Assembly (NCBI GenBank): GCA_013821455.1
Contig: JACDGS010000033.1
Location: 1 to 48,392, forward strand
Length of the DNA: 48,392 bases
Reading direction: 5' to 3'
Source of the DNA: Chthoniobacterales bacterium
GTDB taxonomy: Bacteria; Verrucomicrobiota; Verrucomicrobiia; Chthoniobacterales; UBA10450
Part shown: positions 1 to 48,392 of the stretch, piece after piece
Layout: each line of letters opens with the position of its first letter
Numbering within the stretch: position 1 is the first letter of the stretch
Translations under genes and position numbers: made by a program
The notes under the pieces: model-generated
Databases searched by the model: none
Told to the model about the DNA's origin: nothing
Seen by the model: the letters and a program-made list of their open reading frames with translations, nothing else

Positions 1-180
1 GCGAGGGACCCCGCAAGCTTCGTGAGATCCTTATTTACCCGGATCGCTCCGCACGAAGCTAGAGGACATCCCGAATTTCGTGCCACGCCAAACCGATCTG
101 TGCTGCTGAATCCGCAATTTGCAGACCACGTCATCACAACGCTTGTGAGGTCCCTCCCCGTCTTCGCGGGTCGGGATGAC
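1..180. repeat. Family A palindromic element, left end cut by window edge
   Basis: The inner left arm (GAGGGACCCCGCAAGC near 4-19) is complementary to the right arm (GCTTGTGAGGTCCCTC near 143-158), which ends in CGGGATGAC at 171-179. The outer left terminus, expected to read GTCATCCCGAG, lies before base 1. The same ends recur at seven other places in the window. The terminal ATG at 176 opens a reading frame into dinG, but I do not take it as the start. Confidence 0.75.
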
Positions 181-271
181 AATCGTTCGTGCGGGTGAAT
201 CATCCGGCCCTGCCCGCGTCGGAAATAACCGGTTTGCCAGAGCAAAAATTCACTCGTTCATTCGCGGCGGG

Positions 272-2254
272 ATGATCGCGCTCAAAGAAACTTTCGGCAG
301 CGATTTTGTCGAGCGGGTGCGGTCGATTTTCGCCGAGGGCGGACTCTTCGCGCAGGCGCGTAACTTCGAGTACCGCCCGCAACAACAGGAGATGGCCACC
401 GCCATCGCGCGTGCGCTCGAGGAGGAGCGTCACCTCGTGGTGGAGGCCGGCACCGGCGTCGGCAAATCCCTCGCCTACCTCGTGCCCGCGGCGCTCTTCG
501 CCATCGAGCAAAAGAAGAAGGCGATCATTTCCACGCACACGATCAACCTGCAGGAACAGCTCCTCTACAAAGACATCCCGATCGTTAAAAAAATTCTGCC
601 GATCGAGTTTGAGGCCGCACTCATGAAAGGCCGGCAGAACTACGTCTGCCCGCGCCGGCTCGAGCGCGCCCTCGCGCAATCGAACGAACTCTTCAGCACA
701 ACCGAACAGGCCGAACTCGTTAGGCTGGCGGAGTGGGCGCGACTGACGACTGACGGTTCGCTGAGCGATCTGCCGATCGAACCCGACCCGAAAGTCTGGA
801 CGCAAGTATGCAGCGAAGCGCACATCTGCACCGCGAAAACCTGCGGGCAAAATCCGCGCTGTTTTTTTCAGCAGGCGCGCAAACGGCTCATCGCCGCCGA
901 CGTCGTGGTCATGAACCACACGCTCCTTTTCATGCTTCTGGGCAACCCGGCCGAGCAGGAAGAACGCGAGGAAGGCTATCTTTTCCCTAACGACTTCCTC
1001 ATCTTCGATGAAGCGCACACGCTCGAGCAGACCGCTTCCCGCCAAATCGGCATCGGCATTTCGCAGTACGGTCTGCGTGCGACGATTCAGCGGCTCTACA
1101 ACCCGCGCACCAAGAAAGGCCTCTTCACCGTCACGCGCGATGCCGCGGGGGTGACTTTGGCGGCGTCGTTAGGCGACGAAGTCGAGCGTTTCTTCGACGC
1201 CGTCGATGAGCAGGCCGATTTCAAGAAAGGTCGCGAATGCCGCGTCCGCGAAGTGGATTTCGTCCCCGACCAAATCACCGGCCGCCTAACGAGTCTGCAA
1301 GCCCGCATCGGCGAAGTGGTGCGCAAAACCGAGGATGAATTCCTGAAAGCGGAACTCGGCGAGCTGGGACGGCGCATCAGTGAAGCGCGCGAAGGCATCG
1401 GAGTTTTCCTGCAACAAAGCGCGCGCGAATATGTTTACTGGATCGAGCGCACCGGCAAAGCGCAGCAAAATCTCACCCTCAACGCCGCGCCGATCGACGT
1501 CGCACCGGTCCTGCGCCGGATGCTTTTCCGCGACGGCTGCAGCAGCATCATGACAAGCGCGACGCTCGCCGTCGGCCGCGCCGATCTCATTTACTTCCGG
1601 CGGCGCATCGGCGCGGACGACGCCGAGCCGTTGCAGCTCGGGAGCCCATTCGATTTCGAGAAACAGATGAAGCTCTTCATCGTTAGGCGAATGCCCGAGC
1701 CGCGCGCGGAAGGCTACAGCGAGGCGCTCGCGAAATGGATCGAGCATTTCGTGGAGGAATCGGAGGGCCGCGCCTTCATTCTTTTCACCAGCTACCGCTC
1801 GATGCAGCAGCTCGCCGGTGAGATGGAACCGTTTTTCGTTAGGCAAAAAATGAACCTGCTTGTGCAAGGCAAAGGCGCGCCGCGCAGCCGGCTGCTGGAG
1901 GAATTTAAGACCACTCCGCGCAGTGTCCTTTTCGGCACCGATAGCTTTTGGATGGGCGTCGATGTTCCGGGCGAAGCGCTCTCTAATGTCATCATCACGC
2001 GCCTCCCGTTTGCAGTGCCGGATCATCCGCTCATCGAGGCAAAGCTCGAACTGATCCAGGCTCGCGGCGGCGACGCTTTCACAGAGTATTCGTTGCCCGA
2101 AGCGATTCTGAAACTGCGTCAGGGCGTTGGCCGGCTCATTCGTACGAAGAGCGATTGCGGCATCGTAGTCATCCTCGACAACCGGATCGTGACCAAAACC
2201 TACGGTCGCGCTTTTCTCAAAGCTCTTCCCGAATGTCCGGTCAAGATTCTGTAG
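272..2254 (+). CDS. dinG: DinG-family ATP-dependent DNA helicase
   Basis: This is a superfamily 2 XPD/DinG-type 5'-to-3' helicase, expected to act on R-loops, D-loops and other repair intermediates. From the ATG at 272 it has 660 residues. Visible motifs are Walker A GTGVGKS (about 60-66), a DEAH box (about 246-249), and between them the cysteine pattern of an iron-sulfur cluster: a C in YVCPRR, then three more in the CSEAHICTAKTCGQNPRC stretch. Motif VI appears as RQGVGRLIR near the C terminus. An upstream in-frame ATG at 176 would add 32 residues, but it lies in a palindromic repeat and adds unconserved-looking sequence, so I prefer 272. Neither start has a strong Shine-Dalgarno sequence. 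The stop codon overlaps the next palindromic element. Confidence 0.93.
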   Translation: MIALKETFGSDFVERVRSIFAEGGLFAQARNFEYRPQQQEMATAIARALEEERHLVVEAGTGVGKSLAYLVPAALFAIEQKKKAIISTHTINLQEQLLYKDIPIVKKILPIEFEAALMKGRQNYVCPRRLERALAQSNELFSTTEQAELVRLAEWARLTTDGSLSDLPIEPDPKVWTQVCSEAHICTAKTCGQNPRCFFQQARKRLIAADVVVMNHTLLFMLLGNPAEQEEREEGYLFPNDFLIFDEAHTLEQTASRQIGIGISQYGLRATIQRLYNPRTKKGLFTVTRDAAGVTLAASLGDEVERFFDAVDEQADFKKGRECRVREVDFVPDQITGRLTSLQARIGEVVRKTEDEFLKAELGELGRRISEAREGIGVFLQQSAREYVYWIERTGKAQQNLTLNAAPIDVAPVLRRMLFRDGCSSIMTSATLAVGRADLIYFRRRIGADDAEPLQLGSPFDFEKQMKLFIVRRMPEPRAEGYSEALAKWIEHFVEESEGRAFILFTSYRSMQQLAGEMEPFFVRQKMNLLVQGKGAPRSRLLEEFKTTPRSVLFGTDSFWMGVDVPGEALSNVIITRLPFAVPDHPLIEAKLELIQARGGDAFTEYSLPEAILKLRQGVGRLIRTKSDCGIVVILDNRIVTKTYGRAFLKALPECPVKIL

Positions 2255-2389
2255 TCATCCCGAGCGCAGCGCAGCGGAGTCGAGGGATCCCGTCGGGTTT
2301 CCCTAACGCTCGCCACGCAAAGACTGCAAAGCGTTGCTTCACGAAAACTCAGCGGGATCCCTCGGCTCCGCTGCTTTGCTCGGGATGAC
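2254..2389. repeat. Family A palindromic element between dinG and the WA-DP repeat protein
   Basis: The element begins GTCATCCCGAGC, its first G being the last base of the dinG TAG stop, and ends GCTCGGGATGAC. The arms are imperfect inverted repeats containing GAGGGATCCC / GGGATCCCTC. The central part holds a near-copy of the dispersed motif, CCCTAACG, at 2301-2308. Confidence 0.8.
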
Positions 2390-2428
2390 GGTTGAGCGTT
2401 TCTTGTTCTCTGGCTAACGTCCCTCCCC

Positions 2429-4369
2429 ATGAAGCCGTCGTCCCTTGGGCTGTTCCTGGCCGCCGGCGCATTTGCCGCCGGCCTCGCAGTCGATCGTTTC
2501 GTGCTGCCGCCACGCCTAACGACCGCCAAACCAAACACGCCGGCGGCGACGTCGTTAGGCGAAACGGGATCGTCACAACCGCTCCCGCATGCGGCAGCCA
2601 AATCCGCGTCGAAGCCGAAGTCCGGCGAGACTGCCTCCGCGCCGGCTTCGGTTGCCTCCGTCATCGCGGAAATCAAAAGCGCGCTCACCATTTCCTCCGA
2701 TCGCCACGGCTACACCGAGCTGAGCAAATTGATCGACGGCCTCGCTCCCAAAGATGTCCGCGAAGTCATCGGCTCGATGCAAGCGCTGCCCAATCAGCGC
2801 CGCAAACTCATGGTTCTTTCGATGCTTTTTTCGCGCTGGGCCGATGGCGATCCGCAGGCTGCGCTCGGCTACGCGCAGACGACCGGCACGGCCTCGGAGC
2901 GAAGCATGATGATCTCGGCGACCGTTCGTTCGTGGGCGGAAAAAGATGGCGAAGCCGCGAAGGCTTACGCGCTTCAGCTCGCGCCCGGACAGGAGCGCGA
3001 GCGCGCGCTGCAATCGGTCGTCTCCGCGCTCTCGGAAAAAGATCCGCAAGCCGCGCTCAGTGTTTTGCAAGCGCTGCCCGCGAGCAATTCCGAGCGCAAC
3101 ATGTACTGGCCGATTTTTTCCAATTGGGCGAACAGCGATCCCGCGACCGCGGGCGCGCGCGCCGCGCAATTGCCGGCCGGCCCGGGTCGCGACCAGGCGA
3201 TTCAAGTGGTCGCGGCCACCTGGGCCAACTCGAATGCCGAAGCCGCCTTCGGTTGGGCGAACGCTCTTCCGCAAGGCCAGGGTCGCAATAGCGCGCTGCA
3301 AAATATTCTTTCCAATTGGGCGAACACCGATCCGCAACGCGCCGCCGGTGTGATCGCGCAATTGCCTCCCGGTTCCGCGCGCGACCAAGCCTCGGCCAAC
3401 ATCGCCCGCCGCTGGGCGCAAAACGATCCCGCCGCCGCCCTCGCGTGGACGCGCGCGCTGCCCGCGGGCGAAGGACAAAAACGTGCGCTGCAAAGCGTGC
3501 TTTCGAGTTGGTCGGAAAACGATCCAACGGCTGCGGCTGATTATGTCTCCGCACTTCCGGCTGGTCCGGCGCAGCAGGAAGCCGTGCGCTCGATCGCGCA
3601 ACAACTCGCCACCGCCGATGTGCAGGCAGCAGTAACTTGGGCGCAGAAATTTCCCGACGACGCGACGCGGCAAAGCGCGCTCAATCCGATCATCTCGCAC
3701 TGGAGCGAAACCGATCCTGGCGCCGCCGCTGATTTCACCCTGAACAATGTCCATGGTGAGATGCGCAAGAGTTTGCTCGAAACGATTTCGCGGCAATGGG
3801 CGCAAAACGATCCCCAAGCCGCGCTCGAATGGGCGCAGGGTTTATCCGACGCCAGTACGCGCACGGCGGTGATGCCCGACATCATCTCGGCCGTGGCGGA
3901 AAACGATCCGCGCGCCGCCGCGGAAATGGTGGGAAAGCTTTCCGGCGAAGCCCAAACCAACGCCGCCAGCTCCATCGCTTCGCAATGGGCGGGCAGCGAT
4001 CCTCAAGCCGCCAGCACTTGGGCCGCTTCGTTTCCGGAAGGCGCGGCGCGCAATCAGGTTTTCCAAAGTCTGATCAATCGCTGGGCCGGAAGCGACGCGA
4101 CCGCGGCAGCGACCTGGCTCGGAAGTTTGCCCGACAGTTCATCGCGCGATCAGGCTGTGAGCACTTTTACCCAGCGCATCCAAGCCTCCGATCCGCAGGC
4201 GGCAGTGCAATGGGCCTCGACAATCGGGGATCAGGGACTGCGCGACAGCCAGACGGAATCGGCCGCGCGCGCGTGGTTGAAAAACGATCCGCGCAATGCC
4301 TCGGCGTGGATCAGTAGTTCGACTTTGCCTAACGACACCAAAACGCGGCTGCTCACGCCTAACGGCTGA
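2429..4369 (+). CDS. Exported WA-x-x-DP-x-A-A repeat protein
   Basis: Protein of 646 residues with an N-terminal hydrophobic stretch (about 5-25) that looks like a signal peptide or membrane anchor, a proline/alanine-rich linker, then about 13 tandem helical repeats of 30-40 residues. Each unit follows the pattern W-A-x-x-D-P-x-A-A-x-x-W-x-x-x-L-P followed by R-x-x-A. The repeats extend from about residue 125 to the end. Similar alanine-rich repeat proteins are common in Verrucomicrobiota and Planctomycetota and are presumed to form alpha-solenoid scaffolds; I know of no assigned function. Family A palindromes isolate the gene on both sides, so it is probably monocistronic. The last codons use the dispersed motif twice (4327 and 4357). 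Confidence 0.85.
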   Translation: MKPSSLGLFLAAGAFAAGLAVDRFVLPPRLTTAKPNTPAATSLGETGSSQPLPHAAAKSASKPKSGETASAPASVASVIAEIKSALTISSDRHGYTELSKLIDGLAPKDVREVIGSMQALPNQRRKLMVLSMLFSRWADGDPQAALGYAQTTGTASERSMMISATVRSWAEKDGEAAKAYALQLAPGQERERALQSVVSALSEKDPQAALSVLQALPASNSERNMYWPIFSNWANSDPATAGARAAQLPAGPGRDQAIQVVAATWANSNAEAAFGWANALPQGQGRNSALQNILSNWANTDPQRAAGVIAQLPPGSARDQASANIARRWAQNDPAAALAWTRALPAGEGQKRALQSVLSSWSENDPTAAADYVSALPAGPAQQEAVRSIAQQLATADVQAAVTWAQKFPDDATRQSALNPIISHWSETDPGAAADFTLNNVHGEMRKSLLETISRQWAQNDPQAALEWAQGLSDASTRTAVMPDIISAVAENDPRAAAEMVGKLSGEAQTNAASSIASQWAGSDPQAASTWAASFPEGAARNQVFQSLINRWAGSDATAAATWLGSLPDSSSRDQAVSTFTQRIQASDPQAAVQWASTIGDQGLRDSQTESAARAWLKNDPRNASAWISSSTLPNDTKTRLLTPNG

Positions 4370-4421
4370 GTTGTCTGAGACGGCGCGCGCCGCCTGACCC
4401 AACGGCGCACCGCGCGCGTTT

Positions 4422-4536
4422 GTCATCCTGAGTCGGCGCAGCACGGCGAAGGACCCCGCAAGCGTCCTTCGACTGTGACTTGGAAAAATCGAGTCAGACA
4501 ACGCTTGTGGGGTCCCTCGCTCCGCTCGGGATGACA
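4422..4536. repeat. Family A palindromic element upstream of imuB-like gene
   Basis: Begins GTCATCCTGAGTCGGCGCAG and ends CGCTCGGGATGAC, with inner arms GGACCCCGCAAGCGT / ACGCTTGTGGGGTCC. Same family as 2254-2389 and 9030-9191. It lies where the missing 5' part of the downstream ImuB-like gene would be expected. Confidence 0.82.
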
Positions 4537-4609
4537 AATCTGCGAGCGACACCGCCAGCCTTATCATGTTCTATTGAACATATCTCCTCTTTGTTTTAAA
4601 ATCCCCGCC

Positions 4610-5518
4610 ATGAAGGACGAGCGCGCCGCTGAAATCTCCCGCATCCTCGCCCTCCTCCACAAATGGGGCGTCCATACTTTGGGCGATCTCGCCGCTCTCG
4701 AACGCGACCAGCTCGGTACGCGCCTCGGTCCCGAAGCCACTCGCCTCTGGGATCAGGCCACCGGCCAATCGACCCGTCTCCTCCGACTCGTTAGGCCGCC
4801 GGAACTCTTCGCGGAACTGCTCGAATTCGAATACGAAATCGAGACCACCGAGCCGCTCCTCTTCGTCCTGCGGCGTTTTCTCGAACAACTCAGCCGCCGT
4901 CTCGGCACCCTCTATCTCGTCGCGCGCGAGCTAACCCTCCAACTGACATTCGCGGACAAATCCGAGTACCAACATCAATTCCAAATTCCCGATCCGACCC
5001 ACTCAGTGGAGATTTTATTTCGCCTCCTCCAGACCCATCTGGAAAACTTCCGCGCGGAACATCCGATCGTCGCCGTGGGGCTTACCGCGCAGCCCGCGAA
5101 ACCGGCGCGGCAGCAGTTCGATCTTTTCGCCACGCCGCTGCGCGATCCGAGCCGCCTGCACGAAACGCTCACCCGGCTCACGGGATTGTTAGGCGCGGAA
5201 CACGTCGGCACGCCGGTGTTGGAAGATTCGCATCGGCCGGATGCGTTTCATCTTGAACCATTCGTGTGGCAATTACCCGACGCGCCTAACGAATCGGCGC
5301 CGCGGCTGGGCCCGGTTCTGCGCCGTTTCCGCCGGCCCGCGCCGAAGCGCGAGAGCGCCCAGCCCATCGCACGCCAGGGACCTTATCGCTCCTCGGGCGA
5401 TTGGTGGGATCGGGAAAGCTGGACGCGGAGCGAGTGGGATTTGCAGTTCGCCGATGGCGCCGTTTGTCGCGTGCAAGAGCAAAACGACGGCTGGAAAATC
5501 GAGGGCTGCTATGACTAG
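4610..5518 (+). CDS. imuB: ImuB-like Y-family polymerase homologue lacking the palm domain
   Basis: The 302 residues match the second half of ImuB, the inactive Y-family polymerase homologue that links DnaE2 to the sliding clamp in mutasome-type translesion synthesis. The protein starts almost at the helix-hairpin-helix thumb (LHKWGVHTLGDLAALER), continues through the little-finger-like region (ETTEPLLFVLRRFLEQL), and ends in the typical C-terminal segment GPYRSSGDWWDRESW ... WKIEGCYD. Family members are usually 450-550 residues, so about 170 N-terminal residues (palm/fingers) are absent. No frame upstream encodes them: that DNA is a palindromic repeat and the preceding gene. ATG 4610 was chosen over a TTG at 4574. 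The gene sits directly before dnaE2; no imuA is in the window. It may be a 5'-truncated relic or a functional short form. Confidence 0.75.
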   Translation: MKDERAAEISRILALLHKWGVHTLGDLAALERDQLGTRLGPEATRLWDQATGQSTRLLRLVRPPELFAELLEFEYEIETTEPLLFVLRRFLEQLSRRLGTLYLVARELTLQLTFADKSEYQHQFQIPDPTHSVEILFRLLQTHLENFRAEHPIVAVGLTAQPAKPARQQFDLFATPLRDPSRLHETLTRLTGLLGAEHVGTPVLEDSHRPDAFHLEPFVWQLPDAPNESAPRLGPVLRRFRRPAPKRESAQPIARQGPYRSSGDWWDRESWTRSEWDLQFADGAVCRVQEQNDGWKIEGCYD

Positions 5519-5675
5519 TCATCCCGAGTGGATCGCAGCGCAGTCGAGGGATCCCGTGGAGTTTCCTGGAAGCGCCGCTACTGAAATTGATTCGCGACCG
5601 AGCTTCACGGTCACTCTGCGGGATCCTTCAACTCCACTCCGTTCGCTTCGCTCTCTGCGCTTCGCTCAGGATGAC
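5518..5675. repeat. Family A palindromic element bridging imuB stop and dnaE2 start
   Basis: Starts with the G of the imuB-like TAG stop (TAGTCATCCCGAG) and ends CGCTCAGGATGAC. Inner arms are GAGGGATCCCGTGGAG and CTCTGCGGGATCCTTC. The ATG inside the terminal GGATGAC (5671) is the best start codon for dnaE2, so the element apparently contributes both the stop context of one gene and the start of the next. Confidence 0.82.
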
Positions 5676-8600
5676 CTACATCGAGTTGTACACTTCTAGC
5701 GCCTTCAGTTTTCTCCGTGGCGCCTCCTTCCCCGAGCAACTGGCGGAACGGGCCGCGGAATTGGAATTGCCCGCGGTCGCTTTGCTCGATCGCAACGGCG
5801 TTTACGGGGCGCAACGTTTTTCCGTGGCCTGCCGCGAGCAGGGGGTGCGCCCGATCATCGGCTCCAGCCTAACGATGGCCGATGGGAGCCTCCTCCCCGT
5901 CCTGGTGGAAAATCGCATCGGCTACAAAAACCTCTGTGGCCTTCTTACCCAGGCGCATTTGCGCAGCGAGAAAGGAACCTGCGCGGTGCGCTGGGAAGAG
6001 GTCTCGGAGTTTAGCGAAGGCTTGATCGCGTTGCTGGGGAGCGCACGCGCCTCGCGTGCTCCGTTCGGCGCCTCGCCGAACGGTCGAGCGCAGAAAGCGC
6101 ACACCTTTGCTCGCGGCGAGTCAGTCGTACGAACGATGTCCAAAAATAACTCCACCCGATCCTTGCGCCCAAGTTTGCGGCGAGGCGCCGCAAACAGCAC
6201 GCGAGGCGCGTGCGCTCCCCAGCTCGCAGAACACGCACAACGTCTGCTCAACCTCTTTGGCCGCGAACGCGTTTACGTCGAGCTGCAACGCCATCTCGTT
6301 AGGGGCGAAGAACGTCTCAATCGTCAGCTCATCGATCTCGCGGAGCATCATCGTCTTCCACTCCTCGCGACCAACGGTGTGCAGCATGCCACATCGTTAG
6401 GCCGCGAGGTGCTCGATGTTTTTACCTGCATCCGCGAGCACACCCATCTCGATGACGCCGGCACACGCCTAACGGGAAACGCCGAGCGTCATCTCAAGAG
6501 CGGGTCGGAAATGCACGAGCTCTTTCGCGACCGGCCCGACGCCCTAACGAACACGCTCCGCCTCGCCGAGCGCCTCCAATTTTCCCTCGAAAACATCGGC
6601 TACGATTTCCCCGATTATCCCGTGCCCGACGGTCATTCGATGGATTCATTCCTGCGCACGATCGTCCTCTTCGGCGCGCAACAGCGTTACGCTTCGATCA
6701 GCACAAAAGTGCAGCGGCAACTCGAGTTCGAGCTCGCACTCATCATCCGTCTTGGGTTCGCCGGTTATTTTTTGATCGTCTGGGACATCGTTAATTTCTG
6801 CCGTGAAAACGACATCATGGTCCAGGGTCGCGGGAGCGCGGCGAATAGCGCGGTTTGCTTTTGCCTCGGCATCACGCCGGTCGATCCGGTGAGCAACAAT
6901 TTGGTTTTCGAGCGTTTCCTGAGCGAAGGCCGCAAAGGCTGGCCCGACATCGATCTCGATCTCCCGAGCGGCGACCGGCGCGAGCGCGTCATCCAGGAAA
7001 TTTACCGGCGCTACGGCAAACACGGCGCGGCCATGACCGCGAACGTGATCACTTATCGCGGGAAAAGCGCGGCGCGCGAGATCGGCAAGGCGCTCCATTT
7101 CGCGCCGAACATTCTCGATCGCTTCTCGCATCTTTTTGCGAATGGCGATTTCCCGCACACGCTCGATCTCCAGGCGCAGATCGAGCAGGCCGGTTTGCCG
7201 AACGAACATCCGCGCATGCCGGCGTTCGTTAGGCTGTACCGCGCCATCTACGGGCTGCCGCGTCATCTCGGGCAGCACTCGGGCGGGATGATTATTTGCC
7301 AGAATAAACTCAGCTCCTTCGTGCCGCTAGAGAACGCGTCGATGCCGGGCCGCGTGGTCGCGCAATGGGACAAGGACGACTGCGAAGATCTTGGAATCGT
7401 GAAGGTCGATTTGCTCGGCCTCGGCATGATGGCGGTGATGCAGGACACTTTCACGCTCTGCCGCGAACGCGGCCGGCCACTCGATCTCGCGCATCTGCCG
7501 AAGGACGACGCGGCCACGTTCGAGCTGATGCAGAAGGCGGACACGATTGGTGTTTTCCAAATCGAGAGCCGTGCGCAAATGGCGACGCTGCCGCGGATGA
7601 AGCCGAAGGAATTTTACGATGTCGTGATCGAGGTCGCGATTATTCGGCCGGGGCCGATTCAAGGCGACATGGTCCATCCGTATCTCGCGCGGCGCGCGGG
7701 CAAGGAGCCGGTCACGTATTTCGACGAGCGGCTCGAACCAGTGCTGGCGCGAACGTTAGGCGTGCCGCTTTTTCAAGAGCAGATGCTGAAGATCGCGATG
7801 ATCGTGGCCGATTTTTCCGGCGCGGAAGCGGAAGAGTTGCGGCGCGCGCTCAGCTTTCATCGTTCGCAGGACCGGATGGAAAAAGTGAGTGTAAAGCTGC
7901 GCGCGGCGATGGAAAAAAACGGCGTCGCCCCGGATGCGATCGCGAAAATTTTGCAATCGATCACTTCTTTTGCGCTCTATGGATTTCCGGAATCGCACGC
8001 GATCAGTTTTGCCATTCTCGCCTATGGCAGCGCCTATTTGAAAGTGCATCGCGCGGCGGAGTTTTACGCCTGCCTGCTGAACAATCAGCCGATGGGTTTT
8101 TATGCCCCGGCCACGATCGTGAAAGACGCGTGGCGGCATGGGATTCGGATGCGGCCGGTTTGCGCGGCGGTGTCGCAATGGCACTGCGTGGTGGAGTCGG
8201 ATGAAGTCGTTAGGCTGGGCTTTTGTGTGGTGAACGGATTGCGGCAGGAGCATGCCGAAGAACTCGTTAGGCAACGGCCTTTTACTTCGTTAGGCGATTT
8301 GAAGGAACGTGTTGGCCTAACGAAAGAGGAATTACGCACTCTCGCCGAGCTCGGGGCGTTTAACTGCTTCGCCGAACATCGTCGGGCGGCGCTCTGGGAA
8401 GTAGAGGAGCCGCGGCATAACGATCTGCTCGCGCGCGCGGAAGCTGACGCGCCGGGGAGCGCACGCGCCCCGCGTGCTGGTTTCTGCGCCTCGCAGAAAC
8501 GAACTTTCCTCTGCGGCGACGTGCTCGGAAAAGTTCGTGATGGCGAGGGCGCCATCACCAGCACGCGAGGCGCGTGCGCTCCCCGGAGTTCGCCGCTCGC

Positions 8601-9018
8601 GCCGATGACTTTAGCGGAGCGGGTGCAGGCCGATTACGCCGGGATGAGCCTAACGACGGGACCGCATCCGATGAAATTGCTGCGGGCGCAATTGCCTGAC
8701 GTCTGGCGGGCGAGCGATCTCGCGCAGGCGCGCCACGGGGCGACGGTGCAGATCGCGGGGAATGTCATTTGCCGTCAGCGGCCCGGAACGGCAAAGGGCT
8801 TTGTCTTCGTTAGTCTGGAGGATGAGACGGGCGTTTCGAATGCGATCGTGACGCCGGATTTATTCGAGCGGATGCGGCTGCTTATTACGGAGGAGCCGTT
8901 TCTGCTGATCGAAGGCGTGGTGCAGAACACGGAGAACGTGGTCATCGTGAAGGCGCGGAAAATTCAGCCGCTGCCGCACGCGCAACTCGGCGGAAGCGAG
9001 TCGCATGATTTTCATTAA
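5671..9018 (+). CDS. dnaE2: Error-prone DNA polymerase DnaE2 with two in-frame palindrome insertions
   Basis: C-family polymerase alpha subunit of the DnaE2 type, which performs damage-induced translesion synthesis with ImuA/ImuB. The product has 1115 residues from ATG 5671. It opens with the PHP domain (YIELYTSSAFSFLRGASFPE), carries the catalytic acidic motif PDIDLD near residue 428, the GRGSAANS motif before it and the RRALSFHRS region later, and ends in an OB-fold with the DnaE2-like GMSLTTGPHPM segment. Two stretches, residues about 122-184 and 928-972, are encoded by inverted repeats (6034-6222 and 8452-8586); removing them leaves about 1007 residues, normal for DnaE2. Both inserts are multiples of three and contain no stop. 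The gene also holds about ten GTTAGGC words. Confidence 0.94.
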   Translation: MTYIELYTSSAFSFLRGASFPEQLAERAAELELPAVALLDRNGVYGAQRFSVACREQGVRPIIGSSLTMADGSLLPVLVENRIGYKNLCGLLTQAHLRSEKGTCAVRWEEVSEFSEGLIALLGSARASRAPFGASPNGRAQKAHTFARGESVVRTMSKNNSTRSLRPSLRRGAANSTRGACAPQLAEHAQRLLNLFGRERVYVELQRHLVRGEERLNRQLIDLAEHHRLPLLATNGVQHATSLGREVLDVFTCIREHTHLDDAGTRLTGNAERHLKSGSEMHELFRDRPDALTNTLRLAERLQFSLENIGYDFPDYPVPDGHSMDSFLRTIVLFGAQQRYASISTKVQRQLEFELALIIRLGFAGYFLIVWDIVNFCRENDIMVQGRGSAANSAVCFCLGITPVDPVSNNLVFERFLSEGRKGWPDIDLDLPSGDRRERVIQEIYRRYGKHGAAMTANVITYRGKSAAREIGKALHFAPNILDRFSHLFANGDFPHTLDLQAQIEQAGLPNEHPRMPAFVRLYRAIYGLPRHLGQHSGGMIICQNKLSSFVPLENASMPGRVVAQWDKDDCEDLGIVKVDLLGLGMMAVMQDTFTLCRERGRPLDLAHLPKDDAATFELMQKADTIGVFQIESRAQMATLPRMKPKEFYDVVIEVAIIRPGPIQGDMVHPYLARRAGKEPVTYFDERLEPVLARTLGVPLFQEQMLKIAMIVADFSGAEAEELRRALSFHRSQDRMEKVSVKLRAAMEKNGVAPDAIAKILQSITSFALYGFPESHAISFAILAYGSAYLKVHRAAEFYACLLNNQPMGFYAPATIVKDAWRHGIRMRPVCAAVSQWHCVVESDEVVRLGFCVVNGLRQEHAEELVRQRPFTSLGDLKERVGLTKEELRTLAELGAFNCFAEHRRAALWEVEEPRHNDLLARAEADAPGSARAPRAGFCASQKRTFLCGDVLGKVRDGEGAITSTRGACAPRSSPLAPMTLAERVQADYAGMSLTTGPHPMKLLRAQLPDVWRASDLAQARHGATVQIAGNVICRQRPGTAKGFVFVSLEDETGVSNAIVTPDLFERMRLLITEEPFLLIEGVVQNTENVVIVKARKIQPLPHAQLGGSESHDFH
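6034..6222. repeat. Family B palindromic element translated in dnaE2 (first insertion)
   Basis: Perfect 27-bp terminal inverted repeats: the left arm at 6034-6060 begins CTGGGGAGCGCACGCG, and the right arm at 6196-6222 is its exact reverse complement. Further short hairpins lie inside (TTCGGCG...CGCCGAA near 6063-6082). Total 189 bp, exactly 63 codons, starting on a codon boundary. The encoded peptide begins [17 protein letters not shown] and has no counterpart in the DnaE2 family as I know it. Confidence 0.9.
8452..8586. repeat. Family B palindromic element translated in dnaE2 (second insertion)
   Basis: Inverted repeats of 29 bp with one mismatch (8452-8480 and 8558-8586), the arm sharing GGGGAGCGCACGCGCC with the 6034 element. 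Internal hairpin GTTTCTGCG / CGCAGAAAC. Length 135 bp, 45 codons, in frame. It is read as GSARAPRAGFCASQKR and onward, just before the C-terminal OB-fold of DnaE2. Confidence 0.88.
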
Positions 9019-9029
9019 ACAAAAGATTT

Positions 9030-9191
9030 GTCATCCCGAGCCGGCGCAGCGCGGCGCGGGATCCCACAAGCGTCCGCAACGGCCCCATCCCAAATTGCTT
9101 TTAGAGCGTCTCGCACCAGGTCGTTAGGCAAAATGCTAACCGTTCGGACGCTTGCGGGATCCCTCGCCGCGCTGCGCCGGCTCGGGATGAC
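9030..9191. repeat. Family A palindromic element between dnaE2 and fmdB-like gene
   Basis: One of the best-formed copies. It starts GTCATCCCGAGCCGGCGCAG and ends CTGCGCCGGCTCGGGATGAC, which are exact reverse complements over 20 bases. Inner arms are GCGGGATCCCACAAGCGTCC / GGACGCTTGCGGGATCCCTC. The interior contains GTTAGGC (9123-9129) and a near-copy GCTAACCG. It separates the convergent 3' ends of dnaE2 and the fmdB-like gene and could act as a bidirectional terminator. Confidence 0.9.
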
Positions 9192-9200
9192 AGGTTTAGT

Positions 9201-9422
9201 TTAGTGGCAGCCGCAGCTCGGCCCGCATCCTCCGACCGAGCCGACCGACGGGCCAATTGAACTGCCGGTGACATGAACTCCGTACCCACCGGAGATAACG
9301 CGTTTCACCGCTTCGCCCGTCTCCGGGTCAACACGCAGCGGCTCGTCTTTCATGCTCTGCTTCAATTCAAAACGCCGCGTGGGTTTCGCGGGATCGGTGG
9401 TTTCGTAAACGTAGGTTGGCAT
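9201..9422 (-). CDS. FmdB-like small protein without the zinc-ribbon cysteine pair
   Basis: A 73-residue protein starting MPTYVYET, the characteristic opening of the FmdB/CxxC_CxxC_SSSS family of small putative regulatory proteins. It keeps the family's middle (ETGEAVKRVISGGYGV), but the usual first CxxC knuckle is replaced by TTDPAKPTRRF, so the canonical zinc ribbon cannot form. Cysteines occur only in a glycine-rich tail, GGCGPSCGCH. The gene lies 9 bp downstream of gnd on the same strand and is probably cotranscribed with it. Function is unknown. Confidence 0.7.
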   Translation of the reverse strand: MPTYVYETTDPAKPTRRFELKQSMKDEPLRVDPETGEAVKRVISGGYGVHVTGSSIGPSVGSVGGCGPSCGCH

Positions 9423-9431
9423 AGGACAAAC

Positions 9432-10916
9432 TTACTCCGACGCATGACGCTTCGGCGCTTCCTTGGGCTCGGCCGCTTTTTCTTCGCACGCTTTGCCTGA
9501 GCCCATCCAATCGGTGTGAAAAACGCCCGGCTTGTCCACGCGTTCGTACGTGTGCGCGCCGAAAAAATCGCGCTGCGCCTGGAGCAGATTCGAAGGCAGC
9601 CGCGCCTGCCGGAAACTGTCGTAGTAGCCTAACGACGCGCTGAACGCCGGCACCGCCACGCCTTGCTGCACCGCCGTCGCGACGGCGACGCGCCAATTTG
9701 GCTGCGTCTTCGCGATGATCGCAGTGAAGTAAGGATCGAGGAGGAGATTGCGCAGATTCGCGTCGCGCTGGTAGGCCTCGACGATACGGTTCAAAAACTT
9801 TGCCCGAATGATGCAGCCGCCCCGCCAGATGGTGGCGATGTCGCCGAAGTTCAGGTTCCATTTGAACTCCTTGCTCGCCGCGCCTAACAATTCCATCCCC
9901 TGCGCGTAGGAGACGATCTTCGACGCGTAAAGCGCGTCGCGCACCGCGGCGATGAGTTCGTCGCGATTGCCGCTGAATTTCTCCAGCTTCGGTGCGGGCA
10001 AAATCTTCGAGGCTGCAACGCGATCTTCTTTATGTGAGGAGATGACGCGCGCTTCGACCGCAGCGTTGATCGTGGAGATCACGACGGACTGGGTGATGGC
10101 CGATTGCAATGTCCAGATGCCGGTGCCTTTCTGGCCGGCTTTGTCGAGGATGACATCGACCATCGGTTTGCCGGTGTCGGGATCGTGTTTGCGAAAAATC
10201 TGTGCCGTGATGTCGATGAGGTAGCTGTCGAGATCGCCGCGATTCCACTCGTCAAAAATATCGGCCAGCTCGTCTGTCGTTAGGCCGAGAGGACCGCTCA
10301 GAATCGCGTAGGCCTCGCCGATCAACTGCATATCGCCGTACTCGATGCCGTTGTGGACCATCTTCACGTAATGGCCGGCGCCGTCCGGTCCCATGTAACG
10401 GCAGCACGGTTCGCCATCCACTTGGGCGGCGATCTTCTGGAAAATCGGCGCGATCATTTCCCACGATTCGCGCGAGCCGCCGGGCATCATCGACGGACCT
10501 TTGAGCGCGCCTTCTTCGCCGCCGGAAACGCCGCAGCCCACGAAGTGAATTCCTTTCCCTTCGAGATCTTTGCAGCGCCGCTGCGTGTCGGTGAAAAGCG
10601 AATTGCCGCCATCGATGATGACGTCGCCTTTTTCCAAGAGCGGCACGAGCTGGCCGATGACGGCGTCAACCGGCGGCCCGGCCTTCACCATGATCATCGC
10701 TTTGCGCGGGCGGGAAAGCGCGCCGACGAACTCCTCCATTGTTGTCGTGGCCTGGATGTTTTTGCCTTTGCCGCGACCGGCGGCGAACTTCTCCGTCACC
10801 TCGGTGGTGCGATTGAAAACCGCTACGGTAAAACCTTTCGACTCCATGTTGAGAACGAGGTTTTCGCCCATGACGGCGAGGCCGATGAGGCCAATATCAC
10901 ATTGATTCGTTTTCAT
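9432..10916 (-). CDS. gnd: 6-phosphogluconate dehydrogenase, decarboxylating
   Basis: Catalyses the NADP-dependent oxidation and decarboxylation of 6-phosphogluconate to ribulose 5-phosphate in the oxidative pentose phosphate pathway. The 494 residues include the N-terminal dinucleotide-binding motif GLAVMGENLVLN (about 12-23), the substrate-binding signature GCGVSGGEEGA (about 127-137), and the catalytic-region segment KMVHNGIEYGDMQLI (about 184-198). Length matches the long 6PGDH class (about 470-490). A clear ribosome binding site, AGGAGAT, lies about 8 bases before the ATG. The gene is divergent from moaE across a 65-bp gap that must hold both promoters. Confidence 0.96.
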   Translation of the reverse strand: MKTNQCDIGLIGLAVMGENLVLNMESKGFTVAVFNRTTEVTEKFAAGRGKGKNIQATTTMEEFVGALSRPRKAMIMVKAGPPVDAVIGQLVPLLEKGDVIIDGGNSLFTDTQRRCKDLEGKGIHFVGCGVSGGEEGALKGPSMMPGGSRESWEMIAPIFQKIAAQVDGEPCCRYMGPDGAGHYVKMVHNGIEYGDMQLIGEAYAILSGPLGLTTDELADIFDEWNRGDLDSYLIDITAQIFRKHDPDTGKPMVDVILDKAGQKGTGIWTLQSAITQSVVISTINAAVEARVISSHKEDRVAASKILPAPKLEKFSGNRDELIAAVRDALYASKIVSYAQGMELLGAASKEFKWNLNFGDIATIWRGGCIIRAKFLNRIVEAYQRDANLRNLLLDPYFTAIIAKTQPNWRVAVATAVQQGVAVPAFSASLGYYDSFRQARLPSNLLQAQRDFFGAHTYERVDKPGVFHTDWMGSGKACEEKAAEPKEAPKRHASE

Positions 10917-10981
10917 TTTCGGTATCTCCTGACTGGCCGCGCGGCGGTAAGGGGCTGCACCTTACGGCTGCGGCAAAGCAG

Positions 10982-11407
10982 ATGGCAATTTCGAATTCGC
11001 TGATCCTGATCACGCACGCGCCGCTGCTTCCTCCGCCTAACGAATGGGAGACGGCGGCAGGCGCAGTGGTGGATTTTTGGGGAGTCGTCCGGGCGCTGGA
11101 GGACGGCCGCGAAATCTCCGGAATCGAGTACGAAGCGCACGAGCAAATGGCGCGACATCAGATGGAAATTTTGGCCACCCAAGCGCAGGAAAAGTTTTCG
11201 CTCGAAGCGGTCATTTTGCAGCACCGGATCGGCTTCGTAGCCACAGGCGAAGCGTCGCTTTTTCTCCGCTCTACCAGCCGCCATCGCGCCGCTGCTTTTG
11301 CCGGGAGCGAATGGATCATTGCCGAGTTGAAGAAGCGTGTGCCCATCTGGAAGCGTCCGCTTTTCGTTAGGCAAGAAGAGGCTCCGCCGCGAGTCGTTGG
11401 CCGATGA
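10982..11407 (+). CDS. moaE: Molybdopterin synthase catalytic subunit MoaE
   Basis: The large subunit of molybdopterin synthase, which transfers sulfur from MoaD thiocarboxylate to precursor Z. The 141 residues show the family core: GVVRALEDGREISGIEYEAH, then HRIGFVATGEASLFL, and near the C terminus the active-site stretch IIAELKKRVPIWKRPLF with the conserved lysines. No moaD or other molybdenum-cofactor gene is in the window, so the synthase partner must be elsewhere. The last four bases overlap the pgsA start (ATGA), indicating translational coupling with an unrelated lipid gene. Confidence 0.9.
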   Translation: MAISNSLILITHAPLLPPPNEWETAAGAVVDFWGVVRALEDGREISGIEYEAHEQMARHQMEILATQAQEKFSLEAVILQHRIGFVATGEASLFLRSTSRHRAAAFAGSEWIIAELKKRVPIWKRPLFVRQEEAPPRVVGR

Positions 11408-11985
11408 ATTGGGCCAATCGTCTTACTCTCGGGCGGCTGGTCTTGACGGTTCTTTTCGTCGTCGCTTTGAGCAGCCACTGGAACTACGGACGCACGGTGG
11501 CGCTCGGTCTTTTCGTGGTCGCGGGCGTGACCGATTACCTCGACGGCGAGATAGCGCGGCGTTACGGCATCATCACGAAGTTTGGGAAGTTGATGGACCC
11601 ACTCGTGGACAAGGTCATGATGGCAGCGGCGTTTATTTGTCTGGTGCCGATCGGGGCGGTGTCGGCCTGGGTCGCGACGGTGGTGGTGGCGCGGGATTTC
11701 CTCATTACCGGATTGCGGCTGCTCGCCTCGTCGGAAGGTGTCGTGCTGCCCTCGGAACGGTTAGGCAAACACAAAACGTCCTGGCAAATTGTGACCGTCG
11801 CCTACTTGCTCGCGCTGCTCGCGACACTCGAAGTTTGGCCGCAAACGAGTCAGCAAATATGGTGGCAAAATGCCTGGCACTACGGCGGCGATGCGCTGCT
11901 CTGGATTACGATTGGCCTAACGATCTTCTCCGGCCTCGGCTACCTGTGGCAGCATCGCAATCTCGTCCGGTCGGATGCTGCCTAA
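11404..11985 (+). CDS. pgsA: CDP-diacylglycerol--glycerol-3-phosphate 3-phosphatidyltransferase
   Basis: Membrane enzyme of the CDP-alcohol phosphotransferase family making phosphatidylglycerol phosphate. The 193 residues contain the full catalytic motif D-x2-D-G-x2-A-R-x8-G-x3-D-x3-D, from DYLDGEIAR to KLMDPLVDKV (about 44-71), and about five or six hydrophobic segments. The start overlaps the moaE stop. The TAA stop is inside a copy of the dispersed motif (GCCTAAC at 11980-11986), so the motif ends the protein. Confidence 0.93.
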   Translation: MNWANRLTLGRLVLTVLFVVALSSHWNYGRTVALGLFVVAGVTDYLDGEIARRYGIITKFGKLMDPLVDKVMMAAAFICLVPIGAVSAWVATVVVARDFLITGLRLLASSEGVVLPSERLGKHKTSWQIVTVAYLLALLATLEVWPQTSQQIWWQNAWHYGGDALLWITIGLTIFSGLGYLWQHRNLVRSDAA

Positions 11986-12105
11986 CGAGTCGCGGAGTCG
12001 TGCGGAATGTCGTCACGCAGACATCCTGGCTGCGGTCGCGCGGGCATTGCCGGTAGGGGGAAAGACCGCGCTGGAAGCCTGTGTTACGCGCTTTTTGGAT
12101 GGCTT

Positions 12106-12654
12106 CTAGAAGAAGCTCTGCGGAACTTCGATCCGGTCGCCCGGCTGCAAATGCGGATCGAGGCCGGGATCGCGCCGGAATTGGCGCACATCATAGACCT
12201 TCGCTTCATTCCCGCGCAGGAGGCGGACATGTTTCTGGTCGGCGAAATCGTTGAAACCACCCGAGGCATTGATCGCCACGAGAAGGGTCATGTCTTCGGT
12301 ATAAGGGACGCGCATGGGCGAGCGCACAGAACCGCCGACATTGACGAAGCGTGTCTGCGGCTGCATCACGATCGTGATCGTAGGATTGGTAAAAATTCTG
12401 GCGCTGCGGTAGCCGCCCTCGATTGCGCTGGCCAACTGCGCAGGCGTGAGTCCGCCGGCGTGGACTTTGTTGATGTAAGGCATGTTCACCATGCCGTTGG
12501 CATCAACGGTGTAAACGTTGTTGACCTGCGTCTGCTCTTCTGCGGGCACGCCGCTGATTTTCAGATCCACCGGATCGCCCGAGCGCAGGACGGAGTCGGC
12601 CAATCCAGTCGTCGTTAGGGCGACGAAAACAAGGGCGATTAGGAGGCCGCGCAT
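12106..12654 (-). CDS. Wza-like polysaccharide export protein (short)
   Basis: A 182-residue periplasmic/outer-membrane polysaccharide export protein with a signal peptide (hydrophobic core LLIALVFVALTTTGLA). The Poly_export domain begins VLRSGDPVDLKISG, and an SLBB-like segment follows (NVGGSVRSPMRVPYTEDMTL). It ends at LQPGDRIEVPQSFF, the usual end of such domains. It is about half the length of E. coli Wza and has no lipobox cysteine, so it resembles the short export proteins of GumB/EpsA type. The start ATG overlaps the TAA stop of the Wzc-like gene (TAATG), so the two are coupled. Confidence 0.88.
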   Translation of the reverse strand: MRGLLIALVFVALTTTGLADSVLRSGDPVDLKISGVPAEEQTQVNNVYTVDANGMVNMPYINKVHAGGLTPAQLASAIEGGYRSARIFTNPTITIVMQPQTRFVNVGGSVRSPMRVPYTEDMTLLVAINASGGFNDFADQKHVRLLRGNEAKVYDVRQFRRDPGLDPHLQPGDRIEVPQSFF

Positions 12655-14801
12655 TAATAGTCGTCCGGTTTGGAGGCGCCGTTGCTCCGGATGCTGGAAA
12701 TCGTTTTGTCCCGGCGGCCTGATTTCTTCTTTTCGTCCTGCCGGGGCTGATAGTAGCTGTAGTAGCTCGTGTAGTAGTAGTAATTCTGATCGTGTTTGAG
12801 ATCGACGTTGTTCAGGACGACGCCGAGGACAGTGCCGCCCACGCTGCTGATCGCCTGCTTCACCCGGGTCAACATCGCGCGCGGAAAACGGCGATGCTGC
12901 ACGACGATGATGCTCTGATCGACTTCGCTCGCGAGGACGGAGGCGTCACTCACACCAAGCATCGGCGGTGAATCGAAGAGGATGAGATCGTAGCGGGTTT
13001 TCAATTCCGCCACGAGATCGGTCATGCGTTGCGAATTCAAAATTCCGACCGCGTCGGCCGGAAGAATACCGCTGGGCAGAAGCGAAAGGTTTTCCACCTG
13101 TGTGGGAAAGATCACGTCTTCGAGCCGAATTTCAGTCGTTAGGTAATTCGTTAGGCCAATATTATTCGGCAGATCGAAAAGCTCGTGCTGCACGGGACGC
13201 CGAAGGTCAGCGTCAACGATCAAAGTGGAGTAACCACCCTGCGCCGAGATAAAGGCAAGATTGGCCAGCGTGGTCGATTTTCCTTCACCGGGGCCGCCGC
13301 TGACTAACGAGAGCGTATTCGCGTCCGCGCTCTTGCGATTGAACTCAATGTTCGTGCGCAAGATGCGATAAGCCTCGGCATCGGGAATGTCGCCCGCCTC
13401 GCGATGCAGAATCTTGATGTTCCGCGGAATGATCGCGAGCACCGGCACGCCTAACAATGTTTCGACGTCCTCCATCGTCTTCACGCTGGTGTCGAGATAT
13501 TCGATGAAGAAGGCGAGTCCGATGCCGAGGACCAGACCGAGGAGAGCGCCTAACGCCATGTTGAGCGCGACCCGAGGACGCGCGGCGGTGGAGGACGGTT
13601 CCGCCACTTGTTTCACGCTCAGCGCCTGGCGGGGCATCGCCATTTCCATCGTCTCGCTCTGCGCACGCAGGCGCACGCCGTCGCGCAACGACTTCTCCTT
13701 GATGTAGGCGTTCTTGGCGCGGGTGTAATTGGCGCTCAGATTCTTGGAAGTGACCTGTGCCTCATTGATGGTGGCGAGACGCTTTTGCAGCTGATCACGC
13801 GTTTCGCGCGCGGAATTCAAATTGCGCTGGAGCGCTTCGCGCACGCTGGTGACCTGCTGCTCCAACTGACGGACGTAAACCGCTTTGGTCGCGCGGAGCG
13901 CTTTGACGCGCGGATGATTTTCACCGAGGCCGGAATTCAAAAGCTGCGCTTCACTTGCGACCGCTTCCTGAAAGTTAGGCAAAATCTTCTGAATCGTCGG
14001 ATCCTGAATATTCAGCGTCGGCATCATGCGCATGAGGTCTTCGCCTTTGAGGTTCTCGATCTGCTGTAACTTGGCCTGCAAAGTGGAGACGCTGGTCTCC
14101 GCGTCGTTCACCTCGCCTTCCTGTTTGACGACGTTCTGATTGGCCGCCGTGAGCGAGTCCTCGGTTCCTTCGGGGTTGAGATCGACAATGTGCTCGGCGT
14201 CGCGAATGCGCGAGACTTCGGCCCCGGACTCCTGAACCTTTTTCTCTTCCTTCGCGACCTCTTCGTTCATCGTCGCCACGGCGCGGTTGAGGATTTCCTT
14301 TTCCTCCTGCACCCGCTTTTCCTGATAGACGGCGACGATCTTATTCGCGATATCGGCCGCCTCCTGCCGATCGGTATCGAAAACGCTGATCTGTAAAAGA
14401 TCGGTGTTGCGCACTTCATCGACGTCCAGTTTTCCTTTCAAAATCTGGTAAGCCACCTCGCGCGTCAGCTTGTTCCCGTTCTGGCCCCACTTGTCCTGCA
14501 ACTTCAGATCGTCGATCACCGGGTAAAGAATGCCGGTGCGCTGAATGACCTGAAACACGGTGGGAGCGAGCTGCGGATCGTGATACGGAAGATTCAGATC
14601 GTTCCCGAAAATGCGCGGCGTCTCCGCAGTCGATTTCACCTCGATAAAAACCGAGGACTGATATTCGCGCGGCTGGAAATAAGTCACCACCGCGGCGGTG
14701 ATGACGACGAGGAGAAACGCCAAAAGAATGAGCACCCACCGGACGCGGATGACGCGCCAGTAGTCGAGAAAATGCAGCTTAACTTCTTCGGTTTGTGCCA
14801 T
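12654..14801 (-). CDS. Wzc-like polysaccharide copolymerase / tyrosine autokinase
   Basis: Inner-membrane chain-length regulator fused to a BY-kinase. The 715 residues are laid out as an N-terminal membrane helix (about 20-42), a Wzz domain, a long coiled coil (about 155-390), a second membrane helix (about 413-433) and a C-terminal kinase. Kinase motifs are Walker A SGGPGEGKSTT (501-511), Walker A' VDADLRRP (529-536) and Walker B LILFDSPP (606-613). The tail carries a tyrosine cluster YYYYTSYYSYYQP (674-686), the expected autophosphorylation sites, and the last residue is also Tyr. No separate phosphatase is in this locus. Confidence 0.94.
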   Translation of the reverse strand: MAQTEEVKLHFLDYWRVIRVRWVLILLAFLLVVITAAVVTYFQPREYQSSVFIEVKSTAETPRIFGNDLNLPYHDPQLAPTVFQVIQRTGILYPVIDDLKLQDKWGQNGNKLTREVAYQILKGKLDVDEVRNTDLLQISVFDTDRQEAADIANKIVAVYQEKRVQEEKEILNRAVATMNEEVAKEEKKVQESGAEVSRIRDAEHIVDLNPEGTEDSLTAANQNVVKQEGEVNDAETSVSTLQAKLQQIENLKGEDLMRMMPTLNIQDPTIQKILPNFQEAVASEAQLLNSGLGENHPRVKALRATKAVYVRQLEQQVTSVREALQRNLNSARETRDQLQKRLATINEAQVTSKNLSANYTRAKNAYIKEKSLRDGVRLRAQSETMEMAMPRQALSVKQVAEPSSTAARPRVALNMALGALLGLVLGIGLAFFIEYLDTSVKTMEDVETLLGVPVLAIIPRNIKILHREAGDIPDAEAYRILRTNIEFNRKSADANTLSLVSGGPGEGKSTTLANLAFISAQGGYSTLIVDADLRRPVQHELFDLPNNIGLTNYLTTEIRLEDVIFPTQVENLSLLPSGILPADAVGILNSQRMTDLVAELKTRYDLILFDSPPMLGVSDASVLASEVDQSIIVVQHRRFPRAMLTRVKQAISSVGGTVLGVVLNNVDLKHDQNYYYYTSYYSYYQPRQDEKKKSGRRDKTISSIRSNGASKPDDY

Positions 14802-14880
14802 GAATGCCTCTGAGCGGGAGGGAAACGAAATTTACCCGCGGTTTCTCACAGCGCAAAGCGTGCCTAACGGATCGCGCGAT

Positions 14881-16200
14881 TTAGAACGTCGCGTTTAAGC
14901 CGACGTAGTAGCGGTTACGCGAGTACTCACGCAGATTGACATCGGAGAAAACCTCCGAGTGGTTGTAGCCCGCGAGCAGGGCGAAATACCGATTTATCTC
15001 GTAGCGCAAAGCGATCCCGATCTCGAGAGAATCTTCGTTGAATTGCGGAACGAAAAAGGTCGGAGTGCTGAGTTCGGCGTTGTCGTCATGCTGGTAAAAA
15101 AACGCGCCCGTCGCAGAGAGCCGCGACGTGATGGCGTAGTTCACGTTTAAGCCGGTGCGAAATGTCGTACGCGATTGTGTCCCGGCGACATCGGGTTCTT
15201 CCAAGCCATAACGAGTGACCCAGGCGATCGAGGTCCGCTGCCCGACCGCATAACGCAACGTCGATTCAGCATAGGGGGAAGTCCGCTCGCCGAAATTGTC
15301 GATGTCGCGGAACTCTACGCCGGCGCGCAAAGAGACATTGAAGCGGGGGTTGAAAGTGTGATCGACGCCCGCGAGCAGAAAATGCGTCGTGGAATCGCGC
15401 GGCGCGTCGGCGAAATTAATGATCTCGAAACGATATTCCCCGACCAGCGTGGTGGTCGGCAAAACTAGGAAGCGGAATTCGTTTCCAAAGGTGTGCTCAG
15501 TGCGATCCTCGAACGAGCCGATCGACTGATCGTCGTAATGAAGCGCGCCGAGGGTGTAGCTGGTGACGGTGGAAAATCGCGGCGTCCATTGGTAGCCAAG
15601 GCCAAATTTATCCGTCGTGAAAAAGAAATTTCCGGCGCGCCGGTTTGAGCCGAAGTTGCTGTTGAAATCCGGCTCCGTTTGATAGGTGAAATAGGCGTTC
15701 GCCGAAAGGGTAAGACGGGGGGTGGCACGATGCTCCACACTCAGCGCGAGTGAGGTGTTGACGTCGTAGTTCTGACCGAAGGGCCGGAAGTAATAATACG
15801 TGCCGCCCACGATTGCTTCCAAGCTGAAGACTGTTCGCGGCGTGCCGGCCCGATAGTCAAAAACCGCGGACGCATTCGTGAAAAACGAGCCAACCTTGTT
15901 GAGTTTGGTCGTGTAAACGTTGTCGTCGTAACCTTCGCGCACCGAAACCGAGACGCGAAACGGAGCACGCTGATAAGTGCCGGTGCCGAGGCTGGGCGCG
16001 CCGCCGGTCGCCGTACCCGTCAGAGTTTGCGGGCCGAAATTCTGAGTGCCGTTGTCGCCCGTAGAAACTGCGCCTTCACCGCCTGCGGTCGCAGTTCCAC
16101 CGCCTGTCCCTCCCTCTTCCTGAGCCTGAAGAGCCGGCGCGAAAAAGGCGAGCATGGCTGCAATTGCAGCGCTACAGACCGAAGCTTTAAGGGAGATCAT
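14881..16200 (-). CDS. Outer-membrane beta-barrel protein of the exopolysaccharide locus
   Basis: A 439-residue exported protein. The signal peptide runs MISLKASVCSAAIAAML to about ALQAQ; a Gly/Thr-rich linker follows, then many alternating hydrophobic/polar strands ending in the aromatic-terminated YVGLNATF typical of outer-membrane barrels. It resembles barrels found beside Wza/Wzc genes that are assumed to help polymer exit, but I cannot assign it to a named family with certainty. I use the ATG at 16200, where the signal peptide begins, rather than 16248. No GTTAGGC word occurs in the coding region; one lies 13 bp downstream at 14862. Confidence 0.82.
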   Translation of the reverse strand: MISLKASVCSAAIAAMLAFFAPALQAQEEGGTGGGTATAGGEGAVSTGDNGTQNFGPQTLTGTATGGAPSLGTGTYQRAPFRVSVSVREGYDDNVYTTKLNKVGSFFTNASAVFDYRAGTPRTVFSLEAIVGGTYYYFRPFGQNYDVNTSLALSVEHRATPRLTLSANAYFTYQTEPDFNSNFGSNRRAGNFFFTTDKFGLGYQWTPRFSTVTSYTLGALHYDDQSIGSFEDRTEHTFGNEFRFLVLPTTTLVGEYRFEIINFADAPRDSTTHFLLAGVDHTFNPRFNVSLRAGVEFRDIDNFGERTSPYAESTLRYAVGQRTSIAWVTRYGLEEPDVAGTQSRTTFRTGLNVNYAITSRLSATGAFFYQHDDNAELSTPTFFVPQFNEDSLEIGIALRYEINRYFALLAGYNHSEVFSDVNLREYSRNRYYVGLNATF

Positions 16201-16328
16201 CGAGGAAAAATCCTTGGCGGCGGGGGTGATTTCGCCTCCTCCGGCCAATGCGTCGCAGGCTAAACACTAGGCAAAAATGAGCAATCTTTTTTTGGTTATA
16301 ATTGCGAGACAATGAGTTTTATCCGATT

Positions 16329-18194
16329 TCAAGGCGGCGGCGTGGCCGATGGCGCGACGAGCGGCGCGGCCTGATCGGGCAGCTGCAATTCCGGCGGCGC
16401 GACGAGTGGAACGGCGGATCTTTTCCAGAAGTCGAGGTGAGCGGCATAGGATTTTTGCGTGACTTCCGACCGCGGATCCCACGCCAGCGCCTCGCCGAAC
16501 ATCCAATCCGCTTCCGGGTAACGGCCTAACGAATCATAGACCCGGCCGAGCGCGATGAGAAATGTTTCATCGTTAGGCGCGAGCGCGTGCGCGTGCTGGA
16601 AAGGCGCGAGCGCCGCGTTTTCAAACGAGGCGCGAGCCGCGGCTGATCTCTGGTTTTCCGCCCGCCGTACCCTGCTTTCCCCAAGGTAAAACCACGTTTC
16701 CGGATTGGTCCGATCGAGCGCGAGAGCTTTGTTCGCCCACAACATGGCGGTCACATGCCGTTCATCGCGCAACGCAGTGCGCGACCGTTCCGCGGCATAC
16801 TCCGCCGGCAGGTAGCGGACGCAGGCCGCCGCGAGCAAGAGCGCGAGGATTGGCAGTGCGATGCGGCCAAAGAAAAAGTCAGTTTTTAGCCGTGGCTCCG
16901 TCCGGACGCTGTCAGGAACGGAATAGGCGAGAATCCCGAAAACAAACGCCAGCAAGAGAACGTTGGCCGGGATGTGGAGATTGAAGTCGAAAGCGGAATG
17001 AACGAGAAAAGCCGCGACCGCGCCTAACGAACCAAGGTTGAGCGCGAGGCTATTGCTCGGCAGCAGATGCGAGGCGGCGACGCGTCGCGGGCCGAGCCGC
17101 TGAAATGCGTGCCATCCACGCGACAAGTGAGCGCCGAGGAAGAGCAGACAGGCGAGCCCTCCCACCGCACCGTACTCGCAGAGCAGGTGCAGAAAATCGT
17201 TATGCACTTCCACCGGATCGAGCTGCACACGCTCAGTGCGGAAACGCCGGCCGTAGTACAAATAAGTGCCGCTGCCGGTGCCGACGAACGGCCGCAATTT
17301 CCATTCCGTCAGCGCCGCGCGCCAAAGATCAACCCGCATATTTTCAGTGTCGAAAACCGCCTGCGCCCGAGTGCTGAGAAGGCTGCTATTCTTAAAGCCC
17401 ACGAAGACCGCCGCGCCGAGCAAAAGAACGCAGATCACACCCGCGAAAAAAGTCCGCCAAAAAATCTGCGTTCCGGCCTGGCGCAGCACGAGCAGAGTCA
17501 GGAGCGCGAAAACGACCAACCCGAAACTCGCGCTCAAATAGCCGCCGCGACTTCCCGTTAAGGCGAGCCCGGCCAGACAGATCGCGCCCGCATAGGCGAT
17601 GAGCATTTTCGCCCACACCGGCAATCGACTCCAGCACGCGAGACTCAGACAATAGATCGCCAGCACTTCGAGCAGGCCCGCGAAATGATTCGGGCAAACA
17701 TAAAAGCCACTCGCGCGGCGGCCGTAATCGAAGCGCTGCAGGAACGGGATCAACATAAAGTTGTTGCCGTCGCGAAATTGAATGGCGCCGATCGCGACCT
17801 GCACCAAAGCCACCAGGATCAGGAGTAGCAGCAGGTAAATCCGCTTTTTCGGCGAGGTAAAAACGCAGGCGGTGAAGAGGTAAACCACGAGCCCGCCGAG
17901 GATGGAAAAAATGTCCGTCCGCGCGATCGAAAAGACCGGAGAAAACCACCCGCGCGCGAGCAGGTAGCCGAAAAACATCGCGGTGGTGAGAAGGCAAAAG
18001 CGCGCCGCCGCAGGCTTCGCCCACGACGCGACCAGGCTGAGAAGTCCAACGACAGCCAGGAGCGCATAAACCGGCAGGCTAAAAACCAGGCGCGTTCCGC
18101 CGATGAGAGTTTGCATGCCGGCGAGCGCGAAGCCGAGCAGCACGACGGCTAAGCCTTCGGCGCTTCGCCTAACGAGAGAAGGACTCTTTTCCAC
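16329..18194 (-). CDS. O-antigen ligase/polymerase family protein with C-terminal TPR-like region
   Basis: A 621-residue membrane protein with about eleven hydrophobic segments in the first 440 residues. The Wzy_C/ligase signature region includes RRASGFYVCPNHFAGLLE and the large periplasmic loop GTGSGTYLYYGRRFRTERV followed by EVHNDFLHLLCEYGAVGG. The remaining 150 residues form TPR-like helices (ALDRTNPETWFYLGESRVRR; LALGRVYDSLGRYPEAD). Likely role: polymerising or transferring polysaccharide repeat units at the periplasmic face. The start is GTG at 18194. It is probably the first gene of a minus-strand operon with the barrel, kinase and export protein. No glycosyltransferases are in the locus. 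Confidence 0.88.
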   Translation of the reverse strand: MEKSPSLVRRSAEGLAVVLLGFALAGMQTLIGGTRLVFSLPVYALLAVVGLLSLVASWAKPAAARFCLLTTAMFFGYLLARGWFSPVFSIARTDIFSILGGLVVYLFTACVFTSPKKRIYLLLLLILVALVQVAIGAIQFRDGNNFMLIPFLQRFDYGRRASGFYVCPNHFAGLLEVLAIYCLSLACWSRLPVWAKMLIAYAGAICLAGLALTGSRGGYLSASFGLVVFALLTLLVLRQAGTQIFWRTFFAGVICVLLLGAAVFVGFKNSSLLSTRAQAVFDTENMRVDLWRAALTEWKLRPFVGTGSGTYLYYGRRFRTERVQLDPVEVHNDFLHLLCEYGAVGGLACLLFLGAHLSRGWHAFQRLGPRRVAASHLLPSNSLALNLGSLGAVAAFLVHSAFDFNLHIPANVLLLAFVFGILAYSVPDSVRTEPRLKTDFFFGRIALPILALLLAAACVRYLPAEYAAERSRTALRDERHVTAMLWANKALALDRTNPETWFYLGESRVRRAENQRSAAARASFENAALAPFQHAHALAPNDETFLIALGRVYDSLGRYPEADWMFGEALAWDPRSEVTQKSYAAHLDFWKRSAVPLVAPPELQLPDQAAPLVAPSATPPP

Positions 18195-18280
18195 TGTCCG
18201 GCACGATCAGCCTAGCGAAACTCCGGGGAAAAAATGCCGTGGCAGAGACGGCTGCGACCGGCAGTGAGAGGATCGCGAAC

Positions 18281-19033
18281 CTATCGATTTGTGGTTGGCG
18301 TTGGCTGGCAAGACCCAACAAACGCCCCGGGATGGGAAAGAAGAAACGGACCGAGCTCACTTTCCCGTATCGATCGCTGCGTGCCGTTGTCGCAGACGCT
18401 GAAGACATTCTCCCCCGGTTGGAAACCGCCGCCTCCGCCACCGGTAGAACCCGGCAACGGAAGCTGGTTCGAAGGGGCGCTCCCGAAACCTTCCACGCCA
18501 GCCGGTCCTTCCGCGGGCACATCTTTTCCATCGAGGATTTCCTTGCCGTCCTTCGAATCGGCAATCTCTCTTCCACTGCCGCTGCCACCGGTGGAAGCCT
18601 GGATCGCATCCGCGCAATCCGGGGCCGTAGCCAGGGCAGCATCATCGACTACGGAAGCCTCACTCGGCGCCACTTGGATCGCCGCGCGCACGATGGTGCC
18701 CACAAAACCGCAATCGCCTTTCGGACCACAACGCGTCACGGTCGCGACGATATCTCCCGCGAATGGCCGATGCGCCAGCACCGCCGCTCGCGTGATGGCA
18801 GGCGCGTCGGGTTCGTGGCTCCTCACCGCAGCGCAAACCGCGGCCAGGAATTCGGGTTTGGTTGCATCGTCCATGGTCTTGCCCGGCGGCAGGCCTTCCT
18901 CAATCATTTCCTTCGGCGACATGACGCGGGCGCGCGCTGTGGGCAAAGTGGCAACCCAGAGACTCGCGGCCAGCGCGACCGTCAGCAGCGTCGGGAAAAT
19001 GAGGCGTGTGGGAACCGTGAGGAGTTTTTTCAT
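18281..19033 (-). CDS. Exported protein of unknown function
   Basis: About 250 residues with an N-terminal signal-like hydrophobic segment (LIFPTLLTVALAASLWVA). The middle part contains several cysteines (AAVCAAVRS, TRCGPKGDCGF, APDCADAI), which suggests periplasmic disulfides. The C-terminal half is rich in Gly, Pro and Ser with a six-glycine run and ends in a segment with two more cysteines. I do not recognise a family. ATG 19033 is taken as start because it begins the signal peptide; a GTG four codons upstream is possible. It lies 86 bp upstream of the O-antigen ligase gene on the same strand and may belong to that unit. Confidence 0.6.
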   Translation of the reverse strand: MKKLLTVPTRLIFPTLLTVALAASLWVATLPTARARVMSPKEMIEEGLPPGKTMDDATKPEFLAAVCAAVRSHEPDAPAITRAAVLAHRPFAGDIVATVTRCGPKGDCGFVGTIVRAAIQVAPSEASVVDDAALATAPDCADAIQASTGGSGSGREIADSKDGKEILDGKDVPAEGPAGVEGFGSAPSNQLPLPGSTGGGGGGFQPGENVFSVCDNGTQRSIRESELGPFLLSHPGAFVGSCQPTPTTNR

Positions 19034-19152
19034 TGGAGGTTGCACGAGATTTCTAACTCCGAGACGTGCATACGGTCAATGTTTAATTCGCCCTCTGAGA
19101 AAAATGATTTGTCCGAATTACTTTGGCGCTGCTTTCCAACGGCCCGTCGATA

Positions 19153-19197
19153 GACGTTTGCGGGGTCCTTCGCCGCGCTTCGCCGGCTCAGGATGAC
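19153..19197. repeat. Solitary half of a family A element
   Basis: Only the right half is recognisable: GACGTTTGCGGGGTCCTTCG, then CGCGCTTCGCCGGCTCAGGATGAC. No left arm is visible in the preceding 150 bases. This is the only gap in the exopolysaccharide region carrying the family. Confidence 0.6.
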
Positions 19198-19227
19198 AAC
19201 TCTTTGGTTAGGAGAAGGCTTCCAGTA

Positions 19228-19246
19228 AGTCCTTTACTCGTTAGGC
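19228..19246 (+). repeat. Extended motif copy AGTCCTTTACTCGTTAGGC
   Basis: Intergenic 19-bp copy of the long form of the dispersed motif, identical to the copy at 20428-20446. It lies between the half palindrome and the 3' end of the 401-residue exported protein gene. Confidence 0.8.
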
Positions 19247-19277
19247 AGAGGCATTCCCATATTACGATAAATCCCGT

Positions 19278-20483
19278 TTAATAACTGAAGGATTGAATCG
19301 CCGTCGTTAGGTCAGGACCATTGACGAAGCCGGTTCGCTGGACCGAATTCAGCGTGATATGCACGGGGAAGACATCGAACCCACCCTGGAAGTGAAACCC
19401 ATTGATAGACTCTACGAAGTTACCCGCGATGTCATACACCTGGATACTACTGCTATCGCTCGACGACGTACTAGAGAAGGTCTGCGCGATCAGGAATAGC
19501 TTGTGCACCGGATCAAACTCCACGTCCTGTCCCGCAAAGAGTCCATCATCCGCTCCCTCGATAGGGACGTTGATCCCGGTGTGTGGCACGAGGTCGTAAA
19601 ATTGCACCCCGAAATCGAACGATGTCGTCGTGCATAGGACCGCATCGTCAGAATCCACCGCGATCCCATTGATCACCCCGAGTCCCAGCCCGATGACTTT
19701 GTCGAACTTACCAGTCGTTAGGTTCACAAACCCAAGCCGCGGCGGAAGAATAAAAGGCGATGGCTGGTCGTGACCCAGGATCGCCTGGTCGCGCGCTGGA
19801 TCGAACGCGAGCACCGGGGGCGCTTCGGTGGTGAAGGAAGGATCGCTGATCTCAATGACCGGCCCGAAAGAGTTCCGAGCCACGTCGGAGCGGAAGACCA
19901 GAGGGTTAGTTCCGAGGCTAATAGAGAGGGCGTAAACCGCTACGTCAGGTCTCTCGTCAAGACTCGGTTTTACCTGGAAGATCACGTGTTTGCGATCGAC
20001 CGGCGCCGACCAGACGCCATTGATCGCATTCCCTTCGAGTGGATCGAGTAGGACATAGCTGCGATTGACATGAAAAAGGCCGTTCACCTGTTCGCGTTCC
20101 ACCAGACCGATCGAGCGGCCAGTTATGGCTAAGGCGACAAAGTCATCCTGAGTCTCCGTTTGCCTGACGACTTTAATAATTTGTCCTGTGACAGGATCGA
20201 AAGTCTCCACCGCCGCGAGCACTGTCCCATCCGAATTCCCCACGGCTTCGCAGAGCAAGCCTTCCGTGCCGTCCGGATCAAGCTCGAAACCGAAGATATT
20301 GCCGCCGAACTGTCCGTGCACAATCACATCACCCGCGCCGGCGTTGGGATTGGCCTTACCTGTTTCCGCGCCCGCGCGCGAGAGAGTTAGACCAAGCACG
20401 GAGAGGGACAAAGGCAACCATAGAGCCAGTCCTTTACTCGTTAGGCTAGAAAACGGATGACCGAAGACACTTAGAACTTTCAT
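19278..20483 (-). CDS. Exported protein, probably beta-propeller, unknown function
   Basis: A 401-residue protein with a signal peptide (hydrophobic core LALWLPLSLSVLGLTL, cleavage perhaps after SRAGA). The rest consists of about six repeated beta segments of the type V-x-D-x-x-G-x-V with phrases such as TFDPVTGQIIKV, GFVNLTTGKFDKVIG, GIAVDSDDAVLCTT and VEFDPVHKLFLIAQTFSS, which is typical of periplasmic propellers. No catalytic motif is visible. An extended motif copy falls in the signal peptide, where it is read as SLTSKGL. The product may be a surface or polysaccharide-related protein by position only. Confidence 0.65.
   Translation of the reverse strand: MKVLSVFGHPFSSLTSKGLALWLPLSLSVLGLTLSRAGAETGKANPNAGAGDVIVHGQFGGNIFGFELDPDGTEGLLCEAVGNSDGTVLAAVETFDPVTGQIIKVVRQTETQDDFVALAITGRSIGLVEREQVNGLFHVNRSYVLLDPLEGNAINGVWSAPVDRKHVIFQVKPSLDERPDVAVYALSISLGTNPLVFRSDVARNSFGPVIEISDPSFTTEAPPVLAFDPARDQAILGHDQPSPFILPPRLGFVNLTTGKFDKVIGLGLGVINGIAVDSDDAVLCTTTSFDFGVQFYDLVPHTGINVPIEGADDGLFAGQDVEFDPVHKLFLIAQTFSSTSSSDSSSIQVYDIAGNFVESINGFHFQGGFDVFPVHITLNSVQRTGFVNGPDLTTAIQSFSY
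20428..20446 (+). repeat. Extended motif copy AGTCCTTTACTCGTTAGGC (in signal peptide)
   Basis: Exact 19-bp duplicate of 19228-19246, about 1.2 kb away, inside the coding sequence of the 401-residue exported protein. On the minus strand it is translated SLTSKGL. Confidence 0.8.
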
Positions 20484-20568
20484 CCGCCGATCTTCCGGCG
20501 GCGCGAAAGGAACAATAAAGAATCTTGCCGTAACAGGATTGTTACTCTGGACCGCTAACTTTACAGAG

Positions 20569-20639
20569 AGCGGGCAAAGGGAATCGAACCCTCATAGCCA
20601 GCTTGGAAGGCTGGAGCTTTACCATTAAGCTATGCCCGC
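20569..20639 (-). tRNA. tRNA-Gly (UCC)
   Basis: Cloverleaf of 71 nt without encoded CCA. The acceptor stem is GCGGGCA paired with TGCCCGC plus discriminator T; the D arm is GCTTAATGGTAAAGC; the anticodon arm is CCAGC-CTTCCAA-GCTGG with anticodon TCC; the T loop is TTCGATT. U73 is usual for bacterial tRNA-Gly. It stands alone with no adjacent tRNAs. Confidence 0.96.
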
Positions 20640-20755
20640 GCGCGCCGCCAAAGTGGCGCGGCCGGAAAACATTGCCAAGTTTTTTCGCGAAGTCGCTCCT
20701 CACCGCGACGACGGCCCCTCTTGCCAAAGGCCCGCGTTCCGTCTAGGAACTTCAC

Positions 20756-21442
20756 GTGAATACCGTCCGTCTCTCTCTTCTTGCCCTGCTCTTTTCGACT
20801 ATCACGGCGCGAGCCGATCTTACCATTGTGCAGAAAGTCGAAGGATCGGATGGCACGAACGAAATCACCCTCAAGGTGAAGGGCGACAAAGCGCGCGTGG
20901 AGATCAATCCGCAAATCACCACCATTATGGACGCCAAGACCGGCGAGCTTATTACTCTCATCAACGATCAGAAGAAGGTCATGCGCATTTCCGGCGACAA
21001 AGCCAAAGCCATGGCGGAAATGGCCAAGTCGATGAGCAAGGATTTAATGCCGGAGAATTCCGCGCCGAAAGCCACGGGCAAAAAGGAAAAGATCAATGGC
21101 TATGAGACTGAAGAATATCTCGTCGACTCGCCGAAGGTTAAAACCAGTTATTGGGTGGCGAAGGATTACCCGAACTACCAGTCGATCCTGAAGCAAATGT
21201 CCGTCCTGCAAAACGGCGCCTTCGCTGCCATGCGCAAAGGCATTCCGGACTTCCACGACCTTCCGGGATTGCCGCTCCGGACGCAGATCACGATGCAAGG
21301 GAAAAACCAGATGACGAGCACGCTGGAAACGGTCGGAGTCGGACCTATCGACGATGCGGAGTTTAACGTGCCGGCCGGTTACGAAGAGATGAAGTTGCCC
21401 GATTTTCTCGGCGGGAAAAAAGCTCCCGGCCAACAGCCGTAG
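20756..21442 (+). CDS. Exported DUF4412-type protein
   Basis: A 228-residue protein with a short signal peptide (VRLSLLALLFSTITARA) followed by a periplasmic domain resembling DUF4412: DLTIVQKVEG, KGDKARVEI, then INGYETEEYLVDSPKVKTSYWVAKDYP and a C-terminal PIDDAEFNVPAGY segment. The function of this family is unknown; it looks like a lipoprotein-carrier-type beta fold. The start is GTG at 20756 with AGGA about 8 bases upstream. The TAG stop overlaps the GTG start of maf by one base, so the two are likely cotranscribed. Confidence 0.75.
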   Translation: MNTVRLSLLALLFSTITARADLTIVQKVEGSDGTNEITLKVKGDKARVEINPQITTIMDAKTGELITLINDQKKVMRISGDKAKAMAEMAKSMSKDLMPENSAPKATGKKEKINGYETEEYLVDSPKVKTSYWVAKDYPNYQSILKQMSVLQNGAFAAMRKGIPDFHDLPGLPLRTQITMQGKNQMTSTLETVGVGPIDDAEFNVPAGYEEMKLPDFLGGKKAPGQQP

Positions 21443-22032
21443 TGAGCCAGGGCGCGCCGCGCTTGATCCTTGCTTCCGCTTCGCCGCGGCGCAGGCGATT
21501 GTTAGGCGAGGCCGGGTTTGTCTTTGAGATCGTTGCTCCTGCGATCACGGAAATTTTCCCCGCCACTCTCACGGTGGGCGAGATCACTTGTTGGAACGCG
21601 CTCCGCAAAGGTCTCGCGGTCGCGCGCACGCACTCGCATGCAGTAGTTCTCGCGGCCGATACCCTGGTTGCGGTCGATAGCGAAATTATCGGCAAGCCCG
21701 CCGACCTCGCGGACGCCCGCCGCATCCTTGCGCGTTTGAGCGGTCGGGAACACACCGTTTCGACCGGCGTTTCTCTGGGATGCCTAACGACCGGAAAAAC
21801 CGAAACGTTCACGGTGAGTTCGCAAGTTTTGTTCAAGAAATGGAACGCCTCGCAGATCGAGGATTACCTGCGCAAAGTCGAGCCGCTCGACAAAGCCGGC
21901 GCCTACGCCGCGCAGGGAAAAGGCAGCGCGATCATCGCGCGGATCATTGGCTCGCGCAGCAACGTCATCGGTCTGCCGATGGAAAAAGTTACACCCGCGC
22001 TCGCCCGCTTCGGCGTCACGCCTAACGCCTAA
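21442..22032 (+). CDS. maf: Maf-family nucleotide pyrophosphatase
   Basis: Hydrolyses non-canonical or modified nucleoside triphosphates; Maf homologues also affect septum formation. The 196 residues begin with the family signature LILASASPRRRRLL, contain AADTLVAVD with the catalytic Asp, and end with IIGSRSNVIGLPMEKV. The start is GTG within TAGTG, overlapping the upstream stop. The last residues and the TAA stop are supplied by two tandem copies of the dispersed motif (22020-22033), and the stop codon overlaps that of the convergent DUF2127-type gene. Confidence 0.93.
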   Translation: MSQGAPRLILASASPRRRRLLGEAGFVFEIVAPAITEIFPATLTVGEITCWNALRKGLAVARTHSHAVVLAADTLVAVDSEIIGKPADLADARRILARLSGREHTVSTGVSLGCLTTGKTETFTVSSQVLFKKWNASQIEDYLRKVEPLDKAGAYAAQGKGSAIIARIIGSRSNVIGLPMEKVTPALARFGVTPNA

Positions 22033-22565
22033 CGAACCGTGGCGACTTCGCGTTTTTCTGGCGCCGGACGCTCCCGTTTCTCGCGCCGCAGCACGCGATA
22101 GAGGAACCAGACGATGAAGATATTCGCCGCGAGAATGATTGCGGCGATCGTGCTCGGTTTATACCAGAGATGATGAATCTCGAACGGAATCAGAGCCGCC
22201 GTGGCGAAAACCATCAGCAGCTCGGCCCAGCGCTGTTGGAAATAAACTCCGGTGCCTTCAGTGAAGAGAACTGCCGCGTAAAAAAGTGAAACCAATCCAG
22301 TCACGCGCAGTTGTCCGCCCGCGACGACCACTTGCAATTGATTCAGCAGATACAGGAGCGGGCGGCTGTGCACGAGAGCCAGCTCATCCCCCGCCCAGTC
22401 GCCGATCGCGTCCAGCAAATGCGCCCTGCTGTTCAAAAAAAGAAGAGACACACCCACGCTCAGAAGCAGAAAGCCCTTCATAATCTTGAAAATGGCGATG
22501 ATCCGCAGAAAGCGGATGCGCCGTTTCGGTTGGAGCATTTTCTGGATGGGAGCGGAGTCACTCAC
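22029..22565 (-). CDS. DUF2127-type integral membrane protein
   Basis: A 178-residue protein with a basic N terminus (PKRRIRFLRIIAIFKIMKG) and four hydrophobic helices, including LLLSVGVSLLFL, LRVTGLVSLFYAAVLFTEG and IAAIILAANIFIVWFLYRVL. The RIIAIFKxxKG opening and VYFQQRWAE segment match the DUF2127 family, which has no known function. The gene is convergent with maf; its TAG stop lies in the same GTTAGGC word that carries the maf TAA. Confidence 0.82.
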   Translation of the reverse strand: MSDSAPIQKMLQPKRRIRFLRIIAIFKIMKGFLLLSVGVSLLFLNSRAHLLDAIGDWAGDELALVHSRPLLYLLNQLQVVVAGGQLRVTGLVSLFYAAVLFTEGTGVYFQQRWAELLMVFATAALIPFEIHHLWYKPSTIAAIILAANIFIVWFLYRVLRREKRERPAPEKREVATVR

Positions 22566-22633
22566 GTCCGCAATCTTTCACAGAACGTCCGCAACCTTCA
22601 AGCGCCGGCCACTCGTTAGGCTGAACGCGCGCG

Positions 22634-23239
22634 TTACAACTTCGTGCGCCCCTGGAGCGCCCGGGAGAGCGTTAGCTCATCCGCCGATTCCAGTCCTCCA
22701 CCGGCGGGCAGCCCATGCGCGATCCTCGTTAGGCTGACCGGATAGTCCTTTAACAAATCGACCAGGTAATGCGTCGTCGCTTCGCCTTCCACGTCGGCCG
22801 CGAGCGCGAAAATGATCTCGTTAGGCGAGTCGCGTTCCACCCGCGCCACCAGCTCCGCGATGCGCAAATCTTCCGGCGCCACGCGATCAAGCGGAGAGAT
22901 GCGACCGCCTAACGAGTGATAGCGGCCGCGAAAAGCGCTCGTCTTTTCCAAAGGCAAAATGTCCGTCGCCTGCTCCACGACGCAGAGCAGCCCCGCGACA
23001 CGCGAATCGTCCGCGCAAATTTCGCAAACCTCCGCGGTCGCAAAAAAGCCGCACTGCCGACAGGGATGAATGGCGGCGCGCGTCTGCGAGATCGCGGCCG
23101 CGATCGCCTCCGGTTGCCCCGCGCGCGCCTGCACGATCCAGAGCGCGATGCGTTCTGCGGAGCGCGGCCCGACGCCGGGCATTTGCCGCAACTGCGCGAT
23201 CAGTTCGCGCAGCGCCACGGGATACTCGGTGCGCTTCAA
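22634..23239 (-). CDS. recR: Recombination mediator protein RecR
   Basis: RecFOR-pathway protein that loads RecA onto gapped DNA. The product is 201 residues from a TTG at 23239, which matches the usual RecR length. It shows the N-terminal helix-hairpin-helix (LRQMPGVGPRSAERIAL), the four-cysteine zinc finger (PCRQCGFFATAEVCEIC), the Toprim start (LLCVVEQATDI) and the C-terminal TRIAHGLPAGGGLESADE. TTG is chosen because TTGA overlaps the stop of the upstream cyclase-like gene; a longer frame to 23320 would run back into that gene. It is the third member of a tightly overlapping operon. Confidence 0.94.
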   Translation of the reverse strand: MKRTEYPVALRELIAQLRQMPGVGPRSAERIALWIVQARAGQPEAIAAAISQTRAAIHPCRQCGFFATAEVCEICADDSRVAGLLCVVEQATDILPLEKTSAFRGRYHSLGGRISPLDRVAPEDLRIAELVARVERDSPNEIIFALAADVEGEATTHYLVDLLKDYPVSLTRIAHGLPAGGGLESADELTLSRALQGRTKL

Positions 23240-24504
23240 AACGGGGCCAGCGGCTCCACGGCCGGCGCCGGCTCGCTCGCCATCCGCAGGATCACCGGTT
23301 CGAGACGGCGCAAATACCACTGCAAAGGCTCATCGCGCGTCACGCCGGCGCGACGCGCATGAGTGAATTCGTTAAAGGCTTCCGCCCAACGTCGCTCCCG
23401 GAAATAAACGAGCGCCGTCCAAAAACGGTCACGACAGGCAATCTCTTCCGCGCTCGCTTCGGTGGCGAGAGCGAGTAGCTCGTACACTTCCAAGCGCTCG
23501 TGCGCTTCGCCGCTCGGTAAAAAATCGATCGGCCGGGCCACGATTTCGGCGGTTGCTTCGCTGTAGGCGCGGGGGCCGAGCAAAATTTGCGAGCCGTAAA
23601 CCTTGTTCGCCCGTGCGAGCCGGCGCGCGAGTTCGACCGGCTCCCCACTCATGACCACATCGTGGCGTTTTTCATCGTTCGGCACCGTGGCCACAACCGG
23701 ACCGGAACTCATACCGATGCGTAAATCGATTTTGCCTAACGAGTCCGGTTTCTTGAAGGCGAGGACGGAAATGCGGTCGCGAAAAAGAAGCGCCGCCCGC
23801 GCGGCGCGCGCGGCGTGATTCGTCGTCGCGTGGGGAAAACCGAAAACGATGCAGACTCCCTCTCCATCCGCGGCATGAAGGTAACCGCCTTCCCCAAGAA
23901 AGAGGTCGCTGGCCGCGGCGATGAAGTCGTTCGTGAGACGCGCGCAATCGGCCGGACGTAATTCGTCGATTAACTCAGCCTGATTCGCGATCTCGCAAAA
24001 CAGAAAAGTAGCCACTGGCGTCTGCGGCGTTCTCCAAACGGCGAGATTGCTTTCCGTTAGGCGAGTGAGCGCGCTCCCGGACAGCCGGTCGCGGAAATGG
24101 TGCGTGAGAATGCGGCGCTGCCGACCATCCGCGGTCATCTCGCTCGCGGCCGCAAGCGCCGCGGCGAGCAGCGAAACGAGAATGGCCGGAAACGGCTGGA
24201 AGAAAAGGTGGACGAGCGAAAAGACCAGCGCGGCGCAGATCAATTCCACGACGAGGAGCAAGAGCAAGAGGCCACGCCGGCTCGTCTCGGCGACCTGCAA
24301 GATTGACCACGCGACGGCAAAGCCGAGCGCGACAACGAGCAGGTAATTCCAAAATCCGAAGCCGTCGTTAGGCGTGATTTCGCCGAAGATCAGTTGCGCG
24401 AGGGCGGTTTCCGGCCGCAGCAGGAATCCGCTTTTTTGCAGAACAATAGTGATCGCGGACGAGAGCGTGCCGACCCAAAGCGTGGTCCCGAGGAGCCGCT
24501 TCAT
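23236..24504 (-). CDS. Membrane-anchored class III nucleotide cyclase homologue, possibly degenerate
   Basis: A 422-residue protein. The first 140 residues hold about four membrane helices (LLLLLLVVELICAALVF and others); a cyclase-homology domain follows, and a C-terminal helical tail. Compared with class III cyclases, the first metal-binding Asp of the F-x-D-I motif is Glu (LFCEIANQ), the second (GDGxxxVFG) is also Glu (GEGVCIVFG), and the conserved Asn of VNLAxRL is Glu (VELARRL). K-R in DEKRHDV is kept. These changes suggest altered metal use or loss of catalysis. The gene overlaps its neighbours on both sides by four bases. Confidence 0.85.
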   Translation of the reverse strand: MKRLLGTTLWVGTLSSAITIVLQKSGFLLRPETALAQLIFGEITPNDGFGFWNYLLVVALGFAVAWSILQVAETSRRGLLLLLLVVELICAALVFSLVHLFFQPFPAILVSLLAAALAAASEMTADGRQRRILTHHFRDRLSGSALTRLTESNLAVWRTPQTPVATFLFCEIANQAELIDELRPADCARLTNDFIAAASDLFLGEGGYLHAADGEGVCIVFGFPHATTNHAARAARAALLFRDRISVLAFKKPDSLGKIDLRIGMSSGPVVATVPNDEKRHDVVMSGEPVELARRLARANKVYGSQILLGPRAYSEATAEIVARPIDFLPSGEAHERLEVYELLALATEASAEEIACRDRFWTALVYFRERRWAEAFNEFTHARRAGVTRDEPLQWYLRRLEPVILRMASEPAPAVEPLAPF

Positions 24505-26084
24505 TCCGGCGCGGCCGCGGGGCCATACGATTGCAGGACGAGGTCGCTAAGAAATTTATCGGGCGCATCCACAGCCGAAGCACTGAGGACAAACCTGGTC
24601 CGGCCCATGTTCTTGCGAATCAGGCTGAGGCCGAACTGGAAATCTTTGAAAAGATGTGCGCAGAGTTCGCTCATCTTCATGCGTTCCGCCTCGGCGCGCT
24701 GGGCGAGACGCTGCAACGCGGATTCGTCGAAGCGCACTTCCACGGCGTGCTCAGCGGAGAATCGATCCGCGAAAATCTGCGCCTCATGCACCATCGCCGC
24801 CTTTTCCTGCTGATGACCTTCGGCCATGAGCCGCTCCAGCACGCGCACTGGTTCGCGCACGAGTTCCTCGCTCACGCGCAACTGTGTTAAACCCGAACCG
24901 GCGAGATGATATTTGTAATCGCGAAAGAGCTTTTCCCAGACGGTGAGGAGCCCCCGCGCGCCGGTCTTTTCCAGCGCCGCGGCGCTGGCGATGAGGAGGA
25001 GCGCTTCGTCTTCGAAGCTGGCCTCGATGCCGTAGGCGCGAAAGGCGCGCTCGTATTGCCGCAGGATGCTGCCCTCGGAAAACTTCATGATCTTGTAGAG
25101 ATCGCCCGCATTTAGTTCCTCGCAGACGACGCGCACCGGCAGCCGACCGATGAACTCCGGCTCGAAGCCGTACTCGACGAAGTCGCCGGTCGTGACGTGT
25201 TTGAAAACGTCGTTATCGAGCACGGCGAGAGGTGCGTTTTGGAAACCGATCTGACCTTGCGCGATGCGGCGCGCGACCTGGGTTTTGAGACGCTCGAACG
25301 CGCCGCTGACGACGAACAAAATATTCCGCGTGCTGATCGTTTCCCGTTTGGCTTTGCCTTTGCGTTGGAACTCGAAGGCGGCCTGGAGCTGGCCTTGCAA
25401 ATCGTTCGCGCTCCGCAACGGCACTTCGGTTTCTTCCATCAATTTCAGCAGCGTCGTTTGCACGCCGCGGCCGCTCACGTCGCGGCCGCCCATGTTATTG
25501 GCCGACGCAATTTTATCGATCTCATCGATGTAGATGATGCCGAATTGAGCGCGCGCCACGTCGCCGTCGGCTTTTTGCACGAGTTCCCTGACGAGATCTT
25601 CCACGTCGCCGCCGACATATCCGGTCTCGCTAAATTTGGTCGCGTCGGCTTTGACAAAAGGCACTTTAATCAGCTCCGCGACGTGCTTGATCAGGTAGGT
25701 TTTTCCGACGCCGGTCGGGCCGACGAGGATGACGTTCTGCTTCGCGTATTCAGTTTCCTCCGCTCGAACCGCATCCTCGGTCGCAAGCTGGCGCACGTAG
25801 TTGATGTGGTTGTAGTGATCGCAAACCGCGATCGCGAGAACCTTCTTCGCTTCGTCCTGTTGAATAACGAAACGGTCGAGATGCGCTTTGATGTCACGCG
25901 GCAGAAAATCGAAGACGAAGCCGTCTTCGATCGGCTTGGGTGGCTCTTCTTCGTCGCCCACTTCGGCTCGTTCCGGCTGGGCGAAGCTCGCGAAAGTGAC
26001 CTTGTCGCCAAAGTTCGATTTCATGAACTCGGAAAGCTTCGCTTGGAGTTCCTCGGGCGATGGAAACGGCGGATTTTGATTCAT
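24501..26084 (-). CDS. ClpX-like AAA+ unfoldase without the zinc-binding domain
   Basis: A 527-residue AAA+ ATPase of the ClpX group. Walker A is VGPTGVGKT (121-129), pore loop 1 is GYVG (155-158), Walker B is IIYIDEID (183-190), and Arg-finger-region motifs lie in GFEPEFIGRLP (306-316). An IGF tripeptide at 279-281 sits where ClpX docks on ClpP. The N-terminal four-cysteine zinc domain of canonical ClpX is replaced by an acidic stretch (EVGDEEEPPK). After the AAA+ small domain there is an extra C-terminal region of roughly 100 residues. It is likely a second, specialised ClpX paralogue. Its ATGA overlaps the cyclase-like gene. The gene contains no GTTAGGC word. Confidence 0.87.
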   Translation of the reverse strand: MNQNPPFPSPEELQAKLSEFMKSNFGDKVTFASFAQPERAEVGDEEEPPKPIEDGFVFDFLPRDIKAHLDRFVIQQDEAKKVLAIAVCDHYNHINYVRQLATEDAVRAEETEYAKQNVILVGPTGVGKTYLIKHVAELIKVPFVKADATKFSETGYVGGDVEDLVRELVQKADGDVARAQFGIIYIDEIDKIASANNMGGRDVSGRGVQTTLLKLMEETEVPLRSANDLQGQLQAAFEFQRKGKAKRETISTRNILFVVSGAFERLKTQVARRIAQGQIGFQNAPLAVLDNDVFKHVTTGDFVEYGFEPEFIGRLPVRVVCEELNAGDLYKIMKFSEGSILRQYERAFRAYGIEASFEDEALLLIASAAALEKTGARGLLTVWEKLFRDYKYHLAGSGLTQLRVSEELVREPVRVLERLMAEGHQQEKAAMVHEAQIFADRFSAEHAVEVRFDESALQRLAQRAEAERMKMSELCAHLFKDFQFGLSLIRKNMGRTRFVLSASAVDAPDKFLSDLVLQSYGPAAAPE

Positions 26085-26194
26085 AGAGCGGGCACGCTAC
26101 AAGATGGCCGATGCGGAGAAAGAAACTAACATCCTCACCCGCTATGTAAAATTGCCACCCAAAGCGCGGACAGCGTGCGCTACACCGCGGACTT

Positions 26195-26307
26195 GTCATC
26201 CCGAGCGAAGCGAGGGACCCCGCAAGCGTCACTCGACCCTCGCCGCGAACATGGCGCCAGCATTAGCTTGGGGGGTCCCTCGGCGCGCTCCCCCGCCTCG
26301 GGATGAC
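26195..26307. repeat. Family A palindromic element upstream of yajC
   Basis: Starts GTCATCCCGAGCGAAGCGAG and ends CGCCTCGGGATGAC. Inner arms are GAGGGACCCCGCAAGC and GCTTGGGGGGTCCCTC. It lies in the gap between the divergent clpX-like and yajC genes. Confidence 0.85.
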
Positions 26308-26421
26308 AATGTGCTCCCGGCGCCTCCTTTCCGCCATCCGCTCTCTTGCATTCCGTCGCCAACTGTGCTCAGTGAAATCCCGCTTCGGCGAGCGCGCCGC
26401 AGCGACGATTTGTTTTACCCA

Positions 26422-26742
26422 ATGTTATTTCTTTTTCTCGCCCAAGCCGCTCCCGCCGCTCCTGCTTCGCCAGCCTCCAGCCTCGTTGGGCTGCTCCCGA
26501 TCGTTTTCATTTTCGTCATCGGTTATTACGTGATGATTCGGCCGCAAATGAAGCGGCAAAAGGAACAGGCGCGTCTCGTCTCCGCGCTCAAGACGGGCGA
26601 CGACGTCATCACGACTTCGGGCATTCATGGTCGCATCACCAATGTGAAAGAAACCACCGTGATCGTGAAAGTGGCCGATAACGTAAAACTCGAAATGGAA
26701 AAGTCCGCCGTGACCAACGTTCTGAAACCGTCACAAGCTTGA
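26422..26742 (+). CDS. yajC: Preprotein translocase accessory subunit YajC
   Basis: Single-pass membrane partner of SecDF. The 106 residues begin MLFLFLAQAAP, then a membrane helix (LVGLLPIVFIFVIGYYVMI), the family signature IRPQMKRQKEQ, and the cytoplasmic segment LKTGDDVITTSGIHGRI. A longer frame opens at 26104 but would include a palindromic element, so the ATG at 26422 is used. The next gene, secDF, starts two bases after the stop, as in most yajC-secD operons. Confidence 0.94.
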   Translation: MLFLFLAQAAPAAPASPASSLVGLLPIVFIFVIGYYVMIRPQMKRQKEQARLVSALKTGDDVITTSGIHGRITNVKETTVIVKVADNVKLEMEKSAVTNVLKPSQA

Positions 26743-26743
26743 T

Positions 26744-29092
26744 ATGACTCCCGCCTTCACTTTTTTCCTCGGCCTCATCCTGTTGGTTCTGTTCGGCTGG
26801 TACTTCGCGACCGACTTCGGCGCGCGCAAACGTCTCCTCGCGATGGTGCTCGTGCTGCTCCTGGTCGCGTTCAGCATTGTAACGATTTGGCCGCCCGATA
26901 AAAAAATTCAGCTCGGGCTTGATATCAAAGGCGGCACCTCGTTTCTGATCCGCCTCATTCCTGGCGAACGTCCGATCACGAAGGCCAACCTCGAGCAGGC
27001 GGTCGAAGTCATCCGCAAACGCGTCGATTATTTCGGCGGCGGCGAGCCGGTCATCAGCCCAGTCGGGACCGACCGCATCCTGGTGCAAATCCCAGGGCTC
27101 GATCCGGCGAAGATCATCGAGGCACGCGCCCAATTGCAGCGCGTCGCCAAGCTCGAATTCCATTTGGTGCACCCGCAAAGCAGCGCGTTGATTTCTCAGT
27201 TCGAAAACGGAACTGGGGTTCTTCCTCCCGGTTATTCGATCGACACCCTCACGTCCGAGCGGCAGGACAAAAAAACCGAGAGCAAGATTCTCGTGAAGAA
27301 GAAAGCCGACTTGCTTGGCAACCACGTGACGAACGCCGGCGCTTCCTACGGGCCGGAAGGCTGGGAAGTAGATTTACAGTTTGATTCGGAGGGAGGGGCT
27401 CAGTTCGGAAAGTTGACCGAGCAGGTTTACAACGAGAAATCCGCGATGGCGATCCTGCTGGATAACAAAGTCATCTCCGCGCCGGGAGTGAGGAACGGGC
27501 CAATTTACGGCGGTCGAGCGCAAATCAGCGGCGGCGGCATGGGTGAGAACGAAGCACGGAATCTCGCGAGCGCACTCGAGAATCCGCTGCAGACTCCAGT
27601 GAGCGTGGAAGAGCAGCGCAGCGTTTCCCCCACGCTTGGGCAGGACTCGATTCGCAGCAGCATTTTCGCCGGTCTCCTCGGGCTCGCGATCACCCTCGTG
27701 CTCGTGCTCGTTTATTATAAATTTGCCGGCCTCATCGCGAACCTCGCGCTGATCGTTAACATCATCCTGCTCGTCGGCGCGTTGACGATGTTTAACTTCG
27801 TCCTCACGCTCCCGGGCATCGCGGGTGTCGTGCTCACGATTGGTCTCGCAGTGGACGCGAGCGTGCTTATTTACGAACGGCTGCGTGAAGAACTGGCGCT
27901 CGGTAAATCCCTCAAGATCGCCGTGCAAACCGCTTACGAAAAAGCGTTCTCCTCCATTCTCGACGCCAACGTTACGACGCTGATCACGGCGGCGATTCTC
28001 TTCTGGAAAGCGAGCGGCCCGGTCAAAGGCTTCGCCATTTCCCTGACGTTAGGCATTCTCGCTTCTCTCTTCACTGCACTCATCGTGGGGCGAAATTTGT
28101 TCAGTTGGTTCGTCGATACCGGACGGGTGAAGAAGGTTTCGATGCTCCACCTCATCTCGTCGCACAATTTCAATTTTCTCGGCAAAGGCTTCATCGCCTG
28201 CATGTGCTCGCTCGCTTTGCTCATCGCGGGCGCAACCTCTTTCGTCATCCGCGGCGATCGCAATTTTGGCGTCGATTTCAAAGGCGGCGATCTGCTTTCC
28301 CTTAGCGCGGCGCGGACCGTCGAAGTCGCGCAGGTGCGCAACGCTCTAAAACCGCTCGGGCTCGATAACGAACCGATCCAGCAATCGCTTCAGGGCGAGC
28401 GCAACTTCATCACCCTGCGACTGCCGCTTAACACCAGTGAGAAAGTGGAAAGCGCGATTCGCAGCTCTATCCCCGCCGGCCAATTTAAAGTCGAACGCGA
28501 AGAACGCGTCGGCGCGCTCGTCGGCGGCGAGTTGGCCAAGAGCTCGCTTTGGGCGCTCGGCATCGGCATCTTGGGCATCCTCATTTACGTGACGTTTCGC
28601 TTCGAGCTCTCTTTCGCTGTCGGCGCGATCGTCGCTCTTTTGCACGACGTGCTCATCACGGTTGGGGTGTTTTCGCTCATGGGCCGTGAGCTGACCTTGC
28701 CGCTCGTCGGCGCCATTCTCACCATCGCCGGTTATTCCATTAACGACACAATCGTCGTTTACGATCGAATCCGCGAAGGCCTTGCCAGCGGCATGCGTGG
28801 CACGATCGAGAAGATCATGAACACGAGCATCAATCAGACACTCAGTCGTACCATCCTCACCAGCACGGTCACGCTAATCCCGATTCTGTGTCTCTTCTTT
28901 TTCGGCGGGGCCGTCCTGCGTGACTTCTCGCTCGCCATCATCATCGGCGTCGCGGTTGGCACCTACTCGTCAATCTTCATCGCCTCGCCCATCGTTCTCT
29001 GGTGGACCCGCGCCCGCGGCGGCAGCGCGAGCAGTCTCCGTCGCGAGGTGACGCAGAAATCGGCCGTCACCACGCCGACGACGGCAGCGTGA
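26744..29092 (+). CDS. secDF: SecD-SecF fusion, protein translocase subunit
   Basis: A proton-driven RND-type component that helps pull exported proteins through SecYEG. The 782 residues fuse SecD and SecF. SecD has LGLDIKGGTSFLIRL near 63-77 and a P1-type periplasmic domain; its membrane block contains IGLAVDASVLIYERLREE. SecF starts around 460 with the marker NFGVDFKGGDLL and later has AGYSINDTIVVYDRIREG. Twelve membrane helices are expected. It is shorter than separate E. coli SecD plus SecF (about 940), mainly in the periplasmic part. Only one GTTAGGC word (28048) is found in the gene. Confidence 0.95.
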   Translation: MTPAFTFFLGLILLVLFGWYFATDFGARKRLLAMVLVLLLVAFSIVTIWPPDKKIQLGLDIKGGTSFLIRLIPGERPITKANLEQAVEVIRKRVDYFGGGEPVISPVGTDRILVQIPGLDPAKIIEARAQLQRVAKLEFHLVHPQSSALISQFENGTGVLPPGYSIDTLTSERQDKKTESKILVKKKADLLGNHVTNAGASYGPEGWEVDLQFDSEGGAQFGKLTEQVYNEKSAMAILLDNKVISAPGVRNGPIYGGRAQISGGGMGENEARNLASALENPLQTPVSVEEQRSVSPTLGQDSIRSSIFAGLLGLAITLVLVLVYYKFAGLIANLALIVNIILLVGALTMFNFVLTLPGIAGVVLTIGLAVDASVLIYERLREELALGKSLKIAVQTAYEKAFSSILDANVTTLITAAILFWKASGPVKGFAISLTLGILASLFTALIVGRNLFSWFVDTGRVKKVSMLHLISSHNFNFLGKGFIACMCSLALLIAGATSFVIRGDRNFGVDFKGGDLLSLSAARTVEVAQVRNALKPLGLDNEPIQQSLQGERNFITLRLPLNTSEKVESAIRSSIPAGQFKVEREERVGALVGGELAKSSLWALGIGILGILIYVTFRFELSFAVGAIVALLHDVLITVGVFSLMGRELTLPLVGAILTIAGYSINDTIVVYDRIREGLASGMRGTIEKIMNTSINQTLSRTILTSTVTLIPILCLFFFGGAVLRDFSLAIIIGVAVGTYSSIFIASPIVLWWTRARGGSASSLRREVTQKSAVTTPTTAA

Positions 29093-29299
29093 GCTAAGCG
29101 TCCACGGCCCGAAAACCATGGTCGCCTCAGAGCGTCCGGTTCGGTTGGCAGGGAAGAGAAATTTCGCGGTAAGCTTTGGGAAGCTCGGCGAACCCCGCGC
29201 CCTTACGGCCTTCGGCCAGGGGCTGCAGCGTTTTCCCGAGGATTAGCGTCATCTTCAACGTCGCGCGTGGCTGGAAGCCATCCACCCAGACTCCTCGGT

Positions 29300-29348
29300 G
29301 CCTAACGAATGGGTGATCGCGCAGCCTAACGAACCAAACTCGTTAGGC
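29300..29348. repeat. Cluster of three dispersed-motif copies forming a hairpin
   Basis: GCCTAACGAA at 29300, GCCTAACGA at 29324-29332 and TCGTTAGGC at 29340-29348. The last two are a perfect 9-bp inverted repeat with a 7-base loop (ACCAAAC). No T-run follows. Located about 230 bp downstream of secDF in non-coding DNA. Confidence 0.8.
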
Positions 29349-29497
29349 CGAAAGTGGTTGAAAGTGGAACTCGGTGGTGCCAAGCTGAGGTGTCGGAGGA
29401 GAGGAAATAACTTTCTCAAGTGACGTTTCACCTCGACCTGAAGGAGCAAGGCTTGACTCCTGCTCTATAGTGCCGGTAGGAAAGAAAGAGCAAAAAC

Positions 29498-29689
29498 ATG
29501 ACACAACTACGAGCAGTCCTCTCTTCGCTGATCTTCTGGAACCGGGCGTCGAGCCCGAAGGTTTCGGAGGGACCGCGAAGTTTCCACGCAAAATTCCAAG
29601 CCGCCTTTGAAAGCGGAAAATTCGACGGAGCAATCAAACAGGCAGAGATTGACTACGCAGAGGGAAGAGCGCTGGACCGGATTTATTGA
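29498..29689 (+). CDS. Possible antitoxin of a toxin-antitoxin pair
   Basis: A 63-residue hydrophilic ORF ending in FDGAIKQAEIDYAEGRALDRIY, which resembles the C-terminal helix of small antitoxins that pair with RelE/ParE toxins. The stop TGA overlaps a TTG start (TTGA) of the next ORF, the usual coupling of such pairs. No DNA-binding motif is obvious in the N-terminal half, which looks atypical. The flanking DNA appears decayed, so both genes may be relics. Confidence 0.4.
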   Translation: MTQLRAVLSSLIFWNRASSPKVSEGPRSFHAKFQAAFESGKFDGAIKQAEIDYAEGRALDRIY

Positions 29690-29937
29690 AAATTAAATAC
29701 GCCCCCGGCTTCGCGAAGCTATACGCGAAGCTTTCTCCCTCGTCGCAGAAGGCCTTCCAAGAAATCGACACGGCACTGCGCGCGACAGGCGATATGTCGA
29801 ATTTCTCTAAGATGGGATGGGGACGTTTTGTTAAGATCGACGCGCATTGCTCTGCCATGGGCTCATTGCGCGAAGACGATTCCCTTTTCTACTGGATGCT
29901 CATCGGCACGCCGGCAACGATGCCAGCCATCCTGTAA
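29686..29937 (+). CDS. Possible RelE/ParE-like toxin, maybe truncated
   Basis: An 83-residue ORF beginning with TTG that overlaps the upstream stop. The start KYAPGFAKLYAKLSPSSQKAF resembles the first helix of RelE/ParE toxins. The expected C-terminal beta strands with basic catalytic residues are not clear: it ends DSLFYWMLIGTPATMPAIL. It may be an inactive or unrelated protein. No family assignment is secure. Confidence 0.35.
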   Translation: MKIKYAPGFAKLYAKLSPSSQKAFQEIDTALRATGDMSNFSKMGWGRFVKIDAHCSAMGSLREDDSLFYWMLIGTPATMPAIL

Positions 29938-29959
29938 GGCGAACAAAGCCTGTAAGTTC

Positions 29960-30140
29960 TCGCGGTGGAGGGACGGCGACATCATTGACACTCTGGCGGC
30001 GGCGTGCGCGGAGACCGGCGATTACGCGGCGGCGATCAAATACGAAGAGCGCGCTTCCCTCGGCGGATGAATCCAGCGTCGCTGAGATACAGAAGCATCT
30101 CCGGGCGTTCCAGCAACACCACCCTCGCGGGAAAACCCAG
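29960..30140 (+). pseudogene. Frameshifted C-terminal remnant of a TPR protein
   Basis: One frame reads GDIIDTLAAACAETGDYAAAIKYEERA and then hits a stop; shifting by one base at about 30050 continues as LPSADESSVAEIQKHLRAF followed by QQHHPRGKTQ. Joined, this matches the common ending of TPR proteins in this group, and it parallels the end of the intact TPR protein encoded at 36103-38133 (TLAAAYAENGHFDDAV). No upstream part of the gene remains, so it is a short relic. Confidence 0.65.
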
Positions 30141-30639
30141 TCACCTATCTACGGGACGACAGGGTCCCGTCAGCGCACTAACCTGGGACCACCGCAAGAT
30201 CCCCCGCGCAGGATGCGGGCGCCGGCCCTCCGCTCCAAGCCGATGTGGGTGTGCCACTAATCCATTCTGAGACGCCGCCGCACTTGACAGAAATGCCGCA
30301 GCTCCTCCCAGAAAACGTTGGTTCTACATCTAGAAACGACGTGGATCCCTCCAGAAATACCGTCAGTCATCGCTACGGAAGCGGGATCAAAGCAAAAATT
30401 CCCTCCGGTCGCTTGCTCGGACAGGTACGGACTATCTTCCTGTCGGGTGAGGTCGAAACCGATAGCTTTTCGGGGGGATCGCAAACCTCAGAGGCAGCTC
30501 CACGACCAGGGGACCGCGGCTGAACTTCCGGTTAGGCAAACTCTTCCGCATCGACTGACGGTGGCCGCCGCCGCCAGAACGCAGACGAATCCCGGGAGGA
30601 GAGAGGGGAAACGCGAAACACCGCTCTTCGTCCGGCGTG
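30141..30639. other. Non-coding stretch, no convincing gene
   Basis: Holds one GTTAGGC word (30531) and an open frame at 30245-30523 whose translation is low-complexity and unlike any family I know. Probably decayed DNA continuous with the upstream relics. Confidence 0.5.
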
Positions 30640-31029
30640 TTATCCCTTGGGCACGATCTCGGCGTTCTCGATCATGTTGAGGCCGTCTCGCGAAGTGACT
30701 TTGCCTTTCACCGTGATCGTCTTCGCGGCGAGCTCTGCCAGCTCGCTGTTGATCGGTTTGTGCTCGCCGATGATCAGGTAGGTTTTGCCGTCGGCGGCCT
30801 TTATCCCGACCGGCAGTCCGCTGCTGATGCAGGTCTTTGCGCAGTCGGCGTGCTTCGCGCCGGCCGCGCCGTGATCGATGTAGCAGGCCATATCGACCAC
30901 TTCGCCAGTGATCGTTTTCTCGTCGCCTTTAGCGCCGTGCTCTTCCCCGCCGTGCGCGCGGGCAACGTTGGGCAACAAAGCGAACACCCCGCAGGCGAGG
31001 AGTGAGAGGATGATCTTGGATGTTTTCAT
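30640..31029 (-). CDS. Small exported protein with conserved cysteines, unknown function
   Basis: A 129-residue protein from the ATG at 31029, which has AAGGA upstream and begins the signal peptide MKTSKIILSLLACGVFALL. After a His/Glu-rich linker (AHGGEEHGAKGDEK) comes a domain GEVVDMACYIDHGA..HADCAKTC..SGLPVGI containing three cysteines in a C-x(n)-C-x3-C pattern with nearby histidines, then an OB-like beta segment. Similar small periplasmic domains occur beside metal or heme proteins, and a metal-binding role is possible but unproven. The gene is divergent from 31097. Confidence 0.75.
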   Translation of the reverse strand: MKTSKIILSLLACGVFALLPNVARAHGGEEHGAKGDEKTITGEVVDMACYIDHGAAGAKHADCAKTCISSGLPVGIKAADGKTYLIIGEHKPINSELAELAAKTITVKGKVTSRDGLNMIENAEIVPKG

Positions 31030-31096
31030 TATTTTCCTTCGCGCTGATTTTCTTTCTTGGAACCGAATTTCAAAACGTATCTTATCTCGACTCATT

Positions 31097-31606
31097 ATGA
31101 AAATCCCTCGTCGAATTTTTTGCGCTAGTCTTTTGGTCGTCGGCTTTTCCCGCTCGTTCGCTGGGAATAGCGACGTAGAAATTCACAGCGTTCCGAAACG
31201 GATCGATCAAACCATCGCCAAAGCCTCGGAAGGCGGCGCCAACTTGACCCGAGAGCACTGGACTTACGAAATCACGGTGGAAAACAAAACCTTCCATGAC
31301 CTGACTGGCGTTCAGGCGAAATACGTCATCCTCTACACCCACGAGCAGCTCGGGGTGAAGGCTAGCGCGACTCCGAAAAGAGCGAATGGCACTTTCGAAA
31401 TCCTCCAGCTCAAACCGCATGAGAAGAAGACTTTCACGACCAAACCAGTCGAACTGGAAAAATCGAATCTGGTGGGTAATTGGATTTATACCTCAGGTGC
31501 CAAGCCGGGTGCGCAGGATGCGTTGGTCGGAATTGCATTGCATCTCGAGCAAAGCGGCCAGGAGTTTGCGAACCCTTCCACTCTATCGAGAGAAAAGGTG
31601 GAGTAG
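31097..31606 (+). CDS. Exported protein of unknown function
   Basis: A 169-residue protein with a signal peptide (RRIFCASLLVVGFSRSFAG). The mature part looks like a single beta-sandwich: EHWTYEITVENKTFHDLTGVQAKYVILY, then LKPHEKKTFTTKPVELEKS. This pattern suggests a fibronectin-like or immunoglobulin-like fold. The first ATG that gives a signal peptide is 31097; the longer frame from 30908 overlaps the divergent gene and is rejected. A hairpin follows the gene at 31621-31639. Confidence 0.7.
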   Translation: MKIPRRIFCASLLVVGFSRSFAGNSDVEIHSVPKRIDQTIAKASEGGANLTREHWTYEITVENKTFHDLTGVQAKYVILYTHEQLGVKASATPKRANGTFEILQLKPHEKKTFTTKPVELEKSNLVGNWIYTSGAKPGAQDALVGIALHLEQSGQEFANPSTLSREKVE

Positions 31607-31620
31607 AAAAAGTGAGTTAG

Positions 31621-31639
31621 CCGCAGGGAGATCCTGCGG
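31621..31639. repeat. Hairpin after the 31097 gene
   Basis: CCGCAGG - GAGAT - CCTGCGG, seven base pairs with a five-base loop, 15 bases after the stop. There is no T-run, so terminator function is uncertain. Confidence 0.45.
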
Positions 31640-31822
31640 TGCAGAAAACGCTTCTGGAAATTCGCAGCCCAGGGGTGGCGAGCCGCGCACCTTCAACTCT
31701 CGGATTTCACTGGCGTGAGGACGTTACGCGCGCGAGCGTAAGAGGAGGCGATCGTCCCCCGTGTTATAATTACTAGAAAATTAGTATTGCCCTCCGCGCG
31801 CCGATATTTCATAATCCGCCCC

Positions 31823-32935
31823 ATGTTCGCCAGCTCTAGGATTTTCGCCTCGCTCGTTGCTCTCTTCACTTTGAGCACGGCCGCTCTCGCCGCTCCGAGT
31901 TGGAAAATCCTAAAAATCGGAGGCCGCGAATATCTCACGGCCGATAACGTCGCTCAATTCTACGGACTCCCAACCAACGTCACGCCGATCGAAAAACATC
32001 TGCGCCTCGATAATGGAACAAACTCCGTCGAGTTCCAGCTCGACAGCCGCGAGGTGATGATTAACGGCGTGCGCAACTGGCTCTGCTTCCCCGTAGCGGA
32101 AAAGGACGGTGAATTTTTAGTCTCGCGCGTCGATCTGGCGAAGACCCTCGAGCCGCAACTGCGTCCGCAGATGATTCCGAATCTCGGCCATTTCAAAACC
32201 GTCGTCCTCGATCCTGGCCACGGCGGTTACGACAAAGGCGCGATCAGTCCTTATGGTTGCGAGAAGGATTTCGCGCTCGATGTCGCGCGCAACATTAAGC
32301 CTCTCCTCGAAGCGAAAGGCCTCAAGGTCATTATGACGCGAGACAGCGACATCTTCGTGCCGCTGGAATTGCGCGCCCGCATCGCCAACGCGGCCAAGGA
32401 TTCGATCTTCGTCAGCATTCACTTCAATGCTACCGACTCGAATGCCGCCGCCCAAGGCTTCGAAGTTTTCTCACTCACCCCGCGCGGCGCGCCATCCACC
32501 GCGGACGACGCGCTCGCGCTTCGGTTTATGAACATGCAGGCCGGCAGCCCGGTGGACGCGCCCAGCCTCGCGCTCTCCATGAGTGTTTATCACTCCGTCG
32601 TCGGCCATTTCTCCGAAGTTGACCGCGGGATAAAGCGCGCGCGTTTCGCCGTCTTGCGCTTGACTCAAACGCCTTCGATTTTGGTGGAAGGCGGCTTCCT
32701 CACGGAGCGCGGCGAGAGCCGACTGATCGCGCAAAGCACCTGGCGCGCGAAACTCGCGCAGTCCATAGCCACCGGCGTTATCAACTACAAAGGCCTCGTC
32801 GATAACAAAACGCGGCCGATGATGGTGGCCGACTACCGGCGCGAATTCGACGGCCAGCTCGTCCTGCACGACGCGACCGCCCCGGCTAAACCGGAGTCCT
32901 CGCCCTCGGTCACGATCATCCCGACGAGCAACTAA
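31823..32935 (+). CDS. N-acetylmuramoyl-L-alanine amidase (Amidase_3)
   Basis: Periplasmic zinc amidase that cuts the amide bond between muramic acid and the peptide stem, used in cell separation or sporulation-like wall remodelling. The 370 residues have a signal peptide (FASLVALFTLSTAALAA), an N-terminal beta domain that resembles a copper-amine-oxidase-like/AMIN-like module (GREYLTADNVAQFYGLP), and the catalytic domain with VVLDPGHGGYDKGA, SIHFNA and VEGGFLTERGE, which contain the zinc ligands and catalytic Glu. ATG 31823 is preferred over 31787. There are no GTTAGGC words in the gene. Confidence 0.92.
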   Translation: MFASSRIFASLVALFTLSTAALAAPSWKILKIGGREYLTADNVAQFYGLPTNVTPIEKHLRLDNGTNSVEFQLDSREVMINGVRNWLCFPVAEKDGEFLVSRVDLAKTLEPQLRPQMIPNLGHFKTVVLDPGHGGYDKGAISPYGCEKDFALDVARNIKPLLEAKGLKVIMTRDSDIFVPLELRARIANAAKDSIFVSIHFNATDSNAAAQGFEVFSLTPRGAPSTADDALALRFMNMQAGSPVDAPSLALSMSVYHSVVGHFSEVDRGIKRARFAVLRLTQTPSILVEGGFLTERGESRLIAQSTWRAKLAQSIATGVINYKGLVDNKTRPMMVADYRREFDGQLVLHDATAPAKPESSPSVTIIPTSN

Positions 32936-32952
32936 GCGGCGCAGCCGCTTCT

Positions 32953-33006
32953 CTGGGGAGCGCACGCGCCCCCGCGTGCCCTCTTTGGCGCCCTCGCCGA
33001 AGAGTC
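32953..33006. repeat. Solitary half of a family B element
   Basis: CTGGGGAGCGCACGCGCC followed by CCCGCGTGCC and a second hairpin GGCGCCCTCGCC. The start matches the arms of the dnaE2 insertions, but here it is intergenic and without the right arm. Located between the amidase and FGE-domain genes. Confidence 0.7.
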
Positions 33007-33011
33007 AGAAC

Positions 33012-33833
33012 TCACGGCGATTCCGCCTCCGCCACGAGCACACAGCGAAACCCATAAATCACATCGCGCTCGCCGCGATCGACCACATTGCGATAAGAAG
33101 TCAGCAATTCCCCCCGACTTTTAGTTCCCCACGAGCCACCCCGGAGCACCCCCCACCGACTCCCCGGTTTGTAGAGATCGGAACACCATTCCCAGACGTT
33201 TCCCCCGAGATCGTAAATGCCTAACGAGTTCGCGGCGAAGCTCCCCACCGGGGCGGTAATCGCAAAACCGTCGCTGCTGCTTCCTTCGATCACGCCGTAG
33301 TTACCTGTCCCGCGCGGCGGCGGCCATGTTTTCCCCCAGGGAAATTGATCGCGGGTTTTGCCGTCGCGCTCTTCGGGCGTAGTCCCTTCCTCGTTAGGCA
33401 ATCCGGCTGCTTCACTCCATTCCTGGTCGGTCGGCAGTCGATAGCTTTGATTTTCATCGAGCAAATTCTCGCGTCGCTCTTTCTCGGTCAGCCACTGACA
33501 AAATGCGTTCGCATCCTCCCAATCCACCTTCACCACCGGATCGTTTTCCGTCTGCGGGAAATCCGGCGGCGCGAAGGCGCGATTCGTTGCGCGGCAAAAA
33601 GCCATCCAATCCTGCACGCGTGTTTCCCACTCGCTGATGTGCCAGTTAGCAACCGGCACGAAACGCATCCCAAGAGAATTTTGCCACACTTTGCCGGGCG
33701 CCGGGCTCAGCCGTTTATCCAGCCGCGCCGCCAGGAAAGTTTGTTCGTTAGGCCGAACCGTCCCGCTGACCTCAGTCTGGTTTGAACCCGGCGACTTGCA
33801 AAGAGTAGCGCACCTCTCCGGGCTTGACCTCAT
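33012..33833 (-). CDS. Formylglycine-generating-enzyme (SUMF1) domain, probably split from the upstream kinase by a frameshift
   Basis: A 273-residue reading frame with a SUMF1/FGE-sulfatase domain: NSLGMRFVPVANWHISEWET, then YRLPTDQEWSEAAGLP and the signature YDLGGNVWEWCSDLY. The catalytic cysteine pair of true FGE is not visible, so it is more likely a binding domain. The frame opens 62 bp inside the kinase gene; its N-terminal residues QTEVSGTVRPNEQTFLAARL look like the last strands of the PEGA domain that stops short in the kinase frame. Skipping one base around 33775 would join the two into one protein of about 740 residues. It could also be translated separately from an internal start. 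Confidence 0.8.
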   Translation of the reverse strand: MRSSPERCATLCKSPGSNQTEVSGTVRPNEQTFLAARLDKRLSPAPGKVWQNSLGMRFVPVANWHISEWETRVQDWMAFCRATNRAFAPPDFPQTENDPVVKVDWEDANAFCQWLTEKERRENLLDENQSYRLPTDQEWSEAAGLPNEEGTTPEERDGKTRDQFPWGKTWPPPRGTGNYGVIEGSSSDGFAITAPVGSFAANSLGIYDLGGNVWEWCSDLYKPGSRWGVLRGGSWGTKSRGELLTSYRNVVDRGERDVIYGFRCVLVAEAESP

Positions 33834-35241
33834 CGAGCAGCAACGGGGTGACCCCGAGTTCGCTCCCGCCTAACGACACCTTCGCTCCGGCCGGCGCGCT
33901 GATGATCTTCACGCTGCCATTAGCGAGGCGAAACGTCTTCAAGGTGACCTCGCCGCGCTTGATCTCGGCCTGATCCTCCAGCTCCCAATCACCCAACCGC
34001 GCCTGCACCTCGTAGGTGCCCGTCGGGAGATCGTGCAGCAACATCGGAGCCTTCCCGCGCCTAACGACTTCGCCGCCGTGGCGAATTTCAAACGCCGCCC
34101 CCGCCGGCACGGAATTGATCTGCACCGAACCTTTGCTCCGAACCAATTTGAAGACCAGCCCAGTCTGCGGCGTCAGCTCGGTCTCGATCGAATCGTAATC
34201 CGGCAGCATGATGCGCAGCGGATATTTCTGATTCGTTAGGCCGGAAAACTTCGCCGGGCTTCGCTCCATCCGATCGCCCAAAATCACCATCGCACCTGGC
34301 GGCTCGGTCCTGATCGTCGTCGTGGCGGGTCCAGGTAATGGCGACTTTCCTCGGACAAAGTGCTGCACAACCAGAGCGCCTAACGAGAAAAGGAGGATGA
34401 CGGCGAGAAGAGGAATCGTTAGGCGAAAGCGCCGCTCCTTTTTCTCTCCACTCTGGATGCGGGCGAGATCGGCGCGTAAATCATCGGCAGTTTCGTAACG
34501 TTGCGCGGGCTGTTGCGCGCAGGCTTTGAGCAAGACGCCGTTCAATTGCAGCAGGCGCTCCTTGTCCGTGGATTCGTCGAGATTGCTGCTCAGCTCCGGG
34601 AAATCGAGCCGGTCTTTCCCCATGCTGATTTCGTAAAGAACTTTGCCGAGGCTGTAGAGATCGGCTTGCGCGGTGCCCGGGCCTTCCGGTGGCACATAAC
34701 CCTCGGTCCCAACGAACGATCGCTGCCCGCTGCTCGCGACCAGGCCGATATCGGCCAGCTTCGGCACTCCCCTAACGAATATGATGTTCGAAGGTTTGAT
34801 GTCGCGATGCGCCAGTCCTTCGCGATGGAGCGCGCCCAGCGCCTCCGCGAGAAGCAAACCGAGTCGCAAACATTCCTCCACTGGAAGAACGTGACCAACT
34901 TCGGCCTTCAAAGTCTTCGGCGCATAGCGCGTGATCTCGATTTCCGCGCCGCTAACCTGATCGTCGGCCAGCTCCATCACGTAATAGAAGAAGCGCCCGG
35001 AAACGCTGCGGCCAACATGAAGAATATCGACGAACCCATCGTGCGCGCGCGAGATCGGCTCGAAGGCCGACATGCCTTCGAACTCGCGATTGAAGGTGCG
35101 CTCGCTCTCGAACGAATCGCGATAAACCACTTTTACCGCGCGCAACGCATTCGTTAGGCTGCGCGCGAGCCAGATTTCGCCGTAGCCGCCGCGCCCGATG
35201 ATGCCGAGCATTTCATGATCGGGGATCGACGGGATACGCAC
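33772..35241 (-). CDS. Transmembrane serine/threonine kinase with PEGA domains
   Basis: A 489-residue Hanks-type kinase. It has the glycine loop GRGGYGEIW (16-24), Lys37, the catalytic HRDIKPSN (145-152), DIG (164-166) in place of DFG, and PPEG in place of APE. A membrane helix is at about 273-296. The extracytoplasmic part has about three PEGA repeats (TIRTEPPGAMVILGDRMER; VQINSVPAGAAFEIRHGGEV; VKIISAPAGAKVSLGGSELG). The frame ends VAGFKPD in the middle of the last PEGA repeat. The start is GTG at 35241. It probably works with the ECF sigma factor encoded 180 bp upstream. Confidence 0.92.
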   Translation of the reverse strand: MRIPSIPDHEMLGIIGRGGYGEIWLARSLTNALRAVKVVYRDSFESERTFNREFEGMSAFEPISRAHDGFVDILHVGRSVSGRFFYYVMELADDQVSGAEIEITRYAPKTLKAEVGHVLPVEECLRLGLLLAEALGALHREGLAHRDIKPSNIIFVRGVPKLADIGLVASSGQRSFVGTEGYVPPEGPGTAQADLYSLGKVLYEISMGKDRLDFPELSSNLDESTDKERLLQLNGVLLKACAQQPAQRYETADDLRADLARIQSGEKKERRFRLTIPLLAVILLFSLGALVVQHFVRGKSPLPGPATTTIRTEPPGAMVILGDRMERSPAKFSGLTNQKYPLRIMLPDYDSIETELTPQTGLVFKLVRSKGSVQINSVPAGAAFEIRHGGEVVRRGKAPMLLHDLPTGTYEVQARLGDWELEDQAEIKRGEVTLKTFRLANGSVKIISAPAGAKVSLGGSELGVTPLLLDEVKPGEVRYSLQVAGFKPD

Positions 35242-35288
35242 GCGGATTGGTATAGCTGCAACCGTGACGACGGTCTACGCCTCCGCTT

Positions 35289-35408
35289 GTCATCCCGAGC
35301 CGCGCAGACGGCGAGGGACCTCGCAAGCGTTTCTCGACAGGGATACGCCTAACGACGTCGAGAATCGCCCGCGGGGTCCCTCTCCGCGCTGCGCCGGATC
35401 GGGATGAC
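35289..35408. repeat. Family A palindromic element between kinase and ECF sigma
   Basis: GTCATCCCGAGCCGCGCAGA to GCGCCGGATCGGGATGAC, with inner arms GAGGGACCTCGCAAGCG / CCGCGGGGTCCCTC. A dispersed motif copy GCCTAACGA is in the loop (35347-35355). Confidence 0.85.
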
Positions 35409-35420
35409 AACTGGATATCG

Positions 35421-36041
35421 TTACCGCGCCTTCTCGACCCTCTCCGCTTCCTTTTTCAACAGCGCCCCCACCCGATGTTTCGCCAGATACACCTGCGCCA
35501 CGCTCACGCGCAATTCCTTCGTGACCTTTTGCACCGGCCATTCCTTCAGCACATAGCAATCGAAAATCTGATACTGCTTCGCGCTCACCTTCTTCTTCAC
35601 CCGCGTCACCGCGGCTTCGCGCAGGTTGCGGCGCCATTCTTCATCCCAAGCCGCGTCGAGATCGAAACCCGCTGGGTCGGCTACTCGTTCGATCGTTAGG
35701 GTATCGCGCTCGTCGCGCCTCGGGCGCGCCCCTTGTTCGCCAACATCTTTTCGTTTTCGAAACTGATCCGCAATCCGCCAGCGCGTGATCTGCAAAAGCC
35801 AGCCCTTGAACGAGCCCAGCGCTGGATCGTACTTCAAGCGGTCGATCTTCTTCGCGACGGTGATGAGCGTTTCCTGCACGACTTCCTGCGCTTCGCTTTC
35901 CGTTAGGCCGGCCTGGCGCGCCGCGCCGTGGATCAGCTTCGCGTAAGAATCGAAGAACTGCTGCCAGCGCTTCCGGTCGCTCCAATCCCCCAACCGCTCG
36001 ACCAGACTCCGCCGGGTAGCGAGGAATTCGCGGCGGGACAT
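35421..36041 (-). CDS. ECF-type RNA polymerase sigma factor
   Basis: A 206-residue sigma-70 family protein. Region 2 is seen as FDSYAKLIHGAARQAGLTESEAQEVVQ and the -10-recognition segment SFKGWLLQITRWRIADQFRKRK. A charged linker follows, then region 4 (VSAKQYQIFDCYVLKEWPVQKVTKELRVSVAQVYLAKHRV) with a helix-turn-helix. This resembles the sigma factors of Planctomycetota/Verrucomicrobiota that are genetically linked to Ser/Thr kinases, where the kinase may replace an anti-sigma factor. No anti-sigma gene is present. It is transcribed toward the kinase gene, with a palindromic element between them. Confidence 0.9.
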   Translation of the reverse strand: MSRREFLATRRSLVERLGDWSDRKRWQQFFDSYAKLIHGAARQAGLTESEAQEVVQETLITVAKKIDRLKYDPALGSFKGWLLQITRWRIADQFRKRKDVGEQGARPRRDERDTLTIERVADPAGFDLDAAWDEEWRRNLREAAVTRVKKKVSAKQYQIFDCYVLKEWPVQKVTKELRVSVAQVYLAKHRVGALLKKEAERVEKAR

Positions 36042-36102
36042 GGCGTTTGGTTTTAGCGCATTTCAGAAGGTCACGCGAAAGCATTCACGCTAGACTGCAT
36101 CG

Positions 36103-38133
36103 ATGTCTGTGGAGAAAGCGAAGGTCGCCCTGGGCATCGCGTTGCTTCTCGCTGTCACTGTCGCCGCTTACTCGAACCATTTTCAAAATGGTTTCCACAT
36201 GGACGACGGCCACGCGATCGTGGACAACGTTGCCCTGCGCGACTTGCGGAATGTTCCGCGATTCTTTCGTGACGCGACGACCTTCAGCGCGCTCCCGAAC
36301 AATCAATCGTATCGCCCGCTTGTCTCGGCGCTGCTCGCGCTCGATTACCGGCTCGCTCATGGACTGCAGCCGTTTTGGTTTCAGCTTTCGAATTTCGCGC
36401 TCTTCAGCGCGCTGATCTTGCTTCTCGCTTTCGTCCTTCGCCGTCTGCTTCTGGAGACCGAGCGTTCGCCCAGTGCGGGCTGGCTCGCGCTCGCGGGCGC
36501 GGGGTGCTATGCGCTGCACCCCGTAAACGCCGACGCCGTTAATTACATCATCGTCTCGTCGGAGATCATGGCCACGCTGGGCGTGGTCGCATCGTTTGCT
36601 CTCTACTTCGCCGCGCCGGGACTGCGCCGATATTTCGTTTACTGCCTGCCTGCCGCGCTTGCCATCATGGCCAAACCGACCGCAGCGATCTTTCCCGTGC
36701 TCTTCGCTCTCTTTCGGATCTTGTTGCCTAACGAAAAGCAAAAATCCGCCGGGCCAGCGCGATTTCTGGAATTACTCCCGCCGTTTCTCATCTGCGGCGC
36801 GGTGCTTTTCTTTGTCCAGCAGATGACGCCGCCGACCTGGGTGGCCGGCGCGGCGAACGCGCACGATTATCTGGTCACACAGCCCTACGTCGCGCTGCTT
36901 TATTTTAAGAACTTCTTCTGGCCGCTCGGCTTATCCGCGGATTACGACCTGAAGCCGTTCGTCACGGCGCACGATTCACGTTTGTGGGCTGGTTTCGCGT
37001 TCGTGCTTGTGCTCGGCGCGGCCGCAGCCTGCGCGGCGCTTTTCAAACGGACGCGGCTGATTGGTTTCGGCCTTCTTTGGTTTGTCGTCGCGCTGCTGCC
37101 CACCTCGCTTTTCCCGTTGGCCGAAGCGATGAACGACTACCGCGCATTTCCGGCCTACATCGGCATCGTGATCGCTCTGGTAGGCGCGGCGAATTTGCTC
37201 GCGGCGCGCCTGCAGGAGCCCGCTCGCGCCGTGAAAATCGCCTGCGCCTCTGCCGTCACGCTCCTCTTCTGCGCCAGCGCCTACGCGACGTTTCAACGGA
37301 ACAAGGTTTGGAAAACGGAAGAATCACTCTGGCACGACGTCGTGTTGAAGGATCCTCGCAACGCGCGCGGCTTGATGACCTACGGAATTACCCTCGTGAA
37401 TGAGGGCGAATTCGCGCGCGCGCTCCCTTCCTTGCGTCGCGCCCAAGAACTGGCGCCGCCCTATTCGGTGCTCGTGACCAACATCGCAATCGCAGAAGAC
37501 GCGACCTCGCAGAGCGCGGCAGCTGAACAACATTTTCAGGAAGCGCTGCGGCTCGCGCCACTCGCCCCGGATAGTTATGTTTACTATGCGCGTTACTTGC
37601 TCGCACATGCGCGCTTCGACGAAGCGCTCGGGCTCCTCCACCGAGCCTTGGAACTGAGCCCGACCGATCCAAGCGCGGGGGCCCTTTTGCAGGAGGCGGA
37701 AACGCGAGCGTCCGCCGCGCAAACTGCGGAGGGCGATCAGCTCCAGCGGAGTCGGCGATTCGGCGAAGCGATCGCCCATTACGAAACAGCGTTGCGAATC
37801 GCACCCCGTTCCACCTCTACTCTCAACAACCTCGCCTGGACTCTCTCGACCTGCCCTGACCCCGCTTTCCGTGATGGCGCAAAAGCTCTCCAACTGGCAC
37901 AAAACGCCGATCAGATCGCGGGCGGTGGCAGCCCGGTAATCGTTCGCACCCTCGCTGCGGCGTATGCGGAAAACGGTCACTTCGACGACGCAGTCCGCAC
38001 CGCTCAGCGCGGCTCGGAACTTGCCCGTGTCGAGGGGAACTTCGTCCTGGCCAGGAACGTCGAGAAAGATCTCGGTTTTTATCAGCGAAACCTTCCTCTC
38101 CATCCGGTAGGAACGAGTCCCGCGCATCCTTAG
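36103..38133 (+). CDS. TMTC-like multi-pass membrane protein with TPR repeats
   Basis: A 676-residue protein. About ten membrane helices lie in the first 400 residues, preceded by FQNGFHMDDGHAIVDN, a DD-containing loop as in TMTC/PMT-type glycosyltransferases. The ALHPVNADAVNYI segment is also typical of this group. The last 270 residues are TPR repeats (NARGLMTYGITLVNEGEFARALPSL; DSYVYYARYLLAHARFDEALGLL; STLNNLAWTLSTCPDPAFRDG). A role in protein O-glycosylation is suggested by the family but not shown. The start ATG is 61 bp from the divergent sigma factor gene. Confidence 0.82.
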   Translation: MSVEKAKVALGIALLLAVTVAAYSNHFQNGFHMDDGHAIVDNVALRDLRNVPRFFRDATTFSALPNNQSYRPLVSALLALDYRLAHGLQPFWFQLSNFALFSALILLLAFVLRRLLLETERSPSAGWLALAGAGCYALHPVNADAVNYIIVSSEIMATLGVVASFALYFAAPGLRRYFVYCLPAALAIMAKPTAAIFPVLFALFRILLPNEKQKSAGPARFLELLPPFLICGAVLFFVQQMTPPTWVAGAANAHDYLVTQPYVALLYFKNFFWPLGLSADYDLKPFVTAHDSRLWAGFAFVLVLGAAAACAALFKRTRLIGFGLLWFVVALLPTSLFPLAEAMNDYRAFPAYIGIVIALVGAANLLAARLQEPARAVKIACASAVTLLFCASAYATFQRNKVWKTEESLWHDVVLKDPRNARGLMTYGITLVNEGEFARALPSLRRAQELAPPYSVLVTNIAIAEDATSQSAAAEQHFQEALRLAPLAPDSYVYYARYLLAHARFDEALGLLHRALELSPTDPSAGALLQEAETRASAAQTAEGDQLQRSRRFGEAIAHYETALRIAPRSTSTLNNLAWTLSTCPDPAFRDGAKALQLAQNADQIAGGGSPVIVRTLAAAYAENGHFDDAVRTAQRGSELARVEGNFVLARNVEKDLGFYQRNLPLHPVGTSPAHP

Positions 38134-38257
38134 CCGATCGCCGCGCAGCGCGGTCCGCCTGCTTCATCTCGGCCGCTCGTTAGGCGAAAAGTTTTTCAAT
38201 TCGTTGAAAGAAACTCGCCTCGGCTCACGTATTTCCCCCAACATCTCAATTCGATTT

Positions 38258-41200
38258 ATGCTCAAACGCTTCCTCGCCGCCCTCTTCGGCAACTTCATCT
38301 GGACCGCGCCGCCCTGGCTCACGCGCACTGTTCACGCCACTCGCCGCCATCGTGCGCGCAGCTTCCTTCTCCTGCTCCTACTCCTGCTCCTGATCTCCGG
38401 TGGCTGGTTCGGCTGGAAATGGTATGAGCGCCAACCGAAACCGGTTCGCATCACCGCCATCGCCGATCCAATTCCGGTCACCAGGCTGGAGAAAGAACTG
38501 AAGCCCGCGCCCCTAACGATCCGCTTCAGCGGCTCAGTCGCGAAGCTCGAACAAGTCGGAAAAGTCGTGAACAGCGGCGTGCACCTCGAGCCATCCGCGG
38601 AGGGAAAATGGTCGTGGACTTCCGATTCCGCGCTCACTTTCAAACCAAAACGCGACTGGCCCGCGGACCAAAAATATCGCGTCACCTTCGAGAAGACTTT
38701 TTTCCCGCATCACATCCACCTCGAGCGCGACAACGTGGAGCTAACCACGCCGTCTTTCACCGGCACGATCAAGGAAATCGAATTTTATCAGGATCCGAAA
38801 ACTCCCGCGATCCGTCAGGTCGTCGCCACGCTGGAATTTTCTCACAGCGTCGATCGCGCCGATCTCGAGAAACATGTCGCCCTCGCCATGATCGGCGGCT
38901 CCGATGTCTTCGCGAGCAAATCCGGCCCGCGTTTCACCGCGACCTACGGGTTGCACGATCGTCTGGCCTACATCCGCAGCATCCCGCTCACGCTGCCCGA
39001 GCACGAAGACTTCATGAAGCTCACGCTCTCCCGCGGCCTAACGACCACACAAGGCGGCGCGCAAACCGTGGACGACAACGAGAAGAAAGTCAGCGTTCCC
39101 GACATCTACAGCTTCTTCAAAATCGAAAGCGCGAGCGGCAGCGTCGTGCGCACCAGCGATGGCGATCCCGAGCAGGTCCTGATCATCGACACCACCGCCG
39201 CCGCGAAGTCGGAGGAAATTCGCAAAGCGCTCCACGTTTATCTCCTCCCGAAACGAGCCGCCGCGGAAACCGAAGAGGCAGCCGATTCGCCTAACGAGTC
39301 CGCGGAGAACAACAACGACTCTGCCGAAAACGACGGCGACACCGAAGAAGAAAAATCGGAGTCCACGCCCACCCCGACTCCGAGCAGTTGGCAAAGCGCG
39401 CGCGAAGTTGACGACGACGTCCTGAAAAATTCCAGGCCGGTCGAGATCACCGTCATCCCATCCGAGCACGAGCAATCGCAGGTCCACGCTTTTAAATTCA
39501 GCGTCCCCGAAGAAGGCAGCCTCTACGTCCGCATCGACAAAGGCGTGAAAGCCGTTGGCGATTTTCCGCTCCAAAACGACTACGACGCCATCGTGGCCGT
39601 GCCGGATCTCCCGCGCGAAATCGCGATCGAAGGCAAAGGCGGCATCCTCGCGCTCAGCGGTGAACGGAAGCTCTCGATTAAATCGCGCGGCCTCGGCCAG
39701 ATCGAATACGAGATCGCCCGTGTCGCCTCGAACCAGATCAACCACCTCGTCACCCAGACCAACGGGGGATTCGAGAACCCGGAATTCGTCGGCGAATTCG
39801 ACGAGGAAAACATCTCGCGCATCGCGGTCGAGCATCAGCCGATCAATCTCACGAATAAATTCCAGGCGAACTTTTCCGCCTTCGATTTCTCCAGTCATCT
39901 GCAATTGCCTAACGACGGCGGCACCGAGCGCGGACTCTTCTTCGTTAGCGCGCGCGAATGGGATCCGGTGAAGAAAAAAGCGGTTCCAAATCCGAGCGAT
40001 CGCCGCTTTATCCTCGTCACCGATCTCGGCATTCTGGTAAAGAAAAACGCCGACAAGAGCAGCGACGTTTTCGTCATGTCGCTCAAAACCGGCGCGCCGT
40101 TAGGCAACGTCGCGGTGCAGATCCTGGGCAAGAATGGCGTCGCCCTAACGAGCGGCACCACCAGCCCCGATGGCCGGGTCAACTTCCTGTCGTTAGGCGA
40201 TCCTGAGCGCGAGAAACGCCCGGTCGCCTTCGTGGCGCGTCTCGGCAACGACGTTTCCTTCATGCCCTACGCGCGGAGCGATCGCGCGCTCGATTTCTCA
40301 CGCTTCGACATCGACGGCGTCGAAAACATTTCGCCCGACCAACTCGAAGCCTTCGTCTTTACCGAGCGCGGCGTCTATCGACCGGGCGATGAAGTGCACA
40401 TCGGCTGCATCGTGAAGCAGCGCTCGTGGCAGGGCAAACTCGAAGGCATGCCGGTGGAAGTGGAAGTCTTCGACGCGCGTGACGCGCGCGCCCAAGTGCG
40501 CCAGTTGCGTCTGCCCGCGAAAGGATTCGCCGAGCTGAATTTTCAAACGGCTAACGAATCGCCGACCGGCGCCTACCGCGTCGAAGTCTATCTCGTGCGC
40601 AACGGCAAACGCGACGCGCTCCTCGGCAACGGCGAGTTCCACGTCGAAGAATTCCTCCCCGATCGGATGAAGATCGAGTCGCATCTTTCCAAGGAGCCAG
40701 CGCACGGCTGGATCGATCCGAAAGACGTGCAGGCCTTTGTCACCTTGCGCAATCTCTACGGCACACCCGCGAGCGCGCGCCGCGTTGCGAGCAAGCTCGA
40801 GCTTTCGCCGGCTAATTTTTCCTTCAGCGAATTCAAGGATTACAGCTTTCACGATCCGCTGCGCGACGACCAAAAAGAGCACACCACGCAGACGGTCGAT
40901 CTCGGCGACCTAACGACTAACGATGAGGGAAAGGTTACCGTCCCGCTCAATCTTGAGCGCTTCGCCGACGCGACCTACGAGATGAACTTCTCCACCGAAG
41001 GCTTCGAAGCCGACGGCGGCCGCAGTGTTCACGCTTACAATTCGCTCCTCGTCTCCGCGCTGCCGCGCGTCATCGGTTACAAGCCCGATGCGCCCCTCGA
41101 TTACCTCCAAAAAAACAGCGCGCACACGATCGACTTTATCGCGGTCGATCGCGGCCTGAACAAAGTCGCGACCGAAAATCTGAAGTTCGATCTCATTGAA

Positions 41201-44047
41201 CGCACCTACGTTTCCGTCCTGGCGAAAAAGGACAACGGCAACTACGCCTACGAGTCCGTGCTGAAGGAACGGCCGGTGAAAACGGATTCGGTCAGCATCG
41301 CCGCGAGCGGATTTTCCTACGCACTCCCCACAAGCGCGCCGGGAAATTTCGTCCTCGAAATCAAAGACGACAGCGGCCGCCTTTGGAATCGGCTTTCCTT
41401 CTCGGTGGTCGGCCTCGGCGAAGTCTCGCGCTCGCTCGCGAAAAATTCCGAGCTCGAAGTGAAGCTCGCGAAATCGAGCTACAACGCCGGCGACGAAATC
41501 GAGATCGCCGTCACGGCGCCCTACACCGGCAGCGGCCTGATCACGATCGAGAGCGACAAGGTTTACGCGCACCAATGGTTCACCAGCAACACCACGAGCA
41601 GCCTGCAACACATCCGCGTGCCCGAAGGGTTCGACGGGACGGGCTACGTCAATGTCTCTTTCGTCCGTGCGCTCGATTCGAAGGAAGTTTTCACGAGCCC
41701 GCTCAGCTACGCCGTCGTCCCGCTGACCGTGAATAAGGAAAAGCGCCGGCTGCAAATCAGCCTAACGAGTAAAGGACTTGCGCGTCCGGGCGAACCGCTG
41801 AAGATCGTTTACAAAACCGATCGGCCGTCGAAGATTGTGATCTTCGCGGTCGATAAGGGCATCCTTCAGGTGACCGACTTCAAGACGCCCGATCCGCTGG
41901 AATATTTCTTCCGCAAGAGCGCGCTTAGCGTCGAAACCTCGCAGATCGTCGATCTCATCCTGCCGGAATTTTCCATCCTGCGCGCCGCGAGTGCAGCCGG
42001 TGGCGACGGCGATGCGGAGATGCGTTTGAATCCTTTCAAGCGCGTCACCGACAAGCCAGTCGTCTTCTGGTCCGGCATCGTCGATGCCGATAGCACAGAG
42101 CACGAAGTCACTTACGAGGTGCCCGATTATTTCGACGGCGCGCTCCAAATCATGGCGGTCGCTTTTGCCGGCGACGCGACGGGCGCGGCGGAAAAGGAAG
42201 CGACTATCCGCGGACCGTTCGTGATCACACCCAGCGTCCCCACGATGGTCGCGCCTAACGATCAATTCGAAGTCGGCGTGACCGTCGCCAACAACGTCAC
42301 CGGCTCCAGCGAGAACGCCGAGATCGCGCTCACGGTCGAGTCTTCGGCGCAGTTGGAAATCGTAAAAGCGCCGCCGATGCCGCTCCGCATTTCCGAAGGC
42401 CGCGAAGACACCGTCACGTTTTCCGTGCGCGCGAAGAACGAATTAGGAGCCGCCAGTCTGGCCTTTCACGCGATCGCATCCGGCAACGCCACCACGCGGC
42501 GCGCCACGTTGAGCGTCCGCCCCGCCGTTCCGTTCATGACTCAGGTGCGCAGCGGGAATTTTGCCGGCGGTAGCAAGCAAGTTCCGATCGATCGCCAGAT
42601 GCATACGGAATTTCGCCAGCTCAGCGCGACGGTTTCCGCGTTGCCGCTCGGCCTGGCGCGCGGGCTCGATTTCTACCTCAAGAATTTCCCGCACGGCTGC
42701 ACCGAACAAATCACCAGCGCCGCATTCGTTAGGCTGCTCCTCGCCGGTGAAGCCGACTTCGGTCTCACCCACGCGGAAATCGAGGACCAGTTAGAAAATG
42801 AATTCGCCATGCTCCGCCGTCGCCAAAACGATCAAGGCGCCTTTGGCTATTGGACCGCGGAAACAAGCCCCGAAAGCGATTTCGTTTCCGTCTATGCCAC
42901 GCACTTTTTGAGCGAAGCCAAAGCCGCCGGTTTCGCGCCGCCGCCGGATATTTTGCAAAGCGCGCTCCGCAATTTGCAGACCATGGTCGCGCGCCAGCCG
43001 CGCGATCTCGCCGATGCGCGCACCATCGCCTACGCCATCTACGTCCTGACGCGCGAAGGCTTCATTACCACGAACTACATCCTCAACCTGCGCGACTATC
43101 TCGATAAGCAATTCGAGAAACAATGGCCGCAGGATCTGACCGGTGTGTATCTGGCCGGGGCGTGGTCGCTCTTGAAGAAGGACGACGAAGCCAATCGCCT
43201 CATCGCCGCCTATCGCATCGGCCAGCACGACGCGAGCGAGCGGACCGATTTCTATCAACCGTTAGGCGCGGACGCGCAGTATCTCGCCCTCGTTGCGCGG
43301 CACTTTCCCGCGCGCCTAACGAGTATAAGTGTCCGGGATTTCCAGGCGATTACGCGGCCAATCGGCGCGGGCGATTTCAACACCCTCTCTGCCGCTTACG
43401 CCGTGTGGGCGTTGAAGAGCTACTCGCAAAGTATGAGCGGACATCTGCCCGAAACCTCGATCGCCGAAATTTCGCGCGATAAACATGAAACGCCGGTGAG
43501 CACCACAGGCACTTCCGTGAAGAGCGCCACCTTCTCGCCCGACGCCGCGGCGCTGCAATTCGCCACCAAAGGTCCGTCGGCAGCCATGGGAATTTTCTAC
43601 CAGGTGATCGAAGCCGGGTTTGATCGCGAGCTGCCGCGAAACGCCCTAACGAACGGACTCGAAGTCTATCGCGAGCTGGTCGATGCCAAAGGAACGCGTC
43701 TCGAGCAAGTAACACTGGGCGAGCCCGTCACAGTGAAGCTGAGCGTCCGCAGCCTAACGAGTGACAGCTTTACCAACGTTGCGATCATCGATCTATTGCC
43801 GGGCGGCTTCGAAATCCTGCGCGACACCGCGCGCAACGGGAATCATTGCGACTATGTCGATCTGCGCGAAGATCGCGCGCTCTTCTACAGCCTGATCACA
43901 CCGCGCGTCACCACTATCACTTATCAGATCAAGCCGACGAATCGCGGCGAGTTCATAGTCCCGCCACCGTATGCGGAATCGATGTACGAGCGCGGCGTGA
44001 ACGGCCGAGGCGTAGCCGGGAAAATCACCGTGGTGGACGCGAAATGA
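38258..44047 (+). CDS. Bacterial alpha-2-macroglobulin (YfhM-like), thioester type
   Basis: A protease-trapping protein of 1929 residues, likely anchored in the inner membrane by an N-terminal helix (SFLLLLLLLLLISGGWFGW) instead of the lipobox of E. coli YfhM. It has successive macroglobulin beta domains, an acidic low-complexity stretch (about 355-395), the family segment GVYRPGDEVHIGCIVKQR, and the thioester motif GCTEQ at about residue 1480. A helical thioester domain and a C-terminal receptor-like domain follow. It overlaps the pbpC start by ATGA, matching the known yfhM-pbpC pairing: PBP1C repairs the wall while A2M blocks proteases. About 11 dispersed-motif words lie within. Confidence 0.94.
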   Translation: MLKRFLAALFGNFIWTAPPWLTRTVHATRRHRARSFLLLLLLLLLISGGWFGWKWYERQPKPVRITAIADPIPVTRLEKELKPAPLTIRFSGSVAKLEQVGKVVNSGVHLEPSAEGKWSWTSDSALTFKPKRDWPADQKYRVTFEKTFFPHHIHLERDNVELTTPSFTGTIKEIEFYQDPKTPAIRQVVATLEFSHSVDRADLEKHVALAMIGGSDVFASKSGPRFTATYGLHDRLAYIRSIPLTLPEHEDFMKLTLSRGLTTTQGGAQTVDDNEKKVSVPDIYSFFKIESASGSVVRTSDGDPEQVLIIDTTAAAKSEEIRKALHVYLLPKRAAAETEEAADSPNESAENNNDSAENDGDTEEEKSESTPTPTPSSWQSAREVDDDVLKNSRPVEITVIPSEHEQSQVHAFKFSVPEEGSLYVRIDKGVKAVGDFPLQNDYDAIVAVPDLPREIAIEGKGGILALSGERKLSIKSRGLGQIEYEIARVASNQINHLVTQTNGGFENPEFVGEFDEENISRIAVEHQPINLTNKFQANFSAFDFSSHLQLPNDGGTERGLFFVSAREWDPVKKKAVPNPSDRRFILVTDLGILVKKNADKSSDVFVMSLKTGAPLGNVAVQILGKNGVALTSGTTSPDGRVNFLSLGDPEREKRPVAFVARLGNDVSFMPYARSDRALDFSRFDIDGVENISPDQLEAFVFTERGVYRPGDEVHIGCIVKQRSWQGKLEGMPVEVEVFDARDARAQVRQLRLPAKGFAELNFQTANESPTGAYRVEVYLVRNGKRDALLGNGEFHVEEFLPDRMKIESHLSKEPAHGWIDPKDVQAFVTLRNLYGTPASARRVASKLELSPANFSFSEFKDYSFHDPLRDDQKEHTTQTVDLGDLTTNDEGKVTVPLNLERFADATYEMNFSTEGFEADGGRSVHAYNSLLVSALPRVIGYKPDAPLDYLQKNSAHTIDFIAVDRGLNKVATENLKFDLIERTYVSVLAKKDNGNYAYESVLKERPVKTDSVSIAASGFSYALPTSAPGNFVLEIKDDSGRLWNRLSFSVVGLGEVSRSLAKNSELEVKLAKSSYNAGDEIEIAVTAPYTGSGLITIESDKVYAHQWFTSNTTSSLQHIRVPEGFDGTGYVNVSFVRALDSKEVFTSPLSYAVVPLTVNKEKRRLQISLTSKGLARPGEPLKIVYKTDRPSKIVIFAVDKGILQVTDFKTPDPLEYFFRKSALSVETSQIVDLILPEFSILRAASAAGGDGDAEMRLNPFKRVTDKPVVFWSGIVDADSTEHEVTYEVPDYFDGALQIMAVAFAGDATGAAEKEATIRGPFVITPSVPTMVAPNDQFEVGVTVANNVTGSSENAEIALTVESSAQLEIVKAPPMPLRISEGREDTVTFSVRAKNELGAASLAFHAIASGNATTRRATLSVRPAVPFMTQVRSGNFAGGSKQVPIDRQMHTEFRQLSATVSALPLGLARGLDFYLKNFPHGCTEQITSAAFVRLLLAGEADFGLTHAEIEDQLENEFAMLRRRQNDQGAFGYWTAETSPESDFVSVYATHFLSEAKAAGFAPPPDILQSALRNLQTMVARQPRDLADARTIAYAIYVLTREGFITTNYILNLRDYLDKQFEKQWPQDLTGVYLAGAWSLLKKDDEANRLIAAYRIGQHDASERTDFYQPLGADAQYLALVARHFPARLTSISVRDFQAITRPIGAGDFNTLSAAYAVWALKSYSQSMSGHLPETSIAEISRDKHETPVSTTGTSVKSATFSPDAAALQFATKGPSAAMGIFYQVIEAGFDRELPRNALTNGLEVYRELVDAKGTRLEQVTLGEPVTVKLSVRSLTSDSFTNVAIIDLLPGGFEILRDTARNGNHCDYVDLREDRALFYSLITPRVTTITYQIKPTNRGEFIVPPPYAESMYERGVNGRGVAGKITVVDAK
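41760..41778 (-). repeat. Extended motif copy in A2M gene
   Basis: The reverse complement of AGTCCTTTACTCGTTAGGC, identical over 19 bases to the copies at 19228 and 20428. Here it is translated SLTSKGL in a macroglobulin domain. Confidence 0.8.
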
Positions 44048-46512
44048 GCGCGGCGAACTCTAGTTCTGGGGAGCACGGGCTGTCAGCCCGTTGGTCGGCG
44101 GAGTCTCCGCCGACGAACTTTTGCCGGGCGAAGGTCTCTCGATTGCTTTGGCGCGAAGGAAAAGGCCGCGATGGGAGGCTCCCATCGCCAACGGGCTGGC
44201 AGCCCGTGCTCCCCAAACGAAGAGTCTTTCTCGCGGCGCTTTTGCTAGTCATCGTCCTTTGCTCGTTAGGCTGGCTCTGTCTCCCCAAACCGCCCCTCAT
44301 GGACAACGTCAGCTTCTCCCACCGCGTCTTCGATCGCGACGGCCACCCGCTGCGAATGACTCTCAGTCGAGACGACAAGTATCGCGTCTTCACTCCGCTC
44401 GATCACATCTCCCCGCAGCTCGTCCAAGCCACCATCCTGCACGAAGATCGCTTCTTCGCCGACCACCCCGGCGTAAACCCGATCGCGGTCGCGCGTGCGG
44501 CCTGGTATTTCGCGCGCGGCGAAAAGCGCGGCGGCGCTTCCACCATCACGATGCAATTGGCGCGCCTAACGACGCACCTGCGCACCCGTACTCTCCGCGG
44601 CAAGTGCGCGCAAATGCTGCGCGCGCTGGAGTTCGAGCGTCATTATTCGAAGTCCCAACTCCTCGAAGCCTATCTGAATCTCGCGCCCTACGGTCGCAAC
44701 ATCGAAGGCGTCGGCGCCGCCAGCCAAATCTACTTCGGCAAGGAACCGGCCCAGCTCACGCTCCACGAAGCGATCGCGCTGAGCTTGATTCCACAAAGTC
44801 CTTCGCGCCGCGCCCTGCGCGCGACTAACCAACCCACAGCCAGGGTCGAAGCGCGCGACCACCTTTACGAACGCCTAACGAGTAAAGGAGACGCGCTCGA
44901 CAGGGCATTCGTCGCGAGCGCGCGGGAAAAGCCACAGCTGCTCGCGCCTCATTTCACGACGCAAGTCTTAGGCGAGACGAACGAGCGCGAAATTCACACC
45001 ACACTCGATCTCGCTCTGCAGCGTCTCGTCGAGCACCGCGTCGCCGATTACGTCGCGGAGAATCGCGGCCGCGGAATCCACAATGCGGCAGCCATGCTGA
45101 TCGACTCGCGGAGCATGGAAGTGCTCGCGCAGGTCGGCTCCGCGAACTTCTCCGACGCTGCGATCAACGGTCAGGTCGATGGCACGCGCAGTCCCCGCTC
45201 GCCGGGCTCGACGCTCAAGCCGTTCATCTACGCACTCGCGCTTGACCAGGGGCTGATTCATCCCCTCACGATGCTGAAGGACGCGCCGCGCAGCTTCGGC
45301 GCCTTCGATCCAGAGAATTTCGATCGCGAATTTGTTGGTCCCATCAAAGCAACCGACGCACTCGCGCGCAGCCGCAACATTCCCGCGGTCACTCTTGCCT
45401 CGGAGCTGCGAGGGCCAACGCTCTACGGATTCCTGCGACGAGCAGGCGTGCAGTTGCCGCAGGATGAAAAATTCTACGGACTCGCCCTCCCGCTCGGTGG
45501 TGCAGAGATCACGATGGAGGATCTCGTTAGGCTGTATGCGATGCTGGCGCATGGCGGAGAGCTGAGGCCGTTGCGGCGCACTGGGAACGGCGGTTTAAAA
45601 CCGCCGCTCCGGGTCGTTACCCCCGAGTCAGCTTTCCTCACTCTGGAAATGCTCGGCCAAATCCCGCGACCAGGCATGAGCGCGTCTGCGCCTAACGATC
45701 CCATCTTCTGGAAAACCGGCACCTCCCAAGGATTCCACGATGCCTGGTCGGTCGCAGTCTTCGATCATTACGTGCTCGCCGTCTGGGTCGGAAATTTTAA
45801 CGGAAAAAGCAATCCCGCTTTTGTCGGGCGCAGTTGCGCCGCGCCATTGCTCTTCCAAGTCGTGGACGCGATGCATGCGACCGGTCGCGCGCGCGCCACT
45901 CCACACCAACCGCCGCCGAACGCGAATCTGCGGCGCGTGGAATTCTGCGCGGTCTCCGGAGAACTGCCGACCGCGGCTTGCACCCATCGCGTCACCGGAT
46001 GGTTCATCCCGGGCGTATCGCCGATTAGTCAGTGCGACATTCACCGCGAGATCCTGACCGATGATCTTACCGGCTTGCGCGTGAATGCCGACGACGGCAC
46101 GCGCAAGGTCCATCGCGAGGTTTACGAATTCTGGCCCTCGGAGTTACTCGCGCTTTTCGAGCAGGCCGGACTGCCGCGCCGCACGCCGCCGCCGTTTCTG
46201 CCCGGAGACGCCGTTGAGTCACTCGCCCGCCGCGGCCGGCCGCCGCATATCGTCTCGCCCAAGAACAACGTCCTTTACTCGTTAGGCGACGGCGCCGCCG
46301 GGCGCGCGCTCAGCCTGCGAGCCGAGACCGAGCCGGATGTGCAGCGCCTCTATTGGTTTGCCGGCCGCACTTTTCTCGGTACGAGCCAGCGCGACACGCC
46401 ACTTTCCTGGAAGCCGGATCCCGGGAGTTACAAGGTCATCGCGCTCGACGATCACGGCCGCTCCGATACTTGCGCCGTGACTTTTGCGGCCGCGGAGTCG
46501 AGTGCGCGCTAG
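44044..46512 (+). CDS. pbpC: Penicillin-binding protein 1C
   Basis: Bifunctional peptidoglycan synthase of 822 residues. It has an N-terminal membrane helix (FLAALLLVIVLCSLGWL, about 61-77), a GT51 glycosyltransferase domain (LHEDRFFADHPGVNP; GGASTITMQLARL), a transpeptidase with SPGSTLKPF, SRN (ARSRNIPAV) and KTGTSQGFHDAW, then the BiPBP_C domain at the C terminus (YSLGDGAAGRALSLRAETEPD). The start ATG overlaps the A2M stop. Cytoplasmic residues about 9-58 are encoded by a large palindromic element (44067-44215), and a second short palindrome encodes NGGLKPPL before the KTG motif. A longer frame beginning at 43846 lies within A2M and is rejected. Confidence 0.94.
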   Translation: MSAANSSSGEHGLSARWSAESPPTNFCRAKVSRLLWREGKGRDGRLPSPTGWQPVLPKRRVFLAALLLVIVLCSLGWLCLPKPPLMDNVSFSHRVFDRDGHPLRMTLSRDDKYRVFTPLDHISPQLVQATILHEDRFFADHPGVNPIAVARAAWYFARGEKRGGASTITMQLARLTTHLRTRTLRGKCAQMLRALEFERHYSKSQLLEAYLNLAPYGRNIEGVGAASQIYFGKEPAQLTLHEAIALSLIPQSPSRRALRATNQPTARVEARDHLYERLTSKGDALDRAFVASAREKPQLLAPHFTTQVLGETNEREIHTTLDLALQRLVEHRVADYVAENRGRGIHNAAAMLIDSRSMEVLAQVGSANFSDAAINGQVDGTRSPRSPGSTLKPFIYALALDQGLIHPLTMLKDAPRSFGAFDPENFDREFVGPIKATDALARSRNIPAVTLASELRGPTLYGFLRRAGVQLPQDEKFYGLALPLGGAEITMEDLVRLYAMLAHGGELRPLRRTGNGGLKPPLRVVTPESAFLTLEMLGQIPRPGMSASAPNDPIFWKTGTSQGFHDAWSVAVFDHYVLAVWVGNFNGKSNPAFVGRSCAAPLLFQVVDAMHATGRARATPHQPPPNANLRRVEFCAVSGELPTAACTHRVTGWFIPGVSPISQCDIHREILTDDLTGLRVNADDGTRKVHREVYEFWPSELLALFEQAGLPRRTPPPFLPGDAVESLARRGRPPHIVSPKNNVLYSLGDGAAGRALSLRAETEPDVQRLYWFAGRTFLGTSQRDTPLSWKPDPGSYKVIALDDHGRSDTCAVTFAAAESSAR
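44067..44215. repeat. Palindromic element translated at the N terminus of PbpC
   Basis: Inverted repeats of 28 bp with one mismatch (44067-44094 / 44188-44215), the outer part reading TGGGGAGCACGGGCTG. Two internal perfect hairpins are GTCGGCGGA-GTC-TCCGCCGAC and GCGATGGGA-GGC-TCCCATCGC. The outer TGGGGAGC matches the family B terminus; the rest differs, so it is a relative or a separate family. Confidence 0.88.
44254..44271 (+). repeat. Extended motif copy in pbpC with one substitution
   Basis: GTCCTTTGCTCGTTAGGC, differing from the other extended copies by A to G. It encodes part of the membrane helix (VLCSLGW). Confidence 0.65.
44873..44889 (-). repeat. Extended motif copy in pbpC
   Basis: The reverse complement of TCCTTTACTCGTTAGGC (17 bases). 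It is translated RLTSKG in the linker after the GT51 domain. Confidence 0.75.
45588..45606. repeat. Short palindrome translated in PbpC
   Basis: CGGCGGTTTAAAACCGCCG, 9-bp arms around a single base. With flanking bases it is read GNGGLKPPLR, between LRPLRR and VVTPESAFLT of the transpeptidase domain; this looks like a local addition to a surface loop. Confidence 0.7.
46270..46287 (+). repeat. Extended motif copy in pbpC C-terminal domain
   Basis: GTCCTTTACTCGTTAGGC, 18 bases identical to the other long copies. It is translated VLYSLG, that is, in a different reading frame from the SLTSKG copies. Confidence 0.8.
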
Positions 46513-46598
46513 CCTGCGCTCCGGCCTATGCAATTGGGATTGACCGTTTTATTGCGACTGCTCAACCTGAGCAGGAACAACCAACCAAAGGAATATTC

Positions 46599-47027
46599 AT
46601 GACAAAACTAATGAGTTACACAATGGCCGTCCTGCTCGCGACGATCGCCGTTTCGATGGCTGTGCCGAGCAACGACGACATGATGGCCAGGGAAAAAGCC
46701 GCCTGGCAGGCCTTCAAAGACAAGAATGCCGACGGCTTCAAAAAAGTGGTGGATCACGACATGCTCGGAGTCTATGCGGAGGGCATCGCCGACATGGCGA
46801 AAGAAATGTCCGACATGGCGAAGTGGGAGATGAAATCGTTTACCATCAGCGATTATAAGAGCCACTCCGACGAGAAGGACGTCGTCGTCGCGACCTACAC
46901 CGTCACCCTCGAGGGCACCTACGATGGGAAGGACGCCTCCGGCACCTACAACGCCGGCTCGGTCTGGAAAATGGAGAACGGCAAATGGCTGGCCATCTTC
47001 CATACGAACATCTTGCAGGCAAAATAG
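46599..47027 (+). CDS. Exported NTF2-like (DUF4440-type) protein
   Basis: A 142-residue protein with a signal peptide (LMSYTMAVLLATIAVSMA) and a single small domain of the NTF2/SnoaL fold: EKAAWQAFKDKNADGFKKVVDHDMLGVYAEG, then VVVATYTVTLEGTYDGKDASGTYNAGSVWKMENGKWLAIFHT. Such proteins are usually small ligand-binding or stress proteins of unclear function. AAAGGA lies about 9 bases upstream of the ATG. A longer frame starting inside pbpC is rejected. Confidence 0.82.
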   Translation: MTKLMSYTMAVLLATIAVSMAVPSNDDMMAREKAAWQAFKDKNADGFKKVVDHDMLGVYAEGIADMAKEMSDMAKWEMKSFTISDYKSHSDEKDVVVATYTVTLEGTYDGKDASGTYNAGSVWKMENGKWLAIFHTNILQAK

Positions 47028-47138
47028 GCAAGCGCCCCGGGTGGTGGCGCGCTCGCCTTTTCTGAGCGCGCTGCCGGCCGGGCGGGTCGCCGCGATTATC
47101 CCTGCGTTGACTTCCCCCGCGCGAACTCTATTCTGAGA

Positions 47139-47232
47139 ACGAAAGTGCGGGGGAGCCGTTTGGCTGAGAGTCCAGCGTGATGCTGGTGACCCTTTGAACC
47201 TGATGCGGGTAATGCCGACGCAGGGAGGAAAG
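47139..47232 (+). promoter_or_regulatory. TPP riboswitch (THI element)
   Basis: Contains the conserved cores GGCTGAGAG (47162-47170) and ACCCTTTGAACCTGAT (47189-47204), then GCGGGTAATGCCGACGCAGGGAGG, all in the order and spacing of the thiamine pyrophosphate aptamer. A variable P3-type hairpin (CCAGCGTGATGCTGG) lies between the cores. It precedes thiC, the expected target, and is followed by a terminator, so control is probably by transcription termination when TPP is bound. Confidence 0.95.
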
Positions 47233-47240
47233 AGTCGTTA

Positions 47241-47269
47241 GGCCATGCGTTTCCGCCATGGCCTTTTTT
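47241..47269 (+). terminator. Rho-independent terminator of the TPP riboswitch
   Basis: The stem GGCCATG (47241-47247) pairs with CATGGCC (47257-47263) over a 9-base loop, followed by TTTTTTATT. The 5' edge overlaps a GTTAGGC word (47237-47243), and a GCCTAAC word (47275-47281) follows the T-run. Confidence 0.88.
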
Positions 47270-47320
47270 ATTGTGCCTAACGAACAAAGGATGAATCAGG
47301 CCGCAACACTGCCAGGAAAA

Positions 47321-48392
<1,072 letters not shown>

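Follow-up and report, generated by a model that had tools for sequence, protein, structure and literature searches.

An in-frame REPIN-like palindrome in the error-prone polymerase DnaE2 and RAYT-type transposases embedded in core proteins of Verrucomicrobiota

The 189-bp palindromic insert that lies in-frame within the dnaE2 gene of a soil Chthoniobacterales bacterium is probably a REPIN-like element copied by a RAYT-type transposase, the cognate and sister transposases of which are themselves embedded in-frame, and retained, in core host proteins. On balance, these transposases also seem to represent a class of transposon living as translated domains of essential proteins; the hairpins would serve both as HUH signals and as linker codons, start, stop and promoter of their own would be absent, expression and retention would be borrowed from the host, and coding-compatible palindromes, as in dnaE2, would be seeded in the process. 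The residence of the embedded transposases, as judged from their sequences, appears intein-like, without splicing. The window, i.e. the whole stretch of DNA analysed (48,392 nucleotides), is contig C48 of a 4.3-Mb genome assembled in 117 contigs; the embedded transposases of this genome have homologues that place it in Verrucomicrobiota, close to Chthoniobacterales.

Anatomy of the DnaE2 insert

The features of dnaE2 and its first element are as follows.

5671 to 9018, plus strand: dnaE2, error-prone DNA polymerase, host of two in-frame elements (open reading frame open from 5587; ATG at 5671 the likely start)
6034 to 6222, no strand assigned: REPIN-like palindromic element, 189 bp, in-frame in the PHP region of DnaE2 (from arms, open frame, loops of relatives and folding)
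6034 to 6060, plus strand: left outer arm, CTGGGGAGC plus a 7-bp stem-loop, member of a genome-wide arm family
6061 to 6083, no strand assigned: left inner hairpin, CCGTTCGGCGCCTCGCCGAACGG
6173 to 6195, no strand assigned: right inner hairpin, GTTTGCGGCGAGGCGCCGCAAAC
6196 to 6222, minus strand: right outer arm, repeating the left arm perfectly in inverted orientation

The outer arms (CTGGGGAGCGCACGCGCCTCGCGTGCT) lie at 6034-6060 and 6196-6222 and form an inverted repeat of 27 nt without mismatch; each is followed by a different second hairpin (6061-6083 and 6173-6195), and the full 189 nt, or 63 codons, are free of stops in the dnaE2 frame; an earlier note, made from the sequence alone, had described the insert with the same coordinates and open frame. 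As single-stranded DNA the element folds with z = -11.1 compared with dinucleotide shuffles. The peptide encoded by the arms is a linker of small residues (GSARASRA ... STRGACAPQ).

That the insert lies in a conserved polymerase, as the earlier note held, is upheld, DnaE2 scoring 1174.8 bits with the NCBIfam model for error-prone polymerases, PRK05672 (cut-off 939), which rules out the gene being a pseudogene. Its assignment to the PHP-to-palm part of the protein does not hold, because alignment with E. coli-type Pol III alpha of solved structure breaks off near residue 136 and is taken up again at 165, which puts the site in a loop inside the PHP region. The insert is probably tolerated because its arms, read as xxG GGG AGC, contain no stop, because they encode a small-residue linker and because the loop is permissive.

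When relatives were searched with the insert removed from the DnaE2 query, seven aligned without a large gap, having a loop of only 12-48 nt at this position, and nine or more were interrupted at the same site. For eight relatives the complete insert could be read; it is palindromic and 78-171 nt long, and in every case its length is a multiple of three. These inserts belong to at least four different arm families and sit at offsets of 0 to about 27 nt, from which it can be concluded that the DnaE2 loop is a repeated target, at which in-frame outcomes alone are seen. The comparison confirms that the segment is an insertion. Since the relatives have a palindrome at this position wherever the loop is not short, a lineage-specific protein insertion of the ordinary kind, lacking palindromes, is ruled out. 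Neither of the two observations that would have counted against the earlier note was made: the segment did not turn up in distant DnaE2 proteins without the DNA palindrome, and the gene is intact.

The arm family and its short elements

Elsewhere in the window, the following related features are present.

8452 to 8586, no strand assigned: another in-frame dnaE2 element, from the same family as the first, located towards the C-terminus of the polymerase (arms 8454-8478 and 8560-8584)
32955 to 32977, plus strand: lone degenerate arm in a gap between open reading frames
44066 to 44217, no strand assigned: in the N-terminal tail of a pbpC-like gene, element belonging to a related arm family (GGGGAGCACGGGCTGTCAGCCCGT), with its arm in another phase
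47969 to 48018, plus strand: single arm plus inner hairpin, in-frame in thiC, same arm reading frame

A search of the whole genome with a 25-nt arm pattern, allowing up to 3 mismatches, gave 51 plus 59 matches, i.e. at least 110, and none with the reversed control, so that the count is far above chance. Among the copies listed there are about 42 paired elements, the outer arms of which mostly span 112-185 nt, together with single arms, which in many cases lie at contig ends. Each arm has a foot, which is GGGGAGC here and GGGTAGC in a second family, and then a stem-loop of 7 bp; the ends of the elements extend to TCYGGGGAGC. Paired arms are inverted around a variable spacer, within which two further hairpins are often found. 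The short elements have REPIN architecture.

The 189-bp element has a sole sibling, which lies upstream of a prpD-like gene (C72:100472-100656) and has a spacer that is 88% identical. In a search confined to the genus for a larger source gene, the 135-nt spacer was found complete at two places in this genome and in none of four congeners; the element was thus copied as a unit, and the proposal that it is mobile or copied is borne out.

In-frame elements occur inside several conserved genes, i.e. dnaE2 (twice), uvrA, the helicase gene hrpB and a glycosidase gene, and thiC carries a single arm; in all six cases the arm phase is xxG GGG AGC. The parallel with Rickettsia palindromic elements drawn in the earlier note is therefore apt. 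The same left arm had been reported there in thiC and in a non-coding gap; the former is correct, with one arm and an inner hairpin, and the latter is probably the imperfect arm at 32955.

It might be argued that both the in-frame elements and the transposases described below are neutral survivors of random insertion, with no adaptation to coding sequence. Most short elements of this genome do sit outside genes, and the arms are free of stops in all three frames, but passive survival would not account for the dominance of one arm phase (59 of 61 copies by a strict motif and 60 of 73 by a looser one), and this reading is considered improbable. The phase is a preference; a fixed phase without exception is ruled out by the element in the pbpC-like gene, which belongs to the other arm family and is in phase 0, and by some of the loose-motif copies.

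Other repeats are also present in the window. The 9-mer TCGTTAGGC occurs 74 times, throughout positions 718-48039, where base composition would predict 0.4. In the whole genome there are 4605 copies, split 2299 to 2306 between the strands, compared with 62 of the reversed control; it is a dense, strand-balanced motif resembling a DNA uptake sequence. A separate intergenic repeat family, TGTCATCCCGAGC...GGGATCCC...GGGATGACA, forms inverted pairs at 9029-9192 and also at 138, 2252, 4421, 5516, 19133, 26186 and 35284. The open reading frame at 2429-4369 contains a repeat with a period of 96 nt (32 residues) and is matched by no NCBIfam model.

Y1 transposases embedded in host genes

Eight matches to Y1_Tnp were found in this genome, two of which lie exactly between arms, one in metH (on C56) and one in recG (on C13). 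The metH-embedded transposase has the same arm as the dnaE2 insert and lies in an open frame of 1134 codons; that in recG has GGGTAGC arms and an open frame of 905 codons; a carB-embedded transposase has a 55-nt terminal repeat that is 98% complementary. In all three genes the host sequence resumes before any stop is reached.

A profile built from the metH and recG transposases, with the homologue list drawn using the motifs of embedded copies, gave 79 loci with organism names, essentially all of them from Verrucomicrobiota and neighbours. Matches were found in 80 of the 83 genomes of the family, and the frames are almost never broken. Hosts were identified by BLAST, Pfam and NCBIfam, most host parts scoring above equivalog cut-offs. 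As judged from the flanks, the host sites are in alaS (two sites), recG (one), metH (two), thrS and priA; the carB-type subfamily occupies one carB site in those sampled genomes with a carB host, and is also found in tsaC and valS. An even sample of the phylum (288 genomes, nearly all at least 90% complete) adds ispG and a further metH site.

The transposases are not separate genes with their own start and stop: 93 of 100 unique close homologue domains are in frames longer than 400 aa, and an ATG is present within 25 codons upstream of the domain in just 9 of the 100. In the phylum sample, all eight strong matches are in frames of 730-1316 aa and come from few genomes, so that the subfamily is patchy in its distribution but typically embedded. 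Random insertion would leave only a minority of copies in-frame and in the sense direction, and these proportions, like the arm phase, argue against passive survival. In other genomes, terminal arms flank most of the embedded copies.

Several individual loci deserve mention. One AlaS (L109) has two transposase domains at two different sites within a frame of 1540 codons. The carB/tsaC/valS subfamily (L232, L233, L077) has arms of its own, which translate into GFQP...DADAT peptides in tsaC and GFQPDSADG in carB. In this genome a short element (C56:72015-72171, L055) splits metH between its homocysteine and pterin domains, with a stop and then an ATG inside the element; at this same boundary, relatives have a full transposase. 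A further Y1 transposase, with 23-nt terminal repeats (L078, 1410-1949), lies between hisC and mnmE, in a frame continuous with the end of hisC.

Most of the relatives are metagenome assemblies and contigs often end at arms, so that joining of transposase contigs to host genes during assembly or binning has to be considered. Such an artefact is scarcely credible given that the same junctions are seen in independent projects and have diverged at silent sites much as the host genes have, that the frames are almost never broken and that there is one locus per genome.

Integrity, selection and structure of the fusions

Nearly all genomes of the family have one over-threshold recG locus, and the RecG frame lengths are bimodal, being 686-804 codons without the insert and 839-989 with it. 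The frames without insert are open and occur in many genomes, close relatives included; residence in recG is therefore not obligatory. In all 18 genomes with an alaS insert, AlaS is encoded at one locus only and is interrupted in-frame; in one of the 18, an Ereboglobus isolate, there is a contig break at the element. The fusion protein would presumably be made and kept as one chain.

Most pairwise dN/dS values of the transposase domain fall in the range 0.05-0.18 and are close to those of the host flanks, as is the silent divergence; the embedded domain is thus, on this comparison, evidently under purifying selection, like its host, which is a further point against neutral survival. The HUH and Y---NP catalytic motif of TnpA_REP/RAYT (class 2 TnpA_Y1, the signature of which was taken from PMC6006769) is present; among the 100 copies, conservation is at least 97% for the catalytic H, H and Y and 100% for NP.

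The domain was modelled alone (pLDDT 91), since a Foldseek search with the whole RecG fusion gave RecG, Mfd and other helicases and was uninformative with respect to the insert. The best Foldseek match of the isolated domain is 4er8, the TnpA_REP of E. coli, which is also matched by hmmsearch (2.3e-5); superposition of the two structures gave a Z of 14.0 and an rmsd of 2.5 over 135. In the RecG fusion model (mean pLDDT 69, pTM 0.48) a well-predicted domain lies between two disordered linkers of pLDDT 25-45, and with such scores its placement is unreliable. Of 14 fusions with a match to NF047646 (REP-associated tyrosine transposase, cut-off 80 bits), seven reach 80 bits and the others score 60-80.

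Inteins typically reside in-frame in conserved core genes and at conserved sites. The insertion sites described here are likewise the same across genomes, and it could be imagined that the insert is cut out or otherwise processed away, leaving a mature host enzyme without it. This is very improbable: Pfam analysis of the scanned fusions found host domains and Y1_Tnp alone, with no Hint/splicing domain and no HTH, and at the fusion junctions there are variable linkers of low complexity, in which A, G, S, T and P together make up 61% (left linker) and 49% (right linker), compared with 35% in the host. Protein splicing as the main reading is ruled out by the lack of a splicing domain.

Mobility and history of the transposases

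In this genome (G000) the recG arms carry the variant CAT, which is shared with 23 of 23 dispersed arms, and in genome G040 the recG arm variant is CAC, shared with 29 of 31; both counts include the recG arms themselves. In the congener G042 the dispersed arms are mixed, most being CAT, and the recG copy has CAC on one side, so that the matching of arms to transposases is imperfect and suggestive only. In a tree of the 100 domains the host label changes 12 times, compared with 48.8 in shuffles, and the history that this outlines is, from the sequences, one of long vertical residence with occasional host jumps.

The clustering by host site, the host-like dN/dS and the conservation of the recG and alaS sites across wide groups would also be expected had the Y1 domains been domesticated as accessory domains of RecG, AlaS and other proteins, with a function for the host such as single-strand processing; the palindromes, that in dnaE2 included, would then be old leftovers. 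Domestication is the alternative to be taken most seriously, though it is judged unlikely, since related domains are spread over nine or more unrelated host genes and have changed host several times on the tree, terminal repeats are kept at the DNA level around most copies, arms match dispersed elements of the same genome, and recG is empty in many close relatives.

Proposed mechanism

The preferred reading, i.e. copying by embedded RAYT-type transposases, may be set out as follows. The dnaE2 insert would be a non-autonomous element, comprising two inverted REP-like arms (a GGAG/GTAG-type foot plus stem-loop) around a variable spacer; a RAYT-type Y1 (HUH) transposase probably placed this copy in dnaE2 by way of single-stranded DNA. 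The likely cognate enzyme is that embedded in metH, which has the same arms; sisters with arms of their own would be those in recG and carB. While carried on the host protein, the transposase domain would recognise the foot of the hairpin on single-stranded DNA, as E. coli TnpA_REP does (PMC3733652), and would copy or move short arm pairs; we infer that it may cut and move arms in this way, mobilising them in trans. Insertions within genes would survive just when they are in-frame and in loops.

Because the cassette has no stop and no conserved start, the transposase would be made solely as a tethered domain of the core host protein. The genes alaS, valS, thrS, tsaC and ispG are essential, and retention is presumed to operate through host essentiality, since imprecise loss of a cassette would break a core protein; this may explain why cassettes are kept over the long term.

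Relation to known systems

The dnaE2 insert by itself is of a kind already described. Di Nocera et al. 2013 (PMC3733652) found that the verrucomicrobium Opitutus terrae has the most intragenic GTAG palindromes, which are in-frame, and list error-prone DnaE2 among REP-tagged proteins; the earlier note's statement that no such report was known for this group has to be corrected in this respect. With these REPs and with Rickettsia palindromic elements, the present elements share the in-frame translation of short palindromes in many genes (and, with the former, DnaE2 as a host), but they differ in arm sequence and host, and in that linked transposases are here embedded too. The likeness to the Rickettsia elements is one of way of life, i.e. 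residence in-frame in unrelated functional proteins.

The likeness to REPINs/BIMEs (RAYT, TnpA_REP) includes the inverted stem-loop pairs with a short variable spacer, the tagged foot, the many copies, and the HUH plus Y---NP motif and 4er8 fold of the transposase. As to the foot itself, GTAG is contained in the GGGTAGC arms of the recG family, and the arm family of the dnaE2 insert (GGGGAGC) has GGAG. By contrast with REPINs, some copies are in-frame inside genes, and the transposase lies within host genes without start or stop. TIRYTs/TIRtrons (PMC3733652) similarly have a Y1 transposase between terminal inverted repeats starting with GGGG, with dispersed TIR families; the arms GGGGAGCG/GGGGAGCA differ from the TIRtron motif GGGGWSAS at one or two positions. 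TIRYTs were, however, published as separate genes, mostly with a C-terminal HTH extension, whereas those described here are in-frame in core genes, with no HTH found.

Inteins are comparable as mobile coding units lying in-frame at conserved sites of essential proteins, but here there is no splicing domain, an HUH transposase takes the place of the homing endonuclease and the domain seemingly remains part of its host protein. The coding palindromes of Nematomorpha mitochondria (PMC6649704) are also long, perfect inverted repeats in protein genes, and differ in being mitochondrial. In the literature, mostly openly accessible papers, no relevant report of in-frame RAYTs in synthetases or other core genes was found, and the in-frame, stopless residence of transposases in core proteins is new as far as we can find.

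Implications

The long-term survival of selfish DNA usually relies on an autonomous gene or on a splicing trick. The transposases described here seem to persist as part of proteins that the cell cannot lose (alanyl- and valyl-tRNA synthetases, TsaC, IspG and CarB). If true, this would add a third way of persisting to those of inteins and introns, and would make the question of how RAYTs are maintained directly testable. It also suggests an origin for the coding-compatible palindromes of this phylum, and a reason why surveys could miss embedded transposases, one census of the transposase family having excluded proteins that were longer than expected, which it took for gene fusions or annotation errors (PMC6006769).
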